From NCBI RefSeq assembly GCF_011398925.1, contig NZ_AP022842.1, positions 2,282,001 through 2,346,000 of the forward strand: 64,000 nucleotides of DNA. Reading direction: 5' to 3'. The notes beneath the pieces were generated by a model. That model worked only from the letters and a program-made list of their open reading frames with translations, was not told the origin of the DNA and ran no database searches. This stretch comes from Bacillus sp. KH172YL63. GTDB taxonomy: Bacteria; Bacillota; Bacilli; Bacillales; Bacillaceae_B. The translations under genes were made by a program, and so were the position numbers. This document shows, in pieces, positions 1 to 64,000 of this stretch (its first letter is position 1; every line of letters starts with the position of its first letter).

Positions 1-636
1 ATTCCTGACTTCATGGGAGATGCTTGCTGCCAGGTGGCTGACTACCTCTACTTTTTCCATCCGGATAAGCTTCGTGAGGAGAAGGTGCTGTGTATGAAAA
101 TATTCTACTAAATAGACCGTTAGAAGCATCCCTAAAATGTGAGTGATGATGAATGAAAACATGAAGCCAAAGGTAAGAAGGTCATTGAATAATAGGTGTA
201 TGCTAAGCAGGACTCCTGAACAGGTAAGAAAAACTAACGTAGAGGTGAGCAACAGCCGGATCCGGATCTTGTTACGATTAAATAACGGGCGGGTCCACAT
301 ACAAACCAAGTATAGGACAGGAATCGCAATGATCGGTATCCACATCCCCTCTCCCCCGTGTATTGCCCTGATCATGATTGTCAGTAATCCTAAGACAGCC
401 GCTGTGAATGGATGGGCATAAAAACATGCCAGAATAAATGAAATAAAACGAAGGTCAAATATGAGGCCGGCACTGATTTTAAAAGGAAACAGCATGCATA
501 ACAGAATCGCAAATCCTAAAGAGATGAACATGACAAATTCATTTCGTCGATTGTATCTGAGCGGTTGGTTAAGCCAGAACTGCATAAAAAGGATGGATAA
601 AAATATAACAAGTAAATTGATTAAAAAGTGCTGCAT
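1..636 (-). CDS. KinB-like membrane sensor histidine kinase, N-terminal part (cut by window edge)
   Basis: The minus strand is open from an ATG at 636 to the window edge (212 codons, no stop). The first ~180 residues form about six hydrophobic segments. They are followed by a cytoplasmic start of a HisKA domain, EKVEVVSHLAASISHEVRN, in which H is the expected phosphoacceptor. This layout (multi-TM sensor, short linker, VSHLAASISHEVRNP box) is typical of KinB/KinD-type kinases feeding the sporulation phosphorelay (family knowledge). The rest of HisKA and the HATPase domain lie outside the window. The ribosome site is weak (GGGGGAC about 12 nt upstream), so the start is provisional. Function as a phosphorelay kinase is inferred. 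Confidence 0.75.
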   Translation of the reverse strand, partial: MQHFLINLLVIFLSILFMQFWLNQPLRYNRRNEFVMFISLGFAILLCMLFPFKISAGLIFDLRFISFILACFYAHPFTAAVLGLLTIMIRAIHGGEGMWIPIIAIPVLYLVCMWTRPLFNRNKIRIRLLLTSTLVFLTCSGVLLSIHLLFNDLLTFGFMFSFIITHILGMLLTVYLVEYFHTQHLLLTKLIRMEKVEVVSHLAASISHEVRN

Positions 637-671
637 CCCCACATAAACGTCCCCCTTACTTCTGTAATCCC

Positions 672-700
672 ATTATATCGAATGTAGGACACGGCGACTA
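672..700 (-). promoter_or_regulatory. Candidate sigma-A promoter of the sensor kinase
   Basis: On the minus strand a perfect TATAAT (677-672) lies 36 nt upstream of the kinase ATG. The hexamer 17 bp further up (TAGTCG) is a poor -35, so this is a tentative call. Confidence 0.35.
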
Positions 701-790
701 CACTAATATCAAAACATTCACATTTTTCCGTATGACTCATGGGAATCCGGCACATACTACCATATTGACATAATCAAAGAGGTGGGCGCG

Positions 791-2236
791 ATGGATGACT
801 TGAAAGTAAGGGCAGAGAGACTTCTCGCCGGGATGCACGACAGCTCAGATGTGAAAACCAGATATTTGAAGCATCCGGGGGAGCACCCGTTTGCCTGCAT
901 CCTTTACATAGACGGGATCGTCGATACTCCCTCCATTCAGGAACATATCATCGAGCCGCTCCTGAATACGCCGGATGCGCCGTCCCTCCCTTCGTTGCTT
1001 GAGGTGCCTGAAATAGAATATGTAAACGAAGCCCAATCTGTCGAAAAACTGGTGAACGGTGCGACCATTCTCCTTTTCAGCGGAAACGCTGACATGATTG
1101 CGGCAGATACGTCTAAGTGGCAGGAACGGTCGATCACAAGCCCAAAGGGACAGCGGACGATTGAAGGGCCGGATATCGGATTCACCGAAAGCCTGGGCAC
1201 GAACGTGGCCCTTCTCAGGAAATATATTAAAAATCCTTCCCTTCATGTGGAGACGGAGACGTACGGACAGCATACGGGGACGTCTGTTTCCCTTGTCTAT
1301 TTGGAAAATATGGTCGACCCCGATATCCTTGCCAATATAAAGGAAAAGCTTGCAGAAATATCGATCGATTCCATCATCGGATCCAATTACATCGCAGAAT
1401 ATTTGACGAAGGAATCGAAAACGATCTTCCCCCTCGTCCTCAATTCGGACCGACCGGACGTTGCCGCTGCGGAAGTCGTCGAGGGACGGGTGTGCATCAT
1501 CGTCGACGGGACACCGTTTGTTTTGATCGCACCTGCTGTTTTCATCCAGTTCTTTCAGTCTGCAGATGATTATTACATCAACTCGGCAGCATCCGGGCTT
1601 GTAAGGCCGTTCCGTTTTCTGTTTTTCTGGATATCCCTTTACATTCCTGGATTATACGTCGCATTTACCACGTTTCATAAAGGGCTGCTGCCGGTGAATC
1701 TGCTTGTCGGCTTCCTTGCCCAGAGGGAAGCCGTGCCGTTTCCAACTGTATTCGAAGTCCTTCTCGTCCTGCTGTTGACCGAGGCGATTTATGAAGCTTC
1801 AAGCAGGCTTCCCCAAAGCGTCGTCATCACGATTTCCTTGTTTGGGGCAATCGTATTCGGACAGGCGTCGGTCGAAGCACAGCTGGTGCAGCCGATTACC
1901 CTGGTGGTCATCAGTACGGCCTTCATTTTATCAAGCATCATCCCGATCGCGGCCATGGGCTATGCGACCCGCATCATCAAGCTCAGCCTGATATCTGTCG
2001 GCGCCCTGCTCGGCTTATACGGCATCGCCCTGTATACGTTGATATTACTGGTGCATCTCTGCTACCTGCGTTCGTTCACCGTTCCGTACCTTGCACCGAT
2101 TGCGCCATTTACAGGCCGGGACATTTCGAAGGATGTGTTCTTCCGAAACCCGATCCCTGACATCAACAAAACGGTGCCTGCTTTTCATAAAGAAGAACCA
2201 CTTGAGGAACAGCCGGATAAGGAGAAGAAGTCATGA
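791..2236 (+). CDS. gerKA: Spore germination receptor subunit A (GerA/GerKA family)
   Basis: 481 aa. This is the A subunit of a nutrient germinant receptor in the spore inner membrane. A soluble N-terminal domain of about 270 residues is followed by a membrane domain with about five hydrophobic segments, including the PFRFLFFWISLYIPGLYVA segment, as in the GerA family. The ATG at 791 is preceded by AAAGAGGTG at 776-784; an upstream GTG at 782 sits inside that ribosome site and is less likely. It overlaps the next gene by 4 nt (ATGA). Gene order A-C-B is that of the B. subtilis gerK operon rather than gerA (A-B-C). The germinant cannot be read from sequence. Confidence 0.93.
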   Translation: MDDLKVRAERLLAGMHDSSDVKTRYLKHPGEHPFACILYIDGIVDTPSIQEHIIEPLLNTPDAPSLPSLLEVPEIEYVNEAQSVEKLVNGATILLFSGNADMIAADTSKWQERSITSPKGQRTIEGPDIGFTESLGTNVALLRKYIKNPSLHVETETYGQHTGTSVSLVYLENMVDPDILANIKEKLAEISIDSIIGSNYIAEYLTKESKTIFPLVLNSDRPDVAAAEVVEGRVCIIVDGTPFVLIAPAVFIQFFQSADDYYINSAASGLVRPFRFLFFWISLYIPGLYVAFTTFHKGLLPVNLLVGFLAQREAVPFPTVFEVLLVLLLTEAIYEASSRLPQSVVITISLFGAIVFGQASVEAQLVQPITLVVISTAFILSSIIPIAAMGYATRIIKLSLISVGALLGLYGIALYTLILLVHLCYLRSFTVPYLAPIAPFTGRDISKDVFFRNPIPDINKTVPAFHKEEPLEEQPDKEKKS

Positions 2237-3396
2237 AGCTGTCTAATATACGTCTCGTCTTCTTTGTTTTCATCATCCTGGGTGCCGTCGTTGTCGGCCA
2301 TTTGCGGACAAACTCCCTGAATGAAATCGAACTCGTATCAGGCATCGGCATCGACAGGCAGGATGACGCCTACTCCGTCACCCTTCAAGTGTTCAACCCA
2401 TCAGCCAACCAGAAGAATTCGGTCGATCCGACTGGCGGCTTCACCTATACACAGACCGGCAGTACGATTCCGGAAGCCATCCAGAAAATTAAAAAAGACA
2501 GCCTGAAAGAACCGATCCTTGATACCCTTCAAGTCGTGGCTTTGAGCGATACTCTGGCGAAAGAAGAAGGGTTGGAGAAGTCCCTTGACTTCCTGATCCG
2601 GGACCCCCGGGTGTCGTCCAATGTCAGCACCATCATCATCAGGGACGTGTCGCCTGAGGTGTACCTCACCCTGTTCACGCCGCAGCAGAAGCTTTCGTCA
2701 CTCTACACGAACATCATGATCAAAAATGCGAAAGATGTGTGGGGAAAACTCGTGAACACTTCCTCTGAAAGGATCAAGAGCTATCTCGAAGACCACACAT
2801 CCGATTTCGTCATCCCTTATGTGGAGATCCACGGGGATGTGGAGAAAGGCTTATCCAAAGCCAACATCGAAGATTTCACCCCCGACGTCCATGTGTCTCT
2901 CGAAGGCTTCGTCACGTTTAAAGGAGACAAGGTGCAAACCTTTCTGACGCAAGAAGAAAGCAACACGCTCGCACTGATAAAAGGGATCAACCAGGTAGTG
3001 TCGATCTCGACCCCCTGCCCCGATGCTGAAGAAGATTTCACCATTGATACGATCAACACCTCCTCCTCTCTAAAAGTGAAGGGTGACCATACCGTCTCAT
3101 TGCAGGTCAAGGTCGAAGGAAATCTTGAACAGCTTTCCTGCAAAAAACAGCTTCCTGCAAATGAAATGAAAAAGGTGCTTCAGAATCAGTTGAAAAAAAA
3201 GCTCACCTCTGATATCGAGGCGCTGATCAAGAAAGCCCAGGAAGAAGGAACCGATATAGTCGGCGTGAAGGATGCCTTCTACCGGCAGGAACCAAAAGTG
3301 TGGAAAGAAAAGAAAACTGATCCCCACTTCTTTTCAAATGTGAAAATCGAGACCGATGTGAATGTCGTATTCATCCGATTCGGTCATATTAAGTAG
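2233..3396 (+). CDS. gerKC: Spore germination protein, Ger(x)C family, without a visible lipobox
   Basis: 387 aa. C subunit of the germinant receptor, normally a lipoprotein on the outer face of the spore inner membrane. The N-terminus has a hydrophobic segment followed by HLRTNSLNEIELVSGIGID, which aligns with the usual start of mature GerC proteins (CWDxxELN..GIDK), but no cysteine is present at the cleavage position. The protein may therefore be membrane-anchored by its signal segment instead of lipidated. Translationally coupled to the A subunit by an ATGA overlap. The rest of the chain, ending in the amphipathic DIEALIKKAQ region, is normal for the family. Confidence 0.9.
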   Translation: MKLSNIRLVFFVFIILGAVVVGHLRTNSLNEIELVSGIGIDRQDDAYSVTLQVFNPSANQKNSVDPTGGFTYTQTGSTIPEAIQKIKKDSLKEPILDTLQVVALSDTLAKEEGLEKSLDFLIRDPRVSSNVSTIIIRDVSPEVYLTLFTPQQKLSSLYTNIMIKNAKDVWGKLVNTSSERIKSYLEDHTSDFVIPYVEIHGDVEKGLSKANIEDFTPDVHVSLEGFVTFKGDKVQTFLTQEESNTLALIKGINQVVSISTPCPDAEEDFTIDTINTSSSLKVKGDHTVSLQVKVEGNLEQLSCKKQLPANEMKKVLQNQLKKKLTSDIEALIKKAQEEGTDIVGVKDAFYRQEPKVWKEKKTDPHFFSNVKIETDVNVVFIRFGHIK

Positions 3397-3412
3397 TAAG
3401 GAGGTAGATACC

Positions 3413-4507
3413 ATGAACAAAGCATTCATCTCACCATTTGAACTGGGCTCGATGATGCTTCTCTTTCTGACAGGAAGCACAATCGTCGTCGGCTTGAATT
3501 TCTCTGCCATGGAAGGGAGCATCCTCGCCATCCCGTTTGAGGTCGGATTCGGGATTGGCCTGTTCTACTTCTACCTCCTGATCATGAAAAAAAGCGGCTG
3601 GAAGGACTTCCTTCCTTTATTAGAAATGGGCTTCGGCTCGTTTTTATGTAAAATTCTTGCCGTTCTGTACAGCATGTATTTTCTCTACATCGCTGCCCGG
3701 GTGCTGAACGACTTCTCTTTTTTCACCACCCAGATCCTCTATCCCGATTCGTTGAAATGGGTCGCAGCCGTCCCGTTCCTCCTTGTCGCCGGCTACTGTG
3801 CGATGCTCGGGATCGAAGCGATTGCAAGAAGCGCCATCATCATGACCTTCTTTTCTTTTATCATCCTGATCGCCCTCTGGCTGCTCGGATTCCTGTCCGA
3901 TGAATTTCAGGCAACCTATCTCATGCCCTTATTTGCACAAGGCTTCAAACCGATCCAGAAAATGATCTTTCCGACCGGGCTGACGTTCCCTTTCGGCGAG
4001 CTCGTCGTCTATCTCGTGCTTCTCCCCCTCGTCCACGGGAGAGAAAAACTGAAGAAAACCGCCTGGATCCCGATCACAATCGCAGGCGTCATTCTGATGA
4101 TCACCATGGAGCTGGTCATCGGCATCCTTCATGCCCCTTTTGCCAACACCTACTATTTCCCGTTTGTGAAAGCGATGGAAATGGTCACTTATCTCGATCT
4201 CGTCGAACATCTTGAAATCTTCACCTACCTCCTCCTCATCGGCGGGGGCTTCATGAAGATATCCGTATTCCTGTACGCGGCGAGGTCGGTTCTCACCCAA
4301 TTATTCCAGGTGAAACAAAAGAATTGGCACGTCATCCTGCTCCTCGTCGCCGTCTACCTCCTCTCCCTTCACCGGAGCAGTGACATCACCGATCCTCTGT
4401 ATGTAGGGCTGAAGCTCGTCCCCTACTATCTTCATATTCCGATACAGTTCATCATTCCGCTTGTTCTTGGGGTGGTGGTGTTTTGGAGGGGGAGGAAGGT
4501 GGGGTGA
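3413..4507 (+). CDS. gerKB: Spore germination receptor subunit B (GerAB/GerKB family permease-like)
   Basis: 364 aa integral membrane protein with about ten hydrophobic segments, of the GerAB branch of the APC transporter superfamily. It is the subunit thought to bind the germinant. The start at 3413 is set by a strong AAGGAGGTAG site at 3398-3407; the frame is open 51 nt further upstream but has no ribosome site there. Third gene of the A-C-B operon, followed at once by a rho-independent terminator at 4511. Confidence 0.92.
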   Translation: MNKAFISPFELGSMMLLFLTGSTIVVGLNFSAMEGSILAIPFEVGFGIGLFYFYLLIMKKSGWKDFLPLLEMGFGSFLCKILAVLYSMYFLYIAARVLNDFSFFTTQILYPDSLKWVAAVPFLLVAGYCAMLGIEAIARSAIIMTFFSFIILIALWLLGFLSDEFQATYLMPLFAQGFKPIQKMIFPTGLTFPFGELVVYLVLLPLVHGREKLKKTAWIPITIAGVILMITMELVIGILHAPFANTYYFPFVKAMEMVTYLDLVEHLEIFTYLLLIGGGFMKISVFLYAARSVLTQLFQVKQKNWHVILLLVAVYLLSLHRSSDITDPLYVGLKLVPYYLHIPIQFIIPLVLGVVVFWRGRKVG

Positions 4508-4510
4508 AAG

Positions 4511-4554
4511 AAAAAGAGAGGCATATCCCGGACGGGGGATTTGCCTCTCTTTTT
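4511..4554. terminator. Bidirectional terminator after the ger operon
   Basis: AAAAAGAGAGGC and GCCTCTCTTTTT form a 12-bp stem with A/T runs on both sides. It serves gerKB (plus) and the small gene at 4565-4735 (minus). Confidence 0.85.
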
Positions 4555-4564
4555 AATGATTTTG

Positions 4565-4735
4565 TCACTTCTGAGCAGGAGAATGTTTCACCATCAACCA
4601 AGCCAACGAAAGAAAACTCCCCGCAGCGATCACAAACAAAAATGAGATCGTCCACTTTTCATTCCCCTGTACACCAAGATAATACCCAAGTGCGGCGAAG
4701 AGAATTCCCGCAAGCAGTAAAAGCATTTTTTTCAT
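4565..4735 (-). CDS. Small two-helix membrane protein
   Basis: 56 aa, MKKMLLLLAGILFAALGYYL then WTISFLFVIAAGSFLSLAW, i.e. two hydrophobic helices joined by a short polar loop and a KHSPAQK tail. The start follows AAGGGGTGATG. An overlapping ATG 4 nt upstream opens another frame that stops after about 25 codons. It lies downstream of the MFS/TetR pair in the same direction and ends at the shared terminator, so it may be the last gene of that operon. Family not recognised. Confidence 0.6.
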   Translation of the reverse strand: MKKMLLLLAGILFAALGYYLGVQGNEKWTISFLFVIAAGSFLSLAWLMVKHSPAQK

Positions 4736-4782
4736 CCATCATCACCCCTTCAAGAAAATGATTCCATATCCTCACTGACTCT

Positions 4783-5394
4783 TCAATCTTTTTCCACACC
4801 TAGTCCCCACGCCAAATACCCAATGATCCACTCGGTCTGTTCTTTCAGCTGGATGCTTTCCGCGTCGAGGATGGCATGGTCCATCGCCAATCCGTCGATG
4901 TGGGAGATGAGTGCCTTTGCCAGTACTTCAGGAGCATAACGGGGCTTGAACTCTCCTGCTTCCACCCCTTTTTCGATGATGTCTGTCATCCATTCGTATG
5001 CTTGTTGATACCTCTTCCTTGCATGTTCCTGCCTGCTGCTGTGATTCCTTCCGGTGATGAAATATTCCAGTTTGGAAGGAGCGAGGGGGTCCATTTCATC
5101 GGACGGCTCTTTGTTTTCACCGAGAAAACTCATCAGGAGAACGTCCCAGTAAGAGTCGTGATGTTTTGACATCTCATCGATGGCGTCGATGAACTGCTCC
5201 TGGATCACGGCTTCGAAGAGATCTTCCTTGTTATCGAAGTAGAGGTACAATCCGCCCCGGCTGACCCCGGCCTCATCCATCACGTCTTTCATCGTCGTAT
5301 GTTCATAGCCTTTCTTGATGAATACCCGTCTGGCCGCATTTATCAGGTCAGAGCGACGCTGTTCCTTGTGTTCCCGGCTGACTTTCGGTGACAT
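4783..5394 (-). CDS. TetR/AcrR family transcriptional repressor
   Basis: 203 aa. The N-terminal helix-turn-helix is clear (TTMKDVMDEAGVSRGGLYLYFDNKEDLFEAV). The C-terminal ligand domain is divergent, as usual. ATG at 5394 follows GGAGGAG. The gene starts inside the 3' end of the upstream MFS gene (47-nt overlap in a different frame), so the two are co-transcribed. The inferred role is repression of the MFS exporter and of itself, through the palindrome at 6677-6688. Confidence 0.88.
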   Translation of the reverse strand: MSPKVSREHKEQRRSDLINAARRVFIKKGYEHTTMKDVMDEAGVSRGGLYLYFDNKEDLFEAVIQEQFIDAIDEMSKHHDSYWDVLLMSFLGENKEPSDEMDPLAPSKLEYFITGRNHSSRQEHARKRYQQAYEWMTDIIEKGVEAGEFKPRYAPEVLAKALISHIDGLAMDHAILDAESIQLKEQTEWIIGYLAWGLGVEKD

Positions 5395-6619
5395 CGTTCT
5401 CCTCCTTTCCGACTTTGTTCCGCGCAGCGATCGATATGATGGAAATCAGGATGAGCAGTGAACTCGTCACGATAAATGAAGGGATGATCCCGATCACCGT
5501 GGCAAGGGCGCCGCCTGCGAGCGGCCCGATGATCGTCGCCGTTGTTGTCGTGCTGTTGACGACCCCGAACACCCTTCCTGTCATATGGACCGGCGTTTTT
5601 TCCTGTGCTGCCGCCTGGAAAGGGATGAACACAAACCCTGCCGATCCGCCTGCGATCAGCGCAAGAAACGGTACCCAAAGAATTGACCATCCTAGATCAT
5701 AATGGGTCAGAATCGCCATCGGACCGAATCCCGCACTGATGCCGAGTACGCCGTAACACATATAAAGGAAGGCATTGTATTCGGTTTTCTTCGAAAGATA
5801 AATCCCCGTAAGAAGCATCCCAACACCGGCACAGGTTACTGCGTACCCGAACAGATCAGGTGAAACGTCCGTGAGCTGCCTGATCAGCACGATAATCTGA
5901 GAATCGGACAGTTGAAGGATCAATAAACTGACCCCTAAGAGAAACAACCCGTACAGCAAAAAGCTGCTGCTCCGGATAAACGTGAACCCGACCTTGATTT
6001 CCTCTTTGAATGAAGACTTTTCCCCTTTCTTCTCCTCTTCCCTCTCCCGTTCATTCACTGCTTTTGGCAGCAGGAAAATCAGGACCGCCGATAGGAAAAA
6101 CGTAGCCGAATCGAGGTAAAACACATTGTACGTGCCAATCACCGAAACCAGAATCCCGCTCACAAGCGGGCCGATGATCTTCGTACTCGAATCGATCGTG
6201 GACGAAATCGACATCGCCCCTTTGATGTGCTCGTCTGAAACGATTTCTTTCAACTTCCCATTTTTCGCCGGAATGAACACGGATGAAAACATCCCGACAA
6301 GAAACAAACAGCCGTACACCATCCACACATTTGTCGCAAGCGTCAGAAGCAGGATGAGTACACCCCTTGTTACATCAGAAAACACCATCAATGTTTTCCG
6401 TTCCATCCTGTCTGCAATCGTCCCGGTCAGAGGTCCGAGCAGTGCCATCGGCAGCGCAAGGCTAAGGATGACCAGCGACATCTGCATCGGCGTCGCCTCC
6501 CATTTCAAGCCAACGAGCGTGATGATCGCGATGATGCTCAACCAGTCCCCCAGTCCTGAAATCGCCTGTGCCGTCATCAACGTGATGAACGGCTTATTTT
6601 TCTTCAAAGAACCTTCCAT
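5348..6619 (-). CDS. MFS transporter, drug-exporter type
   Basis: 423 aa from the ATG at 6619, which is preceded by AAAGGGGATTT; an in-frame extension of 18 residues upstream has no ribosome site. About twelve hydrophobic segments, with the MFS loop motif GTIADRMERKTLMVFSDV between helices 2 and 3. The N-terminal half resembles the MFS_3 / enterobactin-exporter-like subfamily (inference). Encoded with a TetR repressor, consistent with inducible efflux of a small compound. Confidence 0.85.
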   Translation of the reverse strand: MEGSLKKNKPFITLMTAQAISGLGDWLSIIAIITLVGLKWEATPMQMSLVILSLALPMALLGPLTGTIADRMERKTLMVFSDVTRGVLILLLTLATNVWMVYGCLFLVGMFSSVFIPAKNGKLKEIVSDEHIKGAMSISSTIDSSTKIIGPLVSGILVSVIGTYNVFYLDSATFFLSAVLIFLLPKAVNEREREEEKKGEKSSFKEEIKVGFTFIRSSSFLLYGLFLLGVSLLILQLSDSQIIVLIRQLTDVSPDLFGYAVTCAGVGMLLTGIYLSKKTEYNAFLYMCYGVLGISAGFGPMAILTHYDLGWSILWVPFLALIAGGSAGFVFIPFQAAAQEKTPVHMTGRVFGVVNSTTTTATIIGPLAGGALATVIGIIPSFIVTSSLLILISIISIAARNKVGKEENDVTESQPGTQGTASL

Positions 6620-6676
6620 TTTCCAAATCCCCTTTTTAAAAAGACATGAATGTCGTTTTCCTATATTCATCATATC

Positions 6677-6688
6677 GACACCAGTGTC
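6677..6688. promoter_or_regulatory. Candidate TetR operator upstream of the MFS-tetR operon
   Basis: GACACCAGTGTC is a perfect 5-bp inverted repeat with a 2-nt centre, 58 nt upstream of the MFS start. A further CCACTG half-site lies close by at 6695-6700. Assignment to the TetR at 4783-5394 is inferred from position. Confidence 0.5.
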
Positions 6689-6762
6689 TTTTTACCACTG
6701 TTTTTTAAAATTTTCTAAATATATGTATAATAGTCTTATCATAGTTTGAAAGGAAGATAACA

Positions 6763-7227
6763 ATGGCCACTCCAGTGAATATCGATGAACTTGCTCAGGA
6801 AATGCAATCGGGATTTGAGATCATGGTAACCTTCCTCCATCTCGAATCCGGATCGATCGTCATGATTCAAGAGGAAATCTTTCGTCAGGCGGCGGATGAG
6901 GAGCCGGTGGAAGAGCTCGAGGACTGGGAGCAGATCGAATACAGAGCAGCTCAGGATATTCTCCTCCACCCGGACCACTACATTGAATTCCCTGATAGAG
7001 ATGAAATCAACGAATACCGCATGATGGAGCGCTTCTGTTTGTCGTTGGAGGAAGGACGTGCCCGTGATCGCCTGCTTTCCGCCATCCGCGGGAAAGGGGC
7101 TTTCAGCAGATTCAAAGACGGGGTGATGTCCATAGGAATGAACGATGAATGGCAGTCGTTCAGAACCGAGTGTTACCGTGAATTTGCGAAGAAATGGTGT
7201 GAGATGAACGGAATCCCCTATGAATAA
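6763..7227 (+). CDS. UPF0158 family protein
   Basis: 154 aa acidic soluble protein that looks like the UPF0158 family, whose biochemical function is not established. The pattern LDELAQEM...Y(L)D..TG(E), then a long acidic helix and a conserved F.R..WC..N C-terminus (FAKKWCEMNGIPYE) fits. The ATG follows GAAAGGAAGAT. A TATAAT at 6726-6731 supplies a monocistronic promoter with a weak -35. It ends at its own hairpin. Confidence 0.75.
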   Translation: MATPVNIDELAQEMQSGFEIMVTFLHLESGSIVMIQEEIFRQAADEEPVEELEDWEQIEYRAAQDILLHPDHYIEFPDRDEINEYRMMERFCLSLEEGRARDRLLSAIRGKGAFSRFKDGVMSIGMNDEWQSFRTECYREFAKKWCEMNGIPYE

Positions 7228-7230
7228 TGT

Positions 7231-7267
7231 GAAAGCCCTGCCCCAGTGAAGCGGAGGCAGGGCTTTC
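7231..7267. terminator. Bidirectional terminator
   Basis: GAAAGCCCTGCC pairs with GGCAGGGCTTTC (12 bp, 13-nt loop) between two convergent genes. The T-run is short, so termination may be moderate. Confidence 0.7.
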
Positions 7268-7270
7268 ATC

Positions 7271-7471
7271 TTACATTGTATCTTTAAATTTCTGCGGCTT
7301 CGTTACATAGCTTTCAATGATAAAACCGCAGTCTGTACAGAGAATATGCTCAATTTCAGAGCCGAAGCTCAATTTCTTGTTCACAGGAGACATCACTGCA
7401 TAGCCTGAATGCATCCCTTTTCCAAGGTCCGTCCCTCCGCACTTTGGGCAGCGCGCTGTTTGTTCTTCCAT
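7271..7471 (-). CDS. Small zinc-ribbon protein
   Basis: 66 aa with one CPKCGG and one CTDCG pair about 37 residues apart, a treble-clef/zinc-ribbon layout likely to hold one Zn ion. The chosen start (MEEQTARCPKC) has AAAGGAT 10 nt upstream; an ATG nine bases earlier would leave almost no spacer. It sits directly downstream of a tetR/ABC operon in the same direction (16-nt gap) and may be co-transcribed. Function unknown. Confidence 0.7.
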   Translation of the reverse strand: MEEQTARCPKCGGTDLGKGMHSGYAVMSPVNKKLSFGSEIEHILCTDCGFIIESYVTKPQKFKDTM

Positions 7472-7487
7472 GGAGATCATATCCTTT

Positions 7488-8123
7488 CTATTGTTGAAGG
7501 CAGCCGTATTTGATCAGCTGGAAATATTGATCGATTTCCGGGAGCATTTCTTCGCTCAGTTGTTCGAAATCGATCGGTTTGTTTTGGTAGAGGGCAATAT
7601 ATTTCTTCGTGACATGCTCCAATGCCATCATCGTTAAGTTCATCACCGCTTCAGGGGAGGTATGGTCTTTCAGGAGCGCTGCGTCGAGCAGTTTCCCCAA
7701 GTACTGGTCTCCGTAGCTGTCTGCATTCTTCTGGAGCAGCTCCTGGATTCCCTCTTCAAGCCCCACCGGCGGATTCAGCATGGCGTTGGTGACGAGGTTC
7801 GTTTCCTGGCTGTATTGAAGCTGGACCCGTAGCTTGGTAAGAATCACTTCCCGGGTCCGCTCGAAGAAATCGTCTGCCTTCACACCTTCCAGCTCTTCCA
7901 TCAGACGGTCTCCGATCAGGCGCCGGCAATGATCGACCACATAGAGATACAAGTTCTTTTTGTTTTTAAAATAATGAAACAGAATCCCTTTCGATATCCC
8001 TGCTTTTGACGTAATCGTATCAGTCGACGTCTTATCAAAGCCTGTTCGGCCAAATTCTTCTATGCAAATCGACAGGATGGCCTGCTTCTTTTCTTCTGGC
8101 AATTTCTCAAAGTTCGGGTACAA
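7488..8123 (-). CDS. TetR family regulator of the adjacent ABC exporter
   Basis: 211 aa. HTH residues STDTITSKAGISKGILFHYFKNKKNLYLYVV define a TetR protein. The start is TTG with GGAGG seven nt upstream. It is the third gene of an ATPase-permease-tetR operon (17-nt gap to the permease). Two identical-arm palindromes at the operon promoter (9850-9899) are the likely autoregulatory operators, so the operon should be induced when the repressor binds its ligand (inference). Confidence 0.88.
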   Translation of the reverse strand: MYPNFEKLPEEKKQAILSICIEEFGRTGFDKTSTDTITSKAGISKGILFHYFKNKKNLYLYVVDHCRRLIGDRLMEELEGVKADDFFERTREVILTKLRVQLQYSQETNLVTNAMLNPPVGLEEGIQELLQKNADSYGDQYLGKLLDAALLKDHTSPEAVMNLTMMALEHVTKKYIALYQNKPIDFEQLSEEMLPEIDQYFQLIKYGCLQQ

Positions 8124-8139
8124 TGTACAACCTCCACCA

Positions 8140-8937
8140 TTACGATGCGATATCTTTCCTATTGTAATGAAGGAATGTGCCTACTCCACCGAGGAGGATG
8201 ATTCCTGTCATGATCAATAAGTAAAGCGGACTGAGAGCCTGATCGGCAATAAGCTCCGGCGCATCGACGTATTTGAATACACTTATATATTTTAACATAT
8301 CCAAATCCTCTGAGATGCCAGACATGATGCTTAAAATGTATGAAATGAATACAACACCGAGGGAAGCTGCCGTAATCGTACGGGATTTCTTCATCACCGC
8401 AGACAGCAGGAACGCGATTGCCGCGAACGTCAAATGAATCAGGATCGTTGCTCCGATGAATACAGCATGTATCTTAAACGGCATTCTTTCATCCGCAAAC
8501 TGAAAGCCGATCAAGCTGATGATCACAATCACCCCATTAAGGAGCAGGATATTCGTGACGACCGCCATTGCCTTTTCCGCCACAATCCGTGCCCGGGAAA
8601 CCGGCTTTGACAGAAGGAACTCTATCGTCTTTTCATTCTCTTCCTTGGCAATGATGTTCGACGACAGCATCACGGCGAACAGACTGCCTAGCAGCGTCGT
8701 ATACATGTGAACCTGCATCCCGTAATAGCCGACGATCGTCCCGAGATCCAATCGGTCCATGCTGAATGCCTTTTTGAATTCCTCAGGATACGCATCGAGG
8801 AACTGAGTCATCGTTTCCTGCTCTTTCGAAAACTGGGGAAAAATGCTCAACGTCATCAGAATCAAGCCCCCGATGACCACACCCCAGATGATCAGTGACT
8901 TCATATTTTTCTTTAACTCACGTTTATACACCAACAT
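8140..8937 (-). CDS. ABC-2 type transporter permease
   Basis: 265 aa with six hydrophobic segments, in the ABC-2/YhaP-like permease family that partners single-ATPase exporters. The motif NIIAKEENEKTIEFLLSKPV (about residue 95-115) is the characteristic amphipathic element of this family. The ATG at 8937 is favoured by GGAGAGG eight nt upstream over a GTG at 8946. Fourteen nt separate it from the ATPase gene. The substrate is unknown; homologues often handle drugs or peptides. Confidence 0.85.
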   Translation of the reverse strand: MLVYKRELKKNMKSLIIWGVVIGGLILMTLSIFPQFSKEQETMTQFLDAYPEEFKKAFSMDRLDLGTIVGYYGMQVHMYTTLLGSLFAVMLSSNIIAKEENEKTIEFLLSKPVSRARIVAEKAMAVVTNILLLNGVIVIISLIGFQFADERMPFKIHAVFIGATILIHLTFAAIAFLLSAVMKKSRTITAASLGVVFISYILSIMSGISEDLDMLKYISVFKYVDAPELIADQALSPLYLLIMTGIILLGGVGTFLHYNRKDIAS

Positions 8938-8951
8938 TTCCTTCACCTCTC

Positions 8952-9824
8952 CTATTCATAAAAATGCATGAACACTTCTTCCAACGATGGTTCCTCAATC
9001 GTCACATCCACGATATCCATCCCGTGCAGGTGCCCGAGGAGTTCCTTCACTTTTCCGTTATAAAGTAGATTGATCTCCTTGCCGTTTTGCCTGCATTCCT
9101 TGATGCCGGCAAATTCAAGTTCTGCAAGATCTTCAGTTTCCACCACCATATGGATCCGCTTCAGATTATTTTTCGTGAGCGTCTCCACCTTTTCGACGGC
9201 AACCAGCCTGCCTTCCTTGATGATCGCCACCCTGTCACACAGCTTCTGCACTTCACTCAGAATATGTGACGAGAAGAAGATCGTCGCTCCTTTTCTGTTT
9301 TCTTCCTCCAACAGCTCAAAGAACACATTTTGCATCAACGGATCCAATCCACCGGTCGGTTCATCGAGGATCAACAGCTTCGGCTCATGAAGAATCGCCT
9401 GAATGATCCCGACCTTTTTCCGATTTCCGAACGACAAATCTTCAATTTTCTTATGAAGATCAAGCTGCAGCCTTGCTGCCAGTTCATGAATTCTGTCCGT
9501 GTTCTTATACTGATGAAACTTTGCCGAATACAGCAGCAGGTCGATCGCCTTCATATCATCGTAATAATGCACCTCTGACGGCAGATACCCAACCCGTTTC
9601 CGGATTTCCTTCGAGTCGGTCGTAATGTCCTTCCCAAACACCGTCGCGTGGCCGCCTGTCGGCTGGAGAAAGTTCAGAAGCGTCCTGATCGTCGTACTCT
9701 TCCCCGCCCCGTTCGGACCGATGAACCCGAAGATCTCCCCTTCCTGAATGGAAAAAGTCACATCTTCAATTCCACGACCCTTTCTATACGCCTTTGTCAG
9801 CTCTTTCATTTCAATTACATTCAT
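8952..9824 (-). CDS. ABC transporter ATP-binding protein
   Basis: 290 aa. Walker A GPNGAGKST, the Q-loop region, a signature in the form LSFGNRKK, Walker B LLILDEPTGGLD and the H-loop (SSHILSEV) are all present, followed by an ~80-residue C-terminal extension typical of CcmA/BcrA-type exporter ATPases. Three consecutive ATG codons start the frame; the third (9824) has the best spacing from AAAAGGGG. First gene of the autoregulated operon with the permease and TetR. Confidence 0.9.
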   Translation of the reverse strand: MNVIEMKELTKAYRKGRGIEDVTFSIQEGEIFGFIGPNGAGKSTTIRTLLNFLQPTGGHATVFGKDITTDSKEIRKRVGYLPSEVHYYDDMKAIDLLLYSAKFHQYKNTDRIHELAARLQLDLHKKIEDLSFGNRKKVGIIQAILHEPKLLILDEPTGGLDPLMQNVFFELLEEENRKGATIFFSSHILSEVQKLCDRVAIIKEGRLVAVEKVETLTKNNLKRIHMVVETEDLAELEFAGIKECRQNGKEINLLYNGKVKELLGHLHGMDIVDVTIEEPSLEEVFMHFYE

Positions 9825-9849
9825 CATCATGACCCCTTTTGAGGATGTA

Positions 9850-9899
9850 TTGACTGGTTAGTCAATTTGATTATAAAAGTAGATTGACTCATTAGTCAA
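9850..9899 (-). promoter_or_regulatory. Strong promoter with two TetR operators (ABC-tetR operon)
   Basis: On the minus strand TTGACT (9899-9894), an 18-bp spacer and TATAAT (9875-9870) form a good sigma-A promoter. Two palindromes of the form TTGACT-N4-AGTCAA lie at 9884-9899 (covering the -35) and 9850-9865 (just downstream of the -10), 34 bp apart. The arrangement is a classic double-operator roadblock; the binder is inferred to be the operon's own TetR. Confidence 0.8.
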
Positions 9900-9933
9900 T
9901 ACTTTTTTCGCCACCTTCCTCAAATGAATATAG

Positions 9934-9986
9934 TTGACAGTAAACCGACCGGTATGGTTACATATTGATAAAGTATACCGAACGGT
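9934..9986 (+). promoter_or_regulatory. Promoter with two TetR-type operators upstream of the DMT transporter
   Basis: TTGACA at 9934-9939 is followed 17-18 bp later by a weak -10 (TTACAT). Two ACCG-NN-CGGT palindromes, at 9944-9953 and 9977-9986, flank the -10. Both extend to a shared TAAACCGnnCGGTAT form in opposite orientation. The TetR gene at 10915 in the same operon is the likely binder. Confidence 0.75.
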
Positions 9987-10006
9987 TTAATTAAGGAGGA
10001 ATTATT

Positions 10007-10876
10007 TTGATAACTAAACAACAGAAACATTTCTTCGCTGCAGTTGGGTTCATTCTTATGTGGAGTTCTGGCTTTATTGGAGCCCGTCTCGGAACGGAGG
10101 AAGCCAATTCGATGACGGTTCTAATGTGGCGGTTCATTGTGGCCAGCGTGGTTTTGGCTATATGGTGGGGATGGACACAACGAAAAAGATTTTCCATCAA
10201 AAGCGTCATCACACAAAGCATGATCGGTTTGTTCGCTCAGGGAGGCTACCTATTCTGCGTATTTCTATCCGTGGAACAAGGGGTTTCGGCCGGGACATCA
10301 AATTTGATCACGACGCTTCAGCCGATCGTCGCAGCAGCCTTGGCCGGTCCCATCTTGAAAGAAACGACCACCAGCAAGCAATGGGTAGGCTTATTTCTTG
10401 GAATTTTTGGCGTCTTATTTGTGGTATATGCTGATTTAGGCGGAGGTCGTCACATTCCCCTGTGGGCTTATGGACTTTCATTCTTCGCCATGCTCTCCCT
10501 CGTGTTTGCCACTTTTTTCGAAAAAAGAATCCAGAATCCTGTTTCTCTTGCAGATGCACTGCCCATCCAAACGGTGATCAGCGCACTCCTTTTCACCGGT
10601 CTCGGCATATTCACAGATCAGGCAATGCCTCCTTCATCCCCAGATTTCTGGATGGCGATTGCATGGTTGGCGGGGTTTTCAACAATTGGCGGCTATGGAT
10701 TTTATTGGTTCAACCTGAAAATAGGCAGTGTGACCAGGGTGAGCAGCCTCCTCTATCTCACGCCTCCCGTCACAATGATCTGGGCATATGTCATGTTCGG
10801 TGATACAATCGGTTTTCTTACAATTGCAGGAATGATAGTATGTATGATAGGTGTAGTGATTATTAGAAAAAGATGA
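10007..10876 (+). CDS. EamA/DMT superfamily transporter
   Basis: 289 aa with ten predicted helices and two EamA repeats (WSSGFIGARLGTEEANSMTV in the first, GGYGFYWFNLKIGSVTRVSS in the second), as in YdcZ/RhaT-like metabolite exporters. The start is TTG, fixed by AAGGAGGA at 9993-10000. Promoter and operators lie directly upstream, and a TetR gene follows in the same transcript. The likely role is ligand-inducible export of a small metabolite or drug; substrate unknown. Confidence 0.85.
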   Translation: MITKQQKHFFAAVGFILMWSSGFIGARLGTEEANSMTVLMWRFIVASVVLAIWWGWTQRKRFSIKSVITQSMIGLFAQGGYLFCVFLSVEQGVSAGTSNLITTLQPIVAAALAGPILKETTTSKQWVGLFLGIFGVLFVVYADLGGGRHIPLWAYGLSFFAMLSLVFATFFEKRIQNPVSLADALPIQTVISALLFTGLGIFTDQAMPPSSPDFWMAIAWLAGFSTIGGYGFYWFNLKIGSVTRVSSLLYLTPPVTMIWAYVMFGDTIGFLTIAGMIVCMIGVVIIRKR

Positions 10877-10914
10877 TATTACTTTTCGAAGAACTGTAAA
10901 AGGGTGTGAAGTGT

Positions 10915-11490
10915 ATGGAAAACACCAAAATGACGCCTGCCGCTAAAAGGATCCTAGAGGCAGCTTCCGACTTATTTTATTGGAAAGGAATCCATTCAAT
11001 CGGTGTCGAAACCATTGCGAATGAAGCAGGCGTGACAAAAAAGACACTGTATGACCGTTTCGGTTCCAAAGAGCAATTAATCGTTGCATACTTAAAAAAC
11101 CGAGATCAACAATGGAAAAACCATCTTACCGGCTATCTACAAGCAGTTCCGGACCAAGAGCCCCTGCAGAAAATCCTCACCATATTCGATGCGCTGGAAA
11201 GTTGGTTGAACCAGCACAATCAAAGGGGATGCGCATTTGTCAATGCACTGGCAGAACTGACGGAAGACAACCATCCTGGAAAAACGGTTATCCTTGAAGA
11301 AAAACAATGGCTAAAACAACTATTCTCGTCATTCCTCCAGGAGTTGAATCTAACCGATGCTGAAGATATCAGCGAAAGATTGCTCATCCTTCATGAAGGT
11401 GTCACAGTCACTTTTTCCATGAACCTCTCACAAAGAGGTGTGCAATCAGCAAAAGAAACAGCTGTACTGTTGATAGAAGCAAATAAATAA
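10915..11490 (+). CDS. TetR/AcrR family regulator of the DMT transporter
   Basis: 191 aa. The N-terminal HTH (SIGVETIANEAGVTKKTLYDRFGSKEQLIVAYL) is canonical. The ATG at 10915 has AAAAGGGTG eight nt upstream; an in-frame GTG at 10906 overlaps that ribosome site. It lies 38 nt after the transporter and ends at a strong terminator, so the two make one autoregulated operon (inferred from the paired operators at 9944 and 9977). Confidence 0.88.
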   Translation: MENTKMTPAAKRILEAASDLFYWKGIHSIGVETIANEAGVTKKTLYDRFGSKEQLIVAYLKNRDQQWKNHLTGYLQAVPDQEPLQKILTIFDALESWLNQHNQRGCAFVNALAELTEDNHPGKTVILEEKQWLKQLFSSFLQELNLTDAEDISERLLILHEGVTVTFSMNLSQRGVQSAKETAVLLIEANK

Positions 11491-11500
11491 ATAGATAAGA

Positions 11501-11532
11501 AAAAGCCAGGGTGCGGCGTCACCCTGGCTTTT
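11501..11532 (+). terminator. Rho-independent terminator
   Basis: AAAAGCCAGGGTG, a 6-nt loop and CACCCTGGCTTTT form a strong GC-rich hairpin with a T-run after the tetR stop codon. Confidence 0.88.
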
Positions 11533-11615
11533 CTAGTATATCGGAATCCTTTATTTTATCTTATTCCCATTACAAAGATTCCTAGAGAAATCGGCGAAGC
11601 GACAAGAAATTGCAT

Positions 11616-11768
11616 TTAAACCGTCTTAATAACATCCCCAACATATACAAGCCCAAACGGCAGGATCATCGTAAGCACACCGACGGAAATTGAATACCTG
11701 CCGAACAGCTTTGCAAGCTCCTCCCTGTCCCTCTTGAAAACGTCTTGTAAGACAGCAGGAACTCAAAA
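11616..11768 (-). pseudogene. Remnant of a small membrane protein (C-terminal piece only)
   Basis: The minus strand reads about 50 codons without a start codon, including DREELAKLFGRYSISVGVLT followed by MILPFGLVYVGDVIKTV and a stop. This looks like the cytoplasmic loop and last helix of a DUF3784-like small membrane protein. A stop codon lies immediately upstream in frame and no ribosome site is present, so I read it as a decayed fragment. The family assignment is weak. Confidence 0.35.
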
Positions 11769-11785
11769 AGAGCCCAGGCAAGGGA

Positions 11786-11890
11786 ATGAACAACCTGGCT
11801 GATTTAGTGGGGAGTATGAACTGGAAAACAACAGGCATTTCCCTGCTTCTGTTGATTTTGGGGACAATAATATTTTTACTGTGTTTTTAA
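11786..11890 (+). CDS. Possible 34-residue membrane peptide
   Basis: An ATG at 11786 preceded by GGCAAGGGA opens MNNLADLVGSMNWKTTGISL, then a run of Leu/Ile ending IIFLLCF. A single helix of this kind is plausible for a short membrane peptide, but the ribosome site is poor and it sits beside a gene remnant, so it may be chance. Confidence 0.2.
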   Translation: MNNLADLVGSMNWKTTGISLLLLILGTIIFLLCF

Positions 11891-11912
11891 TGAAAATGTT
11901 ATTCCCTCACAT

Positions 11913-12308
11913 CTACTCCCTGGTGTTATTGGACCCTTCAATCTCTTTCGGTACATCCCACAAATCATAACTCTCCGAATACTGTCGGGTCTCAACCGTG
12001 ACACGCCCACCATCCTTGACAAATACAAGCCCTGAACCGATTTGTTCTTTAAAAGCCCACCCGTGATTTTTCATAAAATCTTTAACAGGCCTATAAGGGT
12101 CCTGTTCCTTCGATCCGGAAACATATCTTATGTGGTATTGGTTTTCAACCACTTCTTTAAAGCTTACTCCGCTAAGTTCATATTGAATAATTGCCTTTAG
12201 ATAAGGAACGGGATTTCCTTCTTGCGTCAAAGCACTGCCAAACTTTAACCCTATAAATCCAACAGTTAATACTAATATTACAGTTAAGATTGCCAATAAT
12301 CTTTTCAT
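11913..12308 (-). CDS. Exported or membrane-anchored hypothetical protein
   Basis: 131 aa. The ATG at 12308 has AGGTGA at 12314-12319, a short spacer; an ATG 18 nt earlier overlaps the ribosome site. One N-terminal hydrophobic helix (LLAILTVILVLTVGFIGLKFG) is followed by a soluble domain of about 105 residues with no motif I recognise. The helix has no lipobox cysteine, so a signal anchor is likely. It follows a lipoprotein gene by 32 nt on the same strand and is probably co-transcribed. Confidence 0.6.
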   Translation of the reverse strand: MKRLLAILTVILVLTVGFIGLKFGSALTQEGNPVPYLKAIIQYELSGVSFKEVVENQYHIRYVSGSKEQDPYRPVKDFMKNHGWAFKEQIGSGLVFVKDGGRVTVETRQYSESYDLWDVPKEIEGSNNTRE

Positions 12309-12340
12309 CCTGTCACCTACATTCATTGGATGATCACGCC

Positions 12341-12715
12341 CTATTTTCTCTTCAGCGTAAACTCATCCTTCTTAGCGTCCCACTCAATCACTACTTGAAA
12401 TTCATCATGTTCTCCCGGTTTGGCACAGCCTGAGCAGCCTGTAGAATGAGTAAACGTTTTTCCATCCACAACGATATGGCCGCTGTTTTCTCCAGAATGG
12501 GATATGATTTTATAGTCGAGCTTCCCCACTTCGCCTTCACCTGTGTAACCAAACCTGAATTCTCCATTTTCGGTGTTTTTCGTTTGATTGCTGACATACG
12601 TCCCTTCCCAATCGTCACCTTCCCCTTTATAGGTGTAGGTTGGTTGCCCGCATCCTGACATGGTCACCAGGAAGAAGCTCATACTGAAAAAGAGTAGTTT
12701 CTTTAAGACATTCAT
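12341..12715 (-). CDS. Small lipoprotein, unknown function
   Basis: 124 aa with a signal peptide and lipobox (FFLVTMSGC, cysteine at residue 22). The mature part is polar and beta-rich (TYKGEGDDWEGTYVSN, DYKIISHSGENSGHIVVDG) with a later CSGCAKPGEHDEF stretch holding two close cysteines. It resembles the small Bacillus lipoproteins that carry immunoglobulin-like folds, but no family is certain. GGAGAAGGG supports the ATG at 12715. Confidence 0.7.
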   Translation of the reverse strand: MNVLKKLLFFSMSFFLVTMSGCGQPTYTYKGEGDDWEGTYVSNQTKNTENGEFRFGYTGEGEVGKLDYKIISHSGENSGHIVVDGKTFTHSTGCSGCAKPGEHDEFQVVIEWDAKKDEFTLKRK

Positions 12716-12828
12716 CCCTTCTCCTCCATTAGTTTTTTGCTCGGAGTCTGTATTGATTTAGCTACTTCAATCTTAGCATATTTTTCCAAACACAACTTAT
12801 TAATTAAACATTTCCCTCCAAGCAGTGA

Positions 12829-12858
12829 AAACGCACTGTCTGTCAAGCACAGTGCGTT
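12829..12858 (-). terminator. Hairpin terminator of the small membrane gene
   Basis: AACGCACTGT and ACAGTGCGTT form a 10-bp stem with a 9-nt loop just past the stop of the gene at 12877-13104. On the minus strand only four T follow, so efficiency is uncertain. Confidence 0.6.
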
Positions 12859-12876
12859 CCCCTGGTTATGTAGAGC

Positions 12877-13104
12877 TTATCCTGCTAGTGTCATCACAAT
12901 CGAACTCAATCCGACCAGTAAACAAATAGAAATAACCGTGAACTGCAGCCGGTTACCATTTCTGTAGGCGGCTTGAGCGAATACGGCTGTAAAGAATACA
13001 TACACGAACCGAAGCCAAAGCGCCTGCTCAAATGGACCGGTGTAAACCAGAGCCACGATAAGCAGGAAAGCGACTGGAATGATGATAAAAAATTGTTTAT
13101 TCAC
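12877..13104 (-). CDS. Small membrane protein (about three helices)
   Basis: 75 aa starting at GTG 13104, chosen because AGAGGGGTG lies five nt upstream; the longer frame begins inside that site. Hydrophobic segments at about 4-20, 27-45 and 52-72 alternate with short polar loops. The composition resembles the DUF3953-type small Bacillus proteins, but that is only a guess. It follows the GNAT gene with a 27-nt gap and could be the tail of the LysE-AraC-GNAT operon. Confidence 0.55.
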   Translation of the reverse strand: MNKQFFIIIPVAFLLIVALVYTGPFEQALWLRFVYVFFTAVFAQAAYRNGNRLQFTVISICLLVGLSSIVMTLAG

Positions 13105-13131
13105 TGAAGCACCCCTCTGCAACTCACCAAC

Positions 13132-13896
13132 CTATTCATACACAATCATCTCTCCGACTTCTTCAAAGCCGAACCGCTCATAAAGTCTCTTCCCGTCCTG
13201 TGATGCAAGCAGGACAACCTCCTTATGTTTATCAGGCATTTCACTCAACAGGTGGCGGAACATAGTGCTCCCATACCCCTTCTGCCTGTGGCTCCCTGCC
13301 GTCATCAGATCATAGATTCCGTAACACGCTCCATCATCTATGAAGAGACCCGTTGAAACGACCTCATTCTCATGACGGCCGATATACATATGTACATTCT
13401 TTAAGAGTATGCCAGCGGATACCTGACGAAAGTACTGACCCAGGGCATTTCTTTCCTCTGTTCCTGCAAACAGGCTCAATAAAATGTCCGCATAATCCTT
13501 GAGTCCGTCCGGTCCGTTTACCTTCTCAATCAAAAGGTCCTCTTGTTTGACAGGTTGAATTCCCACCGTCTGCTCCAGTTTCATCATGGAAGAACGCTCG
13601 GCTTCTGCCAGATTGAATTCACCCAGTAATGCTTTCCAGTTGTCCGAGACGAAGCGGCTGTCGATCCACGCACTGAAGGGGAAGCCTTTCTCCCTCAATC
13701 TGTTCAGTCCCTCTTGGATGAAAGTAAGATTTTCAACTCTCGCTGCCAGTGACAGCAGGACATTATGTGTATCGGTCGGAATCCCGGTATCTGCGAGCAG
13801 GAAGTCTTCCTTGTGCAGAAGGGTCCCGCCTACCGCTCTTGTAAAAAGATTGATTTTATGTGCGAAATTATTGATGACGAGCTGTTGGTTGATCAT
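13132..13896 (-). CDS. GNAT family N-acetyltransferase, two-domain
   Basis: 254 aa. The C-terminal ~130 residues are a GNAT domain with the acetyl-CoA loop in the form HRQKGYGSTMFRHLL near residue 205 and a LYERFGFEEVGEMIVYE ending. The N-terminal half resembles the degenerate GNAT-like half found in some Bacillus enzymes. ATG 13896 follows GGAGGTAACAGCC. Five nt separate it from the AraC gene, so it is in one operon with LysE and AraC. Substrate unknown. Confidence 0.8.
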   Translation of the reverse strand: MINQQLVINNFAHKINLFTRAVGGTLLHKEDFLLADTGIPTDTHNVLLSLAARVENLTFIQEGLNRLREKGFPFSAWIDSRFVSDNWKALLGEFNLAEAERSSMMKLEQTVGIQPVKQEDLLIEKVNGPDGLKDYADILLSLFAGTEERNALGQYFRQVSAGILLKNVHMYIGRHENEVVSTGLFIDDGACYGIYDLMTAGSHRQKGYGSTMFRHLLSEMPDKHKEVVLLASQDGKRLYERFGFEEVGEMIVYE

Positions 13897-13901
13897 GGCT
13901 G

Positions 13902-14696
13902 TTACCTCCTACACGCTTTATGACTTATATGAGACATATATTCAAATGCCGTCGTTCCGTACACACTTTTAAAATGTTTGTTCAGATGAGCAAGGTCCAC
14001 AAATCCGCATTGTGCAACCGCTGAATAGATATCCCGTTCCTGCTCTATTAACCCTTTGGCCCTTTCGACTTTGCCATTGAGGAAATATTGGTAGGGTGAG
14101 ACGCCTGTATGCTGTTTGAATAAGCGGATGAACTTGAATTTTGACATCTCAAGCTCTGCTGAAATCTCATCAAGCTTCAATACCCCTTCCAGACTCCCTT
14201 GCATCATGTCCTTTGCTTTCCCGATCAGGCCCGAATCCTTTTTATCAGGAAAAGTCAGGTTCGTTTCCGATAAACGATCAGTTAAAGAAAGAAAGTATTC
14301 ATTGCACAGAGCTTCATCCTGCCCGCTTAGGATCGCCTCTGCAAGGGTGACGATCCTCCTTTCAATCGTGGAATCATAGACGAGCGGAACGCTGAAACGG
14401 ATGAGTTCTTTCCTCCCGGTCGCTTCCAGCAGCAATTCAGGGGGAATGTAGAGCATCACATACTGCAGTCCCTCTTCCGTATGGGCCATCCCGTCATGTG
14501 CCTGTTCAGGGTTGAACAGCATTACGCCCTTTGGATGGGATAGGTGCAGGCTGCCGTCGAGGTGATAGTGCTGGATACCGCGGAGCGTGACCCCGATCGC
14601 ATACTCCCGGTGGGCATGCTTCTTGTATGAGAAATCTGTCATCGTGGCAGAAAGTGCCGTAATGCCGGCTCCCTTCCGATACGTAAATGTGTCCAA
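13902..14696 (-). CDS. AraC family transcriptional regulator with cupin-like sensor
   Basis: 264 aa. The N-terminal AraC_binding fold (KKHAHREYAIGVTLRGIQHY) senses a small ligand. The C-terminal pair of HTH motifs has MSKFKFIRLFKQHTGVSPYQ and VAQCGFVDLAHLNKHFKSVYG. The start is TTG with GGGGGTGGGATAA upstream. It lies 12 nt after a LysE-type exporter. Orthologous AraC-LysE pairs are common and suggest control of amino-acid export (inference). Confidence 0.87.
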   Translation of the reverse strand: MDTFTYRKGAGITALSATMTDFSYKKHAHREYAIGVTLRGIQHYHLDGSLHLSHPKGVMLFNPEQAHDGMAHTEEGLQYVMLYIPPELLLEATGRKELIRFSVPLVYDSTIERRIVTLAEAILSGQDEALCNEYFLSLTDRLSETNLTFPDKKDSGLIGKAKDMMQGSLEGVLKLDEISAELEMSKFKFIRLFKQHTGVSPYQYFLNGKVERAKGLIEQERDIYSAVAQCGFVDLAHLNKHFKSVYGTTAFEYMSHISHKACRR

Positions 14697-14708
14697 TTAT
14701 CCCACCCC

Positions 14709-15284
14709 CTACATCCAAATCATCACTGCCGAATAACAAAGAAACAGCGCCATCAGAACATTCACCGTCTTCGTATGCCTTCTTAAAAAAGCTTTAAAAA
14801 TCGTACCGAACAACACCCAAGTAAGAAAAGCGGCAAACCCGATGACCGTAATCACCAGCACCCCTGCCGTCACCTCGGGAAATGCCACATAGTGGGGCAG
14901 GATGAAGCTCGGAATGACCGTCATCGTAAACAGCACCACCTTCGGATTCAGAAACTGCATGTAAAATCCGGACCTGAACGTAGCCGGGAGCTCCACAGAT
15001 TTCTTCCCTGCATCCTTTTTGCACACCTGATAGGCAAGATAAATCATATACAAGCTTCCGATGACCTGCATCACGATCAACAGCTTCGGGATCACCGTCA
15101 TCAACAAGCTGTTCAACAATGCTGAAAGGGCAAGCAATAACCCAAACGCAATCGTTGCCCCGTACGTATATTCCATCGCCTTCCTCGTCCCGTACCGTTG
15201 AACCGTGGACAAAATGATGATATTCGTCGGCCCCGGCGTGAACGTCACAATCACACAATAAAACAGAAAAGATGCAGCATTCAT
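14709..15284 (-). CDS. LysE/RhtB family amino-acid exporter
   Basis: 191 aa with six hydrophobic segments. The family hallmark TPGPTNIIILSTVQRYG is at residues 17-33 and FLNPKVVLF near 111-119. ATG 15284 is preceded by GAGGGGAG. First gene of a LysE-AraC-GNAT operon, so its transcription is probably controlled by the downstream AraC protein. Confidence 0.88.
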   Translation of the reverse strand: MNAASFLFYCVIVTFTPGPTNIIILSTVQRYGTRKAMEYTYGATIAFGLLLALSALLNSLLMTVIPKLLIVMQVIGSLYMIYLAYQVCKKDAGKKSVELPATFRSGFYMQFLNPKVVLFTMTVIPSFILPHYVAFPEVTAGVLVITVIGFAAFLTWVLFGTIFKAFLRRHTKTVNVLMALFLCYSAVMIWM

Positions 15285-15593
15285 GAAAAAAACTCCCCTC
15301 GAGGTATTCTCATGTAAGCATACATCTGAGTGGTGTGGGGGTTATAGTACATTATTGCAGCTTTTCCGCAACATTCCCTTCAATCCACCAAGCCATCCTC
15401 AACATAAGCTGGCTGAATCCCTTCCAAGATTCCCGGTAAGATGTAAGCGAATTTTCACCTCGCCCCCCACTACTACCCTACTCCCCTATACACTATTCTA
15501 TCAAATGAGAAAAAATCCTCTTTTGAGGGACGGACCTCTGTATTGACCAGTCAAACCTATGAAAAACAGGAGCGTCTCTCTTATCACAATCTA
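15285..15593. other. Intergenic region with one arm of the GAGGGACGGACCT repeat
   Basis: About 310 bp without a credible gene. It contains one unpaired copy of GAGGGACGGACCT at 15525-15537, the same 13-mer that forms hairpin stems at 17185-17225 and 22606-22643. No clear terminator for the reductase gene is visible here. Confidence 0.6.
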
Positions 15594-17063
15594 TCATTTT
15601 CCCAACATATACGTTTTATAGCCGCCGCTTAAGTTGCTTGCCTCAAAGCCGTTGTTGGTCAGAATTTTAGTAGCTAAATAGCCTCTCAATCCCACCTGGC
15701 AGTTCACGTAGATATGCTGGTTTGGCAGTTCCTGCAGTCTTTCCCTCAGTTCACCGAGGGGAATGTTGACTGCTCCGGTGATGAAGCCTGCTTCCACTTC
15801 TTCCGGTTCCCTGACGTCGATCAGGTAACCGCCTTTTTTCACGATCTCATCGATTTCATGATGATGAACAATGCTCAAATCACCGTCCACTACATTTCCT
15901 GCCACGTAACCGGCCATATTAACAGGATTGACCATTTGCAATTTCCATCGATAGGCGGCGTTGGATGCCGGGCGGGATATGCAGCTTCGCTTCATAGGGA
16001 TAAATTCTAATCTTTTCAGCACTTTTTCATTATTACCGGTCGCTGCAACGGTCAAATCGAATACTTTCGCAACAGACGTGCCGAGGCTTCCATTATACGC
16101 TGCATCTTTGCCGTTTATATGGTCGGCCGCCAGACGCCCCTGACGATTCGCAGGCCAGGCAAGGGGGATCATAGCAGGAGTACCCTGTACAAAGTCTTTC
16201 ACTTCAATCGCATCGCCGATGGCATAAATATCTGGATCATCTGTTTGAAGGTGGCTGTTCACCACAATGCCTCCCCTGTCGCCGAGGGACAATCCCGCTT
16301 TTTGCGCCAGTTCATTTTCCGGTCTCACGCCGATGGAGAGGATGGTCAGATCGCTCGTGATTTCCCTGCCGCTCTGGAGCACGATCGTCCGGCCGTCATG
16401 TTTAAATTCCTTCACACCGTCGTTCAGATACAGCTCGACTCCTTCGCTGCGCAGTTCACGATGAACAAGAGAAGCCATTTCGTAATCGATCGGTGCCATC
16501 ACCTGATCCCCAAGTTCCACCACTGTCACGTTCACACCACGATGATGAAGGTTCTCGGCCATTTCAAGACCAATGAAGCCGCCGCCGATAATCACCGCGT
16601 CTTTCGGCGACTTCTCATCGACCCATGCTTTGATCCTGTCGGTATCAGGTACGTTCCGAAGCGTAAAGACATTCTCCGCTTCACTCAATCCTGCAAGTGG
16701 CGGGACAATAGGACGTGCACCTGGAGATAATATGAGTTTATCGTAACTATCTTCATAGATTTCGCCCGTTGCGACTTTCTTGATGGATACGGTGTTACGG
16801 TCGCGGTTGATTTCCACGACTTCGCTCAAATTCCGGATATCCAGGTTGAATTTTCTGCTCATCCCTTCCACTGTCTGAACGAGCAGTGCATCACGGTTCG
16901 TGATAACTTCACCTATATAATACGGAAGGCCGCAATTGGCGAAAGAAATGTATTCACCCTTTTCGACCAAAACAATCTCATCTTCCTCACTCAACCGGCG
17001 CAGCCTCGCAGCAGCTGTTGCTCCTCCGGCTACTCCACCAACAATCACGATTTTCTTCTTCAT
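15594..17063 (-). pseudogene. CoA-disulfide reductase-rhodanese fusion with an internal deletion
   Basis: 489 aa, open throughout. The N-terminus is an intact FAD/NAD(P)H pyridine-nucleotide disulfide oxidoreductase (GGVAGGATAAARLRRL; redox-active SFANCGLPYYIG, Cys44; second GxGxxG at GGGFIGLEMAE; GDAIEV). The C-terminus is a rhodanese domain with the active loop NCQVGLRGY. Family members are about 550 aa. Here the dimerisation domain is almost absent: after NNEKVLKRLE a 12-residue stretch reads in a shifted frame (15975-16015), then SNAAY is joined directly to VNPVNMAGY (near 15950). Some 60 residues of the interface domain are missing. The polypeptide may be made but is probably inactive as a reductase. 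Promoter and CstR-like operator look intact. Confidence 0.75.
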
Positions 17064-17125
17064 CTGACTTCCCCTCTTCCCGGCAACTAGTTTGTTAAAT
17101 CTTTCACAATGTTTCTTACACCTTT

Positions 17126-17153
17126 ATTATATGCCATTTGAACGATAAATCAA
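17126..17153 (-). promoter_or_regulatory. Sigma-A promoter of the CoA-disulfide reductase gene
   Basis: On the minus strand TTGATT (17153-17148), 16-bp spacer, TATAAT (17131-17126). The -35 touches the palindrome at 17153-17172. Confidence 0.65.
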
Positions 17154-17172
17154 TATACCCCCTTGTGTATAT
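17153..17172. promoter_or_regulatory. CstR/CsoR-type operator
   Basis: ATATACCCCCTTGTGTATAT is a near-palindrome with outer ATATAC/GTATAT arms and a C-run core. This is the form known for CstR (persulfide-sensing) and related CsoR-family operators, which typically control rhodanese and CoA-disulfide reductase genes. Position against the -35 fits repression. The regulator gene is not in the window. Confidence 0.7.
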
Positions 17173-17184
17173 TTTGTGACAATG

Positions 17185-17225
17185 AAGAGGGACGGACCTC
17201 AAGGTAAAGAAGGTCCGTCCCTCTT
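17185..17225. repeat. Repeated hairpin element (GAGGGACGGACC stem)
   Basis: AGAGGGACGGACCT (17186-17199) and its exact complement (17211-17224) form a 14-bp stem with an 11-nt loop. No T-run follows on either strand, so this is not an obvious terminator. The same stem sequence recurs at 22606-22643, and one arm at 15525-15537. Confidence 0.8.
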
Positions 17226-17424
17226 ATCAATCGAACTGTGTCACATACGCCATTCGACAATCTCGTTGAACATACTATTTGATAGCGTATCCCAGCTTGT
17301 TCGCATTTTTAAATAAATTATCAATACATTGGGACTTCCTCTCTTACAAAAATCTCTCTATTGTGTTAAAATTATGTATATTCAGACAAATTCCTTGCCT
17401 TTTCTACGAGAGGAGAGAATAATA

Positions 17425-17658
17425 ATGTCAGAAAATCGTGAATTGCTTATCATGCTGCAAACGCTGCAAGCTTTTTCTGAATGTGATATCACCCATTCAT
17501 TTTCTGAACATGATTCTGAAGTATTGCTGCTTTCATACTCCAAGGAATTGAACTCATTTGTCATCCTTCATCAGGACCGGGAAGAACTTTATCAGGACAT
17601 CCCTTCTGCCATGTCTGTTCTGATGCTATTATTACCAAATATGAAAAGTACCTCCTAG
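17425..17658 (+). CDS. Small hypothetical soluble protein
   Basis: 77 aa from the ATG at 17425, set by GAGAGGAGAG eight nt upstream; an in-frame extension to 17329 has no ribosome site. Acidic and leucine-rich (ENRELLIMLQTLQAFSECD, then EVLLLSYSKELNSFVILH). A TGTTAAAAT extended -10 at 17364-17372 is a plausible promoter. No family recognised. It ends at a strong terminator shared with the KGG genes. Confidence 0.65.
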   Translation: MSENRELLIMLQTLQAFSECDITHSFSEHDSEVLLLSYSKELNSFVILHQDREELYQDIPSAMSVLMLLLPNMKSTS

Positions 17659-17688
17659 AGGCTTTCATCTGAAAGATAGATGCAACAC

Positions 17689-17722
17689 AAAAACACCTGC
17701 CGCTTTGTAGGCAGGTGTTTTT
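17689..17722. terminator. Bidirectional terminator
   Basis: AAAAACACCTGCC and GGCAGGTGTTTTT (13-bp stem, 8-nt loop) between convergent genes; A/T runs on both sides. Confidence 0.9.
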
Positions 17723-17746
17723 AGTTTTCTCTAAGTATATTGAGAT

Positions 17747-18061
17747 TTAATTATTGGAGCTGTTTGAGCTGTTTGAGCTGTTTGAGCTGTTTGAGCTGTT
17801 TGAGCTGTTTGAGCTGTTTGAGCTGTTTGATCCGCCGGACTGGCTGCCGCCTTTCGCGCCGATTTCCTGATAGAATTTTTTGTTGTGATTTTCAGACGTC
17901 GCTTCTCCGCCTTTTTCACCAATTTCCTGATAGAATTCCTTGTCGTGGGTTCTCGCTGTTTTTTCCCCGCCTTTGCGGCCTGCTTCTTCGTAGCTCATCT
18001 TGTTGTTATTGTTGTTGTTGCTGTTATTGCTGTTGCTGTTGTTATTATTACTGTTTGCCAT
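17747..18061 (-). CDS. KGG-repeat hydrophilic stress protein (copy 3 of the cluster)
   Basis: 104 aa, almost entirely polar. An Asn/Ser-rich head is followed by three KGG units (EEAGRKGGEKTARTHDKEFY, QEIGEKGGEATSENHNKKFY, QEIGAKGGSQSGG) and a tail of repeated Ser-Ser-Asn. KGG (stress_prot_KGG) units are the building block of GsiB-like general stress proteins, thought to protect macromolecules during desiccation, heat or salt stress. Closest to the two upstream paralogues but with a much longer tail, encoded by a perfect 9-bp tandem repeat. Likely read from the sigma-B-like promoter at 18770-18794 or an unseen one. Confidence 0.88.
   Translation of the reverse strand: MANSNNNNSNSNNSNNNNNNKMSYEEAGRKGGEKTARTHDKEFYQEIGEKGGEATSENHNKKFYQEIGAKGGSQSGGSNSSNSSNSSNSSNSSNSSNSSNSSNN
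17757..17828. repeat. Eight perfect tandem copies of a 9-bp unit
   Basis: The unit GAGCTGTTT is repeated eight times without a mismatch. On the coding (minus) strand it reads AAC AGC TCA, i.e. Asn-Ser-Ser. Identical codons in every copy point to recent expansion by slippage. Confidence 0.95.
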
Positions 18062-18129
18062 GATTTCTTCCTCCTCAAGATTGATTAGTTTGATTGGTTG
18101 GTTGGATGTTGAGCATGTACTGTGATAGA

Positions 18130-18396
18130 TTAGTTGCTATTATTTGAATTGCCGGATCCGCTTGACTGACTTCCGCCTTTAGCGCCGATTTCCTGATAGA
18201 ACTCTTTGTTGTGGTTTTCAGACGTCGCTTCTCCGCCTTTTTCACCGATTTCTTGATAAAATTCCTTGTCGTGAGTTCTCGCTGTCTTTTCCCCGCCTTT
18301 GCGGCCTGCTTCTTCGTAGCTCATTTTGTTGTTATTGTTGCTGTTGTTGCTATTACTATTATTCGTGTTAGAACTGCTATTGCTGCTGTTTGCCAT
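18130..18396 (-). CDS. KGG-repeat hydrophilic stress protein (copy 2)
   Basis: 88 aa. The core is nearly identical to the neighbouring paralogues (three KGG units between about residues 24 and 78), with a different Asn/Ser-rich head and a short SGSGNSNNSN tail. AGGAGGAAAG precedes the ATG. No separate sigma-B site is evident in the 82-bp gap to the upstream gene, so it is probably transcribed with it. Confidence 0.88.
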   Translation of the reverse strand: MANSSNSSSNTNNSNSNNSNNNNKMSYEEAGRKGGEKTARTHDKEFYQEIGEKGGEATSENHNKEFYQEIGAKGGSQSSGSGNSNNSN

Positions 18397-18478
18397 GATA
18401 CTTTCCTCCTAAATGTATGTGTTTGATCTTAAATATTTGAAATTTCATGCTGATTTTCTATAAAATGGGTTCATGCTT

Positions 18479-18712
18479 TTAATTGCTATTATTCGAGCTG
18501 CCTGACTGGCTGCCGCCTTTAGATCCGATTTCCTGATAAAATTCTTTGTTGTGGTTCTCAGATGTTGCTTCTCCACCCTTTTCACCGATTTCCTGGTAGA
18601 ATTCCTTGTCATGATTTCTTGCTGTTTTTTCCCCGCCTTTGCGGCCGGCTTCTTCGTAACTCATTTTGTTGTTATTGCTGTTGTTGCTGTTACTGTTGTT
18701 ACTGTTTGACAT
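18479..18712 (-). CDS. KGG-repeat hydrophilic stress protein (copy 1, promoter-proximal)
   Basis: 77 aa, shortest of the three tandem paralogues, with the same three KGG units and the shortest Asn/Ser arms. AAGGAGG precedes the ATG at 18712. A sigma-B-like promoter lies 58-82 nt upstream, making this the first gene of a general-stress cluster. In B. subtilis the comparable gsiB is one of the most strongly sigma-B-induced genes (family knowledge). Confidence 0.88.
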   Translation of the reverse strand: MSNSNNSNSNNSNNNKMSYEEAGRKGGEKTARNHDKEFYQEIGEKGGEATSENHNKEFYQEIGSKGGSQSGSSNNSN

Positions 18713-18769
18713 GAATAAATCCTCCTTATGGTTAGTGAATATGATGTTGTACGCTTGTACATTGGTAAT

Positions 18770-18794
18770 ATACCTTTCTCACAGAAACCCAAAC
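18770..18794 (-). promoter_or_regulatory. Sigma-B-like promoter of the KGG cluster
   Basis: On the minus strand GTTTGG (18794-18789), 13-bp spacer, AGGTAT (18775-18770). The sigma-B consensus is GTTTAA-N12-14-GGGTAT, so this matches 4/6 and 5/6 with correct spacing, and it precedes genes of a typical sigma-B-controlled family. Confidence 0.65.
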
Positions 18795-18859
18795 CGAGTT
18801 TGGATGTTTTTAACATTTTTGTAATATTTTTTATACCGACTAGTGAGTTCCCTATTCTG

Positions 18860-18988
18860 TCAAACAATCGAGTAGTGATAGATTACCACTCTAAATGTTC
18901 GCTTCCCCAAGGGAGCCGGGCACTCACCGCTTTCAATTAAAAACCATTCCTCTAAATCTTTACTTACTGCCAATACCCCCTCTATCAT
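18860..18988 (-). CDS. Possible 42-residue protein
   Basis: ATG at 18988 with AAGGAAG upstream opens MIEGVLAVSKDLEEWFLIES then GECPAPLGKRTFRVVIYHYS and a stop. Composition is protein-like and the frame continues open upstream, but no family is recognised. It lies between the KGG promoter and the divergent MFS gene. It may be a real short gene or a remnant. Confidence 0.3.
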   Translation of the reverse strand: MIEGVLAVSKDLEEWFLIESGECPAPLGKRTFRVVIYHYSIV

Positions 18989-19076
18989 CTCTTCCTTCTT
19001 CAAATCACAATTAATACGATGCAACTGAAAGTTTTCATCTCAAAATCTATTTTCATCCCTAAAGGAGGTTTGCTCA

Positions 19077-20261
19077 ATGCATTATATAGAACGCGGGACA
19101 TCCAGATTCACTTATGCAAACCTTGCCCTTTTTGCCGGGGGATTCAGTACATTCGCCATTCTGTGGGGCACTCAGCCGATCCTTCCGGAGATTGCAAGGG
19201 AGTTCAATCTGTCTCCGGCACAATCAAGTCTCAGCCAGTCATCTGCGACCATCGCCCTTGCGCTCAGTCTGTTGATCGCCGGCTCCCTTTCAGATGTTTA
19301 TGGAAGGAAAGCCGTGATGACATTCTCTTTATTCGCTTCTTCCATCCTTGCGATTCTCACCGGATTCGCGTCTGATTTTCATCTCCTTGTGATTGGAAGG
19401 GTGCTCCAGGGTGTCACGCTTGCAGGGCTGCCGGCCGTTGCTATGGCGTATTTAAGCGAGGAGATCGAGGCAAGAAGCCTCGGTATGGCCATGGGGTTAT
19501 ACATCAGCGGGAATTCTGTAGGGGGGATGTCGGGACGGATCATCAGCGGTATTCTCACTGATCACTACAACTGGCATATTGCCCTGATTGGTGTTGGAGT
19601 GATCAGCTTGTTGTCTTCATTTATATTTGTCTCACTCCTTCCTCCATCGGCTCATTTTTCCCGGCGGCTCTTTAAATGGAGATCGCTGTTCAGTTCTTTC
19701 ATTGGTCAATTCCACGTCAAAGGGCTTCCGTTTCTTTTTCTTGTCGGGTTTCTCTTAATGGGGGGATTTGTTTCCCTCTATAATTACATCGGCTTTGAAC
19801 TGACCGGACCTCCTTACGAATTCAGTCAGACGATCGTCGGTTTTATTTTCATCGTATATATTGTAGGAACTTTCAGCTCGACCTGGATGGGGATGCTTGC
19901 CGATACATATGGTAAAGATAAAATCCTTCCCCTTTCTATTGTGATCATGCTCTTTGGTGTCATCTCAAGCCTGCATCCACATATCATTGTGAAGATCATC
20001 GGGATCGCCGTCTTTACTTTCGGCTTCTTCGCCGCACATTCGATTGCAAGCAGCTGGGTAGGTCGTCTGGCGGTCAAGGACAAGGCACAGGCCTCGGCTC
20101 TCTACCTGTTTGCCTATTATGCAGGGTCGAGCATCGGCGGCACAGCGAGCGGTATGTTTTATCATCTCTATGACTGGAATGGCGTTGTCATGATGATTCT
20201 TCTGGTCACGACCGTTTCGCTTGGCATTTCACGAAGTTTAGGTAAAATAAAGGTGTATTGA
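19077..20261 (+). CDS. MFS transporter, YnfM-like
   Basis: 394 aa with twelve hydrophobic segments; the MFS signature GSLSDVYGRKAVMTFSLFAS sits between helices 2 and 3 and ITGLF-like antiporter features are seen in LPAVAMAYLSEEIEARSLGM. Overall like the YnfM/CynX-type efflux carriers. ATG 19077 follows AAAGGAGG. No regulator gene is adjacent. Substrate unknown. Confidence 0.85.
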   Translation: MHYIERGTSRFTYANLALFAGGFSTFAILWGTQPILPEIAREFNLSPAQSSLSQSSATIALALSLLIAGSLSDVYGRKAVMTFSLFASSILAILTGFASDFHLLVIGRVLQGVTLAGLPAVAMAYLSEEIEARSLGMAMGLYISGNSVGGMSGRIISGILTDHYNWHIALIGVGVISLLSSFIFVSLLPPSAHFSRRLFKWRSLFSSFIGQFHVKGLPFLFLVGFLLMGGFVSLYNYIGFELTGPPYEFSQTIVGFIFIVYIVGTFSSTWMGMLADTYGKDKILPLSIVIMLFGVISSLHPHIIVKIIGIAVFTFGFFAAHSIASSWVGRLAVKDKAQASALYLFAYYAGSSIGGTASGMFYHLYDWNGVVMMILLVTTVSLGISRSLGKIKVY

Positions 20262-20393
20262 ACGACTGACTTCCGTAAATACTTTAATGGGATGGGCATG
20301 TAATCCGGCAGCTCTTCCCTTCCCCGATTGTCGAATCTTTTAATATTATTCGGCATCTTTCGGCAAAAAATCCTAAAAACTTTGTTCTTCTTC

Positions 20394-20422
20394 TTGACAA
20401 AACTACCCTAATATATAATAAT
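20394..20422 (+). promoter_or_regulatory. ahpCF promoter
   Basis: TTGACA (20394-20399), 17-bp spacer, AATAAT (20417-20422). A consensus -35 agrees with the high expression expected of ahpC. Confidence 0.7.
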
Positions 20423-20432
20423 GAATATCGAA

Positions 20433-20447
20433 TTAGAATTATTACAA
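20433..20447. promoter_or_regulatory. PerR box
   Basis: TTAGAATTATTACAA matches the PerR consensus TTATAATTATTATAA at 13 of 15 positions and lies just downstream of the -10, where binding would block transcription. PerR control of ahpCF is established in Bacillus. Confidence 0.75.
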
Positions 20448-20493
20448 TCTGTTAATGATTCTCAATCAAACACTACTAGGAGGAATTTACATT

Positions 20494-21057
20494 ATGTCAT
20501 TAATCGGTTCACAAGTCGTACCATTTAAAGCAGAAGCATTCAAAGATGGTGAGTTCATCACTGTTACAGACGAAAGCCTGAAAGGTCAATGGAGCATCTT
20601 CTGCTTCTACCCTGCAGATTTCACATTTGTATGCCCGACAGAACTTGAAGACCTTCAAAATAACTACGAAACACTTAAAGAACTTGGAGTAGAAGTATAC
20701 TCAGTGTCTACAGATACTCACTTTACACATAAAGGCTGGCACGACAGCTCTGAAAAAATCGGTAAAATCAAATACGCTATGATCGGTGACCCGTCTCAAC
20801 GCATCACACGCGGTTTCGATGTATTGAATGAAGAAGATGGTCTTGCTGACCGCGGTACATTCATCATCGATCCAGATGGTGTTATCCAAGCTCTTGAGGT
20901 CAATGCAGGCGGAATCGGCCGTGATGCTGACATCTTAGTAAGCAAAATCAAAGCAGCTCAATACGTACGCAACAATCCAGGCGAAGTTTGCCCAGCTAAA
21001 TGGCAAGAAGGTTCAGAAACACTTAAGCCAAGCCTTGATTTAGTTGGAAAATTATAA
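20494..21057 (+). CDS. ahpC: Alkyl hydroperoxide reductase peroxiredoxin subunit
   Basis: 187 aa, the usual length. A typical 2-Cys peroxiredoxin that reduces H2O2 and organic peroxides and is recycled by AhpF. Peroxidatic Cys47 lies in TFVCPTE and the resolving Cys166 in EVCPAKW; the C-terminal SLDLVGKL segment is conserved. The ATG follows AGGAGG; the frame upstream of it contains no ribosome site. Codon use is strongly biased (highly expressed type). Co-transcribed with ahpF; controlled by a PerR box. Confidence 0.97.
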
Positions 21058-21069
21058 GGAGTGCCTCGT

Positions 21070-22596
21070 ATGCTAGAAGCAGACATTAAAGCACAATTAG
21101 AACAGTACCTGCAAATGATGGAAGGCGATATCGTCCTGAAAGTCAGTGCAGGTGACGATGACACTTCAAAGGAGATGCTCGCTCTTGTAGACGAGCTCTC
21201 TTCGATGTCATCCCGCATCAGTGTTGAAAAAGCAAAACTGCCAAGAACACCAAGCTTCTCTGTGAATCGTCCTGGTGAAGAAACCGGTATCACGTTTGCC
21301 GGGATTCCTCTTGGACATGAATTCACATCCCTCGTTCTTGCCCTCCTCCAAGTGAGCGGCAGAGCGCCTAAAGTGGATCAAAGCGTCATCGACCAGATCA
21401 AGAGCGTCACTGGCGAACACCACTTCGAAACATATGTCAGCCTAAGCTGCCATAACTGTCCTGATGTTGTTCAGGCACTGAACATCATGAGTGTACTTAA
21501 TCCGAACATCACCCATACAATGATCGACGGAGCTGCCTTCAAGGAAGAAGTGGAACGGAAGAACGTCATGGCTGTTCCAGCTGTCTACTTGAATGCTGAG
21601 TTCTTCAACGGAGGCCGTACGACACTTGAAGAGATTCTTGCCAAGATCGTAGAAGGTCCCGGTGCAGATGAGCTATCCGGCAAAGATCCGTATGATGTAT
21701 TGGTTGTAGGTGGCGGACCGGCTGGAGCAAGTGCTGCAATCTATGCGGCACGTAAAGGAATCCGCACAGGAATCGTCGCTGAACGCTTCGGCGGTCAGGT
21801 ACTTGATACAATGAGCATCGAAAACTTCATCAGCGTCAAGCACACTGAAGGACCGAAGCTCGTTGCAAGTCTTGAAGAACACGTGAAGGAATACGGCATT
21901 GATGTCATGAATCTTCAACGTGCAAGCCGTCTTGAGAAGAAAGACATGGTCGAGCTTGAGCTTGAAAACGGAGCAGTCCTTAAGAGTAAAAGTTTGATCA
22001 TCTCAACAGGTGCACGCTGGCGTAATATCGGCGTTCCGGGCGAACAAGAGTTCAAAAACAAAGGAGTGGCATACTGCCCTCACTGTGACGGACCATTGTT
22101 CGAAGGGAAAGATGTTGCTGTCATCGGCGGAGGAAACTCCGGTGTCGAAGCAGCCATCGACCTTGCAGGAATCGTCAAACACGTAACGGTACTTGAGTTC
22201 AATCCAGAACTGAAAGCGGACGACGTATTACAAAAGCGTCTTCACAGCTTACCGAATGTGACGGTTTTAACAAACGTCCAAACGCAGGAAATCACTGGCA
22301 CGGACAAAGTGAACGGTATTTCCTATACCGACCGTGACACTCATGAAATGAAACATATCGAACTTCAAGGCGTATTCGTTCAAATCGGTCTTGTTCCAAA
22401 CACAGACTGGCTTGGCGACCTTGTAGAACGCACGAAATTCGGCGAAATCGTAGTCGACAAACATGGTGCTACCAACATCCCTGGCGTATTCGCGGCAGGT
22501 GACTGTACAGACAGCCCATACAACCAGATCATCATCTCCATGGGATCCGGAGCAAACGCCGCACTAGGCGCATTCGACTACCTTATCCGCAACTAA
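21070..22596 (+). CDS. ahpF: Alkyl hydroperoxide reductase flavoprotein subunit
   Basis: 508 aa. NADH-dependent flavoprotein that reduces AhpC. An N-terminal tandem thioredoxin-like domain has the LSCHNC redox pair (about residues 127-130). The thioredoxin-reductase-like body has FAD motif [17 protein letters not shown], the active CPHCDG (about 337-340), NADH motif [15 protein letters not shown] and C-terminal AAGDCTD. The ATG at 21070 has AAGGAG overlapping the ahpC stop; a GTG at 21061 is part of that ribosome site. Ends at a very strong palindromic terminator. Confidence 0.97.
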
Positions 22597-22605
22597 ATAA
22601 CACAT

Positions 22606-22643
22606 AAAGGTCCGTCCCTCACTGCAGTGAGGGACGGACCTTT
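22606..22643. terminator. Terminator made of a perfect 38-bp palindrome (repeat element)
   Basis: A 19-bp arm beginning AAAGGTCCGTCCCTC is followed directly by its exact complement, ending in TTTT. It acts as terminator for ahpF and possibly for the convergent gene at 22660. The stem carries the same GGTCCGTCCCTC sequence as the hairpin at 17185-17225. Confidence 0.9.
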
Positions 22644-22659
22644 TGTATAGACTAATATT

Positions 22660-22914
22660 TTATTGTTTAACAGTACTTCCCTTCGCTGATACCCAAAGTA
22701 AATATCCCCCACTAACAGTTAAAATGCCTGTTAGGATCAACGGCATCATCCCCACTTCCCTAATCGCCGTTCCGAACACACCATACCTGGAATCCCATCC
22801 GAGTCCCCCTTCTTCCACCAGCCAACCTGAATAGACGGCTGCAGCGATCAGGGTTGCTCCATATAAAATGGACGCGATGAACAAACTCGACAATCCCAGT
22901 ATCATAGATTTCAT
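22660..22914 (-). CDS. Small membrane protein, two to three helices
   Basis: 84 aa. Hydrophobic segments at about 4-30 and 53-77 flank a polar loop (SGWLVEEGGLGWDSRYGVFG). Clear ribosome site GGAGGAAGTAAG before the ATG. The next gene upstream on the same strand is 24 nt away, so it is probably second in an operon with the 234-residue protein. No family recognised. Confidence 0.6.
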   Translation of the reverse strand: MKSMILGLSSLFIASILYGATLIAAAVYSGWLVEEGGLGWDSRYGVFGTAIREVGMMPLILTGILTVSGGYLLWVSAKGSTVKQ

Positions 22915-22938
22915 CTTACTTCCTCCATTTGGAGTCTG

Positions 22939-23643
22939 CTAGTTCTGTAGACTCCAATGAATCTCCGTTTTTTCATCACAAAAGAACCCCTCCAGATTAC
23001 TTGCTTCAACCATCCTCTTAATCGTATCTTTTTCGCCGCAAATCATTGAAAAATGGCTGTCCCAGTGAGTCGTGATGAGAATCTTATGATCATGTGTGAA
23101 CAGATTTCTGCATTCCCTGTCAAGAATCGTACCATTATCCTCCCGGCAATCTTCTATATATTCAAGCTTTCGTCTTGTGCAGAATTCATCACCGCACCAT
23201 ATCCATTCGTACCCTTCTTGTTGTAAGGCTGCCAGCAAATCGTTCACAGAATGATCCGGAAACAGGCCTTCTGCCGGGTACACAATCTTATGATCTTCAC
23301 ACGCCTCCAAGATGAGATTGGCATACGCTTTATTTTCATACTTTTTATTTAACCCACAGATGATTGTCCTGAGACCAATGTCCACTTCCGAAGTGGAAGA
23401 TAACCCTGATTTTATCATAAACTCATTCCATGTCACTTCCCTGCAGTGCTCCAATACTGATCTTCTTAGCGGATAGGTATCTGGGTTAAAAAGTTCATAA
23501 TCAATCGTGACGGGCTTAATGAACGGATGGAAAAAAATATAAACTTCCTCAAACTCACCTTTATAAAACTCTTTAATCGGCATACCAGCTTCCGCACATA
23601 CCGCATATCGATAAGGTTCAGGCAGAATTCTCGTTTCCCCCAT
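22939..23643 (-). CDS. Conserved hypothetical protein, possibly DUF2711
   Basis: 234 aa soluble protein. The N-terminal MPIKEFYKGEFEEVYIFFHP and FIKPVTIDYELFNP segments and the C-terminal HWDSHFSMICGEKDTI resemble the Bacillus DUF2711 family, whose function is unknown; I am not certain of the match. ATG 23643 follows AAAGGAGAGATTGCA. Cys-rich mid-region (WCGDEFCTRRK, DCREDNGTILDRECR) may be structural. Confidence 0.55.
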   Translation of the reverse strand: MGETRILPEPYRYAVCAEAGMPIKEFYKGEFEEVYIFFHPFIKPVTIDYELFNPDTYPLRRSVLEHCREVTWNEFMIKSGLSSTSEVDIGLRTIICGLNKKYENKAYANLILEACEDHKIVYPAEGLFPDHSVNDLLAALQQEGYEWIWCGDEFCTRRKLEYIEDCREDNGTILDRECRNLFTHDHKILITTHWDSHFSMICGEKDTIKRMVEASNLEGFFCDEKTEIHWSLQN

Positions 23644-23708
23644 TGCAATCTCTCCTTTTCAAATCCTTGGATTCACTCTTTCACCAGTGAACGATCTGCA
23701 TCCCCTCT

Positions 23709-23921
23709 TCATCTCTTCCTCAAATACTCAATTAACAGCCCCGACAGAATAAATGATACTCCTGCCAGTACAGGAATGACGAAAAACAATCCGATCAAAT
23801 CCGTCTTGTAATTCCACGGCACAAAGGTATCCCAGAAGGAAATTACTATTTTAAACAAGATGGAAAAAATTAACGCTGTAAACACATAATATATCACTTT
23901 ATCAATAATTCGCTTCAGCAT
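23709..23921 (-). CDS. Small two-helix membrane protein
   Basis: 70 aa starting MLKRIIDKVIYYVFTALIFS. Two hydrophobic helices separated by a polar DTFVPWNYKTD loop, ending in EYLRKR. The frame stays open 90 nt further upstream but into the 3' end of the peptidase gene, so the later ATG is preferred although its ribosome site is weak. Family unknown. Confidence 0.5.
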   Translation of the reverse strand: MLKRIIDKVIYYVFTALIFSILFKIVISFWDTFVPWNYKTDLIGLFFVIPVLAGVSFILSGLLIEYLRKR

Positions 23922-23938
23922 AATAAACTTTTTCCCAT

Positions 23939-25729
23939 TCAAATATATTTCTCTGTTTCTACCATAAATTGATCCAACGCTGCCTGTAACGGCTCTATTG
24001 ACGCTTCCCAAAATGAGGCGTCCCGCAGGTCACTTTGGAGGAATGCTTCTCCCAGATCTTCCATCGTACGATTCCCTGATTGCCTCAAAAGCTTGTCATA
24101 CCGCTCAGAAAAAGATTGCTTTTCTTGCTGGTAAAGTGAGTAGATGCCGTTGCTGAATAAATACCCGATTGTATACGGGAGGTTGTAAAATGCTTTTTCC
24201 GTATTAAAGAAATGGGCGATGGTCATCCAGTTGTACGGATGGACATCTTCTAAGGCATCCCCAAACCAGTCCCTTTCCGTTTTCTCCATAAGCTGAACAA
24301 TCTCCCCGGCCGATAGCTTTCCGTGACTTCTTTTTTCATAAAACGCCTGCTCAAATTCAAACTTTCCAGTGATATACGCTATATATTTCAACCCGTTTGT
24401 GATTTTCATTTCAAGCAAAGAGAGACGGTCCTCCACAGTTTCCGCGGCCTCGATCGCAGCGTCCAGCACAAGGTTTTCCGCAAATGTTGAAGCCGTTTCA
24501 GCGAGCCCTGTACCAACATTGTGTGAAAAACCCGGTTCTTCATGAAGAAGAGAATTATGATAGGCGTGCCCGAGTTCATGGGCAAGGGTGACGACGTCTT
24601 GATAATTGCCTGTAAAAGAAAGCATCACCCTACTTTCCTTAGAACGGGGAAATGATGCACAAAATGCGCCGTGACGCTTGCAATACAGAGGTTCCGCATC
24701 CACCCATCCTTCTTCAAATGCTCTTTCCGCAAATTTCCCCAGTTTGTCACTAAAACCGTAAAATTGTTTCACCACAATATCCATTGCATCCTCGTACGTC
24801 AAGGTCGTTTTTGCCGTAAAGGTCGGCGCGTATAAATCGTACCAGCTCACCTTTTCCACACCGATAAGCTGCGCCTTCCTTTCTAAAAAGGACTGAACCA
24901 TTCCTTTTTGCTTATGAAGAACATTCATCATACTGTCAATCGATTCTTCACTGATCCTGTTCTGTTCAAGCATTTCTTTCAACGGCTGTTCCCATCCCCT
25001 CAAACGATACAGCTCATTTCGATATCCGGCAAAATGGTTGAAGATTGATGCGAATCGCTCTGCATTTTCCTTACACACCATAGTCAATGTTGAAGCGATC
25101 TCCTGCCTTGTCCCACGGTCGTCGGCAAGCACAGCGGAAATATATGCCCTTTCGATTGGAATATGTTCTGTTTGCTCTCCATTCCTCACTGGTACTGTAA
25201 GCTTTGCATATTCCTGTTCATACTGATCGACCCAACCTTCAAACCCGTGAACCGATAAGGAATGGATCACTTTCTCTATCTCAGGTGCCAACAGATCTTT
25301 CACCCTCTGTCTCTTTTCGGTCAAAAACCCTTCCGTTCCTGACACCTCCGGATGTTGTATGAACAAATGCCACTCTTCTTCCGGTATGTCGGCAAGGAAA
25401 TGTGAATACGCAAGCATAAGGGTATCCATTCTCGCCTTCATCCTGTTACCATGATCAGCAAGCGCTTGATTCTCAACGTCGTGCACATCTTCTGCATATA
25501 GGCAAAATAGATATTCGTCCATGTGGAATACCTGCGTATATAGATCCTGGATCCGGTTATTAATCATGACCAGCTCTTTGATTTCAGGACTTTCTATTCC
25601 TTCTATATGCTGTTGGGTTTGATCTATTTGTGAGATCATATCCAATATTTGTTTATAAAGATCTATGCCTTCATATCCAGGGCGTACATTTAGTAAATCC
25701 CATTTTCTCATTCTTAATTTCTTCAACAA
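23939..25729 (-). CDS. M3 family oligoendopeptidase (PepF type), first of two in the window
   Basis: 596 aa, the usual size. Cytoplasmic zinc metallopeptidase that cleaves peptides of about 7-17 residues. The zinc motif HELGHAYHN (His-Glu-x-x-His, about residue 381) and the downstream third ligand in GLAETASTFAEN are intact. Start is one of two adjacent TTG codons (25729/25726) behind GGGAGG; the first ATG is six codons later. A divergent paralogue lies at 58255-60018. Confidence 0.9.
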   Translation of the reverse strand: MLKKLRMRKWDLLNVRPGYEGIDLYKQILDMISQIDQTQQHIEGIESPEIKELVMINNRIQDLYTQVFHMDEYLFCLYAEDVHDVENQALADHGNRMKARMDTLMLAYSHFLADIPEEEWHLFIQHPEVSGTEGFLTEKRQRVKDLLAPEIEKVIHSLSVHGFEGWVDQYEQEYAKLTVPVRNGEQTEHIPIERAYISAVLADDRGTRQEIASTLTMVCKENAERFASIFNHFAGYRNELYRLRGWEQPLKEMLEQNRISEESIDSMMNVLHKQKGMVQSFLERKAQLIGVEKVSWYDLYAPTFTAKTTLTYEDAMDIVVKQFYGFSDKLGKFAERAFEEGWVDAEPLYCKRHGAFCASFPRSKESRVMLSFTGNYQDVVTLAHELGHAYHNSLLHEEPGFSHNVGTGLAETASTFAENLVLDAAIEAAETVEDRLSLLEMKITNGLKYIAYITGKFEFEQAFYEKRSHGKLSAGEIVQLMEKTERDWFGDALEDVHPYNWMTIAHFFNTEKAFYNLPYTIGYLFSNGIYSLYQQEKQSFSERYDKLLRQSGNRTMEDLGEAFLQSDLRDASFWEASIEPLQAALDQFMVETEKYI

Positions 25730-25813
25730 CGATTCCTCCCTTCTCTTTTATTTATTTTAAAGATATATGGAAAATATTTCATCCCTCTTAAGACTGAGAA
25801 AATGCTTTTACAA

Positions 25814-25840
25814 TAAAAAAAGTCCAGAATGAATCTGGAC
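25814..25840 (-). terminator. Terminator of the 27.1-25.9 kb membrane-protein pair
   Basis: On the minus strand GTCCAGA, 5-nt loop, TCTGGAC, then seven or more T. Confidence 0.85.
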
Positions 25841-25859
25841 CCGTACATTTAAATATCCT

Positions 25860-26321
25860 TCATTTCAAGACTGTGGCCACTCCTAAGGCATAATGCTCCC
25901 AGAGGATTTTCTCGACATTCTTACCATTCGTTTCATCACAATCTACTATCAGAATGACTTCGGACGGCTTTCCTTTTAAACGTTTATTATTAGATTTTAA
26001 GACTAGAAATAAGCGAATGACAAAGCCTATAAGAAAACCGCTCACCGCACCGATAAGCCCCCAATATATTGGTCCCCATTTAAGTTCAAAGCCAATGCTT
26101 GCAGTAATGACCGCAAATGCGGTTGCAAGAGGTAAGGCAATATCTATCATAGAAATCCCGTCAGACCTGTGAATCGTATCGAAGATCTTTCTGCTTTCTG
26201 TTGGATTATCCAGTGGAACAGCGAATATATCTTCCCTTTTAATCCCTATTTTCTCTAAATTGACGATAGCAATTTCTAAAAAAATTTGATTTTCAAAAGT
26301 TGAAAAGATCTGCATACTCAT
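25860..26321 (-). CDS. Membrane protein with cytoplasmic flanks, unknown family
   Basis: 153 aa. A soluble N-terminus (about 1-55) precedes two hydrophobic helices, the first ending FAVITASIGFEL and the second IYWGLIGAVSGFLIGFVIRL. A short soluble C-terminal domain (KPSEVILIVDCDETNGKNVE) has alternating beta-strand character, as in small ligand or nucleotide-handling folds. Its ATG overlaps the stop of the upstream gene (ATGA), so the two are translationally coupled and probably work together. Confidence 0.65.
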   Translation of the reverse strand: MSMQIFSTFENQIFLEIAIVNLEKIGIKREDIFAVPLDNPTESRKIFDTIHRSDGISMIDIALPLATAFAVITASIGFELKWGPIYWGLIGAVSGFLIGFVIRLFLVLKSNNKRLKGKPSEVILIVDCDETNGKNVEKILWEHYALGVATVLK

Positions 26322-27106
26322 AAAACCTTTGTTCCTTTAGTAATAGAGAATGTCTTCGCTTGGTAGTTTTTCATTAGAAATCGTCTCTGTTCCTTTTCAA
26401 AAAGTTTGTTATTTTCAACAGTATTCATATATGCATCGAAAATCGCAAAACCATACAATGAAGGAAACATAAGAAGCCATTCTGGATCCAGGACTTCAGT
26501 CGCATGCTTGATCTCTCCGAGGAACAAAAGGGAGATCCCCTCCAGCATATGAGAATAATAAAAAAATATTACACTCCAAACGACCACGACAAAAGCTGTT
26601 ATGATTCTGTGAATGTACAACTGCCCCAAACCAGGCATAAAAAATGACCATAAAGCCGCTAAGAACGGGTTCCTTTTATCCAAATAATTAATTTCCAATG
26701 CTCCCATGCTAAATGAATTGATTCGATGATCTTCCCTTTCAGATAATATATATATATTATTTAAATCTACCGTTGTCCTATAACTGTCCCAAATAGCAAA
26801 TATGTAGACAGGAATATAAATCAATAGCCACTGTGTATTCAAAACCTCTTTCGCCATCGGTATATTTCCCTGGAACGAATAAATCATCGCCAAGTTTACA
26901 TGGGCCTTTAAATTGATTATGACTTCCCATGCCAGCAATAGAAACCCCCTTATATATTTTGATAAAAGCAAGTGGCCGAAGCCTGGGAAAGATACGGACC
27001 ACCACGCTATAATATAAGGGTTTCTTAAATGGATTTGGGTCGTGCCTAGAATACTGACGTGAGCTTTATACCGTCTGGCCGTGTTATCGTTTGAATAATT
27101 ATCCAC
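26318..27106 (-). CDS. Membrane protein with an internal duplication (TM2-like units)
   Basis: 262 aa starting at GTG behind AGGTGAGGCG. Two homologous halves are visible: NPYIIAWWSVSFPGFGHLLL...VLNTQWLLIYIPVYIFAIWDSYRTTVDLNN (about 28-118) and NPFLAALWSFFMPGLGQLYI...VLDPEWLLMFPSLYGFAIFDAYMNTVENN (about 143-230). Each half has the PGxGxLY turn of TM2-type proteins and an (A)IWDSY/AIFDAY helix. Overlaps the next gene by 4 nt. Function unknown; the duplication suggests a pseudo-symmetric bundle. Confidence 0.7.
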   Translation of the reverse strand: MDNYSNDNTARRYKAHVSILGTTQIHLRNPYIIAWWSVSFPGFGHLLLSKYIRGFLLLAWEVIINLKAHVNLAMIYSFQGNIPMAKEVLNTQWLLIYIPVYIFAIWDSYRTTVDLNNIYILSEREDHRINSFSMGALEINYLDKRNPFLAALWSFFMPGLGQLYIHRIITAFVVVVWSVIFFYYSHMLEGISLLFLGEIKHATEVLDPEWLLMFPSLYGFAIFDAYMNTVENNKLFEKEQRRFLMKNYQAKTFSITKGTKVL

Positions 27107-27199
27107 TAAGAGTTCGCCTCACCTATACTATGATAACCTTATCTTTCCACATTTCCATTTTTTTATCAGCACCGAATCAGTATAAATTGGTAGTTTCGC

Positions 27200-27229
27200 A
27201 AAAAATACCGGCCCCACAACCAAGGCCGG
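27200..27229 (-). terminator. Terminator of the acyl-CoA operon
   Basis: On the minus strand CCGGCC, 10-nt loop, GGCCGG, then T-A-T6. It lies 14 nt past the stop of the last gene of the operon. Confidence 0.85.
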
Positions 27230-27242
27230 CACTCACTATCAC

Positions 27243-28859
27243 TTATTTCTTCACCAAATGATCCTTCAACTGCTCCCTCAATGCCCGTTTCAAAAATTTC
27301 CCCACGGAAGTTTTCGGTATTTCTTCCATAAAGACAATATCGTCTGGAAGCCACCATTTCGCGAATTGAGGAGCGATGAAATCGATTAATTCTTCTTTCA
27401 TGATTTTCCCTTTATACTCTTCTTTCAGCACAACGCAGGCAATAGGACGTTCCTGCCACTCTTCATGTGGAACCGCGACAATGCTTGCCTCAAAGACAGC
27501 ATCATGGGCCATCAAGGCGTTCTCCAGGTCAACAGACGAAATCCATTCTCCCCCGCTCTTGATCAGATCCTTCGTCCGGTCGACAAGCTTGATGATCCCT
27601 TCCTCATCGACTGTTGCCACATCCCCCGTATACAGCCATCCATCCCGGAAAGCTTCTTCGGAACGTTCATCCTTATAGTATTCATCAGCAATCCACGGTC
27701 CACGGAGCAGCAGTTCTCCCATTTCCTCACCGTCCCACTTCACTTCGCCGTTTATGCCGACGACTTTCATTTCGAGGCCGGGGACGATCAGTCCCTGCTT
27801 GGAACGGATATCAAGGATTTCCTCTTCATCGAGACCCGCCTGATGACTCTTCAATGTCGATACGACCGCAAGTGGTGTCGTTTCCGTCATGCCATATGCG
27901 TGAAGGAAAGGAATATTGTACTTGGTTTCGAACGCTTTGATCATACCACGCGGCGCCGCCGATCCCCCGCAAATGATCGACCGCAGCGAAGACGTGTTGT
28001 ACGACCCCTTTTCCAATTCATTCAGCAGTCCGAGCCAGATTGTCGGTACACCTGCTGTCAGCGTGACCCCTTCTTCTTCCATCAGCTCTGCCAGCAGCTT
28101 CGGCGTAAACTGAGGCCCAGGAAGCACCTGGGTAGAACCGAACCACGTCGCGGCGAACGGCATTCCCCAGGCATTCGCATGGAACATCGGAACGACAGGG
28201 AGGACGGTATCCTTCTCAGAGAGTGCCGCTGTATCAGCCAATCCGAACGCAAAGCTGTGCAGAACGATCCCCCGGTGGGAATAGACGACGCCCTTCGGCT
28301 TCCCAGTGGTGGCGGACGTATAGCACATGCCTGCAGGCTCGTTTTCGTCGATGTCCTTCACGAATTCGTACGCCGGGCTGTTTTCCTTTAACAGCTTTTC
28401 ATAAGAATAAACCGGGTGAAGCGTCGTTTCCGGAATCTCATCAGAATCAGACATGACGATGTACGCTTCCACCGTATTGAACTGATCTTGGCATTTTTCT
28501 ATGAGAGGCAGAAGGTCTTCATCAACCAATAATACTTTGTCTTCTGCATGATTCACGATATAAGTAATATGCTCAGGTGACAGGCGGATATTGATTGTAT
28601 GAAGCACTGCCCCCATGCCAGGAGCGGCGAAATACACTTCCAGGTGACGGTGATGATTCCAGGCAAATGTCCCGACCCGGTCCCCTTTTTCCACCCCAAG
28701 CTTTTCTAATGCGCTGGACAACCTCCTTGTGCGTTCACCCATCTCTTTATAATTCAAGCGCTGAATCCCAGAAAGTGTCCGTGAAACAATCTCTTTCTTG
28801 GGAAAAAACTTCTCCGCCCTCTCAAGCATTGAACCTACAGTCAATGGAACGTTCATCAT
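27243..28859 (-). CDS. Acyl-CoA ligase (AMP-forming), AlkK/medium- to long-chain type
   Basis: 538 aa. ATP-dependent activation of a fatty acid to its CoA thioester. P-loop YTSATTGKPKG near residue 185 (Ala where most have Gly, common in this subfamily), YGMTETTP near 321, DGWLYTGD near 411 and the catalytic Lys region GEWISSVDLEN and KTSVGKFLKR. Last gene of the five-gene SigL operon. A second ligase of a different subgroup opens the operon, suggesting two substrates or two steps that need CoA activation. Confidence 0.9.
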   Translation of the reverse strand: MMNVPLTVGSMLERAEKFFPKKEIVSRTLSGIQRLNYKEMGERTRRLSSALEKLGVEKGDRVGTFAWNHHRHLEVYFAAPGMGAVLHTINIRLSPEHITYIVNHAEDKVLLVDEDLLPLIEKCQDQFNTVEAYIVMSDSDEIPETTLHPVYSYEKLLKENSPAYEFVKDIDENEPAGMCYTSATTGKPKGVVYSHRGIVLHSFAFGLADTAALSEKDTVLPVVPMFHANAWGMPFAATWFGSTQVLPGPQFTPKLLAELMEEEGVTLTAGVPTIWLGLLNELEKGSYNTSSLRSIICGGSAAPRGMIKAFETKYNIPFLHAYGMTETTPLAVVSTLKSHQAGLDEEEILDIRSKQGLIVPGLEMKVVGINGEVKWDGEEMGELLLRGPWIADEYYKDERSEEAFRDGWLYTGDVATVDEEGIIKLVDRTKDLIKSGGEWISSVDLENALMAHDAVFEASIVAVPHEEWQERPIACVVLKEEYKGKIMKEELIDFIAPQFAKWWLPDDIVFMEEIPKTSVGKFLKRALREQLKDHLVKK

Positions 28860-28887
28860 CGTAATCTTCCCCTCTCTCTTTCAATTT

Positions 28888-30003
28888 TTATCGTATGACG
28901 CCTTTATCCTGCCACTCCCTGATTTGTTCATCTGAAGAAGCAAGCCAGTCCTGAAGGATGCTATTGGTGTGTTCCCCTTTAGCCGGGGGAGGTGAGTCGG
29001 ACATTCCCTTCAAGTCTCCGTGCATCTTCACCTGACCGCTCCCGATGAAAATCTCCCTGTCTTTAAAAAGTGGATGCTGTGACAGCTGACCTGTCTCAAG
29101 AACCGGCGTCAGACAGCAGTCCACCACTTGTCCGAATATAGACCATTCAGCTTGTGTTTTACTTTTAAACAAGCTGACCATTTCACTGAATACAGGGTTG
29201 TCAGCGTCAGGCATCGAATAATGGGCAGTCGTCCATTCCTCCCTGTCAACTCTATGACAGAAGTTCCGCCAGAATTTCGGCTCGAGGGCAGCGAGGCTGA
29301 CAAACTTTCCGTCACTTGTTTCATAAAGGTGATAGGAGATGACGGTGCCGTTCAATACCTGCACGCCATGGGCATAACCCTTTTCCTTCTCGATCAGGGC
29401 ATGGTTGCACATCATCGACGCCATGGTGTCGGCAATCGAAATGCAATGGTAACCGCCTTCTCCCGTCACGCCCCTGCCGACAAGCGCTGCAAGGATTCGT
29501 TCACTTGCGGCGAGTCCCCCTATGTAATCGGAAAACGTCTGGGTGGGATGGACCGGTCGGCCATCCCGGTCCTTCATTTGGGAAAGTGCTCCGCTGACGC
29601 TCATATAATTCAAATCATGGCTCCCGAGGCCGGCCATGTCTCCTCTGTCCCCGTAGCCTGTGATTGAACAGTAGATGATGCCTGGATTGACTACCCTGAC
29701 TGATTCGTAGCCGAGTCCGAGCTTATCCATCACACCGGGACGGAAGCTTTCGACTACGACGTCGGCCCTTTTGATCAAATCGAGGGCAAGATCCCTTCCT
29801 TCTTCATGTTTCAGGTTCATTGATAAGCTTTTCTTGCCACGGTTATGCGCTTTAAAAACAAGTCCTCCACCGCTGTGCCGGGCCGGGTCCCCATCAGGTG
29901 CTTCCACCTTGATGATCTCGGCTCCGAGCTCTGCCAGCCGGAGTGTCGCAAATGGGCCTGGGATGTAGTTCGTGAAATCGATGATTTTGATGTCATTCAG
30001 CAT
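28888..30003 (-). CDS. CaiB/BaiF CoA-transferase family, alpha-methylacyl-CoA racemase-like
   Basis: 371 aa, class III CoA-transferase fold (LAELGAEIIKVEAPDGDPAR; NRGKKSLSMNLK). The segment GSHDLNYMSVSGALS carries Asp at the catalytic position in the form (G/S)HDxNYxxxSG, which is typical of alpha-methylacyl-CoA racemases rather than formyl-CoA transferases. That would let the operon handle 2-methyl-branched acyl-CoAs (inference). Shorter than many racemases at the C-terminus but no break is seen. Confidence 0.8.
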   Translation of the reverse strand: MLNDIKIIDFTNYIPGPFATLRLAELGAEIIKVEAPDGDPARHSGGGLVFKAHNRGKKSLSMNLKHEEGRDLALDLIKRADVVVESFRPGVMDKLGLGYESVRVVNPGIIYCSITGYGDRGDMAGLGSHDLNYMSVSGALSQMKDRDGRPVHPTQTFSDYIGGLAASERILAALVGRGVTGEGGYHCISIADTMASMMCNHALIEKEKGYAHGVQVLNGTVISYHLYETSDGKFVSLAALEPKFWRNFCHRVDREEWTTAHYSMPDADNPVFSEMVSLFKSKTQAEWSIFGQVVDCCLTPVLETGQLSQHPLFKDREIFIGSGQVKMHGDLKGMSDSPPPAKGEHTNSILQDWLASSDEQIREWQDKGVIR

Positions 30004-30023
30004 GGCAGGATATCATCCCTCCC

Positions 30024-31178
30024 TTAATTCAACCGCTCGATGATTGTCGCATTTGCCATTCCGTGCCCCTCACACATCGTCTGCAGCCCGTATCGGCCAC
30101 CTGTTCTTTCAAGCTCGTGCATCATCGAAATCATCAGTCGCGCACCGCTTGCGCCGAGTGGATGACCGAGGGCAATCGCCCCGCCGTTCGGGTTGCACTT
30201 GGCAGAATCTGCGCCTGTTTCCTTCAGCCACGCCATCGTCACCGGCGCGAACGCTTCATTCACCTCGAAGACATCTATTTCATCAAGTGACAGGCCAGAT
30301 TTCTTCAATACTTTCTCCGTTGCCGGGATCGGCCCCGTCAGCATCAGAGTAGGATCTGATCCCACCACTACACGGGTGTGTACTTTGAAGCGTGGTTTTA
30401 AGCCCAGTTCTTCCGCTTTCTCACGGCTCATCAATAAAAGGACAGCCGCTCCATCGCTGATCTGGCTGGAGTTCCCGGCATGGATGACCCCGTCTTCTTT
30501 AAATACCGTCTTCAATCCTGAAAGCACTTCCTCGGTCGTCCCTTCACGTGGGCCAGAGTCCTCGGTCACCGTAGTCGTCTCCCCATTTTCAAGCGTCACC
30601 TCAAGGGGCATGATCTCCCTTTTGAAATACCCCTCTTTCTGGGCTCTCAATGCACGACGGTGGCTTTCAGCGGCGAATGCATCCAGCTCTGCCCGGCTGA
30701 ATCCGTATTTCTCTGCGATCCGTTCTGCAGACAATCCCTGGTGGATGACTTCATAACGGCTTTTTAGCTTCGGGCTGAACGGGACGGCATCCTGATAATT
30801 CGATCCCATCGGCACCCTCGACATATTTTCGACACCGCCTGCAATGACCACGTCCATATCTCCTGCAAGAATCGCCTGGGAAGCGAAATGAACGGCCTGC
30901 TGACTCGAACCGCATTGTCTGTCAATCGTCGTACCAGGCACCTCGATCGGAAAGCCTGCAATCAGCGCAGCCACACGGGCAATATCCCCTGCCTGTTCGC
31001 CTGACTGGGTGACGCATCCGAGTATCACATCTTCGATGAGCGCCGCATCGATGCCCGCACGCTTCACAAGTTCTGCCAGCACCTCTCCAGCCAGTTCATC
31101 CGGCCTCATATCGTTTAACAATCCTTTTCTTCTACCAACGGGGGTCCGTACCCCTTCCACAATCACAACTTCCCGCAT
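30024..31178 (-). CDS. Thiolase (acetyl-CoA C-acyltransferase)
   Basis: 384 aa. Catalyses CoA-dependent cleavage of 3-ketoacyl-CoA (or the reverse condensation). Nucleophile Cys in DRQCGSSQQAV (about residue 89), His in ALGHPLGASGAR (about 343) and the C-terminal CEGHGMANATI with the second catalytic Cys. VEGVRTPVGRRKG at the N-terminus is normal. ATG follows GGAAGAGGAAG. Third gene of the SigL operon, giving the last step of beta-oxidation. Confidence 0.93.
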   Translation of the reverse strand: MREVVIVEGVRTPVGRRKGLLNDMRPDELAGEVLAELVKRAGIDAALIEDVILGCVTQSGEQAGDIARVAALIAGFPIEVPGTTIDRQCGSSQQAVHFASQAILAGDMDVVIAGGVENMSRVPMGSNYQDAVPFSPKLKSRYEVIHQGLSAERIAEKYGFSRAELDAFAAESHRRALRAQKEGYFKREIMPLEVTLENGETTTVTEDSGPREGTTEEVLSGLKTVFKEDGVIHAGNSSQISDGAAVLLLMSREKAEELGLKPRFKVHTRVVVGSDPTLMLTGPIPATEKVLKKSGLSLDEIDVFEVNEAFAPVTMAWLKETGADSAKCNPNGGAIALGHPLGASGARLMISMMHELERTGGRYGLQTMCEGHGMANATIIERLN

Positions 31179-31193
31179 GCTTCCTCTTCCTTT

Positions 31194-32339
31194 CTATAAA
31201 CCTAAGTTCTTGGCAATGATCGTTTTCATGATTTCATTCGTTCCTGCATATATGCTTGCGACGGGAATATCCCTGAATCGCCTTGCAATCTCGTATTCTT
31301 CCATATAACCGTAACCGCCGTGTAGCTGCATGCACTCACCGGCGATTCGCTTCGCACTGTCGGTCAGCTTCCATTTTGCCATCGACACCTTCGTCACGAT
31401 ATCCTCCCCGTCAATGTGCGCCTTGATCAACTGATCGAGGAAGCTTCTTCCCATTTCGATATCTGTCGCCATTTCGGCAATTTTGAACTGGGTATTCTGG
31501 AATTTACTCACCGGCTTACCGAATGCATCCCGGCTTTTCACATATTCAATCGTCTGCCCGAGCATCACTTCAGACGCCACCTGTGCAGCAATTGCCACAA
31601 GCAGGCGTTCCTGCTGCAGCTTATCCATCAGATAAAGGAACCCTTTTCCTTCTTCTCCAAGAAGGTTCTCTTTCGGTACGATACAGTCTTCAAAAATCAG
31701 TTCCGCTGTATCCTGAGAGTGAAGGCCGACCTTATTCAGCTTCCTACCCCTCGAAAATCCGGGAGCATCCCGTTCCACAACCAGCAGACTGACTCCCTTA
31801 TGTTTCGGATTCGCCTTCGGATCGGTTTTACAGGCAACAATGATAAGGTCTGAATGGATCCCGTTGGTGATGAACGTTTTCGCACCGTTGAGCACGTAAT
31901 GGTCACCATCGAGGACAGCGGTCGTCTTGATATTCGCAAGATCCGATCCGGTACCGGGTTCTGTCATCGCAATTGCCGTAATGAACTCCCCGGTGGTGCA
32001 TTTCGGCAGCCAGCGCTTCTTTTGCTCCCCGGTCCCAAACGCGGTGATATAAGGAACGACGATATCATTATGAAGTCCGATTCCGACAAGGCCTGAGCCG
32101 ACCCGCTCAATCTCTTCGTTGATGATGACCGAGAATCCCCAGTCAACCCCGCTCCCCCCGTATTCTTCGTCTATATCCGGGCAAAGGAATCCCTGCTCCC
32201 CCATCTTTGTCCAGAAGGAGCGGGGAATCATCCGCTCCTCCTCCCACTGATCATAGTAAGGGTAGGCCTCTTTCTCTAAAAATTTCCGTAATGACTTGCG
32301 GAAGATTTCATGATCATCCGTTAAATATAAATGTTCCAT
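31194..32339 (-). CDS. Acyl-CoA dehydrogenase
   Basis: 381 aa FAD enzyme that oxidises acyl-CoA to trans-2-enoyl-CoA. AMTEPGTGSDLANIKTTA (FAD/substrate loop), GYGYMEEYEIARRFRD and catalytic Glu in YAGTNEIMK (about residue 368) are all present. Second gene of the SigL operon, 26 nt after the first ligase. No ETF genes or enoyl-CoA hydratase are in this operon; those functions must come from elsewhere. Confidence 0.94.
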   Translation of the reverse strand: MEHLYLTDDHEIFRKSLRKFLEKEAYPYYDQWEEERMIPRSFWTKMGEQGFLCPDIDEEYGGSGVDWGFSVIINEEIERVGSGLVGIGLHNDIVVPYITAFGTGEQKKRWLPKCTTGEFITAIAMTEPGTGSDLANIKTTAVLDGDHYVLNGAKTFITNGIHSDLIIVACKTDPKANPKHKGVSLLVVERDAPGFSRGRKLNKVGLHSQDTAELIFEDCIVPKENLLGEEGKGFLYLMDKLQQERLLVAIAAQVASEVMLGQTIEYVKSRDAFGKPVSKFQNTQFKIAEMATDIEMGRSFLDQLIKAHIDGEDIVTKVSMAKWKLTDSAKRIAGECMQLHGGYGYMEEYEIARRFRDIPVASIYAGTNEIMKTIIAKNLGL

Positions 32340-32365
32340 AAATCCTTCTCCTCACTGCTTCACAT

Positions 32366-33889
32366 TTATTGTCCGACTGTATTCAGCGACTGCCGCAATT
32401 GATATTTTAATATTTTCCCTGATGCATTCCTCGGAAGTGATTCTTCGACGAAGATCCTTCTTGGAATCTTGTATCCTGCAAGCTTCTGACGGCAGAAAGC
32501 TTTCATCTCCTGTTCATCGATCGAAGCCCCGGGCTTTGGCACGATGACTGCGCATACTGCTTCTCCCCACGTATCATCAGGCAGTCCAATAATTGCTGCC
32601 TCAAGTACGGATGGATGCTCATACAGCACTTCCTCGACTTCGATGGAATAGACATTTTCACCGCCTGAAATGATCATATCCTTCTTCCGGTCCACGAGGG
32701 TGATATATCCTTCTTCATCAATGGTCGCTAGGTCGCCTGTATACAGCCAGCCGTCTTTCAGCGTTTTCGCCGTTTCTTCCGGCTTCTTATAATACTCCTT
32801 CATGAGGGATTCACCCTTTACGACGAATTCGCCGACCGCACCCGGGACAATGTCTTTCCCTTCTTCATTCACAACCCTTGCTTCTGTCAGGAACGCCGCT
32901 TTCCCTCCTTTGCCAAAATGGGTACGGTGCCCTTCAGGATCGAGGAGAATCCCGCCTGGACCTGCTTCTGTCAAACCGCAGAGGTTGTAAAATTGATCGG
33001 TCTTGAACAATTCCATCGACTTCCTGACGATTTCCGGTGCCATAGGTGCCGCACCGTATCCGCATCGTTTAATGGAAGAAAGATCATAGGAAGAAGCATT
33101 CGGCACTTGCAGCATGAAGTTATACATCGCCGGCACCCCGAAGAAATGGGTGATGCGGTGCTTCTCTATCGCTTCAAGCGTGGTTACCGGATGGAAGTCA
33201 CGGTGGATGACGTGGGTCGCGCCTAACACAACCCCTGAAATGAGGAACAGATTCAACTGGGCTGAATGGAATAATGGGGCGATATGAAGGATCGTCTCTT
33301 CTTCATTAATGCCCATGCTGATCATCATCGTCAATCCGACATTGAATATCCGCTTATGGTCGAATAAAGCCCCCTTTGGTCTGCCGGTCGTTCCTGATGT
33401 GTAGAGGATTTCCAGGTCATCATCGTCCCTGACTTCTATCGCAGGATTTTCTCCGTTATCACTCACGATTGAGTCAAAGGCGTGATGACCGACGACACCC
33501 GGAGCGCCCGTGGTGATCACATGCAGAACCGAAGTCCCTTCCCTTGCAGATGTGACGGTTTCTTCGAATTCCCCGTCACAGAACACGACTGCTGCTTCCG
33601 ACTGTTCGAGAATATAATGAACCTCAGAAGCCGTCAGCCTGAAGTTGACCGGGACGACGACTGCCCCGATCTTCGCACCGGCGAAGAATGCGAGAACATA
33701 CTGATCGGAATTTTTCATCATCAGGGCCATTTTGTCCCCTTTTTCAATGCCGAGTGCCAGGAGTCCATGTGCCAGTTTATTCACTTCTTCATTGAACTGC
33801 TTATACGTGTACGTTCTGCCCTCACACTTGATGGCCACCTTGTCTTTCTTCTTTCTCGCATTCTGCTCCAAATAAGAACCGATATCCAT
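32366..33889 (-). CDS. Acyl-CoA synthetase, FadD/fatty-acyl-CoA ligase type, first gene of SigL operon
   Basis: 507 aa. P-loop YTSGTTGRPKG near residue 165, CGLTEAGPGG, DGWLYTGD and the C-terminal SGKILKYQLR with the adenylation Lys. The start at 33889 (MDIGSYLEQN) gives six nt after AGGGGGA; an ATG two codons earlier is too close to that site and the longer open frame has none. Preceded by a -24/-12 promoter at 33938-33954. Confidence 0.92.
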   Translation of the reverse strand: MDIGSYLEQNARKKKDKVAIKCEGRTYTYKQFNEEVNKLAHGLLALGIEKGDKMALMMKNSDQYVLAFFAGAKIGAVVVPVNFRLTASEVHYILEQSEAAVVFCDGEFEETVTSAREGTSVLHVITTGAPGVVGHHAFDSIVSDNGENPAIEVRDDDDLEILYTSGTTGRPKGALFDHKRIFNVGLTMMISMGINEEETILHIAPLFHSAQLNLFLISGVVLGATHVIHRDFHPVTTLEAIEKHRITHFFGVPAMYNFMLQVPNASSYDLSSIKRCGYGAAPMAPEIVRKSMELFKTDQFYNLCGLTEAGPGGILLDPEGHRTHFGKGGKAAFLTEARVVNEEGKDIVPGAVGEFVVKGESLMKEYYKKPEETAKTLKDGWLYTGDLATIDEEGYITLVDRKKDMIISGGENVYSIEVEEVLYEHPSVLEAAIIGLPDDTWGEAVCAVIVPKPGASIDEQEMKAFCRQKLAGYKIPRRIFVEESLPRNASGKILKYQLRQSLNTVGQ

Positions 33890-33937
33890 TTCCATTCCCC
33901 CTATTGAACATTTTTGAAAACGCATTCAATATTATCC

Positions 33938-33954
33938 ATGCAAATATTGTGCCA
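33938..33954 (-). promoter_or_regulatory. Sigma-54 (SigL) -24/-12 promoter of the acyl-CoA operon
   Basis: On the minus strand TGGCACAATATTTGCAT fits the consensus TGGCAC-N5-TTGCW exactly, 49 nt upstream of the operon's first ATG. The adjacent gene encodes a sigma-54 activator. Confidence 0.92.
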
Positions 33955-34011
33955 ACTTTCAGAAAATATACCACACACTGATTCTAAGCATTTGTGGCTA
34001 TGGAGAATATA

Positions 34012-34036
34012 AAGGTGTCTAGAAACTGGACACCTT
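34012..34036. promoter_or_regulatory. Candidate enhancer (UAS) for the sigma-54 activator
   Basis: AAGGTGTC and GACACCTT flank a 9-nt centre. The inner 17-mer (34016-34032) reads TGTCCAGTTTCTAGACA on the minus strand. It lies about 70 bp upstream of the -24 element and resembles the palindrome upstream of the second SigL promoter (TGTCCAAAATCCGGACA). Two TGTTTAGACA half-site-like copies follow at 34036-34045 and 34055-34064. A role as terminator of the regulator gene is possible but there is no T-run. Confidence 0.65.
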
Positions 34037-34038
34037 GT

Positions 34039-36102
34039 TTAGACATGGTAACTCTGTTTAGACAGCTGATATTTCTTTAATTTTTCATACAAGCCTGACC
34101 GGCTGATGCCAAGCAGTCTTGCGGCCTGTGCTTTATTACCGTTCGATTGGGTCAAAGCCTTCTTGATCGCGCCGAGCTCTGCGTCCTCTGCCAGGCTGAC
34201 CGGCTGAACGTGTCGATTCGGGAGGTTCGAGATCAAGTATTCAGGCAGATCCTCCATCTGGATATAGCCGTGCTCTGCAAACGTTATGGCACGCTCAAGC
34301 ACATTCCGGAGTTCCCGCACATTCCCCGGCCAATCGTATTGAAGCAAAGCCGTTTCCGCTTTCTCTGAAATACCGGTGATGCTTGTGCCAAGCATGGTAT
34401 TCAGCTCGATCATCAGCTTTTGGGTGAGGTGCTCCACGTCCCGGACCCGCTCACGCAGCGGTGGGATATTCAAGGAAATCACGTTCAGTCTATAATAAAG
34501 ATCCTCCCTGAACTGCCCCTCCTTCACCATCTCCTCAAGATGTCGGTTGGTCGCTGCGATGATCCGGACATCCACCTTGATGCGCTCATTCCCCCCGACA
34601 CGGTAAAATTCCCGTTCCTGAAGGACCCGAAGCAGCTTCGCCTGCAGGGAGATCGACATATCGCCAATTTCGTCGAGAAACAATGTCCCGCCATTGGCAA
34701 GGTCGAATTTCCCCACCTTTCCCCGCCGGTTCGCACCGGTGAATGCCCCTTCTTCGTAACCGAAGAACTCTGACTCCAGTAAATCCTCCGGGATGGCCGC
34801 ACAGTTGACGATGACAAATTTTCCGTCGCTTCTTGCAGAACTGTTATGGATCGCATGGGCGAACAGCTCTTTCCCTGTCCCGCTTTCACCCCTGATCAAT
34901 ACAGTCGACCTTCCCTTTGCTGCTTTCGCTGCACTTTTCTTCAGCTTGTCCATATAAGGGTATTCACTGAGGATATGATCCCATGTGAAGCGGGCAGACT
35001 CGGTTTTCTGCAGCTCCCGGTGATAAAAGCTCGCCTTGCTTTCGGCCCTTTGCAGCTTCCGGAACAGCTCGCTCACTTCATTCAATTGACGGAACATCAC
35101 TTTCCCGATGGCCCCGATCACCCTTCCTTCTCTTATGATCGGGATTCTGTGAACGATGTATTTGATGCCCTTCCGTTCGTTGAAATCACTCACTTCGGCA
35201 CTTTCCGACTTGAATACCCGCTCCAGTTTCAACTCCGGGAGCACTTTCGCTGCATCCTGATGGAGCACGTCCTCCCTTTCCAGATTGAACAGCTCAAGCA
35301 TCGGCGGGCTGACCATCGTAATGATATTCCTTTCATCGGTCATCAGGATGCCGTCAAAGGCATGGGCAAGCGACGTTTCAATCGTCAGCTTCAGTTTCTT
35401 CACCGTCTCGAGTTCTTCTGCCATCTTCTCGATTTCAGACAAATCCTGTAGCAGGATGATTTTCCCCTGCTGATGATTCACCGTTTCATAAGAGGACAGG
35501 TGGAGCACCGACTGAATCGCCGGCTCATGATGTGACCCTTCCAGGCCGGTTGGCAGCTCCGGGAACACATCGTGCAGTTGTCGCGTCAGAACGCTCTCCA
35601 CAGGGCGCCCGGTAATCCGTGTGAATGATTCATTCGCATACCTGATGGAGAGATGTTCGTCGGTCATCAACACCCCCATGTTCGAATGGGTGAGAATCGT
35701 TTCCAGCTGATCTTTCAATGTGTTCGCTGACTTTAACAGGGCCATCACCATTTCTGTTTTGGTCAATAATCCGATCACCTTGTCCTCTTCGTCCACCACG
35801 ACACCGGTGCCCGCCTTGCTCGTTTTCACCAGATCCTCAATTTGTTTATACGGCGTATTCACGGGTATGGTTTGTGTTTCTCTTTTTATGTATGCTTCGA
35901 TCGGTGTGTTAAGCGGTCGTCCGTCAAGGATCATCTGATACAGCCCGCTTCTGGTGAACACACCTTGTATATGTCGATCTCCGTCCGTGATAGGAAGGAG
36001 ATTCCACTTCTTATCCTTAATCATTTTCAACGCTTCTTCCAATGTGCTTTGCTCCGTCATCACACAATCGACAGGCGTGACAATCTCCCGGAACTGAATC
36101 AT
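34039..36102 (-). CDS. Sigma-54-dependent activator with CBS pair, PAS sensors, AAA+ and Fis HTH
   Basis: 687 aa. Domain order: two CBS motifs (about 10-120; possible adenine-nucleotide sensor), PAS (about 135-185), second PAS (about 245-340), AAA+ with Walker A GESGTGKE (about 404), sigma-54-contact loop GAFTGA (about 452), Walker [12 protein letters not shown], the R-finger region and NVRELRN, and a C-terminal Fis HTH ([20 protein letters not shown], about 655-675). A TATAAT at 36155-36150 marks its own promoter. It is encoded directly upstream of the SigL operon and is the obvious activator of both -24/-12 promoters here. Similar RocR/BkdR-type proteins act in amino-acid breakdown; the acyl-CoA neighbourhood suggests a fatty-acid signal. 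Confidence 0.92.
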
Positions 36103-36194
36103 GTCAATCCCCCTTCAACATTAATCAGAAAATTCAAACTCATAGTTCTATTATACTGTTTAATGAGTGAAAGGTCACTGACAGATTAGGAGAA

Positions 36195-36227
36195 TGAAAA
36201 AAGCCAGGGGGTCACTTCCCCTGGCTT
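36195..36227. terminator. Terminator of the VOC gene
   Basis: GCCAGGGG, 7-nt loop, CCCCTGGC, with a six-T run on the minus strand past the VOC stop. Confidence 0.88.
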
Positions 36228-36231
36228 TCCG

Positions 36232-36621
36232 TCATCTCTTCGTCTGTTCTACATTCAGCTCAACCAGGTTTCCATCCGGGTCGGCACAGAAAATCTGCAT
36301 AAAACCGCTCTTCGACTGAGGTTTGTCAAGAACTTCCACGCCTTTGTCCTTCAACCACTCAAGCGCCTTGTCATAGCTCTCGACGCGGAGGGCAAAGTGA
36401 CCTTCCCTGCTGGAGAGGTGCTTATCTTTACGGATCGTCTGTGAGGATGGATCCACAATCAGGTGGAGCTGCTGTTCCCCTATTTCATACCATGCCCCTG
36501 GAAAACCAAAATCCGGACGGTCAATTTCCTTTAAGCATAACACGTCAGAGTAAAACGCTTTTGCTCTCTCAAGGTTGGTCACTGTCAAGCTGACATGATG
36601 GAGACTGTGATAGGTGATCAT
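36232..36621 (-). CDS. VOC superfamily protein (glyoxalase/dioxygenase fold)
   Basis: 129 aa with two paired beta-alpha-beta-beta-beta motifs: HHVSLTVTNLERAKAFYSDV and FALRVESYDKALEWLKDKG. Metal-ligand candidates are His8, His53 (QLHLIVD) and a C-terminal Glu in GNLVELNV, i.e. the H...E pattern of metal-dependent VOC enzymes. Monocistronic. It stands between the SigL regulator and the SDR but no sigma-54 site precedes it. Substrate unknown. Confidence 0.82.
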   Translation of the reverse strand: MITYHSLHHVSLTVTNLERAKAFYSDVLCLKEIDRPDFGFPGAWYEIGEQQLHLIVDPSSQTIRKDKHLSSREGHFALRVESYDKALEWLKDKGVEVLDKPQSKSGFMQIFCADPDGNLVELNVEQTKR

Positions 36622-36685
36622 TGTGTATCCTTCCTTTCAAATCTATCTGGTCACTTCATTTTATCATAGTCGCGTCTGGAGCTAA

Positions 36686-36712
36686 TAAAAAGCCCCTCCA
36701 AGAAGGAAGGGC
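36686..36712 (-). terminator. Terminator of the SDR gene
   Basis: On the minus strand GCCCTTCC, 5-nt loop, GGAGGGGC with five T; one mismatch/GU in the stem. Confidence 0.65.
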
Positions 36713-36719
36713 AAAAATG

Positions 36720-37487
36720 TTATTTCGGCTGCATGCGGATGGCTCCGTCTAGGCGGATCGTTTCTCCGTTTAGCATTGGATTTGTCAGGATGCTTTCAAC
36801 AAGTCGGGCATACTCCTCAGGTAGACCGAGACGCTTAGGGAACGGTACCATTTTCCCTAAGGAATCTATGGCTTCATCCGGGAGTGATTCAAACATCGGT
36901 GTGTGGAACAATCCTGGCGCGATCGTCATCACCCTGATTCCAAATGAAGCTAGCTCCCTGGCGACCGGAAGTGTCATCCCGACCACCCCTCCTTTGGAAG
37001 CACTGTACGCAGCCTGTCCAATCTGTCCTTCAAATGCCGCCACAGAAGCGGTATTCACAATGACGCCTCTCTCACCGTCCTCATTAGGTTCATTCTTCGT
37101 CATCTGTTCACTTGCAAGGCGGATGACGTTGAAAGATCCAATCAAGTTAATCCCAATCACCTTTGAAAACAGTTCCAGGGAATGAACCCCTTTCCGTGAC
37201 AGCACCTTGGATGCGATCCCGATCCCTGCACAATTGACGACCGTATTGATGGAGCCGAATGCCTCCACGCTTGCTTCAATCGCTTTCGCCACATCTTCCT
37301 CACTGCACACATCCGTCTTGACGAAAATCGCACTCTCACCTAACTCTTCCGACAGCGCCTGGCCCCTTTCCTCTGACAAATCGAGGATCGCTGCCTTTCC
37401 GCCACCTTTCACGATCTGTCTTACCGTCGCTTCCCCTAACCCTGATGCCCCGCCTGTGACAATGGCGATTGATTCACTGCTTCTCAT
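36720..37487 (-). CDS. SDR dehydrogenase, 3-hydroxyacyl-CoA dehydrogenase type II-like
   Basis: 255 aa short-chain dehydrogenase. NAD site [19 protein letters not shown]-equivalent NCAGIGIA, catalytic Ser in [11 protein letters not shown] and the YSASKGG pair (Tyr/Lys). The segment [20 protein letters not shown] and the end [15 protein letters not shown] is the form seen in HSD10-type 3-hydroxyacyl-CoA dehydrogenases. A -24/-12 promoter and palindromic UAS lie upstream, so it belongs to the same regulon as the acyl-CoA operon and would supply its missing beta-oxidation dehydrogenase step. Confidence 0.87.
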
Positions 37488-37525
37488 ACTATGACCTCCA
37501 GTTTTATCTATTCACACAGGGATAT

Positions 37526-37541
37526 TGCAAGAATTGTGCCA
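37526..37541 (-). promoter_or_regulatory. Second sigma-54 (SigL) -24/-12 promoter
   Basis: On the minus strand TGGCACAATTCTTGCA matches TGGCAC-N5-TTGCA exactly, 39 nt before the SDR start. TGGCACAAT is identical to the other SigL promoter. Confidence 0.92.
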
Positions 37542-37578
37542 GTTCTCCAGATCAGTCACGACCCGAAATGGTGTGGGC

Positions 37579-37612
37579 CACCTGTCCAAAATCCGGACAC
37601 TCTGGACAGGTG
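37579..37612. promoter_or_regulatory. Candidate enhancer (UAS) of the SDR promoter
   Basis: Outer arms CACCTGTCC (37579-37587) and GGACAGGTG (37604-37612) enclose TGTCCAAAATCCGGACA (37583-37599), itself a TGTCC-N7-GGACA palindrome. A further TGGACCTGTCCA palindrome lies at 37630-37641. Centre about 50 bp (and 95 bp) upstream of the -24. Same motif as at 34016-34032. Confidence 0.65.
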
Positions 37613-37622
37613 CATCCCTACA

Positions 37623-38318
37623 TTACGTGTGGACCTGTCCAACCCCACCCCATATTTCCTCAGGGTAGATTCCCTTCAAAACCGTCACCAATTTGTCAGT
37701 CGTCTCATCCACGAACCGGGTCACTTCCTCAGGCGTCAAATACTCGAAACGGTAGTCAGGCTCCAAAGTTTCTGCATAATAGGTGCCGTTATAGAAGTCT
37801 GAAATCCGCTTGATCTGCTTCATGATTTGATTCTCCGGGAAAATATCAATATAATCCGGGAAATCTGTAATATGTTGAAAAACCCGATGAAACACATGCT
37901 CCGGATGCTCCTTTAAATAAACAAAATCCGTCCCGTACCAGTCCCGCTTGATGATCCTCGTATAGTCCTCGGAACCGAGAATCCCTTGATACACCGGTTC
38001 CTTCTTCTTCTCCCTGTGCAGCTTCGTCCATTCCACATCGGTTACGAGGTGAAGATAATACCCAAGATAGAATGAGAACACTTTATCACATGCAGGTCTT
38101 TCCCTCTTCAAGTACTGATTGAAAAACAACTCAGGACAGATGATGTTATGTTCTTTAAAGTGTGTCACCACTTTTCCTGGATAAAACACCCCTGTTTCAC
38201 TGTCCGGCAGCCCGCAATCCGGACCGATATTTCCGACGACAAACTCTCTTTCTACTACTTTCAAACCTTTATTCAATAGATTTTCAGCTAGCCTGAAATG
38301 TACCATCCATGTTGCCAT
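37623..38318 (-). CDS. Zinc-dependent phospholipase C-like protein
   Basis: 231 aa. The start MATWMVHFRLAENLL, VVGNIGPDCG and the later VTHFKEHN, FYLGYYLHLVTDVEW residues are characteristic of the Zn_dep_PLPC/hydrolase family, with His/Asp metal ligands. No signal peptide, so cytoplasmic. Its promoter is one of the TTGnnn-N17-AATAATTGG group (38370-38398). Its 3' end carries a palindrome that may serve the neighbouring SigL promoter. Substrate unknown. Confidence 0.78.
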   Translation of the reverse strand: MATWMVHFRLAENLLNKGLKVVEREFVVGNIGPDCGLPDSETGVFYPGKVVTHFKEHNIICPELFFNQYLKRERPACDKVFSFYLGYYLHLVTDVEWTKLHREKKKEPVYQGILGSEDYTRIIKRDWYGTDFVYLKEHPEHVFHRVFQHITDFPDYIDIFPENQIMKQIKRISDFYNGTYYAETLEPDYRFEYLTPEEVTRFVDETTDKLVTVLKGIYPEEIWGGVGQVHT

Positions 38319-38369
38319 GTCTCTCTCCCCCTTGTTATCACTTTTCTCTATTCCACACGCATAATTCCA

Positions 38370-38398
38370 ATTATTTCAAATTTTGTATTTTTCCACAA
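38370..38398 (-). promoter_or_regulatory. Promoter, AATAATTGG group
   Basis: Minus strand TTGTGG, 17 bp, AATAAT, with the surrounding ATTTGAAATAATTGG 15-mer shared with three other promoters in the window. Confidence 0.7.
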
Positions 38399-38410
38399 TG
38401 TTTTTTCAAA

Positions 38411-38442
38411 AAAAAGAAGCTTATCATAATGAAGTGATAAGC
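38411..38442 (-). terminator. Terminator of the chemoreceptor-like gene
   Basis: Minus strand GCTTATCA, 8-nt loop, TGATAAGC, then TTC and eight T. Confidence 0.88.
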
Positions 38443-38453
38443 CCCTTACCTGT

Positions 38454-39272
38454 TTAGTTCACCTTTTCGAATTTTTCAATTGTCTGATCGAATGAACGTT
38501 TCGTTTCTTTGACGAGCTTTTGCAGCTCTTCTGTGATTCTGGTCACATTTGAAAGCTCCTTCGTGATTTGCTCGATGTTCGAATTCACTTCCTTGATCGC
38601 TTCATCGGCATTCCCTGACAACTTACGCACCTCTTGGGCCACTACGCTAAAACCCCTGCCATGTTCTCCTGCCCTCGCAGCTTCAATCGCAGCATTGAGT
38701 GCTAGGAGGTTGGTTTGAGCAGAAATATTTTTAATCAGCTTCGACGTTTCTTCAATTAAACTGATTTGATTTTCGAGTGAGTCAACTGCTTTCTTTTTCT
38801 CTGACGCATTTTCGATCACAACCTTCACCAGCTCATTCGGCATCTGCTTCAGCTGATCGATTAAATCCAACGTGAGGTCTTCCCGTTTTGTTATATCCGT
38901 AGCTATTTTCAGTACAGCCTTTACGAGTCCATCTTCATTCACAACAGGAATATAGGTTGCTTCAAGCCAGAGCCGTTCCCCCTGCTTGTTCACCCTTTCA
39001 ATTTTCTCCTGAAACTTTTTCCCATCTCTCAGGTCGTTCCATAATGCCGCATATTCGCCACTTTTCCTATACACAGGAGTACAGAATTCCTGATGATCCA
39101 TTCCAATAAGTTCCCTTGCATCGTATCCAATCGCCCCTGCGAAATGTTCATTCACCCATATGACTTTCCGATGCGTATCAAACGCAATCATGGCCAAGTT
39201 GTTTTCAAGGGAAGCCACTATCGATTGCGGGTTCAACACCCCTGTACTTTTACTGATCGTTGATTGATTCAT
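38454..39272 (-). CDS. Soluble PAS-containing methyl-accepting chemotaxis-like protein
   Basis: 272 aa without membrane segments. One PAS domain (about 20-130; [20 protein letters not shown] ... [14 protein letters not shown]) followed by the signalling hairpin tip of chemoreceptors ([20 protein letters not shown], residues about 185-205). Short helical arms as in YfmS-type cytoplasmic receptors. The missing membrane part suggests sensing of an internal (redox or aromatic/flavin-bound) signal and interaction with CheA/CheW. ATG follows GGGGATGGTGG. Confidence 0.88.
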
Positions 39273-39397
39273 CGTACCACCATCCCCTAAAAATAGTAAA
39301 TTATACCTACACCTTACTTAATGTTCCTATCGGATACATTTGGGGATTTTCAATGGATATTCACTTCCAATTGCACATCCACTTTGAAATTCACTTT

Positions 39398-40024
39398 TTA
39401 TCCCTTGATTCTATACACAACATCCGCCTTCCTCAACGGATCTTGCGTCTTCACATAAAATTCTTCCGCAGGCCAATATCTCTTCTCATACTTCTCCACC
39501 CTCGCATCATACCCGCCGAGATACGAATCCCGTTGCAGTACCCTCGCCACCCTTTCTTCAAGAGGGCAGTCGAGAAAGATGGAAAAATCATAAAAAGTCC
39601 GCCATTCCTCCCTCTGAGCAAATACCCCTTCGATCATCAGGATGGCAGAAGAAGGAACTTTTAATGCTTGAGGCGAGACAGAGTCTGTCTTCTGGTTATA
39701 TAAAGGAAGGATGACCTCTTTATTCCCCCATAGCCTTTCAAACAGCTCAGCCTTTAACGATTCTACATCCCATTGGTGCAAATAGTATTCCTTCCAGGGC
39801 TCATACCCTGTGCCGTACCGTTTCGACGACTCGACGATAAAGTCATCGAGATGAAGTAGGAAGACCTCGTTGTTCACATTCTTCAATTCAAGCTCAAGTT
39901 CTTTTGCCAGTGTTGTCTTACCAGCTCCGCCCAGACCGTCGATGGCGATGAGGAATGGTCGGTTTGTGTGACGGGATAAGTGGAAATGGGATTGTATAGA
40001 TGATACCAATGAGGTGATGGACAT
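39398..40024 (-). CDS. P-loop kinase, uridine kinase-like
   Basis: 208 aa from ATG 40024 behind AAAGGAGGCCC; an upstream in-frame extension lacks a ribosome site. Walker A GLGGAGKTTLAKEL at about residue 30, an (L)HLDDFI substrate-binding segment like the D-D-F/Y of PRK/uridine kinases, and a lid RVLQRDSYLGGYDARVEKY. Often annotated as uridine kinase but the substrate is not established. Confidence 0.75.
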   Translation of the reverse strand: MSITSLVSSIQSHFHLSRHTNRPFLIAIDGLGGAGKTTLAKELELELKNVNNEVFLLHLDDFIVESSKRYGTGYEPWKEYYLHQWDVESLKAELFERLWGNKEVILPLYNQKTDSVSPQALKVPSSAILMIEGVFAQREEWRTFYDFSIFLDCPLEERVARVLQRDSYLGGYDARVEKYEKRYWPAEEFYVKTQDPLRKADVVYRIKG

Positions 40025-40083
40025 GCTCAATGGGCCTCCTTTATTTGATAGAATCATAACAAAGCTGAAGATCATGTTGACCT

Positions 40084-40884
40084 TCAGCAGGTGTTCATAT
40101 TAGCCTTCTTTCGGTTTTCCTGATGAATGCTTTTCATTCCTTCATAAAAAGGATATTCCTCCCGCAAAAACGCTTCGATATCTTCATGGTTTTCAGATAA
40201 GCTTGTTAAGTAATATGTAGATTTGACTACCCTGCTTTTGATTTCCTCTGTATGATCTGTCACATTACCATGTCCAGGAACATGAAGTGAGATTGCGTGG
40301 TGATCCAATATGCTTTCGACTTTTTCAATTGTCGAGACATAATCTTTATACTTGCCGAAAATAAATGGAAATTCGACGTCAGAGAGGTAATCACCAGAGA
40401 GGAAGATGACATAAGGTTCGATCACGGTGAACAGGCTGTCATCTGTATGACCCGGCGCAAGATAGAATGTCAGGGTCACAGAACCGATTTCAACACGCTG
40501 CCCGTCATGAGTGACCTCAATATCAACGGAAGGATATACCGGTTTGTAGTTTCTCGTTACATAATACTTTTGATCAAACTGATAAATCTGGTTCATTATT
40601 TCTTCCTTGAATTCATGATGTTTCAAACCGCTTGATGCGATTACCTTGGCTTCTGGAAAAGCTCCTGAACCAATGATATGGTCAAAATCACTATGGGTGT
40701 ATATGATATAAAGCTGTCTGTCTCCCAAAATTTTGTCTATGTACTCCCTGATCTCTTCCACCTCAACCGACAGCCAGTTCGGATCCGTCATGATGACAGC
40801 CTCTTCAGTCTGTACGACAGCTGATGTTGTCATGTATAAAGAGCTTTGAAAAACGGTACAATACCCGTTTTGAAATTGAATCAT
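40084..40884 (-). CDS. Metallo-beta-lactamase fold hydrolase
   Basis: 266 aa. Zinc motif THSDFDHIIG near residue 63 (first His of HxHxDH replaced by Ser-spaced HSDxDH, a known variant), APGHTDDSL, LSGDYLSD and a final VPGHGNVTD. Soluble. GGAGAATAG precedes the ATG. Family members include RNase Z-, glyoxalase II- and lactonase-like enzymes; no substrate can be assigned. Confidence 0.82.
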   Translation of the reverse strand: MIQFQNGYCTVFQSSLYMTTSAVVQTEEAVIMTDPNWLSVEVEEIREYIDKILGDRQLYIIYTHSDFDHIIGSGAFPEAKVIASSGLKHHEFKEEIMNQIYQFDQKYYVTRNYKPVYPSVDIEVTHDGQRVEIGSVTLTFYLAPGHTDDSLFTVIEPYVIFLSGDYLSDVEFPFIFGKYKDYVSTIEKVESILDHHAISLHVPGHGNVTDHTEEIKSRVVKSTYYLTSLSENHEDIEAFLREEYPFYEGMKSIHQENRKKANMNTC

Positions 40885-40900
40885 CTATTCTCCATCCCCG

Positions 40901-40996
40901 CTATTTTTTATTCCTCACAATCGAAAATACCAAAAACGATACCAGACCTAAAAAGACCAGTCCTACACCAACTAATAAATCATAGATCATTTGCAT
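40901..40996 (-). CDS. 31-residue single-helix membrane protein
   Basis: MQMIYDLLVGVGLVFLGLVS then FLVFSIVRNKK: one hydrophobic helix with a short polar start and a basic end. A strong AGGAGGTTGCTTTC site stands eight nt before the ATG, which makes it a convincing short gene. It lies between HIT and MBL genes on the same strand. No family recognised. Confidence 0.65.
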   Translation of the reverse strand: MQMIYDLLVGVGLVFLGLVSFLVFSIVRNKK

Positions 40997-41030
40997 GAAA
41001 GCAACCTCCTCTATGCGGTTTCCGTGATGG

Positions 41031-41366
41031 CTATGATTGTAAAGGTTGACCTGAAACGATGTGCCAGTGAAGGTGTTTCGAATCTTGATAATCGCCCATA
41101 TTCGTGATCACCTTGCATGCCCCGTGTTCATCCTGAACCTGTGATGCGACCTCCCTGATCACACCCATCATCTCCAACAACAGAGTATCATCCTTCTTTT
41201 CCAAATGGAGGAGAGAAGGAATATGTTTCTTTGGGATGACGACAATATGTAACGGGTAGAACGGCTTCGTATGATGATAGGCCAACACATTTTCTGTCTC
41301 CCTCACCCGATCCACCACGGTTTTCCCGCTTAACACTTGATCGCAATAAAAATCTTCTGTCACCAT
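41031..41366 (-). CDS. HIT family protein
   Basis: 111 aa. Nucleotide-binding hydrolase/transferase fold with the histidine triad HLHWHIV near residues 99-105 (one Trp in a variable position) and the PLHIVVIPKKHIPSLL strand. Close in form to HINT/PKCI-like proteins that hydrolyse AMP-lysine or adenosine phosphoramidates. AAGGAGG precedes the ATG and overlaps the upstream small gene's end, so it is co-transcribed with 41378-41849. Confidence 0.9.
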   Translation of the reverse strand: MVTEDFYCDQVLSGKTVVDRVRETENVLAYHHTKPFYPLHIVVIPKKHIPSLLHLEKKDDTLLLEMMGVIREVASQVQDEHGACKVITNMGDYQDSKHLHWHIVSGQPLQS

Positions 41367-41377
41367 CAGCTTCCTCC

Positions 41378-41530
41378 TTAGAATATATTTTGCACAATCA
41401 GTCCTGAAAAGCAGATGACTGCGGCCAACAGATACACATATGCCAGCGTCTTCCCTTTTTCAACCCTCTTAGCCATTTCGATTCCATGGAGCATATACAT
41501 CATGCCCAGATAGAAGATGACAAGATTCAT
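41378..41530 (-). CDS. 50-residue two-helix membrane protein
   Basis: MNLVIFYLGMMYMLHGIEMA, a basic loop (KRVEKGKTLA) and YVYLLAAVICFSGLIVQNIF. Its ATG follows the upstream gene's stop directly (TAAATG), implying translational coupling rather than a separate ribosome site. It ends 11 nt before the HIT start. No family recognised. Confidence 0.6.
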   Translation of the reverse strand: MNLVIFYLGMMYMLHGIEMAKRVEKGKTLAYVYLLAAVICFSGLIVQNIF

Positions 41531-41620
41531 TTAAAAATCAACAATGCCCCAAAAATGACAGGCTGCTCCAATGACGGCCACCACTCCGATCATGACATTC
41601 ATTTTTCTTAAAACCTTCAA
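41531..41620 (-). CDS. 29-residue membrane peptide
   Basis: TTG start seven nt after GGGAGG gives MKVLRKMNVMIGVVAVIGAA plus CHFWGIVDF: a basic start and one helix. An ATG seven codons in would be the alternative start but lacks a ribosome site. Stop codon abuts the next ATG. Conserved spacing and the good SD make it more likely real than chance. Confidence 0.5.
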   Translation of the reverse strand: MKVLRKMNVMIGVVAVIGAACHFWGIVDF

Positions 41621-41644
41621 TCCAAGACCTCCCTTTGTTCCATT

Positions 41645-41675
41645 AAAAAAGGGACGCCAGTATGTACCGGTTCCC
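41645..41675 (-). terminator. Weak terminator between small genes
   Basis: Minus strand GGGAACCgg, 6-nt loop, ctGGcGTCCC with internal mismatches, then six T. Partial readthrough into 41620-41031 is likely. Confidence 0.55.
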
Positions 41676-41693
41676 TTCTTGTAGCTCACGGGG

Positions 41694-41849
41694 CTATTGA
41701 CCGCCTCCGCCCCACCAGCTGCCGGCCTTGACCCGCTCCTCTTCCTGGATTTGTCTTTCATGCTTATTGCTCGCATCAAAGCTTTTCCTTCTAAAGAGCG
41801 CACTGACTGTTCCCGCTACAATTCCAATTCCTATAATCCACCACAACAT
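41694..41849 (-). CDS. 51-residue membrane protein with charged tail and WWGGGG end
   Basis: MLWWIIGIGIVAGTVSALFR forms one helix; the rest is charged (KHERQIQEEERVKAGSWWGG) and ends GGGGQ. GGGGGGA lies eight nt before the ATG. Promoter of the AATAATTGG group at 41893-41921, about 45 nt upstream. A single-pass protein with its tail in the cytoplasm is predicted. Unknown family. Confidence 0.65.
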   Translation of the reverse strand: MLWWIIGIGIVAGTVSALFRRKSFDASNKHERQIQEEERVKAGSWWGGGGQ

Positions 41850-41892
41850 CGCTTTTCCCCCCCTGAATATTCAGTCTATTCATTCTATACCA

Positions 41893-41921
41893 ATTATTTC
41901 AAATAAATGTGGGGAATACAA
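41893..41921 (-). promoter_or_regulatory. Promoter, AATAATTGG group
   Basis: Minus strand TTGTAT, 17 bp, AATAAT inside the shared ATTTGAAATAATTGG 15-mer; drives the 51-residue gene. Confidence 0.68.
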
Positions 41922-41926
41922 GCTTT

Positions 41927-42100
41927 TCATGAAGTCAGCTTCACGAGTTGCGTAACTGTGAAGGTGATGGAGAGAACCAAGGTGATGATGCAGAATAATG
42001 TATTAGTCAAGATGTCCGGGTTTTGGACAACAACAAAAATGACAATACCCCAATACACAATGAGAGAAATGATTCTGTTTACCTTATCTGATTTGAACAA
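41927..42100 (-). CDS. 57-residue two-helix membrane protein
   Basis: TTG start eight nt after AAGGAG (which is inside the end of the GNAT gene). FKSDKVNRIISLIVYWGIVI and LCIITLVLSITFTV-like helices with a short polar loop. The longer frame's GTG at 42109 is inside the ribosome site. Overlaps the GNAT stop, so it is translationally coupled. No family recognised. Confidence 0.55.
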   Translation of the reverse strand: MFKSDKVNRIISLIVYWGIVIFVVVQNPDILTNTLFCIITLVLSITFTVTQLVKLTS

Positions 42101-42105
42101 AGAAG

Positions 42106-42516
42106 TCACTCCTTTTCACGATGATATTCACACCAAAATCGTTCCACACCAGGATACTTCTCTCCCAGACTGGTGATCTTCCAGCCGATCTTCCTGTAAA
42201 AATCAACTGCTTCCTGATCAGTTTCTGCGCCAAGATACGTGAAGGAACAAGTGTCGACCAAGCGATCAATCATTTCCCTTCCTATCCCCCTGCCCCTTGC
42301 AGACGGGGATACGGCGATATGTTTCACTTCACAGAAGTAGTCATTCTTCCATTCTATAACGAGGCAGCCTACATATGTTTCCTCTTGAAGCATCACATAC
42401 AACGCCCTATCCGGAGAGTCGATACTCTTCTTATATTCTTGTTCCCAGTTGTGAGTTGAATAGCTTAATAACATCTTGATTGAATTGTGTTGATTCTTTG
42501 ATTCCACTTTCTTCAT
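42106..42516 (-). CDS. GNAT family N-acetyltransferase
   Basis: 136 aa. Acetyl-CoA-binding motif A is present as VKHIAVSPSARGRGIGREMI (about residues 64-83), and the C-terminal AVDFYRKIGWKI strand-helix is typical. It overlaps the upstream hydrolase stop by 4 nt (ATGA), forming an operon 43606 to 41927. Acceptor unknown. Confidence 0.88.
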   Translation of the reverse strand: MKKVESKNQHNSIKMLLSYSTHNWEQEYKKSIDSPDRALYVMLQEETYVGCLVIEWKNDYFCEVKHIAVSPSARGRGIGREMIDRLVDTCSFTYLGAETDQEAVDFYRKIGWKITSLGEKYPGVERFWCEYHREKE

Positions 42517-43418
42517 AGTCCATCACCTTCATTCTCTCCGGTCAAAAATTGATGGATTTCTTCAGTGAATTTCTTTGTTTCTTCCAGGTCAGGAAAATGA
42601 GCACTATTCTCAAACAGAACGAGCTTGCTGGCCGCCAGATTTCTGTGAATCATTGTTGAGATCGGCACGCCCGTATTCCGGTCATGGATACCTGTCAGGA
42701 TGAGTGTAGGCTGAGTAACCCTGTCCAGGCGTTGTTCTAAGGGAATCAATTGGGGCTCTCTGTTCAATGCTTCCATCATTAAACCTGTGTTCTCAAGTTT
42801 GCTCCTCTCCCACATATCCCGGTTCCGCCTGGCAATCTTCTGATCTTGAAACAACAATCGATCAACGGTGTCCGCATCCACAAGATTCCACACCTTTTCA
42901 TACATCTCTCCAATCGACAACCCTTGTTTGTACACCGGTGAAAGCTTATGATACATCTCATCCTCCGCTACTGAAAGGAACCCCGTCAGCTGAACCATCC
43001 TCTGAATTTCAGTCTTCATCAAGCTTGGACCAGACAGAACAATCTTATGAATGTCAGAAGGGATATGAGAAGCGATTTCCAGGGCCAACTCCCCGCCAAA
43101 CGAATATCCGAGTAAATCCACTTTGCCGACACCCAGCCACTGCTTCAGTGCAATAAAGTCCCGGATCAATACATTCATGCTGTACTCCTTTTCCGATTGT
43201 GGTGATGAAGATCTTCCACACCCCCGTTGCTCGTAATAAACGACTGTCCTCTTTGCTGACAGGGCTGGACCTGCATTCCGCTCAAACACATAATGATTTC
43301 CTCCCGGCCCGCCGTGGATTACGATCAGGGGTACAGTTCTGTATTCACTGCCTTCCACCTTCACCCAATGAACAATCCCGTTCAGCTCGGGAGCATACTC
43401 CCCATCCTTCCATCTCAC
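42513..43418 (-). CDS. Alpha/beta hydrolase, proline iminopeptidase-like (S33)
   Basis: 301 aa from the GTG at 43418, which overlaps the preceding stop as GTGA; a GTG at 43451 is the alternative. VIHGGPGGNHYVFERN (oxyanion loop), YEQRGCGRSSSPQ, nucleophile in GYSFGGELA (about residue 103), the acid in GIHDRNTG and His in SAHFPDLE give a full triad. HGGPGG plus EQRGxGRS mark peptidase family S33. Substrate specificity unknown. Confidence 0.83.
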   Translation of the reverse strand: MRWKDGEYAPELNGIVHWVKVEGSEYRTVPLIVIHGGPGGNHYVFERNAGPALSAKRTVVYYEQRGCGRSSSPQSEKEYSMNVLIRDFIALKQWLGVGKVDLLGYSFGGELALEIASHIPSDIHKIVLSGPSLMKTEIQRMVQLTGFLSVAEDEMYHKLSPVYKQGLSIGEMYEKVWNLVDADTVDRLLFQDQKIARRNRDMWERSKLENTGLMMEALNREPQLIPLEQRLDRVTQPTLILTGIHDRNTGVPISTMIHRNLAASKLVLFENSAHFPDLEETKKFTEEIHQFLTGENEGDGL

Positions 43419-43606
43419 CCTTCCTGCACACCGCCGTTCTTCTTCCTCCACATTACTGCAGCAAGAAGCACACCCGTGCCGATACCGAACCCAATCATTT
43501 GGCCTACTAATAGGTCACCGCTTTTGACAAATTGGATAACAAACGTCCCGCCAAAAATGATAAGGATCATGAGTGAAATTCTGATTATAAAGGCGTTTAG
43601 TTTCAA
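43415..43606 (-). CDS. Small two-helix membrane protein
   Basis: 63 aa: MKLNAFIIRISLMILIIFGG, TFVIQFVKSGDLLVGQMIGF, GIGTGVLLAAVMWRKKNGGV. It looks like one N-terminal helix, a polar hinge and a second helix ending with basic residues. GGAGAG upstream of the ATG. First gene of the operon with hydrolase and GNAT, with a GTGA junction. Unknown family. Confidence 0.65.
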   Translation of the reverse strand: MKLNAFIIRISLMILIIFGGTFVIQFVKSGDLLVGQMIGFGIGTGVLLAAVMWRKKNGGVQEG

Positions 43607-43631
43607 TATTTACTCTCTCCTTCACTATTTC

Positions 43632-44111
43632 TTACTCTAGAAAAAACTGGTCTACTTTTGTCTCATCTTCCAAATACGGCTGCACAAACTCACTCAGCTC
43701 ATCTTCGTTTGAAAATTCGCTGATGTCTTTTCCATACCAGTTCTCCAGTGATTCCCTCGTTACCGTATTGGAACCATCAAGGTAATTGAACTGAACCCAA
43801 TCTGCATTTTTGACCAGCGCCAGGATCATTGTTCCATTTGAAAGTGTCAGTTCATGATATTTCGTGGTAATCCCCTCACTTTCTGCGCTTGTGTAATTCA
43901 AGATAATCCCATACGGTTTCTCTGTTGTTTTGAGTTCAATGCCCTCGAGATGCTCTCCGTCTGGACGCGGGAGTCTTCTTGTAATATTGCCCAATGCACC
44001 GCTGTCTCCTACATAGGAATCCTTATAATGGAAAAGTTCATCCTCCTGACCTGTCGTCTGCTGACATCCAGTGATCATCAAAAAGGCAGCAGGGATCAGG
44101 AAACGCAGCAT
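43632..44111 (-). CDS. DUF4825-type lipoprotein
   Basis: 159 aa. Signal peptide with lipobox FLMITGC (Cys at about residue 16) and a mature domain FHYKDSYVGDSGALGNITRR, then PYGIILNYTSAESEG, the DUF4825 pattern. The ribosome site GGAGG is 16 nt from the ATG at 44111, too far; an in-frame TTG at 44141 is the other choice but would bury the signal peptide. It follows GrpB on the same strand. Function unknown. Confidence 0.7.
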   Translation of the reverse strand: MLRFLIPAAFLMITGCQQTTGQEDELFHYKDSYVGDSGALGNITRRLPRPDGEHLEGIELKTTEKPYGIILNYTSAESEGITTKYHELTLSNGTMILALVKNADWVQFNYLDGSNTVTRESLENWYGKDISEFSNEDELSEFVQPYLEDETKVDQFFLE

Positions 44112-44137
44112 TTTTTCAACGTAAATTCCTCCTGGTA

Positions 44138-44659
44138 TCAACTCAACGCTTTTTTCAATACTCTCTCAATGAACGCCGTTTTGCCCTCTGTATATTGGGT
44201 CCTGCTGATGAACGATTCTGCAAGCCTCTTTTTTAAATCACTGTATTCTTCGACCGCGCTCCAATTGCTTCTTAAATAATCTCTAAAAGCGAGGTGCCGC
44301 GCCAGTTCAACGCTGTCGGTCGGACATACATATAAATGATGATTCATCCATGTGGTGTCCTTCCCGTCCCAGGGTGTGAACGGGTCCCGCCTGCCAAACG
44401 CGTCCCTTCCTTCAAAACTCCATTGAGGTTGATAGAAATATCCGAGCTTTTCAAGGTCTTCACGGACGGTACGAAAAAGCTCCACAGTTCCTATCACAAG
44501 ATCAATATCCAATATTGGCTTCGCTGCAAGCCCTTTAACCGCGGTGCTGCCGATATGTTCTGCCACAACATGTCCGACCTTCCCTTCAAGAATACTCTTT
44601 ATATTCAGGAATTCGATTTCCCATTCTTTCCTATACTCACATACCTGTATCCGGTTCAT
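44138..44659 (-). CDS. GrpB/UPF0157 family nucleotidyltransferase-like protein
   Basis: 173 aa. VCEYRKEWEIEFLNIKSILE at the start, the minimal nucleotidyltransferase signature HIGSTAVKGLAAKPILDIDL and HHLYVCPTDSVELARHLAFR are typical. The start is uncertain among TTG 44671, ATG 44665 and ATG 44659; the last leaves GGGA six nt upstream and matches the family N-terminus. In operon with NUDIX (14-nt gap). Substrate unknown. Confidence 0.85.
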   Translation of the reverse strand: MNRIQVCEYRKEWEIEFLNIKSILEGKVGHVVAEHIGSTAVKGLAAKPILDIDLVIGTVELFRTVREDLEKLGYFYQPQWSFEGRDAFGRRDPFTPWDGKDTTWMNHHLYVCPTDSVELARHLAFRDYLRSNWSAVEEYSDLKKRLAESFISRTQYTEGKTAFIERVLKKALS

Positions 44660-44673
44660 ACTCATTCCCAAAC

Positions 44674-45105
44674 TTAAAACTCTACATAAAACGGATGAGC
44701 ACTTTCATCAAGACAGGATTCAATCCGCTGCCTGAAATTTAGGAACGTCACCATCTCCAGCGCTTCTTCAATCGGAAAATAACCGACTTCCTCACTTTCA
44801 TCGGACGTGGCGAATGCACCGCCGACAGGTTTTGCAAGGAAAAGCGTATTGCAAATCGACGCGCCTACATTCTGGAAAATTCCGCAAAACTTCACGATTT
44901 CCACATCAATGCCAGATTCCTCTTTCGTCTCTCGTATCGCCGCATCTTTCAAAGACTCTCCCTCTTCCACCTGACCACCAGGCATTCCCCAGCCGTTCCG
45001 GGGACTTTTGATCAAAAGGATTTCGTTCTCTTCATTCAGGACAATCGTTGCTGCCGACACGATATGCTTGGGCGGCACGTGAATTTCATTCGTATTCGTT
45101 ACCAT
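44674..45105 (-). CDS. NUDIX hydrolase
   Basis: 143 aa. The Nudix box is complete: G-Q-V-E-E-G-E-S-L-x-x-A-A-I-R-E-T-x-E-E-S-G. ATG at 45105 has GGAGG seven nt upstream. An in-frame ATG at 45123 also has a ribosome-like GGAGGGG, but that sequence lies at the predicted mRNA 5' end (promoter -10 at 45145-45140), which favours the later start. Likely hydrolyses a nucleoside diphosphate derivative. Confidence 0.88.
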   Translation of the reverse strand: MVTNTNEIHVPPKHIVSAATIVLNEENEILLIKSPRNGWGMPGGQVEEGESLKDAAIRETKEESGIDVEIVKFCGIFQNVGASICNTLFLAKPVGGAFATSDESEEVGYFPIEEALEMVTFLNFRQRIESCLDESAHPFYVEF

Positions 45106-45139
45106 GTGTATTCCTCCGTTCATATTTATCACCCCTCCA

Positions 45140-45168
45140 ATTATTTCAAATATTGGTTATTTTCTCAA
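45140..45168 (-). promoter_or_regulatory. Promoter, AATAATTGG group
   Basis: Minus strand TTGAGA (45168-45163), 17 bp, AATAAT (45145-45140), within ATTTGAAATAATTGG; drives NUDIX-grpB-DUF4825. Confidence 0.75.
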
Positions 45169-45238
45169 TCTTTTTCCGTTACTAATTGCATTTATTTTCC
45201 ATAGCTAATACACTCATTTTATACAGGAGGCGATCGAG

Positions 45239-45727
45239 ATGAAGCCCAACTCAGTATCTTCGACATTAGTTCAATACAGCGATAATTTCCAACAGGCACT
45301 TTCGAACTTTGAACTGCCCGATGACCAGCTCGAATTCACCAGTTACCCATTGAAAAAAATACAAGACCCGTTCATCTCACCTGACACCGTCCACGTCATG
45401 ATTGTGGCCGAAGAGAAACCTGTCGGCTAATTTGCACTGGAAAAAGGTGAGAAACTTCATAGATACACGAACAGGACAGACGCCAGATTATTAACATCAT
45501 TTTCGATTGATTTTCAGCATCAAGGGAAAGGTTTTGCTAAACAGGCGTTGACTTCATTGCCAGACTTTTTGCGGGAGCATCTCCCGGATACAAAGGAGAT
45601 CGTACTCGGCGTAAACAAGCGGAATGCCGCTGCGATCAGCCTTTATTTGAAAACGGGTTTTGTTGATGAACATGAGGTGTATGTGGGGCCTAAAGGACCG
45701 CAGCATGTGCTGCATTTGCGCATTTGA
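45239..45727 (+). pseudogene. GNAT acetyltransferase interrupted by one in-frame TAA
   Basis: AGGAGGCGATCGAG precedes the ATG. The frame reads 63 codons (ending EEKPVG), hits TAA at 45428-45430, then continues in the same frame as FALEKGEKLHRYTNRTD, FSIDFQHQGKGFAKQALT and NKRNAAAISLYLKTGFVDEH to a stop at 45727. Family members have an aromatic residue at the TAA position (VG-F/Y-FALE), so a TAC/TAT to TAA change explains it. All other GNAT motifs are intact and a strong terminator follows. Recent loss by a single mutation is likely; a sequencing error is possible. Confidence 0.85.
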
Positions 45728-45729
45728 AC

Positions 45730-45773
45730 AAAAATCAGGGACTTATCCTATGATAGATAAGTCCCTGATTTTT
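45730..45773. terminator. Strong bidirectional terminator
   Basis: An 18-bp stem (AAAAATCAGGGACTTATC and complement) with an 8-nt loop and A/T runs at both ends. Confidence 0.93.
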
Positions 45774-45783
45774 GTTCTCCATG

Positions 45784-46779
45784 TTATTCTTTGATTTTGA
45801 CGACTGTTCTTCCTTTTGCTTTTCCTTCAAGAATGTCATTCAGCGTGCGAGGAAGATCTTGTAATGACACTTCATTTTCCATATTATCCAGTCCTTCAGG
45901 TTTTAAGTCAGTAGCCATCCGTTCCCATAGCGTTTCTCTCAACTCTTTTGGACAGTAGACCGAATCTACACCCAGTAAACTCACGCCTCTAAGAATGAAT
46001 GGGAAAACCGTTGTCGGAACATCTACGCCCCCTGTCAGTCCGCTTACTGCAACAGCTCCTCCATATTTCGTATTGCTTAATACCGATGCCAATGTTTTTC
46101 CACCAACAGGATCGACAGCACCTGCCCAGCGCTGTTTCCCGATTGGACGGATCTTCTCCGGCGTTACTTCTTCCCGGGAGATCACATCTTTCGCCCCTAG
46201 TTCCTTCAGGAAAGCATATTCTGATTCTTTCCCGGTACTGGCAATCACATCGTAGTTTCGTTTGGCAAGCATTGAAACGGCCATGCTTCCCACGCCGCCG
46301 GTTGCCCCTGTCACAAGTACCGGCCCATCTTCAGGTTTCAACCCGTTTTCCTCTAAATGATGGATGGAAAGGGCCGCCGTAAATCCTGCCGTCCCGAATA
46401 CCATCGCTTCTTTCATCGTCATCTGTTTAGGTAACGGCACCACCCACTCAGCTGGTACTCTGGCAAATTCACTATATCCTCCATAATGGGAAACGCCAAG
46501 CTCATAACTTGTTACAATCACCTTTTCTCCTTCATTGTAACGGTCGTCGTTTGAAGAAACGACGATCCCCGCAAGATCGATTCCAGGTACAAACGGATAT
46601 GACTTTACAATATTTCCATTCGGGATAGAGGCAAGACCGTCTTTATAGTTCACACTTGAGTAATGGACCTCTATTAACACATCCCCCTCAGGAAGGTCAT
46701 CCATTGATAATCTCTGAACCTCTACGGAAAAGTCTTCTTCTGTTTTATTCACTACTAGCGCATTAAATTGTTCCTGCAT
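45784..46779 (-). CDS. Quinone oxidoreductase YhdH/YhfP family (acryloyl-CoA reductase AcuI-like)
   Basis: 331 aa, zinc-free MDR enzyme using NADPH. VHYSSVNYKDGLASI, VPGIDLAGIV, the NADPH-binding TGATGGVGSMAVSMLAKRNY and FPFILRGVSLLGVDSVYC motifs are typical of YhdH/AcuI proteins. ATG 46779 follows AAAGGAGACAATC; the longer frame has no ribosome site. Divergent from a TetR gene with shared operators between them, as in many enone/quinone-responsive reductase pairs. Confidence 0.9.
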   Translation of the reverse strand: MQEQFNALVVNKTEEDFSVEVQRLSMDDLPEGDVLIEVHYSSVNYKDGLASIPNGNIVKSYPFVPGIDLAGIVVSSNDDRYNEGEKVIVTSYELGVSHYGGYSEFARVPAEWVVPLPKQMTMKEAMVFGTAGFTAALSIHHLEENGLKPEDGPVLVTGATGGVGSMAVSMLAKRNYDVIASTGKESEYAFLKELGAKDVISREEVTPEKIRPIGKQRWAGAVDPVGGKTLASVLSNTKYGGAVAVSGLTGGVDVPTTVFPFILRGVSLLGVDSVYCPKELRETLWERMATDLKPEGLDNMENEVSLQDLPRTLNDILEGKAKGRTVVKIKE

Positions 46780-46832
46780 GGTAGATTGTCTCCTTTCACA
46801 AACATTGATTTCCCGTTCATCGTAATACATTT

Positions 46833-46870
46833 TATACTGACCGGTCAAATTATTTTGTCCGGTCAGTATA
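46833..46870. promoter_or_regulatory. TetR operator region between yhdH-like gene and tetR
   Basis: TATACTGACCGG (46833-46844) and its exact complement (46859-46870) form a 12-bp-arm palindrome with a 14-nt centre. Within it TGACCGGTCA (46838-46847) is a perfect palindrome on its own. A TATAAT (46867-46872) for the plus-strand tetR overlaps the right arm, so binding should block it. Confidence 0.8.
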
Positions 46871-46939
46871 ATTCAGGGTCGAATATGTCTACACTTTTTA
46901 GTATACTAATCCTAGGTATTCACTGGAGGTTGCAATCAG

Positions 46940-47527
46940 ATGTCAAACAAAGCACAACAAAGAAGGAAACAAATCCTTAGAGCAGCATTTCAGGCCGCTA
47001 CTGAAAAAGGCTATGAATCTGTCACATTACAGGATATCGCCGATTACGCAGACGTGAGTAAAGGCGTCACCAATTACTATTTTGAAAATAAAGCAGACGT
47101 GTTCGTTCACCTGTTTGAATGGATCACTACAAGAATATATGCAAAAGAAGCCGAATCCATCCGTGGGAAAGATACGGCGATCGAAAAGCTCGAAGCCTAT
47201 ATCAAACAGGTGTTCATTTCCCCGGATGAAAATAGAAGCTTTTATCGTGTTTACCTCGACTTCTTGGCACAGGTGAAAAATGATCACCGTTACGGGGAAA
47301 TCAACCAGCAATTCTACCACAATTGCCGCACTGTTACGGAGGAAATCATCTCACAGGGAATCGAAGAAGGTGTTTTTACAGTCGATAACATCGAACAAAG
47401 CGTCATCAGCATCCGTTGTATAATCGATGGAAGCCTCATTCAGTGGCTGATGAAAGATGACGACAACTTGCATGATTTCTATCGGACACTGTGTTTCGAA
47501 TCAATTCTTCGTCTGTTAAAAAAGTAG
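46940..47527 (+). CDS. TetR family transcriptional regulator
   Basis: 195 aa. HTH SVTLQDIADYADVSKGVTNYYFENKADVFVHLF; the C-terminal domain resembles BetI-type TetR proteins (VYLDFLAQVKNDHRYGEINQ). GGAGGTTGCAATCAG precedes the ATG. Divergent from the quinone oxidoreductase gene with a palindromic operator between, so it most likely represses that gene and itself. Confidence 0.88.
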   Translation: MSNKAQQRRKQILRAAFQAATEKGYESVTLQDIADYADVSKGVTNYYFENKADVFVHLFEWITTRIYAKEAESIRGKDTAIEKLEAYIKQVFISPDENRSFYRVYLDFLAQVKNDHRYGEINQQFYHNCRTVTEEIISQGIEEGVFTVDNIEQSVISIRCIIDGSLIQWLMKDDDNLHDFYRTLCFESILRLLKK

Positions 47528-47558
47528 AAAAAACGGACCAGTGATGGCCCGTTTTTTT
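47528..47558 (+). terminator. Terminator of tetR
   Basis: AAAAAACGG and CCGTTTTTT with an imperfect GGnCC inner stem; seven T follow. Confidence 0.75.
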
Positions 47559-47574
47559 CGTTGTGAATGGTTCA

Positions 47575-47680
47575 TTTTCGACAAAGAGATCATATATTTG
47601 AATAGAGGATCATATATCAGAATTCCCGCTCATAAACTAAATTTTCGGATCATAAAAATTGAAAACCGGCTCATAAGCGG
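47575..47680. repeat. Array 1 of 20-bp-spaced TCATA cores with TTTTCGACAA leader
   Basis: A TTTTCGACAA leader (47575-47584) is followed by five TCATA cores at 47590, 47610, 47630, 47650 and 47671 (spacings 20, 20, 20, 21). Cores are preceded by GA or GC/GGC and separated by A/T-rich fill. Same leader, spacing and segments as the array at 53009-53129. The period is not a multiple of three and there is no open frame. Lies in a gene-free stretch between two convergent genes. Confidence 0.9.
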
Positions 47681-47683
47681 TCT

Positions 47684-47863
47684 ATCAGACGGGTATTGGC
47701 TGTTCGAGTGACCTTAAAAAGTCTTTTACACAGTTAGGATAGCCCCAAAATGAAGGTTGCTCTTACATTTCTATCTTCCTTTTTCTCATTTCAAGCTAAA
47801 AAGTGGATTTCACCTTCAATAATACCCCATTTAGTATACCCACCACTCTCCCCATACACATAC
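47684..47863. other. Gene-free stretch after array 1
   Basis: Apart from the array, nothing recognisable is seen between the tetR terminator and the small membrane gene; no strong promoter or hairpin. Confidence 0.5.
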
Positions 47864-48007
47864 TTACCCCCTTCTCTTCCTCCTCGATAAAACTAAAGCG
47901 ACCACCATCAACATCCCAGCCACCAAAAATGTCGTACCCGAAGCAATCGGTGTTAAAAATCCAACTATTATTAGTAAAATGGCAAAAAGAATGAGTGCAG
48001 TTATCAT
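47864..48007 (-). CDS. 47-residue two-helix membrane protein
   Basis: MITALILFAILLIIVGFLTP, then IASGTTFLVAGMLMVVALVL and a basic SRRKRRG end. AAAAGGGAGATTAAT precedes the ATG. It is 13 nt after the DUF4190 gene on the same strand and is probably co-transcribed with it. Resembles Lmo0937-like small membrane proteins in size and layout, unconfirmed. Confidence 0.65.
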   Translation of the reverse strand: MITALILFAILLIIVGFLTPIASGTTFLVAGMLMVVALVLSRRKRRG

Positions 48008-48020
48008 ATTAATCTCCCTT

Positions 48021-48314
48021 TTATATAGAGGTAGGAGTACTCGAATACGCCATGAACGTAAGCACTGTCAATATAATCGGCAGAAGTATCCCGATCACAC
48101 TGCAAATGATCCCTGCAAGAGCCATTTTTCTTCCCTCTTGCTGGAAGCGCTTGATTTCTTTTCTTCCGAGTATGCCAAGAATGAGTCCGGTGACGCCCAG
48201 GATCAGGCTTGCAATAGGGATGATGATCGAGACAATCGATAGAATCCCCAGTATCATCGCGGCTGTTGCCTTTCCATTTGTTATCTTGGTTTCTGCTGTG
48301 TTTACATTCGCCAT
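48021..48314 (-). CDS. DUF4190-type membrane protein
   Basis: 97 aa. KATAAMILGILSIVSIIIPI and GVTGLILGILGRKEIKRFQQ, then GRKMALAGIICSVIGILLPI follow the DUF4190 pattern (repeated G-I-L-G/GI-x-x-S helices with GRK/E loops). GAAGGATGAAGTC precedes the ATG. Function unknown. Confidence 0.78.
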   Translation of the reverse strand: MANVNTAETKITNGKATAAMILGILSIVSIIIPIASLILGVTGLILGILGRKEIKRFQQEGRKMALAGIICSVIGILLPIILTVLTFMAYSSTPTSI

Positions 48315-48528
48315 GACTTCATCCTTCTTTCTTGTACTGAATTGTTTTTACGTGTACGTTGCCACAGGCTGATGAGGGTGGGTGCGGCCCCGATATTTGA
48401 TCATTAAACCTTTCCAATATATACGAAAGAAATATGGAAAAGTTTCAATTAATATCCAACTGTTCAGTCAGCAGGCTCGGGCAGAAGCATCGCCTTTTCG
48501 TCATAACTACTTTTTCCATAAACGTGAC

Positions 48529-48714
48529 TCATGCATCCCTATTAGAAATATCACCATATAGCTCCACCACAGCCTCATCATCTGAAAACCCATCCTTGAT
48601 AATGTCCTTCAACTTGCTACCCCAAACGATTGTGATGATAAATAACACAATGACAATCAGTATGATGCTGCCAAACACGATGGAAGCAACTTTACCTCTC
48701 TTTTCAACATTCAT
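48529..48714 (-). CDS. Small single-pass membrane protein with acidic tail
   Basis: 61 aa: short basic start, one long helix (ASIVFGSIILIVIVLFIITI) and an acidic soluble tail (DGFSDDEAVVELYGDISNRD). GGGGGAGTAGGG precedes the ATG. The promoter -10 lies only about 20 nt upstream, so the leader is very short. Unknown family. Confidence 0.65.
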   Translation of the reverse strand: MNVEKRGKVASIVFGSIILIVIVLFIITIVWGSKLKDIIKDGFSDDEAVVELYGDISNRDA

Positions 48715-48735
48715 CCCTACTCCCCCTTAATACCA

Positions 48736-48764
48736 ATTATTTCAAATAAGGAAGTAAATCTCAA
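48736..48764 (-). promoter_or_regulatory. Promoter, AATAATTGG group
   Basis: Minus strand TTGAGA (48764-48759), 17 bp, AATAAT (48741-48736), within ATTTGAAATAATTGG. It abuts the T-run of the terminator at 48767. Confidence 0.72.
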
Positions 48765-48766
48765 TC

Positions 48767-48803
48767 AAAAAAAAGGATGACTACAGTGACTGTAATCATC
48801 CCT
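48767..48803 (-). terminator. Terminator of the nos-like cluster
   Basis: Minus strand GGATGA-T-TACAGT, 1-nt turn, ACTGTA-G-TCATCC, then eight T; follows the nosF-like stop. Confidence 0.88.
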
Positions 48804-48809
48804 TCACTA

Positions 48810-49496
48810 CTATGAACCATCCTGAATTAACCCTTCCAATTCAGCTACGATTACGTCCTCCACAGACTTCCCTGATTTCTTCAGGTTGTCCACTGAATCT
48901 CGGATCAATGTGTTCCCTTCATAGAAAAAGATCAATTCATCTGCGACACTCTCCGCAAACGATAATTCGTGGGTGGAGAAGATGATCGTCTTGCCTTTGG
49001 CTTTCTCCCGAAGCAGTGATTCCTTCATCCATTTGATCCAGTAGGGGTCAAGTCCGTTCGTCGGCTCATCGAGGATGAGGACTTCTTCGTCTGACAGAAG
49101 GGCCTGGGCAAATGCGAGGCGCTGTTTCATTCCTTTTGAAAACGTCCCGATTTTCTCATGGCCCACGTTTTCAAGACCGACATAGCGCAATAACCGCTGG
49201 CAGGCATCCCGATCGACATTCTTCAATGCACCGAGTAGCGCCAGTGCTTCGAATGCCGTCAGTACTTCCGGGAACTCCAGGTCGTCAGGCATATAGCTGA
49301 AGCGCTGACCATGCCAGTCAATCGACCCTGCCGTTGGCTTGATGATCCCTGTGAGCATCTTGATGAGCGTGCTTTTCCCTGCACCATTACCTCCTGTCAG
49401 CGCAACAATCGTTCCTGATGGAATCTCATAATGAAAGGAATCCAAACCAGTCCTGCCTGTTGGATAAATCTTAGTCAGTTCATTGCAAACGATCAT
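48810..49496 (-). CDS. nosF: ABC ATPase, NosF-like
   Basis: 228 aa. Walker A GGNGAGKST, the Q-loop region, signature FSKGMKQRLAFAQALL, Walker B VLILDEPTNGLD and His-loop FSTHELSF. With NosY and NosD it forms the NosDFY complex, which NosZ maturation needs for copper-site assembly (family knowledge). The ATG shares a base with the nosY stop (TAATG). Last gene of the cluster, directly before a strong terminator. Confidence 0.8.
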   Translation of the reverse strand: MIVCNELTKIYPTGRTGLDSFHYEIPSGTIVALTGGNGAGKSTLIKMLTGIIKPTAGSIDWHGQRFSYMPDDLEFPEVLTAFEALALLGALKNVDRDACQRLLRYVGLENVGHEKIGTFSKGMKQRLAFAQALLSDEEVLILDEPTNGLDPYWIKWMKESLLREKAKGKTIIFSTHELSFAESVADELIFFYEGNTLIRDSVDNLKKSGKSVEDVIVAELEGLIQDGS

Positions 49497-50317
49497 TATC
49501 TTCCCTCCTTCTTCTTAAGGATGATATTGCTGCCGATCAGCGGAAGGACCACCCAAAGGACGGAAACGAGCACATATGCGGCTTTCCCTGCTACCGTCAG
49601 GAAAAACGCAGAGAAGTCATAATACACCGGACCAAGAACCGTTGCGTTTCCCGAATATAAAATATATCCTGTCCGTATCCATTCGACTGGATTGGTAAAT
49701 GTCAGGATGATGACCAGATTTTTCAACAATGTTCCTGACAGAAAAGAGCCTGCAGCCATGATGAAATATTCATAGATCAGTAAAAAGAATGCCCACACCC
49801 CAAGGGCGAGGGATAAGCTTTGAACCCGGCTATTAGATAAGCTTCCGATCAGAACCGAGAGTGCCGAGAAGACGCATACGGCAACAACTGACAGGGACAG
49901 CATCAGTACATCAATGGTACTCCCCCTGCTCACGCTGCTCACGATCAGCACGAGGCTGTATCCTACCGTCAGCATGATCAAAAATGAACTCACAAGGGCA
50001 ACGAATTTCCCCATTGTATACGTCCCTATTCGCATTGGATAGGTCCTTAACAATGAAAACCATCTTGACTCAATATCAGACGAAATCGACAATGCCCCTA
50101 TCGTCAACGTGAATAATGGCAATAAAAATAGCAGGACGTTTAAAAATGAAGCCGAAAACCGTGTGAACGAGGAAGTGACCGGCATGGCAAACATTTGTAC
50201 CAGCGTAATCGAGAGAAGTAATAGTGTCAGAAGGCTCCCGAATATGAACAGTGACTTCGTCCGCACCATTTTTTTCATTTCCGCTGTGATGAATGACGAT
50301 AATTTATTCATGGGCAT
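49496..50317 (-). CDS. nosY: ABC permease, NosY-like
   Basis: 273 aa, six hydrophobic segments in the ABC-2 fold with the SSDIESRWFSLLRTYPMRIG element equivalent to the NosY/ABC-2 SGEEE.G.l.lLlS.P loop. Start at ATG 50317 or 50311; both overlap the nosL 3' end. Partner of NosF. Assignment as NosY rests on the NosD and NosL neighbours. Confidence 0.78.
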   Translation of the reverse strand: MPMNKLSSFITAEMKKMVRTKSLFIFGSLLTLLLLSITLVQMFAMPVTSSFTRFSASFLNVLLFLLPLFTLTIGALSISSDIESRWFSLLRTYPMRIGTYTMGKFVALVSSFLIMLTVGYSLVLIVSSVSRGSTIDVLMLSLSVVAVCVFSALSVLIGSLSNSRVQSLSLALGVWAFFLLIYEYFIMAAGSFLSGTLLKNLVIILTFTNPVEWIRTGYILYSGNATVLGPVYYDFSAFFLTVAGKAAYVLVSVLWVVLPLIGSNIILKKKEGR

Positions 50318-50786
50318 GAACGCCCCATTCGTGCTCCGATAAGTCTTCCGGAGTCATCAATTTCCCTTTGCCTTCCTCTTTCATGAACGCTTCTGCACCA
50401 TTTTTCGTGCTGAATGCAAGGACGCCGTAAGACATTGGTGTCCAAAATTCCTGATCATACACAAAATAGGCTGTGTTTGAGTCGATCCATTTGTCCGTCT
50501 CGTATTCCTTCACATAGCTAGCCCCGACCGCATCCTCCTGTTGTTCGATCGCATATTGAACGAGGCACCCAATATCATCGAAAATGAGCTTGTCACCGTT
50601 TGCCAACACGGCCTGTGCGGCATAATCTTCGTGAACAATGCTCATATTGCATACAATGCACGTGTCCACCTCCGGATTGATGTCCCGGGGGCTCATGTCT
50701 TTTTTGCCACATCCTGCACCGATGATCCATATACATGCAATGATGCTTGTGAGGCTCATCCATTTGAGCCACTTAATTTTCTCCAT
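50304..50786 (-). CDS. nosL: NosL-like copper-binding lipoprotein (copy 2)
   Basis: 160 aa. Lipobox IIGAGC, then the copper motif CIVCNMSIVHEDYAAQ and the later DDIGCLVQY segment of the NosL family. GCAGGAGG precedes ATG 50786, which lies inside the 3' end of nosD (31-nt overlap). NosL delivers Cu(I) to apo-NosZ in denitrifiers; no NosZ is encoded here. Confidence 0.85.
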   Translation of the reverse strand: MEKIKWLKWMSLTSIIACIWIIGAGCGKKDMSPRDINPEVDTCIVCNMSIVHEDYAAQAVLANGDKLIFDDIGCLVQYAIEQQEDAVGASYVKEYETDKWIDSNTAYFVYDQEFWTPMSYGVLAFSTKNGAEAFMKEEGKGKLMTPEDLSEHEWGVHAHE

Positions 50787-52054
50787 ACAAACCAACCTCC
50801 TGCAAACCCTGCCGACCCGAGAATCAGCTGGAAGACATTCATCCCCCACTCGACGTTGCTCCCTGAACCTTGGAGCAACGGTTTTTCATCCCGTACGGCA
50901 TTCTTATCCTTCAATGAAAGCTTCTTTTCCATTTTCCCCAAAGTAACGACCGCCGGGGACTCGAAGAAATATTGATAAGCCTTCTGTTTGACCATCAATC
51001 TTCCGAAAGAATCGTTGGACTGGTAAAACGTATCGCCGAGACCGTCCCCGTCAACGTCCATTCCGCTATATTCATCCCAGTAATTCCTTTCCAGCACTGC
51101 ACCGATCCGGTCGGATGAAACCGACATGATGTTTCCGTATACTTCATTCCCAGCGAACTCATTCGATTGTGCATACTGGATGAACTGAAGCCCTGTTTGA
51201 TTCGAAGAAATCCTATTGCCTTTAATGGCAGAGTGGGCTACATTTTGCAGCGTCATGCCGACGCCATTGTGTGCCACCGTATTTTCTTCCACCTCAATGC
51301 TTCCCCCATTATAAAGAACCATCCCGGATCCGTTATAACCCGTTTGATGTTCCACTATATTACGTTTAATGCTTGTTCCATCAGACATCATGTGCATCAG
51401 GCCGGTAACATTTTGACTCAGATGATTTTTCACCAAAGCGGTTCCGTCCGAATACATCAGGTGAATTCCGTAACGTGAATGTGACACGAGGTTGCCAATC
51501 AATTGACTTTGATGATCCTCTTCCACGTAAATCCCATCCTGCACATTCCGGATCTCTGCACCTTCAACCTTGATTCTATTCGTTTTATAAAGCGTCACAC
51601 CATTTAATTTTTTTGAAAAATGTCCTTTCTTTCCTTCAATCGTAACGTCAGAAATTTCACTGTTTCCAACATTAAAAAGTTCGATTCCGGAATTGAAATG
51701 ACTGAGCTTTACGTCTCTCATCACCAAGTACTTACTGGCGTTTGCCTGGATTCCCACCGAATCCTTGTCGCGACTGGACAATTCTATATTCTCTATCGTA
51801 ATGTCACGGGTATGATCGATGGAAATGACCGGTTCGTTACTTGTACTTTCGATGATGACATTCCCTTTGCCAATCAGCGTAAGCGGCTTATCCAGCACAA
51901 TGTTTTCATGATAGGTACCTGATTCGAGATATACAGTCGAGCCTGGATCTGCTTCATCAATGATCGATTGAATGGATTTCTCTGCCATCATCACGCTCGG
52001 AAATAACGGGGAAAGGAGGCATAATACAGCCATGACGCCTAGCCATTTCTTCAT
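50756..52054 (-). CDS. nosD: NosD-like exported parallel beta-helix protein
   Basis: 432 aa. Signal peptide, then right-handed beta-helix repeats (SGIELFNVGNSEISD, NRIKVEGAEIRNVQDGIYVE, YGIHLMYSDGTALVKNHLSQ), a NosD C-terminal block (NYWDEYSGMDVDGDGLGDT) and a C-terminal helix (GMNVFQLILGSAGFAGGWFV) as in Firmicute NosD. Works outside the membrane with NosFY. Confidence 0.88.
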   Translation of the reverse strand: MKKWLGVMAVLCLLSPLFPSVMMAEKSIQSIIDEADPGSTVYLESGTYHENIVLDKPLTLIGKGNVIIESTSNEPVISIDHTRDITIENIELSSRDKDSVGIQANASKYLVMRDVKLSHFNSGIELFNVGNSEISDVTIEGKKGHFSKKLNGVTLYKTNRIKVEGAEIRNVQDGIYVEEDHQSQLIGNLVSHSRYGIHLMYSDGTALVKNHLSQNVTGLMHMMSDGTSIKRNIVEHQTGYNGSGMVLYNGGSIEVEENTVAHNGVGMTLQNVAHSAIKGNRISSNQTGLQFIQYAQSNEFAGNEVYGNIMSVSSDRIGAVLERNYWDEYSGMDVDGDGLGDTFYQSNDSFGRLMVKQKAYQYFFESPAVVTLGKMEKKLSLKDKNAVRDEKPLLQGSGSNVEWGMNVFQLILGSAGFAGGWFVWRKLSGSNG

Positions 52055-52073
52055 GCTATCACCTCCAAATCGG

Positions 52074-52106
52074 AAAAAGGGCTAAATAAGCAAATGCCTT
52101 TAGCCC
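52074..52106 (-). terminator. Terminator/attenuator between nosL copy 1 and nosD
   Basis: Minus strand GGGCTAAA, 12-nt loop, TTTAGCCC, five T. It lies inside the presumed operon and may lower nosD expression relative to the first nosL. Confidence 0.75.
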
Positions 52107-52113
52107 GGTTTTC

Positions 52114-52764
52114 TTATGAATGAGAGTGTTCACTGCTCTCTTCTTTGTCTTCATGCTTCATGCCGTCATCCTGATGGTCATGATTCATGTCCATGCTCTC
52201 ACCGTTTTTCATTTTCTCCATCTTTTTCATATGACGATGACTTGCTACTTCATCAATGTCTTCCAGGGATGAAAGACTTGCTTGATCGCTTCCCTGCTCC
52301 TCAATGAAGTGTTGTGCACCTTCGTCATCCTTAAAGAAAGCATAACCGTAGTTCATCGGCGTCTTGATCTCACCCTTCACAATCACGGCTTCGTCAAGCT
52401 TCACCCATTCATCTGTATCATAATCCCTTACATACTTATCAAGGGTTATCCCGTCTTTACGCTCCTGATTCAGCATGCAGCCGATATCATCAAAGAAATA
52501 ATTCTTTCCATCTTCTCCAATACCCTGTGCCGAAAATGCACCCATTTCTTGATCTTTCGGGTAGACTGTCATATTACAGTACTCACACACCGTATGTTCA
52601 TCGGGCTCAGCAAGTGCCACTTCCATTCCAGCTGTTTCATCACTATTCTCTGTTTGTTGTGATGCTTCTTCTTTCTTCTCTGTCTGTTTTTCATCCGTCG
52701 TCCCACAAGCAGCCATAGTCATAACCAACAGGCCGAGCAGAAGCGACAACCACATTTTTTTCAT
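52114..52764 (-). CDS. nosL: NosL-like lipoprotein with His/Met-rich tail (copy 1)
   Basis: 216 aa. Lipobox MTMAAC, acidic linker, NosL core with CEYCNMTVYPKDQE and DDIGCMLN, then a long tail rich in Met, His and Glu (HRHMKKMEKMKNGESMDMNH, later HDHQDDGMKHED) that could bind several copper ions. ATG 52764 after GGGAGAG. First gene of the cluster; much longer than copy 2. Confidence 0.85.
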   Translation of the reverse strand: MKKMWLSLLLGLLVMTMAACGTTDEKQTEKKEEASQQTENSDETAGMEVALAEPDEHTVCEYCNMTVYPKDQEMGAFSAQGIGEDGKNYFFDDIGCMLNQERKDGITLDKYVRDYDTDEWVKLDEAVIVKGEIKTPMNYGYAFFKDDEGAQHFIEEQGSDQASLSSLEDIDEVASHRHMKKMEKMKNGESMDMNHDHQDDGMKHEDKEESSEHSHS

Positions 52765-52907
52765 TCTAATCTCTCCCTTCACATAAAAAATAGCAGACAA
52801 TTGTGTTGAAAAAATGAAGGAATCTCGCTAAATATAAAATTCAAGAGAGATTTGGACCAGTTTTCAAAAAGGTGTCATATCAGGCTTACCCTTCCGCCCA
52901 TTTCCTT

Positions 52908-52913
52908 TATAAT
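52908..52913 (+). promoter_or_regulatory. Candidate -10 for the short ORF at 52949
   Basis: TATAAT with no good -35 17 bp upstream (CTTACC). Low confidence. Confidence 0.25.
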
Positions 52914-52948
52914 AAAATCAGTAACCAATATGAAAGAAGGCAGCTTAT

Positions 52949-53005
52949 ATGAACACAAAAACGAACTATCAAACGTGGATACGCATGAAGGCGCCCACCC
53001 CCTGA
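52949..53005 (+). CDS. Possible 18-residue peptide next to array 2
   Basis: ATG, then NTKTNYQTWIRMKAPTP and TGA, with AAGG about 11 nt upstream and a TATAAT 36 nt upstream. It stops 4 nt before the leader of array 2. Too short to support on its own. Confidence 0.25.
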   Translation: MNTKTNYQTWIRMKAPTP

Positions 53006-53008
53006 GAT

Positions 53009-53129
53009 TTTTCGACAACATGCTCATATATTGAAAAACAGGATCATATAAAAAAATTCCCGCTCATAAATTTTTAAATCGGCTCATATATTTCAGATCC
53101 AGCTCATAAGTTGTGGAAACCGGCTCATA
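53009..53129. repeat. Array 2 of 20-bp-spaced TCATA cores with TTTTCGACAA leader
   Basis: Leader TTTTCGACAA (53009-53018) and six TCATA cores at 53024, 53044, 53064, 53084, 53104 and 53125 (spacings 20, 20, 20, 20, 21). Leader-to-core distance (15 nt) is the same as in array 1. The second and third cores share AATTCCCGCTCATAAA with array 1. Lies between the divergent nosL copy 1 and NERD genes. Confidence 0.9.
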
Positions 53130-53265
53130 TATTGGTAGATTCCCCGTCCCGAGCAGATCCCTACCCAATTATAATTGTAAAATTTTCTATTTTCTTCCAA
53201 AAAGCAGGAGTTTTCTTAAAAACGGCGAACTATTTGATTAAATAACGAGCAAAAGGAGTGATTTT

Positions 53266-54234
53266 TTGATTGCAAAAGAAAGGGAAACCCCTCAGAAACT
53301 TGTAAAAACCGAGGCCCTCATAAGAAGACTTCAACCCTTGAACCATCCGAAAAGACCAATCATCGAGCAGGACTTGAAGAAAAGGAAAGCCGGGTTCAAT
53401 GGTGAAAAAGCAGTTGATTACCACCTCTCATTTCTGTCTGATAAGAAATATATGATATTCAATGACCTCAAGCTGCCAATGACCCCGGATTTCTTCCAGA
53501 TTGACACCCTCCTCTTAACCTCACATTATACGCTCCCGATCGAAGTGAAAAACATTTCCGGCACCCTCACAATCAATCCCGAATTCAATCAGTTCTCAAA
53601 AATCTATCAAGGGATAGAAACGGGCTATCCTGACCCGATTACCCAGGCAAGGCGGCAAAAGCTGTTTCTCCAGAGATGGTTTTATAATCAGAAGCTTCCC
53701 TGTCCTCCCATCGAATTCCTCGTCGTCTTCAGCAACCCGGCAACGATTTTGAAAATGGCAAAAGGGCATGCATTGATTCCGCCCTTCGACAAAATCATTC
53801 ATGCCCAGAACCTGGTGAATGAAATTAGCAAACTCAACCAAAAATACAGCCAGAAAGAACATGAACCCTACGACCTTAAGAAAATAAAGCGACTGCTGTT
53901 GACTCAGCATCAGGAAGACAATTCTTCCATTCTGCAAACCTATCAATTGAATGCTGCCGACATTCGTCGCGGGGTTCTGTGTGAAAGGTGCAATGAGGTG
54001 ATGATCAGGATGACAGGGTTTTGGCACTGTCCCTTCTGTCAACACGGTTCCAAAACAGCTCACCTCCAGGCGATTAAGGATTACTTCCTACTGATTAAGC
54101 CAACCATTACGAATCAGGAGCTAAGAGACTTCCTTCTCCTTCCTTCCCGTAAAACGGCAACCATCATCCTTCAATCCCTCCCCCTCACTCAAATAGGAAA
54201 TAGAAAAGGCGTTTATTATATACAATCACCTTGA
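53266..54234 (+). CDS. NERD-domain protein with zinc ribbon and C-terminal winged-helix-like region
   Basis: 322 aa starting at TTG six nt after AAAAGGAGTG. A nuclease-related NERD domain (about 45-160; FNGEKAVDYHLSFLSDKKYM, FFQIDTLLLTSHYTLPIEVK with the DxxxxT...EVK catalytic-type residues) is followed by a four-cysteine ribbon (LCERCNE ... WHCPFCQ) and a final region like a winged helix (TITNQELRDFLLLPSRKTAT). The likely role is nucleic-acid binding or cleavage. Its 3' end overlaps the convergent kinase gene by 19 nt. Confidence 0.83.
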   Translation: MIAKERETPQKLVKTEALIRRLQPLNHPKRPIIEQDLKKRKAGFNGEKAVDYHLSFLSDKKYMIFNDLKLPMTPDFFQIDTLLLTSHYTLPIEVKNISGTLTINPEFNQFSKIYQGIETGYPDPITQARRQKLFLQRWFYNQKLPCPPIEFLVVFSNPATILKMAKGHALIPPFDKIIHAQNLVNEISKLNQKYSQKEHEPYDLKKIKRLLLTQHQEDNSSILQTYQLNAADIRRGVLCERCNEVMIRMTGFWHCPFCQHGSKTAHLQAIKDYFLLIKPTITNQELRDFLLLPSRKTATIILQSLPLTQIGNRKGVYYIQSP

Positions 54235-54725
54235 GCAGCTTCCACCTTTTTCACAATCCGATCCAGTACCTCATCTTCCGATAATTCAGCCCCTATAGCA
54301 GTCTCTCCCTGTACGCCAAGAAAATCTTTCGGAATCCACCACCGTGCCAGTAATTCCTCACCGAAGTCTGCACCTTTTGTACGGTGGCGCCTGAGAGTTT
54401 CCTCAAATGTTAAATCAAAATAATATACGAGTGCCCTCCCATTAAAGTATTCAATCAAATCCTTCAGCATGTCGCCGTAGCGGGCACTGCTTAAGATCCC
54501 TTCCAAAATGACAACCTCACATTTTCCTTTTCCATACTCAGTAATTTGTCTGATCAACTCGATGGAAAGGTTACCGTCCCGGTCATGAACCTTCAACATA
54601 TTACGACGGACGGTATCCTGGGAAACGAGCAGTGTTCCGTGACCGTAATGCTCTTGTAATCTGTTTGCGATGGTCGTTTTACCGCTTGCTGAATTTCCTC
54701 TTAATATAATGAGCGTAGATTTCAT
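54216..54725 (-). CDS. P-loop kinase, zeta-toxin/AAA_33-like
   Basis: 169 aa from ATG 54725, with GGAGGAAGGAAGATGAC upstream; the longer frame runs through the 3' end of the DUF2207 gene. Walker A RGNSASGKTTIA at about residue 9-20, an Asp in SQDTVRRNMLK and a later RRHRTKG arginine segment. No antitoxin partner is nearby. Could be a small-molecule kinase. Confidence 0.78.
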   Translation of the reverse strand: MKSTLIILRGNSASGKTTIANRLQEHYGHGTLLVSQDTVRRNMLKVHDRDGNLSIELIRQITEYGKGKCEVVILEGILSSARYGDMLKDLIEYFNGRALVYYFDLTFEETLRRHRTKGADFGEELLARWWIPKDFLGVQGETAIGAELSEDEVLDRIVKKVEAAQGDCI

Positions 54726-54747
54726 GTCATCTTCCTTCCTCCGTGCA

Positions 54748-56670
54748 TCAGTCGGCACCGGCACCTCCGCCTCCACCGCCACCGTCTCCTCCCCCTCCAG
54801 AGTAACCACCATCGGAGAAACCTGAAGATGGACTCGGAGGCGGAACGCTCCACTTCCACGAGTTTGTGAGGAATTCCTGGGGATTTTGATTGGTTAGGAT
54901 CAATGCTGTAAGAGGGGCAGTTGACAGAAGAGAAGAATCAAGATCTTTGACCCATAACTTCTTCAATTTCCGCTTCCTTTCTAACAACATGGAACGGATC
55001 ATCCACCTGTCCATATCACCTTCGACCTCTTTCTTCCTTACCTGTTTCCTAAACGAGCGAATCCCGGCTTTCAGATCAAGCCCCGGTACAGATAGTGTGT
55101 GTCGTGGCACCAGGATACAAAGAATCAGGGTCAGCATGATGGAAAGGAAAAGATAAAGTACAGCTGTTTCATTTACAATCTGTAAGGAGGCGAATACAGA
55201 AATCAGGGTCCAGATGACAACCGGCCACTTCTTCTCTTTCTTTACCCACATGAGGATGAGTCCTCCTGCACCAACAACGGCATACATCCATAGAGCAAAT
55301 GATGACTGCTCATCAAAATACAAAGCAGCCAGGATTCCGATGTAAACCAGTACGGGAGGTACTTTCGTGATGAAATGGAACAAGCGGGCGTGAAGGAGAT
55401 TGGCACTTTTTGCTTCTTTTAACAGTGCTTGAAACCATTCTCTCTCCTGTTCTTTGAGAAGTTTCACTTTCGTATGGTAGGTTTTCACATGACGCTTCAG
55501 GTCTTTCTCTTTCTTTGTCGCCCCGGCGAGATCTGTCATTGCAAATGAGGCTGATCCATTTCTCCCCTTCCTTTTAAACACCCAGGAAACAAATTGCCGT
55601 TCAATCGGCGTTAACTCGTTATCATCGCTTGTAAGTGTAAAAAATAGGGTTTCATCAGGTGATCGGGTATCAGTTAAAAAGCGGGTCGTCGTTTTCTGTT
55701 TGCGGACGGTTGCCTTTCCTGCTTCAATGAGTGAATATAGGCCGGCCATCAGGGAACCGTGTGTAAATCGTCCACGATGATGGACCATGTATAGAAGGAG
55801 AGGATCTGCCTTCAGGACATCAGAAACATCCCCCTTCCCCCTTATCCTGCCGATCAGGGAACCTAAGAACATCACAGCACCGAGTAAGACAAGGAAGATT
55901 GTCAGCCCAGCAAGGAACTTATTATGTGTGTCCAATTGCTCTTTTCTCCGTTCCGCCAATTCCATCCGTTCTTCTTCTTTTTGAATCACATGCTCTAAGG
56001 ATTGTGGCGCTGCCGCCTTTTCCTGTTCTTTCATGATGGAGGAAGGAAAGAGCACCCGTGTTTCGGTTAGGCTGTGCATTTTAGATACCGGCGTGATAAA
56101 ACGGACCACTTCAGGACCCTTTTGTTCCACGTGACCTTCTCGATCGTGAATAAATGCCTCATATTCCTTTGGATCGATTTTCTCAGGGAACACAAAATCT
56201 ATCGTGACATGATTAAGATCGACATCATGATTGCTCCCACTTTGAAAAAATGGGACGGTAACATCGCTGTACGTTTCATAAGAGCGTACGGCGTTTTCAA
56301 GTTCATATACATATAAAAATGTGGCGCTGTCATCCTCTACGGGGTATGAAGAGCGAAAAGTATTTCCCTCCTGTTCGACATTCAGCGGCCGCACATCATC
56401 TTCATTCAAAAACCCGAGTTCCCCATCCTGATTCAGCAGCTCATAGGACTTAAACCATTGAACCTCGTCATGATTGTCCTCATGGATGGAGCGTGACACT
56501 CTCTTAAACTTCCCATCAAACGAATAGGTGAACATTTCATTCACCAGGAGATTTCCATTCGGTTGAATCCATGCCCTGATCCGGACCTCATCGATGGTGA
56601 AGGATTTCCCGTAAGCCGTCTGACTCACTGAGAAAAATAAAATAAAGATGAGGAGCAGTTTTTTTATCAT
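54748..56670 (-). CDS. DUF2207 membrane protein with glycine-rich tail
   Basis: 640 aa. Signal peptide, extracytoplasmic beta-rich domain (IDEVRIRAWIQPNGNLLVNE...), a membrane segment near 255, a cytoplasmic part that starts DPLLLYMVHHRGRFTHG, three or more helices near 430-530 and a tail of mostly Gly (SDGGYSGGGGDGGGGGGG). This is the DUF2207 layout; the Gly tail is a family feature. Function unknown. Confidence 0.85.
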   Translation of the reverse strand: MIKKLLLIFILFFSVSQTAYGKSFTIDEVRIRAWIQPNGNLLVNEMFTYSFDGKFKRVSRSIHEDNHDEVQWFKSYELLNQDGELGFLNEDDVRPLNVEQEGNTFRSSYPVEDDSATFLYVYELENAVRSYETYSDVTVPFFQSGSNHDVDLNHVTIDFVFPEKIDPKEYEAFIHDREGHVEQKGPEVVRFITPVSKMHSLTETRVLFPSSIMKEQEKAAAPQSLEHVIQKEEERMELAERRKEQLDTHNKFLAGLTIFLVLLGAVMFLGSLIGRIRGKGDVSDVLKADPLLLYMVHHRGRFTHGSLMAGLYSLIEAGKATVRKQKTTTRFLTDTRSPDETLFFTLTSDDNELTPIERQFVSWVFKRKGRNGSASFAMTDLAGATKKEKDLKRHVKTYHTKVKLLKEQEREWFQALLKEAKSANLLHARLFHFITKVPPVLVYIGILAALYFDEQSSFALWMYAVVGAGGLILMWVKKEKKWPVVIWTLISVFASLQIVNETAVLYLFLSIMLTLILCILVPRHTLSVPGLDLKAGIRSFRKQVRKKEVEGDMDRWMIRSMLLERKRKLKKLWVKDLDSSLLSTAPLTALILTNQNPQEFLTNSWKWSVPPPSPSSGFSDGGYSGGGGDGGGGGGGAGAD

Positions 56671-56681
56671 AGGGCACTCCT

Positions 56682-56888
56682 TCAGCTGATTTGTTCAGCT
56701 TTCTTTTTATCGCGCACATAATAAATCAGTGCAGTCATATGTAAAATAAAAATCAAGGTACCGCCGACACCATGAAAATAAAATGAAACCATCATATCTT
56801 CAATCAGGCTGTTATATGCTTGTGCAAAATTTATGAAGGAAACAATGAAGGCCATTATGATTGTAAAGAGATTCATATTCTTTAGCAT
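56682..56888 (-). CDS. Small two-helix membrane protein
   Basis: 68 aa from ATG 56888, behind GGAGGGGGGAGTG; overlaps the phosphatase stop by 7 nt. Helices NLFTIIMAFIVSFINFAQAY and GVGGTLIFILHMTALIYYVR, basic end. Unknown family. Confidence 0.6.
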   Translation of the reverse strand: MLKNMNLFTIIMAFIVSFINFAQAYNSLIEDMMVSFYFHGVGGTLIFILHMTALIYYVRDKKKAEQIS

Positions 56889-57472
56889 GACACTCCCCCC
56901 TCCTGGCCACTCCACAACCTGGTAACTCCCACTAACTTCTGACCGTCAAATTCCATTTTGTATATGTCCGGCTTAGTGGTTTGCAGCAGAAAGTTCAGGC
57001 CGTATTGCTTGTCATATGCGTTCATCATCAGGGTCATGACGGTCCCGTGGGTTCCGAACGCAACTTTTTTGCCTCTGTAATTATGCAACAACTCATTCAG
57101 GACATGTATGGCCCGCTTCTGACAGGCCTCATTGGATTCTGCACCCGGTAATGTATAAAGTGGATCGTCAAAGGATTTTTTTAACAGAAGGGATAAATCT
57201 GTATCTGGCATCCGTGTTTGCTGGGCAGCAAACACCCTTTCCTTAAGATCTTCAATGATGATGACTTCTTGACCGATATCAGCTGCAAGCTTTTCCACTG
57301 TGAGGACCGACCTGCTGTAAGGGCTTGACAGGACGAGGTCAATTCCTTCTTCTTTGAGGATGTCGGTTACAAACTGTGCATCCCTTTTTCCTCTTTCCGT
57401 CAGCCCCCGGGATCTCTCATCACCGTTTTTTGGAGACTCTCCGTGTCTTACCAAATAAACATATGTATGCAT
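56882..57472 (-). CDS. Histidine phosphatase (phosphoglycerate mutase) family protein
   Basis: 196 aa. Phospho-His motif VRHGESPKNGDERSRGLTER (RHG at residues 9-11) and a second His in AFGTHGTVMTLMM. Start MHTYVYL is set by AGGAGG directly upstream at 57474-57480; the 15-residue longer frame would start inside the promoter -10. Substrate unknown. Confidence 0.86.
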   Translation of the reverse strand: MHTYVYLVRHGESPKNGDERSRGLTERGKRDAQFVTDILKEEGIDLVLSSPYSRSVLTVEKLAADIGQEVIIIEDLKERVFAAQQTRMPDTDLSLLLKKSFDDPLYTLPGAESNEACQKRAIHVLNELLHNYRGKKVAFGTHGTVMTLMMNAYDKQYGLNFLLQTTKPDIYKMEFDGQKLVGVTRLWSGQEGGVSC

Positions 57473-57516
57473 GGGACCTCCTGACTTTTCCATCATGTTT
57501 CTATACCTCACTGTCA

Positions 57517-57545
57517 ATTATTCCAAACTCACCCAGTACCCTCAA
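57517..57545 (-). promoter_or_regulatory. Promoter, AATAATTGG-group variant
   Basis: Minus strand TTGAGG (57545-57540), 17 bp, AATAAT (57522-57517) in TTTGGAATAATTGA; same spacing as the other four promoters with three base changes in the 15-mer. Confidence 0.68.
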
Positions 57546-57595
57546 TCTTTTTTTGAAAAAAGAAAGCCTATCCCTTCGAATAAACTTTCCCGAAA

Positions 57596-58240
57596 CTACC
57601 TAGACAGGTTCTTCTCCACCTCATATCCATGATTTGAATTTTTGACCACGATATCAAAATTCTTATGCAGGGGATGCATGAACAGGTCGTATTGTATTCT
57701 CCGTTCATCATGGGTTTTTCTTAAGTATCCGATGTCCATGCCCCTCTCTGTGACGTCCCGGATCCCCCGGCGGTTGAGTTCCGTTTCACCGTCGGTATAG
57801 AAGTAGATCAAGATGTCGAATAAGCCGGGATGACAAAAGGCAACCGACATACCTTCCACGAGCGTTATGTTGTTTTCAGGCGTTATGAGTCTGCTCCTGT
57901 CATAGTGGACATCCATCGTATAAAGGGGCATTCTCTCCCTCACCATTTTCAGATCCCGTTCCAATGCAAAGAGGTGGTGGGCATCCGGGTGGCATGCGGT
58001 CATCTTCGCCTGATGGGTCTCCCTGTTGTATTCGTACTGAATGGATGAATGCTTACGGAGATGAGAACTGACGATATATGGGTCTGTATTGATGTAATTT
58101 ACGTTAACCCCTTCCAGTTCCGTCAATAGATTTTTAACGAATGTGGTCTTACCGGATCCACCGTGTCCGGATACCCCGATGATCATATGTTCATTCTGTT
58201 TTCTCAATAGATTTGCGATTTGATGCAGGATCTTTTCCAT
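57596..58240 (-). CDS. P-loop kinase, uridine kinase-like (second)
   Basis: 214 aa. Walker A GHGGSGKTTFVKNLL near residue 25, NTDPYIVSSHLRK as the substrate/Mg site, ITLVEGMSVAF and a lid IRDVTERGMDIGYLRKTHDE. Related in layout to the kinase at 39398-40024 but not close in sequence. ATG 58240 follows GGAGCG. The gene starts 15 nt after the peptidase stop. Substrate unknown. Confidence 0.76.
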   Translation of the reverse strand: MEKILHQIANLLRKQNEHMIIGVSGHGGSGKTTFVKNLLTELEGVNVNYINTDPYIVSSHLRKHSSIQYEYNRETHQAKMTACHPDAHHLFALERDLKMVRERMPLYTMDVHYDRSRLITPENNITLVEGMSVAFCHPGLFDILIYFYTDGETELNRRGIRDVTERGMDIGYLRKTHDERRIQYDLFMHPLHKNFDIVVKNSNHGYEVEKNLSR

Positions 58241-58254
58241 GGTTCGCTCCAACC

Positions 58255-60018
58255 TCACTTCTTTAGACGGGCTGCCAACTTTATAAACTCCTCACTGTCC
58301 TTCAAGCACAGCTCCATTCCTTTTTCCCAGAAACGTTCTTCAGTAATGTCTTCTCCCAGATGCTTCATGACGAGGTCTTCAGCCGTCATGCTACCGGAAT
58401 CCTTCAGCAAAGCCATGAAACGCTCTTCGAATGTATCTCCCGCATCTTTGGCTTGTGCAAAGAAGTTCAGGGCGAGCAAATAGCCAAAGGTGTATGGGAA
58501 GTTATAAAAAGGCGCTTCGGTTTTGTAAAAATGGGGTGTCCATATCCATGTGTGAACCGGCCACTCTTCAAGACTTCCATCGTATCCCCGTTCAAGCGCA
58601 GACTCCATCAATTCATTCAGGCGGGAAGACGATACAAAACCTTTTCTCCGTTCTTCATGAAACTCTTTTTCAAAAATGAATCTTGCATGAAGGTTCATGA
58701 AGTTCATGACGCTTCTTTTTAATTTTTCATCAAGGATGAACAGCCTTTCTTCATCGGTTTCTGCGTTGTTGAAGGCTTCTTCGAGCATGACCATCTCGGC
58801 GAATGTTGAAGCAGTTTCCGCGAGGCTCATGGGGTATTGCCGGTTTAGGATATCCACTGATTTCATGGCATGATTATGGAAGGCATGACCGAGTTCATGA
58901 ACGAGGGAAAGTACCCCTTTAAAGGTGTGGTTAAAGGTAAGGAATACCCTTGATTCATTTGTCTTTGGAAAGCCTGCGCAAAATGCGACTGCCTGCTTGT
59001 CCGGGCGGTTTTCCGCGTCTACCCAGCCGTCATTGAATGCCTTCTCGGCGAATTGCCCCATCTCTTGTCCGACTGAAGCAAATCGCTCCTTGATGAGTGA
59101 AACAGCTTTATCGTACTCAATATGCCGGTTCGGGGAATCCAGAAGCGCCCCGAAGTGGAAAGACTTCATTTTCGTGTCCCCAAGCATGGCTGCCTTTGCG
59201 TGCAGATAGTCAGCAAACGGTTTCTTATTCTTTTCAATCACCCGCATCATTGCGTTCAATGTTTCTTCCTTCATCCGGTTTTGGGCGAGGGGCGTGGTAA
59301 GTACGTCCCCGATCCCTGCGCTTTTGTACATACCCAAGCGGAAGCCGGCAAGATGATTGAGAATCTGGGCGAACATCCCTTCATGTTCCGACCACTTCTC
59401 CACGAGTGCTGAATGGGCCTCTTCCCGGACCGCCGGATCAGAATGGGAACGAAGATTGATTGCCTGTCCAACAGACAGCTCATCGCCCTTTACAGTGACG
59501 GTTATGCTGCTCATGAAAGATTGATAGATTTGTCCCCATGCATGATACCCGTCAGCCATAAGATCAGACACTTCCTCCCCTGGTTCCAGGTCTGCCTCTT
59601 CCCTCCATTCAGTAAGGATGAAACGATGCGCGGGAGAATGAGCCAGGATTTCTTCCCACACGTATTCAGGGGTTCTTGATAACTTCTTCTTCACCATACT
59701 TTTGATGGATTCATAGCGTGAAAAGAGTGCAGTGATTTCCCCCCTGATCGATTGGGCTCTCCTGTTTTTGTGGTTTTGTGCCAACAGGCAAATGATATAG
59801 GACCGGGCTTGGGATAAACTCCTCCTGATCTCCTGAAGGTCATGAATGATATCGATAAATGGGCCGCTGTCCTCCACGCTCCACGTCTTCACCTTTTCAT
59901 CCAGATCCTTTAAGTGTACCTCTGTCGTCTTCATATGTTTGTGAAGTTCCGCGGATTCGCTTCCCCCGTCAAAGATGCTGTGAAGATTCCATACTGGCTG
60001 ATATGTAATGTGATTCAA
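58255..60018 (-). CDS. M3 family oligoendopeptidase (PepF type), second paralogue
   Basis: 587 aa from TTG 60018, seven nt after GGGGGAG. Zinc motif HELGHAFHN (about residue 374) and third-ligand SLAETASTFAEM are intact; N-terminal PVWNLHSIFDGG is typical of the PepF/M3B group. The gene at 23939 is a paralogue; the region around the zinc site is roughly half identical by eye. Substrates are short peptides. Confidence 0.9.
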   Translation of the reverse strand: MNHITYQPVWNLHSIFDGGSESAELHKHMKTTEVHLKDLDEKVKTWSVEDSGPFIDIIHDLQEIRRSLSQARSYIICLLAQNHKNRRAQSIRGEITALFSRYESIKSMVKKKLSRTPEYVWEEILAHSPAHRFILTEWREEADLEPGEEVSDLMADGYHAWGQIYQSFMSSITVTVKGDELSVGQAINLRSHSDPAVREEAHSALVEKWSEHEGMFAQILNHLAGFRLGMYKSAGIGDVLTTPLAQNRMKEETLNAMMRVIEKNKKPFADYLHAKAAMLGDTKMKSFHFGALLDSPNRHIEYDKAVSLIKERFASVGQEMGQFAEKAFNDGWVDAENRPDKQAVAFCAGFPKTNESRVFLTFNHTFKGVLSLVHELGHAFHNHAMKSVDILNRQYPMSLAETASTFAEMVMLEEAFNNAETDEERLFILDEKLKRSVMNFMNLHARFIFEKEFHEERRKGFVSSSRLNELMESALERGYDGSLEEWPVHTWIWTPHFYKTEAPFYNFPYTFGYLLALNFFAQAKDAGDTFEERFMALLKDSGSMTAEDLVMKHLGEDITEERFWEKGMELCLKDSEEFIKLAARLKK

Positions 60019-60141
60019 CAAAAACTCCCCCTTCACCGTATAAGAACGGAACGTATGTTCTAATTTTACATCACGCTGTACGATTTTCCAACATTTTCTT
60101 ATCGGAAAATTCAAAAATCTCACCGCAAGGGCATCCAGACG

Positions 60142-60533
60142 TCAACTCTCTTTATTTCCTAAACCAATAAACGTCACCGACACTATGTAAAAAGGATACG
60201 TCATCAGAATCCCGATGAGCACAAGGCCTGCACCCGGTCCCGGATTGTCCACTGGTGATGTTGACTGAATCAGAAGACTGGAAGCAAATATTAGCATCAG
60301 AAATATGGCAACCACAGCAGCGCCGGCCAGTAGCTGGATTTCTTGTCATCCAGCCACTTTTTTGATAAATGATAGAATAAGAGCGTCGCAACGATAAAAT
60401 CCAATAGTATAAGCAATTCAAGTGGAAACTCCCGGCCGGTCAGTCTGTTGGTATTCACGATGAGTTCAATCGGAACATACACAGCGATTGCACAAAGGAG
60501 GCTCATTCCATTGATTTTCAGGAAAAGCTTTAT
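60142..60533 (-). pseudogene. Frameshifted membrane-protein gene with mutated start
   Basis: AAGGAGGAAAATC stands where a ribosome site should be, but the following codon is ATA (60533-60531) rather than ATG. From there KLFLKINGMSLLCAIAVYVP, ... LLFYHLSKKWLDDKKSSYWP reads in one frame. Near 60320 the membrane-like sequence moves to another frame (AAVVAIFLMLIFASSLLIQS ... TYPFYIVSVTFIGLG) to a stop at 60142. Together they make a plausible four-helix protein of about 130 aa. Two lesions suggest real decay. Third gene of the operon with 60553-62012. Confidence 0.65.
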
Positions 60534-60552
60534 GATTTTCCTCCTTCCTTCA

Positions 60553-61287
60553 TCAGTCTATTCCTAGCTGAAGTTCACCCGCCGAAATCAATTTCATATA
60601 TTCAACCTGTATCTGTTGGTAATAGGATGAGCCGTTTCCTTCTCGATACCCGGATTTCCTTTCACCCGATGCATCTAATGGGACCCAGGCAAATGTAGAA
60701 TATAGGTTTGTATGAAAGAAAGCGTTGGATGAACCATTTTCATCAAATGCTTCTTTCGTCGCTTCCATCCAATTCTTTGGGATCTTCAAAACTCCATATG
60801 ACTTTTTCTTGAGAGACACTTCCCTTTTCATTTGGATGTTGGGGTAATAGCGTTCCTTCTCCCCGTCACCGAAATATCCCCTCTCCTTTATATAGTAAAA
60901 TGCCAGTTTGCTCACCTCTTCCTCCGGATCGATGTTCCAGACGATGTGGTAGCTTGAAGGGTCCTTTTGGTGCACTTTCCATAGTCGTGGTTCCCCTTTG
61001 GTGGTATATCCTTTCAGCTTCCATCCGGTGATCGACCATTTCCAGTAGCTCATTCCATACTCTCCTGTGTCTGTTCGGAAGGGGGCAGCCCCGTGGCGGG
61101 AATCTAGGAGCAAGAAATCCTGGATGTCATTTACGGAAGCTTCATGCATTTCTCCATTGATTTCAGCAAGTATCTCATCATTTCCTGGAGGCGATCCTGC
61201 ATGAGAGACGAGCAGTGAATACACTCCGATTCCCATAATGAGGATGCTGGCGATCAGAATGAAGAGGCGTTTCTTATTATCCTTCAT
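60553..61287 (-). CDS. Exported or membrane-anchored hypothetical protein
   Basis: 244 aa. One N-terminal helix (RLFILIASILIMGIGVYSLL) without a lipobox, then a soluble domain of about 215 residues with many aromatic residues (GMSYWKWSITGWKLKGYTTK). GGAGGGGAGACC precedes the ATG, which overlaps the upstream stop (ATGA). No family recognised. Confidence 0.65.
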   Translation of the reverse strand: MKDNKKRLFILIASILIMGIGVYSLLVSHAGSPPGNDEILAEINGEMHEASVNDIQDFLLLDSRHGAAPFRTDTGEYGMSYWKWSITGWKLKGYTTKGEPRLWKVHQKDPSSYHIVWNIDPEEEVSKLAFYYIKERGYFGDGEKERYYPNIQMKREVSLKKKSYGVLKIPKNWMEATKEAFDENGSSNAFFHTNLYSTFAWVPLDASGERKSGYREGNGSSYYQQIQVEYMKLISAGELQLGID

Positions 61288-62012
61288 GGTCTCCCCTCCT
61301 CAAACACAGATTGGCGTGAACGGAAATAATATTGTTCCCTGGGTGTTGTGATCAGCAGTCCTTTTCCATCCTGCTCCAAAAAGATGACAGGGTCCAATCC
61401 GCTCCCCCACTGGGATGACGTGCCGGTCAGCATGTACGGAAACCGTTCATTGCTAGTCTTGCTTCCCTCTGAATCCAGGTACATTTCTTCATACCAGCGG
61501 GATCCTTCAACGACTTCCTGCTTCATGGATGGAATTTGCTTCTTCAACACTTCTTTATTTAAGGTCACGTTCCCCGCCCCCTGGTGGATGGAAAGGATTG
61601 ATGCACCATCCAAATCTGACAGGTAGGTGCCCGCCTGATCTTCTGGATACACCATCCCGTAAACCAAAGAACCGATCAATGCTCCGGCAAGGACGAAGGC
61701 ATTCCCAAAGAATCCGATCCAGGCATACGGACGATAGGTATCCCACCTGTCTTCCTTACGGTTGAGCACCCCATATAAAATCCACACGCCAAGAGGCAAT
61801 ACGGGAATTTTCACCGGTGTATCGAACCATTCAACATCAATTGTAAAGGCAAATAACCCGACAAAGATGGCAACCATCACTTTCCATACTTTAGGATTCA
61901 CCGTACGTTTCTTATAGGTTTTATAAGCAAGCAGGCCAATGACAGCCCACTCGAGGATATTGATCATGATGGCTATACTGTTAAAGGAGCCGTTCATATT
62001 CATATGGATCAT
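61284..62012 (-). CDS. Membrane protein with C-terminal soluble domain, unknown
   Basis: 242 aa. Four hydrophobic segments in the first ~125 residues (ILEWAVIGLLAYKTY, VMVAIFVGLFAFTIDVEWF, PVLPLGVWILYGVL, GFFGNAFVLAGALIGSLVYG), then a soluble domain with the unusual PYMLTGTSSQWGSGLDPVIF and LITTPREQYYFRSRQS strands. Coupled to the next gene by ATGA. Start may instead be GTG 62015 or ATG 62003. Confidence 0.65.
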   Translation of the reverse strand: MIHMNMNGSFNSIAIMINILEWAVIGLLAYKTYKKRTVNPKVWKVMVAIFVGLFAFTIDVEWFDTPVKIPVLPLGVWILYGVLNRKEDRWDTYRPYAWIGFFGNAFVLAGALIGSLVYGMVYPEDQAGTYLSDLDGASILSIHQGAGNVTLNKEVLKKQIPSMKQEVVEGSRWYEEMYLDSEGSKTSNERFPYMLTGTSSQWGSGLDPVIFLEQDGKGLLITTPREQYYFRSRQSVFEEGRP

Positions 62013-62096
62013 CACTTCCCACTCCCTTTTTTGTCAGTTTATTCTTCATCCCACCATTGTAACATCCATTCCCATATTTTGGACCCTCTTATCAAT

Positions 62097-62125
62097 AAAA
62101 AAGACCACCTTTTAAAAGTGGTCTT
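62097..62125 (-). terminator. Terminator of yhfK
   Basis: Minus strand GACCACTTTT paired with an A-rich TGGTC arm and six T; modest GC content. Confidence 0.7.
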
Positions 62126-62140
62126 CTTCACAGTGTTAGA

Positions 62141-62779
62141 TTATACGTTTAGGATGGCGTCTTGAATGTCTGCATCACCTGAAACAAGGTCAAATCCCTT
62201 GTTGAAAGTTTGTTTCGCTGTAAGAGAAGCGACGATCGTTCTTGCCACATCCTCACGGGGAATTGAGCTTCTTGAGAGGTTTTCGCCTGCTGAAACCTTC
62301 CCTGATCCCGGTTCATTCAATAAGCCTCCCGGACGGATGATCGTATACGTCAGGCCACTCTGTACAAGGGCACGGTCTGCAAAGTGCTTCGCCACATAAT
62401 ATGGCTTGAGCGATTCATTCCAATTCTCCCTGTTGTGAGCTTGAAGGGCGCTGACCATGATGAAGCGGTCGATTCCTGCCTGCTTGGCTGCTTCCATCGT
62501 TTTCACTGCGCCGTCGAGGTCGATGAGCAGGGTTTTGTCGGCACCAGTACTTCCGCCTGAACCGGCTGTGAAGATGACTGCCTCCGCATCTTTCAACCCT
62601 TCCGCAATCTCATTGACCGTTCCTTCCAGGTCTACAAGAGAGGCATTCACGCCTGCTTCCTCAAATTCCCGGACTTGTTCTTCCTTTCTTACAATCGCCC
62701 TTGGGGTGTGGTCCTCCTTCAGGAACCGGATGACTTGCTTCCCGATTTGTCCGTTTGCTCCAACTACGGCTACGTTCAT
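62141..62779 (-). CDS. yhfK: NAD(P)-binding sugar-epimerase-like protein YhfK
   Basis: 212 aa atypical SDR. GANGQIGKQVIRFLKED nucleotide loop, FTAGSGGSTGADKTLLIDLD, MVSALQAHNRENWNESLKPY and YYVAKHFAD (Tyr/Lys) with TIIRPGGLLNEPGSG are strongly like B. subtilis YhfK, a stress-responsive protein of unknown substrate. AAGGAGATGTTGAG precedes the ATG. Monocistronic. Confidence 0.92.
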   Translation of the reverse strand: MNVAVVGANGQIGKQVIRFLKEDHTPRAIVRKEEQVREFEEAGVNASLVDLEGTVNEIAEGLKDAEAVIFTAGSGGSTGADKTLLIDLDGAVKTMEAAKQAGIDRFIMVSALQAHNRENWNESLKPYYVAKHFADRALVQSGLTYTIIRPGGLLNEPGSGKVSAGENLSRSSIPREDVARTIVASLTAKQTFNKGFDLVSGDADIQDAILNV

Positions 62780-62848
62780 CTCAACATCTCCTTCTTTGGA
62801 AATTTTGACTATGAGATTATTTTTGCATGAGCCGTGGCCGTTTTCAAA

Positions 62849-63409
62849 TCATCTGTTTGAGGCGTGCTTTTCATTTATGATTCCGTACAAAACTAAATCT
62901 TCAAATCTATCATTCTTAAATAAATGATCTTTTAAGGTGCCTTCATACTCCATCCCGCATTTTTTCATGATTGCCCCGGAAGCAGGATTCGACCCGAAAT
63001 ACCGGGCGTAAACCCGGTGATAGTCCTTCTCCTTGAAGACAAACTGGATCACGGCTTTGGCAGCCTCTGTGCCATAGCCCTTTCCCCAATATTCCTCACC
63101 AATCCAGTAGGCAATCTCTCCGTTTTTGTCCCGTGCTTTATTCGAGATCCCCACAGCGCCATACAGCTTCCCGCTTTCTTTATCAGTCACGGCGAACTCA
63201 TACATCCGGTCCTGATCAAAGTTCTCTTCATGGCCACCGATCCAGTAGCGGGCATCTTCCTCCGTATAAGGATAGGGCAAATTCAATGTACTGCGATAAA
63301 GATTATAGTTATTGCATAACCTGCTGACTTCGCAGGCATCCGACTCATTGAACATCCTCAAATATAATCTCTCCGTTATGATTGCTTTCTCACTTTTACA
63401 CTCATTCAA
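62849..63409 (-). CDS. GNAT acetyltransferase, RimJ/RimL type
   Basis: 186 aa. ITERLYLRMFNESDACEVSR start, EIAYWIGEEYWGKGYGTEAA motif A and ARYFGSNPASGAIMKKCGME are the RimJ/RimL-like (ribosomal protein N-acetyltransferase type) pattern. TTG start about ten nt after GGAGGGG. Acceptor unknown. Confidence 0.87.
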   Translation of the reverse strand: MNECKSEKAIITERLYLRMFNESDACEVSRLCNNYNLYRSTLNLPYPYTEEDARYWIGGHEENFDQDRMYEFAVTDKESGKLYGAVGISNKARDKNGEIAYWIGEEYWGKGYGTEAAKAVIQFVFKEKDYHRVYARYFGSNPASGAIMKKCGMEYEGTLKDHLFKNDRFEDLVLYGIINEKHASNR

Positions 63410-63530
63410 ACGACCCCAACCCCTCCACTGTTTTTTGGAAAATAATGATAATATAAATGTATCAGGTTTTCTTACTTCAGAACATCTTTTTATGCATCAT
63501 GAAGGGTTGTTTTAAAATATGGTGGATAAA

Positions 63531-63800
63531 CTATATCAAAGAATAGCTCAATGCAAAGAAACTGATAGAAAGCAGTAATGAGGTTGCCGCCTTCTGTTTC
63601 AATAAAAGGTTTTCGATCCCGCCAAGCAAGTGCATCAGCCCGAAAGCCACCATCGCCCAGGCTATAGAACCCCCTGATCCCCACGCGATGAAAAAAAGAG
63701 CCGCTCCAACCAGCCCTAATGCGATATGTAACATTTTCATCCATTGAATTGACCGTTTATTTTCTTCCTCTTGAAAGAACAACCGGAATACCCGATTCAT
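63531..63800 (-). CDS. Small membrane protein
   Basis: 89 aa: soluble start (FRLFFQEEENKRSIQWMKML), helices HIALGLVGAALFFIAW, SIAWAMVAFGLMHLLG and TSLLLSISFFALSYSLI. Three helices with a short acidic N-terminus. AAGAGGGGTG precedes the ATG. In operon with the 42-residue gene upstream (16-nt gap). Unknown family. Confidence 0.65.
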   Translation of the reverse strand: MNRVFRLFFQEEENKRSIQWMKMLHIALGLVGAALFFIAWGSGGSIAWAMVAFGLMHLLGGIENLLLKQKAATSLLLSISFFALSYSLI

Positions 63801-63816
63801 TGTTTCAGCACCCCTC

Positions 63817-63945
63817 TTATGACTCCCTATCTTTCATTTCCTTTAAAAGTTCGACAATACGTTCATTTGTTTGATTCAATTTTCTCAACTGCAATTCCAC
63901 TGCAAATAATATAATAATGATTCCGATTCCTATGATAAAATACAA
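63817..63945 (-). CDS. 42-residue single-pass protein, YrzO-like in layout
   Basis: TTG start eight nt after GGGAG: MYFIIGIGIIIILFAVELQL then RKLNQTNERIVELLKEMKDR. One helix followed by an amphipathic coiled-coil tail. B. subtilis YrzO has a similar size and plan; a match is not proven. Confidence 0.6.
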   Translation of the reverse strand: MYFIIGIGIIIILFAVELQLRKLNQTNERIVELLKEMKDRES

Positions 63946-64000
63946 GATTGATTCTCCCTATCTATTCACTCATTTTCTTTACATCCATTTAAAAAGCGAT

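Follow-up and report, generated by a model that had tools for sequence, protein, structure and literature searches.

The window analysed here, a 64,000-nucleotide stretch corresponding to positions 2282001-2346000 of the single 4.25 Mb contig of Bacillus sp. KH172YL63, contains two arrays of tandem units, both chromosomal and intergenic and separated by 5.4 kb. The genus was taken to be Rossellomorea, since the three relatives found with the neighbouring gene are all R. aquimaris or R. vietnamensis. Copy 2 was read directly on the plus strand: its leader, GATTTTTCGACA (53006-53017), which recurs in the other class A elements of this genome, is followed by a class A array of six G(C/A)TCATAWAT units (53022-53133), with TCATA cores at 53024, 53044, 53064, 53084, 53104 and 53125 and spacings of 20, 20, 20, 20 and 21 bp. 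Copy 1 (47574-47677, plus strand, also read directly) is a solo class A element made up of a leader, with TTCGACA at 47577-47583, and a five-unit array with cores at 47590, 47610, 47630, 47650 and 47671 (spacings of 20, 20, 20 and 21 bp); it was located 3' of a TetR-like gene and the terminator-like hairpin of that gene. Both TTTTCGACAA and AATTCCCGCTCATAAA are common to the two arrays. These readings confirmed the original prediction of a second array with a common leader, 20/20/../21 spacing and one extra unit (six compared to five), as well as the final spacing of 21 bp in both copies. No inverted repeat pairs were found in either array, and no Rfam model matched in the window or at the arrays of 10 loci.

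Copy 2 lies, as had been claimed, between divergent genes, namely a minus-strand gene (52114-52800), for which nosL was the name given earlier, and a plus-strand NERD gene (53266-54234) that encodes 322 amino acids. The region from 50304 to 52800, which adjoins the array, is presumably akin to a nitrous-oxide reductase accessory cluster, with two NosL-like, one NosD-like and ABC transporter proteins. The NERD gene was identified as the probable partner of the copy 2 array from its Pfam match, alignment, a predicted model and the array pairing described below. Its product matched Pfam NERD (PF08378) with 69.8 bits, compared to a cut-off of 22.1 (E = 3.6e-19), and three relatives also scored above the curated cut-off. 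The predicted model (pLDDT 95.1) comprised a PD-(D/E)XK-like domain, a zinc ribbon and a winged helix; the nuclease domain has a putative restriction-like fold, and the nuclease-type residues were invariant in the NERD alignment. One phage NERD protein was matched in the viral structure library (E = 2e-9). A sequence search of solved structures revealed no relative of the whole protein, and weak matches to hemagglutinin and ribosomal zinc ribbons were discounted as chance or generic. The protein was matched in 36 of 36 Rossellomorea genomes, with 1-13 matches in each and five in this genome, and in 39 of the 49 genomes that were picked from other families. These paralogs were many, fast-changing and decaying.

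Dispersed arrays and their classes

The pattern TCATAWN{14,15}TCATAW matched this genome 154 times, compared to six matches for the reversed control. Twenty-seven elements consisting of a TTCGACA leader and an array were read in 20 fetched regions and the window, and more leader matches were present at 3733495, 3789724 and 4154643, outside the regions read. The elements read spanned 185 kb to 3671 kb of the 4252 kb, with one leader match at 4155 kb. In a blind scan for 7-mers that recur every 19-21 bp in five or more copies, with no more than one mismatch allowed, 32 arrays were detected in 253 kb of this genome, most of which comprised stretches chosen because they hold arrays; none was detected in block-shuffled sequence. 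The original prediction had named an absence of further copies as the outcome that would count against it. Instead there were 27 elements here and related arrays in other species, the window pair is not a local duplication, and the idea of a dispersed repeat family, which keeps its leader and geometry while the fill drifts, was borne out.

The TCATA positions were 95-100% conserved in class A units, a figure partly built in by the chaining criteria (a first core, then four matching bases out of five in every later core), and several fill positions were near random. The unit number, which had been put forward for comparison, was rather constant and mostly six: among arrays in which four or more units could be chained, six were counted in 29 of 47 for class A and in 38 of 47 for class B. 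Up to 39 units were nevertheless present beside NERD genes of other genera. These long NERD-linked arrays, of 18-39 units with 20-21 bp spacing, were observed at L509, L510, L525, L528 and L533. The suggestion of selection on spacing also held up, in that the spacing looks constrained; 20-21 bp is kept across classes with other cores.

The flanks of class A copies were mostly unrelated. Two distant pairs of solo copies, 2146265/2166252 and 3200299/3203705, aligned from GATTTTTCGACA to approximately 100 bp past the array; in both pairs the DNA upstream of the leader was unrelated, so the left limit of the similarity is the leader. This common left end and tail fits a copied unit that has the leader as its left end. 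Whole elements (the array and approximately 200 bp) also recurred in tandem, once every 280-400 bp or so, at L161, L162 and L271 and, in this genome, at 449266-449721, 3200295-3200740 and 3311868-3312302. Upstream of many class A arrays (e.g. 3200140-3200295) the stretch that separates the leader from terminator-like hairpins was strikingly G/T-rich on the array strand, and a TPP riboswitch (L062:2003-2101) was located near the array pair at 449 kb.

When the gene context of 54 class A arrays was recorded, 24 were between converging genes, four were between diverging genes and one was at an edge; among tandem gene pairs, 17 had the leader at a gene 3' end and eight had the reverse arrangement. 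As raw counts without a genome-wide background, the converging and diverging positions lean towards the clustering at gene ends that had been suggested. The ackA neighbourhood was read in 30 of the 36 species. Class A arrays were present there in G000, G021, G007, G035 and G005, class B arrays, in the opposite orientation, in G018, G032, G008, G025, G030 and G028, and both classes in G007 and G035; in G022 a class A leader is retained together with a class B array, and the remaining species had neither. This pattern indicates that array presence turns over while some positions persist. No empty insertion site with clean ends was found beside ackA in the 30 species read.

Further cores, among them GACGCA, GGTTGATA, GGCTGGATT, GCACAAGTTT and TTCGGTAATAAA, were recovered by the blind scan from Rossellomorea genomes and another family, with no matches in block-shuffled controls; these classes have 20-21 bp spacing like class A, but other cores. 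This genome also holds GACGCATAA (class D1), TGACGCAAT and TTTCGCCGTTA (class L) arrays. Matches to the class B leader were obtained in 12 of 36 genomes, the match in G027 having no array after it, and class C was observed in G035 (L161), G029 and G007. Class D1 doublets numbered 52 in this genome, 16 in G021, seven in G007, six in G003 and 1-3 in four others, with none in 28 genomes and none in the controls. Class-specific patterns miss other classes, and absences from them concern the searched class only.

The leaders of several other classes were unlike TTCGACA and often resembled TTTGTAAA, TTGGTAA or ATGTAAAA (L296/L305 in G007 and G029, L292 in G014, L229/L297 in G007). The sequence TGTCGAA, the consensus of the Spo0A box, was considered for the class A leader; this reading was dropped because the leaders of other classes are without it. 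A general tail motif after class B arrays also was rejected, since 9-mers of CAGCTAAAACAGACAATCT were present in 11 of 54 at most. The block CCCAGCTAAAACAGACAATCTAAAG was observed roughly 60 bp past the array in some class B elements at different loci (e.g. L162:3008-3450, L173, L175 and L207). In the hybrid array at L264 (G035) a class C unit came first and was followed by class B-like GCACGATTA/GCATGATTA units, which suggests recombination between classes.

Pairing and co-variation of NERD genes and arrays

Arrays were located in front of a NERD gene not only in the window but also in R. aquimaris (three class C arrays, L161), R. vietnamensis (three class B arrays, L162) and G008 (five class B arrays, L271). 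NERD-linked arrays were counted if they had at least four units at 19-21 bp spacing. An array was present upstream in 26 of the 30 best-per-genome NERD loci, compared to none in shuffles, and in 34 of 40 further Rossellomorea paralogs and 20 of 30 loci from other families, a cumulative 80 of 100. Six of the 20 loci without an upstream array had one directly downstream (L523, L526, L528, L531, L533 and L535). The last 20 loci, which were chosen to include fragments, had 12 arrays upstream and four downstream; the four with no array (L543, L545, L548 and L554) were NERD fragments or broken copies. Overall, in a non-random sample of 120 loci drawn from part of the matches, the array was 60-700 bp upstream at 92 and just downstream at another 10, giving 102 of 120 with an array on either side. 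The remaining 18 showed no array; at least five of these were fragments or broken genes and several were full-length. The background, determined from open reading frames of at least 250 amino acids in stretches not picked for arrays, was 3 of 294 and 2 of 146 with an array in this upstream range of 60-700 bp. A co-occurring DNA-binding protein, which the original prediction had proposed to look for, is present in the form of the adjoining NERD protein, a putative binder. The repeat-family reading stood but was incomplete, since the NERD gene had been noted merely as a landmark and is the probable partner.

It was stated beforehand that the other NERD paralogs of this genome should carry the classes D1, TGACGCAAT and L, which had first been seen as solo arrays. 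Classes D1 and L were found upstream of the NERD genes at 242342 and 951525; the genes at 4219626 and 232696 have GTCGATAATA and TTACGCAAT arrays, the latter corresponding only approximately to the predicted TGACGCAAT. The classes of solo and NERD-linked arrays thus match in this genome. Across genomes, class B leaders were present in 5 of 5 genomes with an intact NERD-B gene compared to 7 of 31 others (p = 0.002). The corresponding values for class A leaders (3 of 4 compared to 6 of 32, p = 0.041) and class D1 (2 of 2 compared to 6 of 34, p = 0.044) were weak, and both motifs were derived from this genome. Core integrity was 113 of 132 with an intact NERD-A gene and 49 of 72 without, although G028 (0.33) and G008 (0.94) ran contrary to this difference. 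Intact D1-type NERD genes were present in G000 and G007. Among the loci read in G021 there was no intact D1-type gene, the nearest gene being broken and having a GACGCAAT array; that G021 nevertheless holds D1 arrays counts against tight coupling. Among the matches listed, solo arrays without an intact cognate NERD gene were seen for class A in G004, G008, G021 and G007 (broken gene) and for class D1 in G021 and G003.

Protein and array also co-varied. For 78 NERD-array pairs, protein distance correlated with unit dissimilarity (Mantel r = 0.467, equalled in 0 of 500 permutations), a value uncorrected for kinship. NERD loci could be grouped across species by similar downstream flanks, and these groups carry drifting classes: one group of 15 includes D1, GACGCAATTA, GGCTTATAAA and TTGAGTCGTTTA, and another runs from GTCGATAATA to GTTGATAATA and GTCGGTAATA. 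When overall distance was removed, the alignment columns that tracked the unit best were 300, 113 and 299 (ranks 1-3 of 295 scored), with a top score of 0.333 compared to 0.236 for the highest in 20 permutations. Columns 299-300 fall within helix 295-304, the recognition helix of the winged helix in the predicted model, and the rank-2 column, residue 113, is in the nuclease domain. Of 309 eleven-residue windows, 2 scored at least as highly as 294-304, with 294-304 itself counted; the winged helix as a whole showed no clear excess among the 30 top-ranking columns (8 of its 54 columns). Lys300 was associated with G[AG]C in 22 of 26 pairs compared to 2 of 51, and Arg300 with [TC]CG in 22 of 27 compared to 8 of 50, for motifs that were chosen post hoc and counts uncorrected for kinship. 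In other genera the values, for the same post hoc motifs, were 6 of 10 compared to 1 of 9 for Lys300 (p = 0.057) and 4 of 4 compared to 1 of 15 for Arg300. The association of Arg300 with plain CG was weaker (22 of 27 compared to 27 of 50).

Proposed explanation and its alternatives

These results point to the array as the probable binding platform of the adjoining cognate NERD protein, arrays of the same class having been dispersed as solo copies in a somewhat REP/RAYT-like manner. Direct binding of a NERD protein to its own array class is very probable, given strong indirect evidence. A protein of this subfamily would keep an array of its own sequence class, usually just upstream of its gene, and its winged-helix recognition helix would read the core of the unit of approximately 20 bp. 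Tandem sites two helical turns apart could line up several protomers on one face of the DNA, and these would load unit by unit, leader first. The class A leader TTCGACA keeps the phase of the units, aligning with their A-rich second half, and so is a candidate for the strongest site. At the edge of the array, DNA might be processed by the nuclease domain, and this could initiate copying to a new location; the likeliest origin of the solo arrays would be low-rate, NERD-nuclease-dependent copying that starts at the leader, dispersing same-class arrays in intergenic DNA, often after gene ends. We infer the head-to-tail assembly and the cleavage by NERD, as well as any host benefit. That NERD proteins drive the dispersal is a guess from the copied unit and the REP/RAYT parallel, to which we give a little less than an even chance. 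Somewhat more tentatively, NERD proteins and arrays may form a self-spreading recognition system of the Bacillales, in which nuclease and tandem target co-evolve new specificities, so that each genome would have several independent address classes, and residues 299-300 would relate to the core through a code that can be read in part.

The main rival is a regulatory or insulating role, in which NERD would chiefly be a DNA-binding regulator whose upstream array controls its own gene, and arrays at gene ends would block read-through or shape the chromosome, with site-wise selection and no movement by NERD. The location of the NERD-linked array just upstream of the gene is consistent with such a role, as are the solo arrays that mostly adjoin gene 3' ends, some of which, for instance those of class A and of class F (GGTTGATA) beside ackA, are at matching positions in several species. 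We nevertheless consider it unlikely, since the invariant nuclease-type residues suggest an enzyme, species differ in whether a given site has an array and in the class of that array, and the left end and tail common to two copy pairs look like copying. Defence or addiction is improbable: the NERD nuclease would target foreign DNA or cells losing NERD, and the arrays would mark self or restrain the enzyme. The predicted restriction-like fold and the many fast-changing, decaying paralogs would suit this role, but no PADLOC family matched the window protein, only sub-threshold PglW matches were obtained for two relatives, NERD loci often have a downstream flank that is common between species, and no array relatives were found in plasmids or phages.

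Neutral minisatellites, or segmental duplication without function, would accommodate the occasional tandem duplication of whole elements. This explanation is very improbable, however, because classes with different cores have a common spacing and in many cases six units, because array class follows a gene and because class A cores are highly conserved, even though that conservation is partly built in by the chaining criterion. Still harder to credit is the capture in the chromosome of iterons or decoys, that is, sites of plasmid or phage replication initiators. The arrays have iteron-like geometry, but no plasmid or phage match covered 80% of the array, the only matches being short and weak, viral pattern matches were without the array architecture, and the arrays pair with NERD genes and are chromosomal and intergenic. 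Pattern matches in viral contigs, 31 for class A (all scanned) and 93 for class B (80 scanned), were rejected as arrays; those inspected look like generic tandem or coding repeats. The TTCGACA sequence occurred near a viral pattern match only in one coding stretch (L368).

Comparison with known systems

No description of the NERD-array pairing was found in the literature covered, which was mainly open-access. According to PMC9040797, NERD was first studied experimentally in bacteria in that work, where conserved NERD residues were shown to matter in SmdA, a cell-division membrane protein; the accessible part of the paper gives no DNA target. The NERD domain is widespread, and hardly any work has addressed its molecular role in bacteria (PMC9040797); one subfamily now has a concrete candidate partner, a DNA array. 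An array sequence class can be predicted for each NERD paralog, the pairing offers an account of a set of intergenic repeats with regular spacing in the Bacillales, and tens of natural protein-target pairs are provided from which a recognition code could be learned.

In the accessible part of PMC10910872, the legend of a figure places NERD among the putative CRISPR auxiliary genes, with no NERD array named. Arrays like those described here might have caused this association. The NERD loci are like the non-CRISPR regularly interspersed repeat systems of that paper, in which regular arrays lie beside predicted nucleic-acid enzymes; unlike in CRISPR arrays, the whole period is 20-21 bp, which is too short for a repeat and a spacer. 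The cooperative multimers proposed for NERD on direct repeats resemble those of BldC, which binds head-to-tail to direct repeats of varying length (PMC5859096). Unlike NERD, BldC is MerR-like and without a nuclease domain, and no test carried out here shows relatedness.

A parallel in organisation is that with REP/REPIN sequences and RAYT transposases, where the class of the REP repeats is linked to the resident enzyme (PMC8049555). In both systems short extragenic repeats are dispersed in the genome and their class follows a resident gene. The RAYT gene is inherited in place; for NERD genes, downstream flanks group loci across species. In contrast to the RAYT tyrosine (Y1 HUH) transposases, the partner of the arrays is a NERD protein whose fold is PD-(D/E)XK-like, the place of palindromic REPs is taken by direct arrays in which no inverted repeats were found, and several NERD paralogs coexist. 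The NERD proteins and their arrays would add to REP/RAYT a second way in which a repeat population is maintained in a bacterial genome by a resident enzyme.
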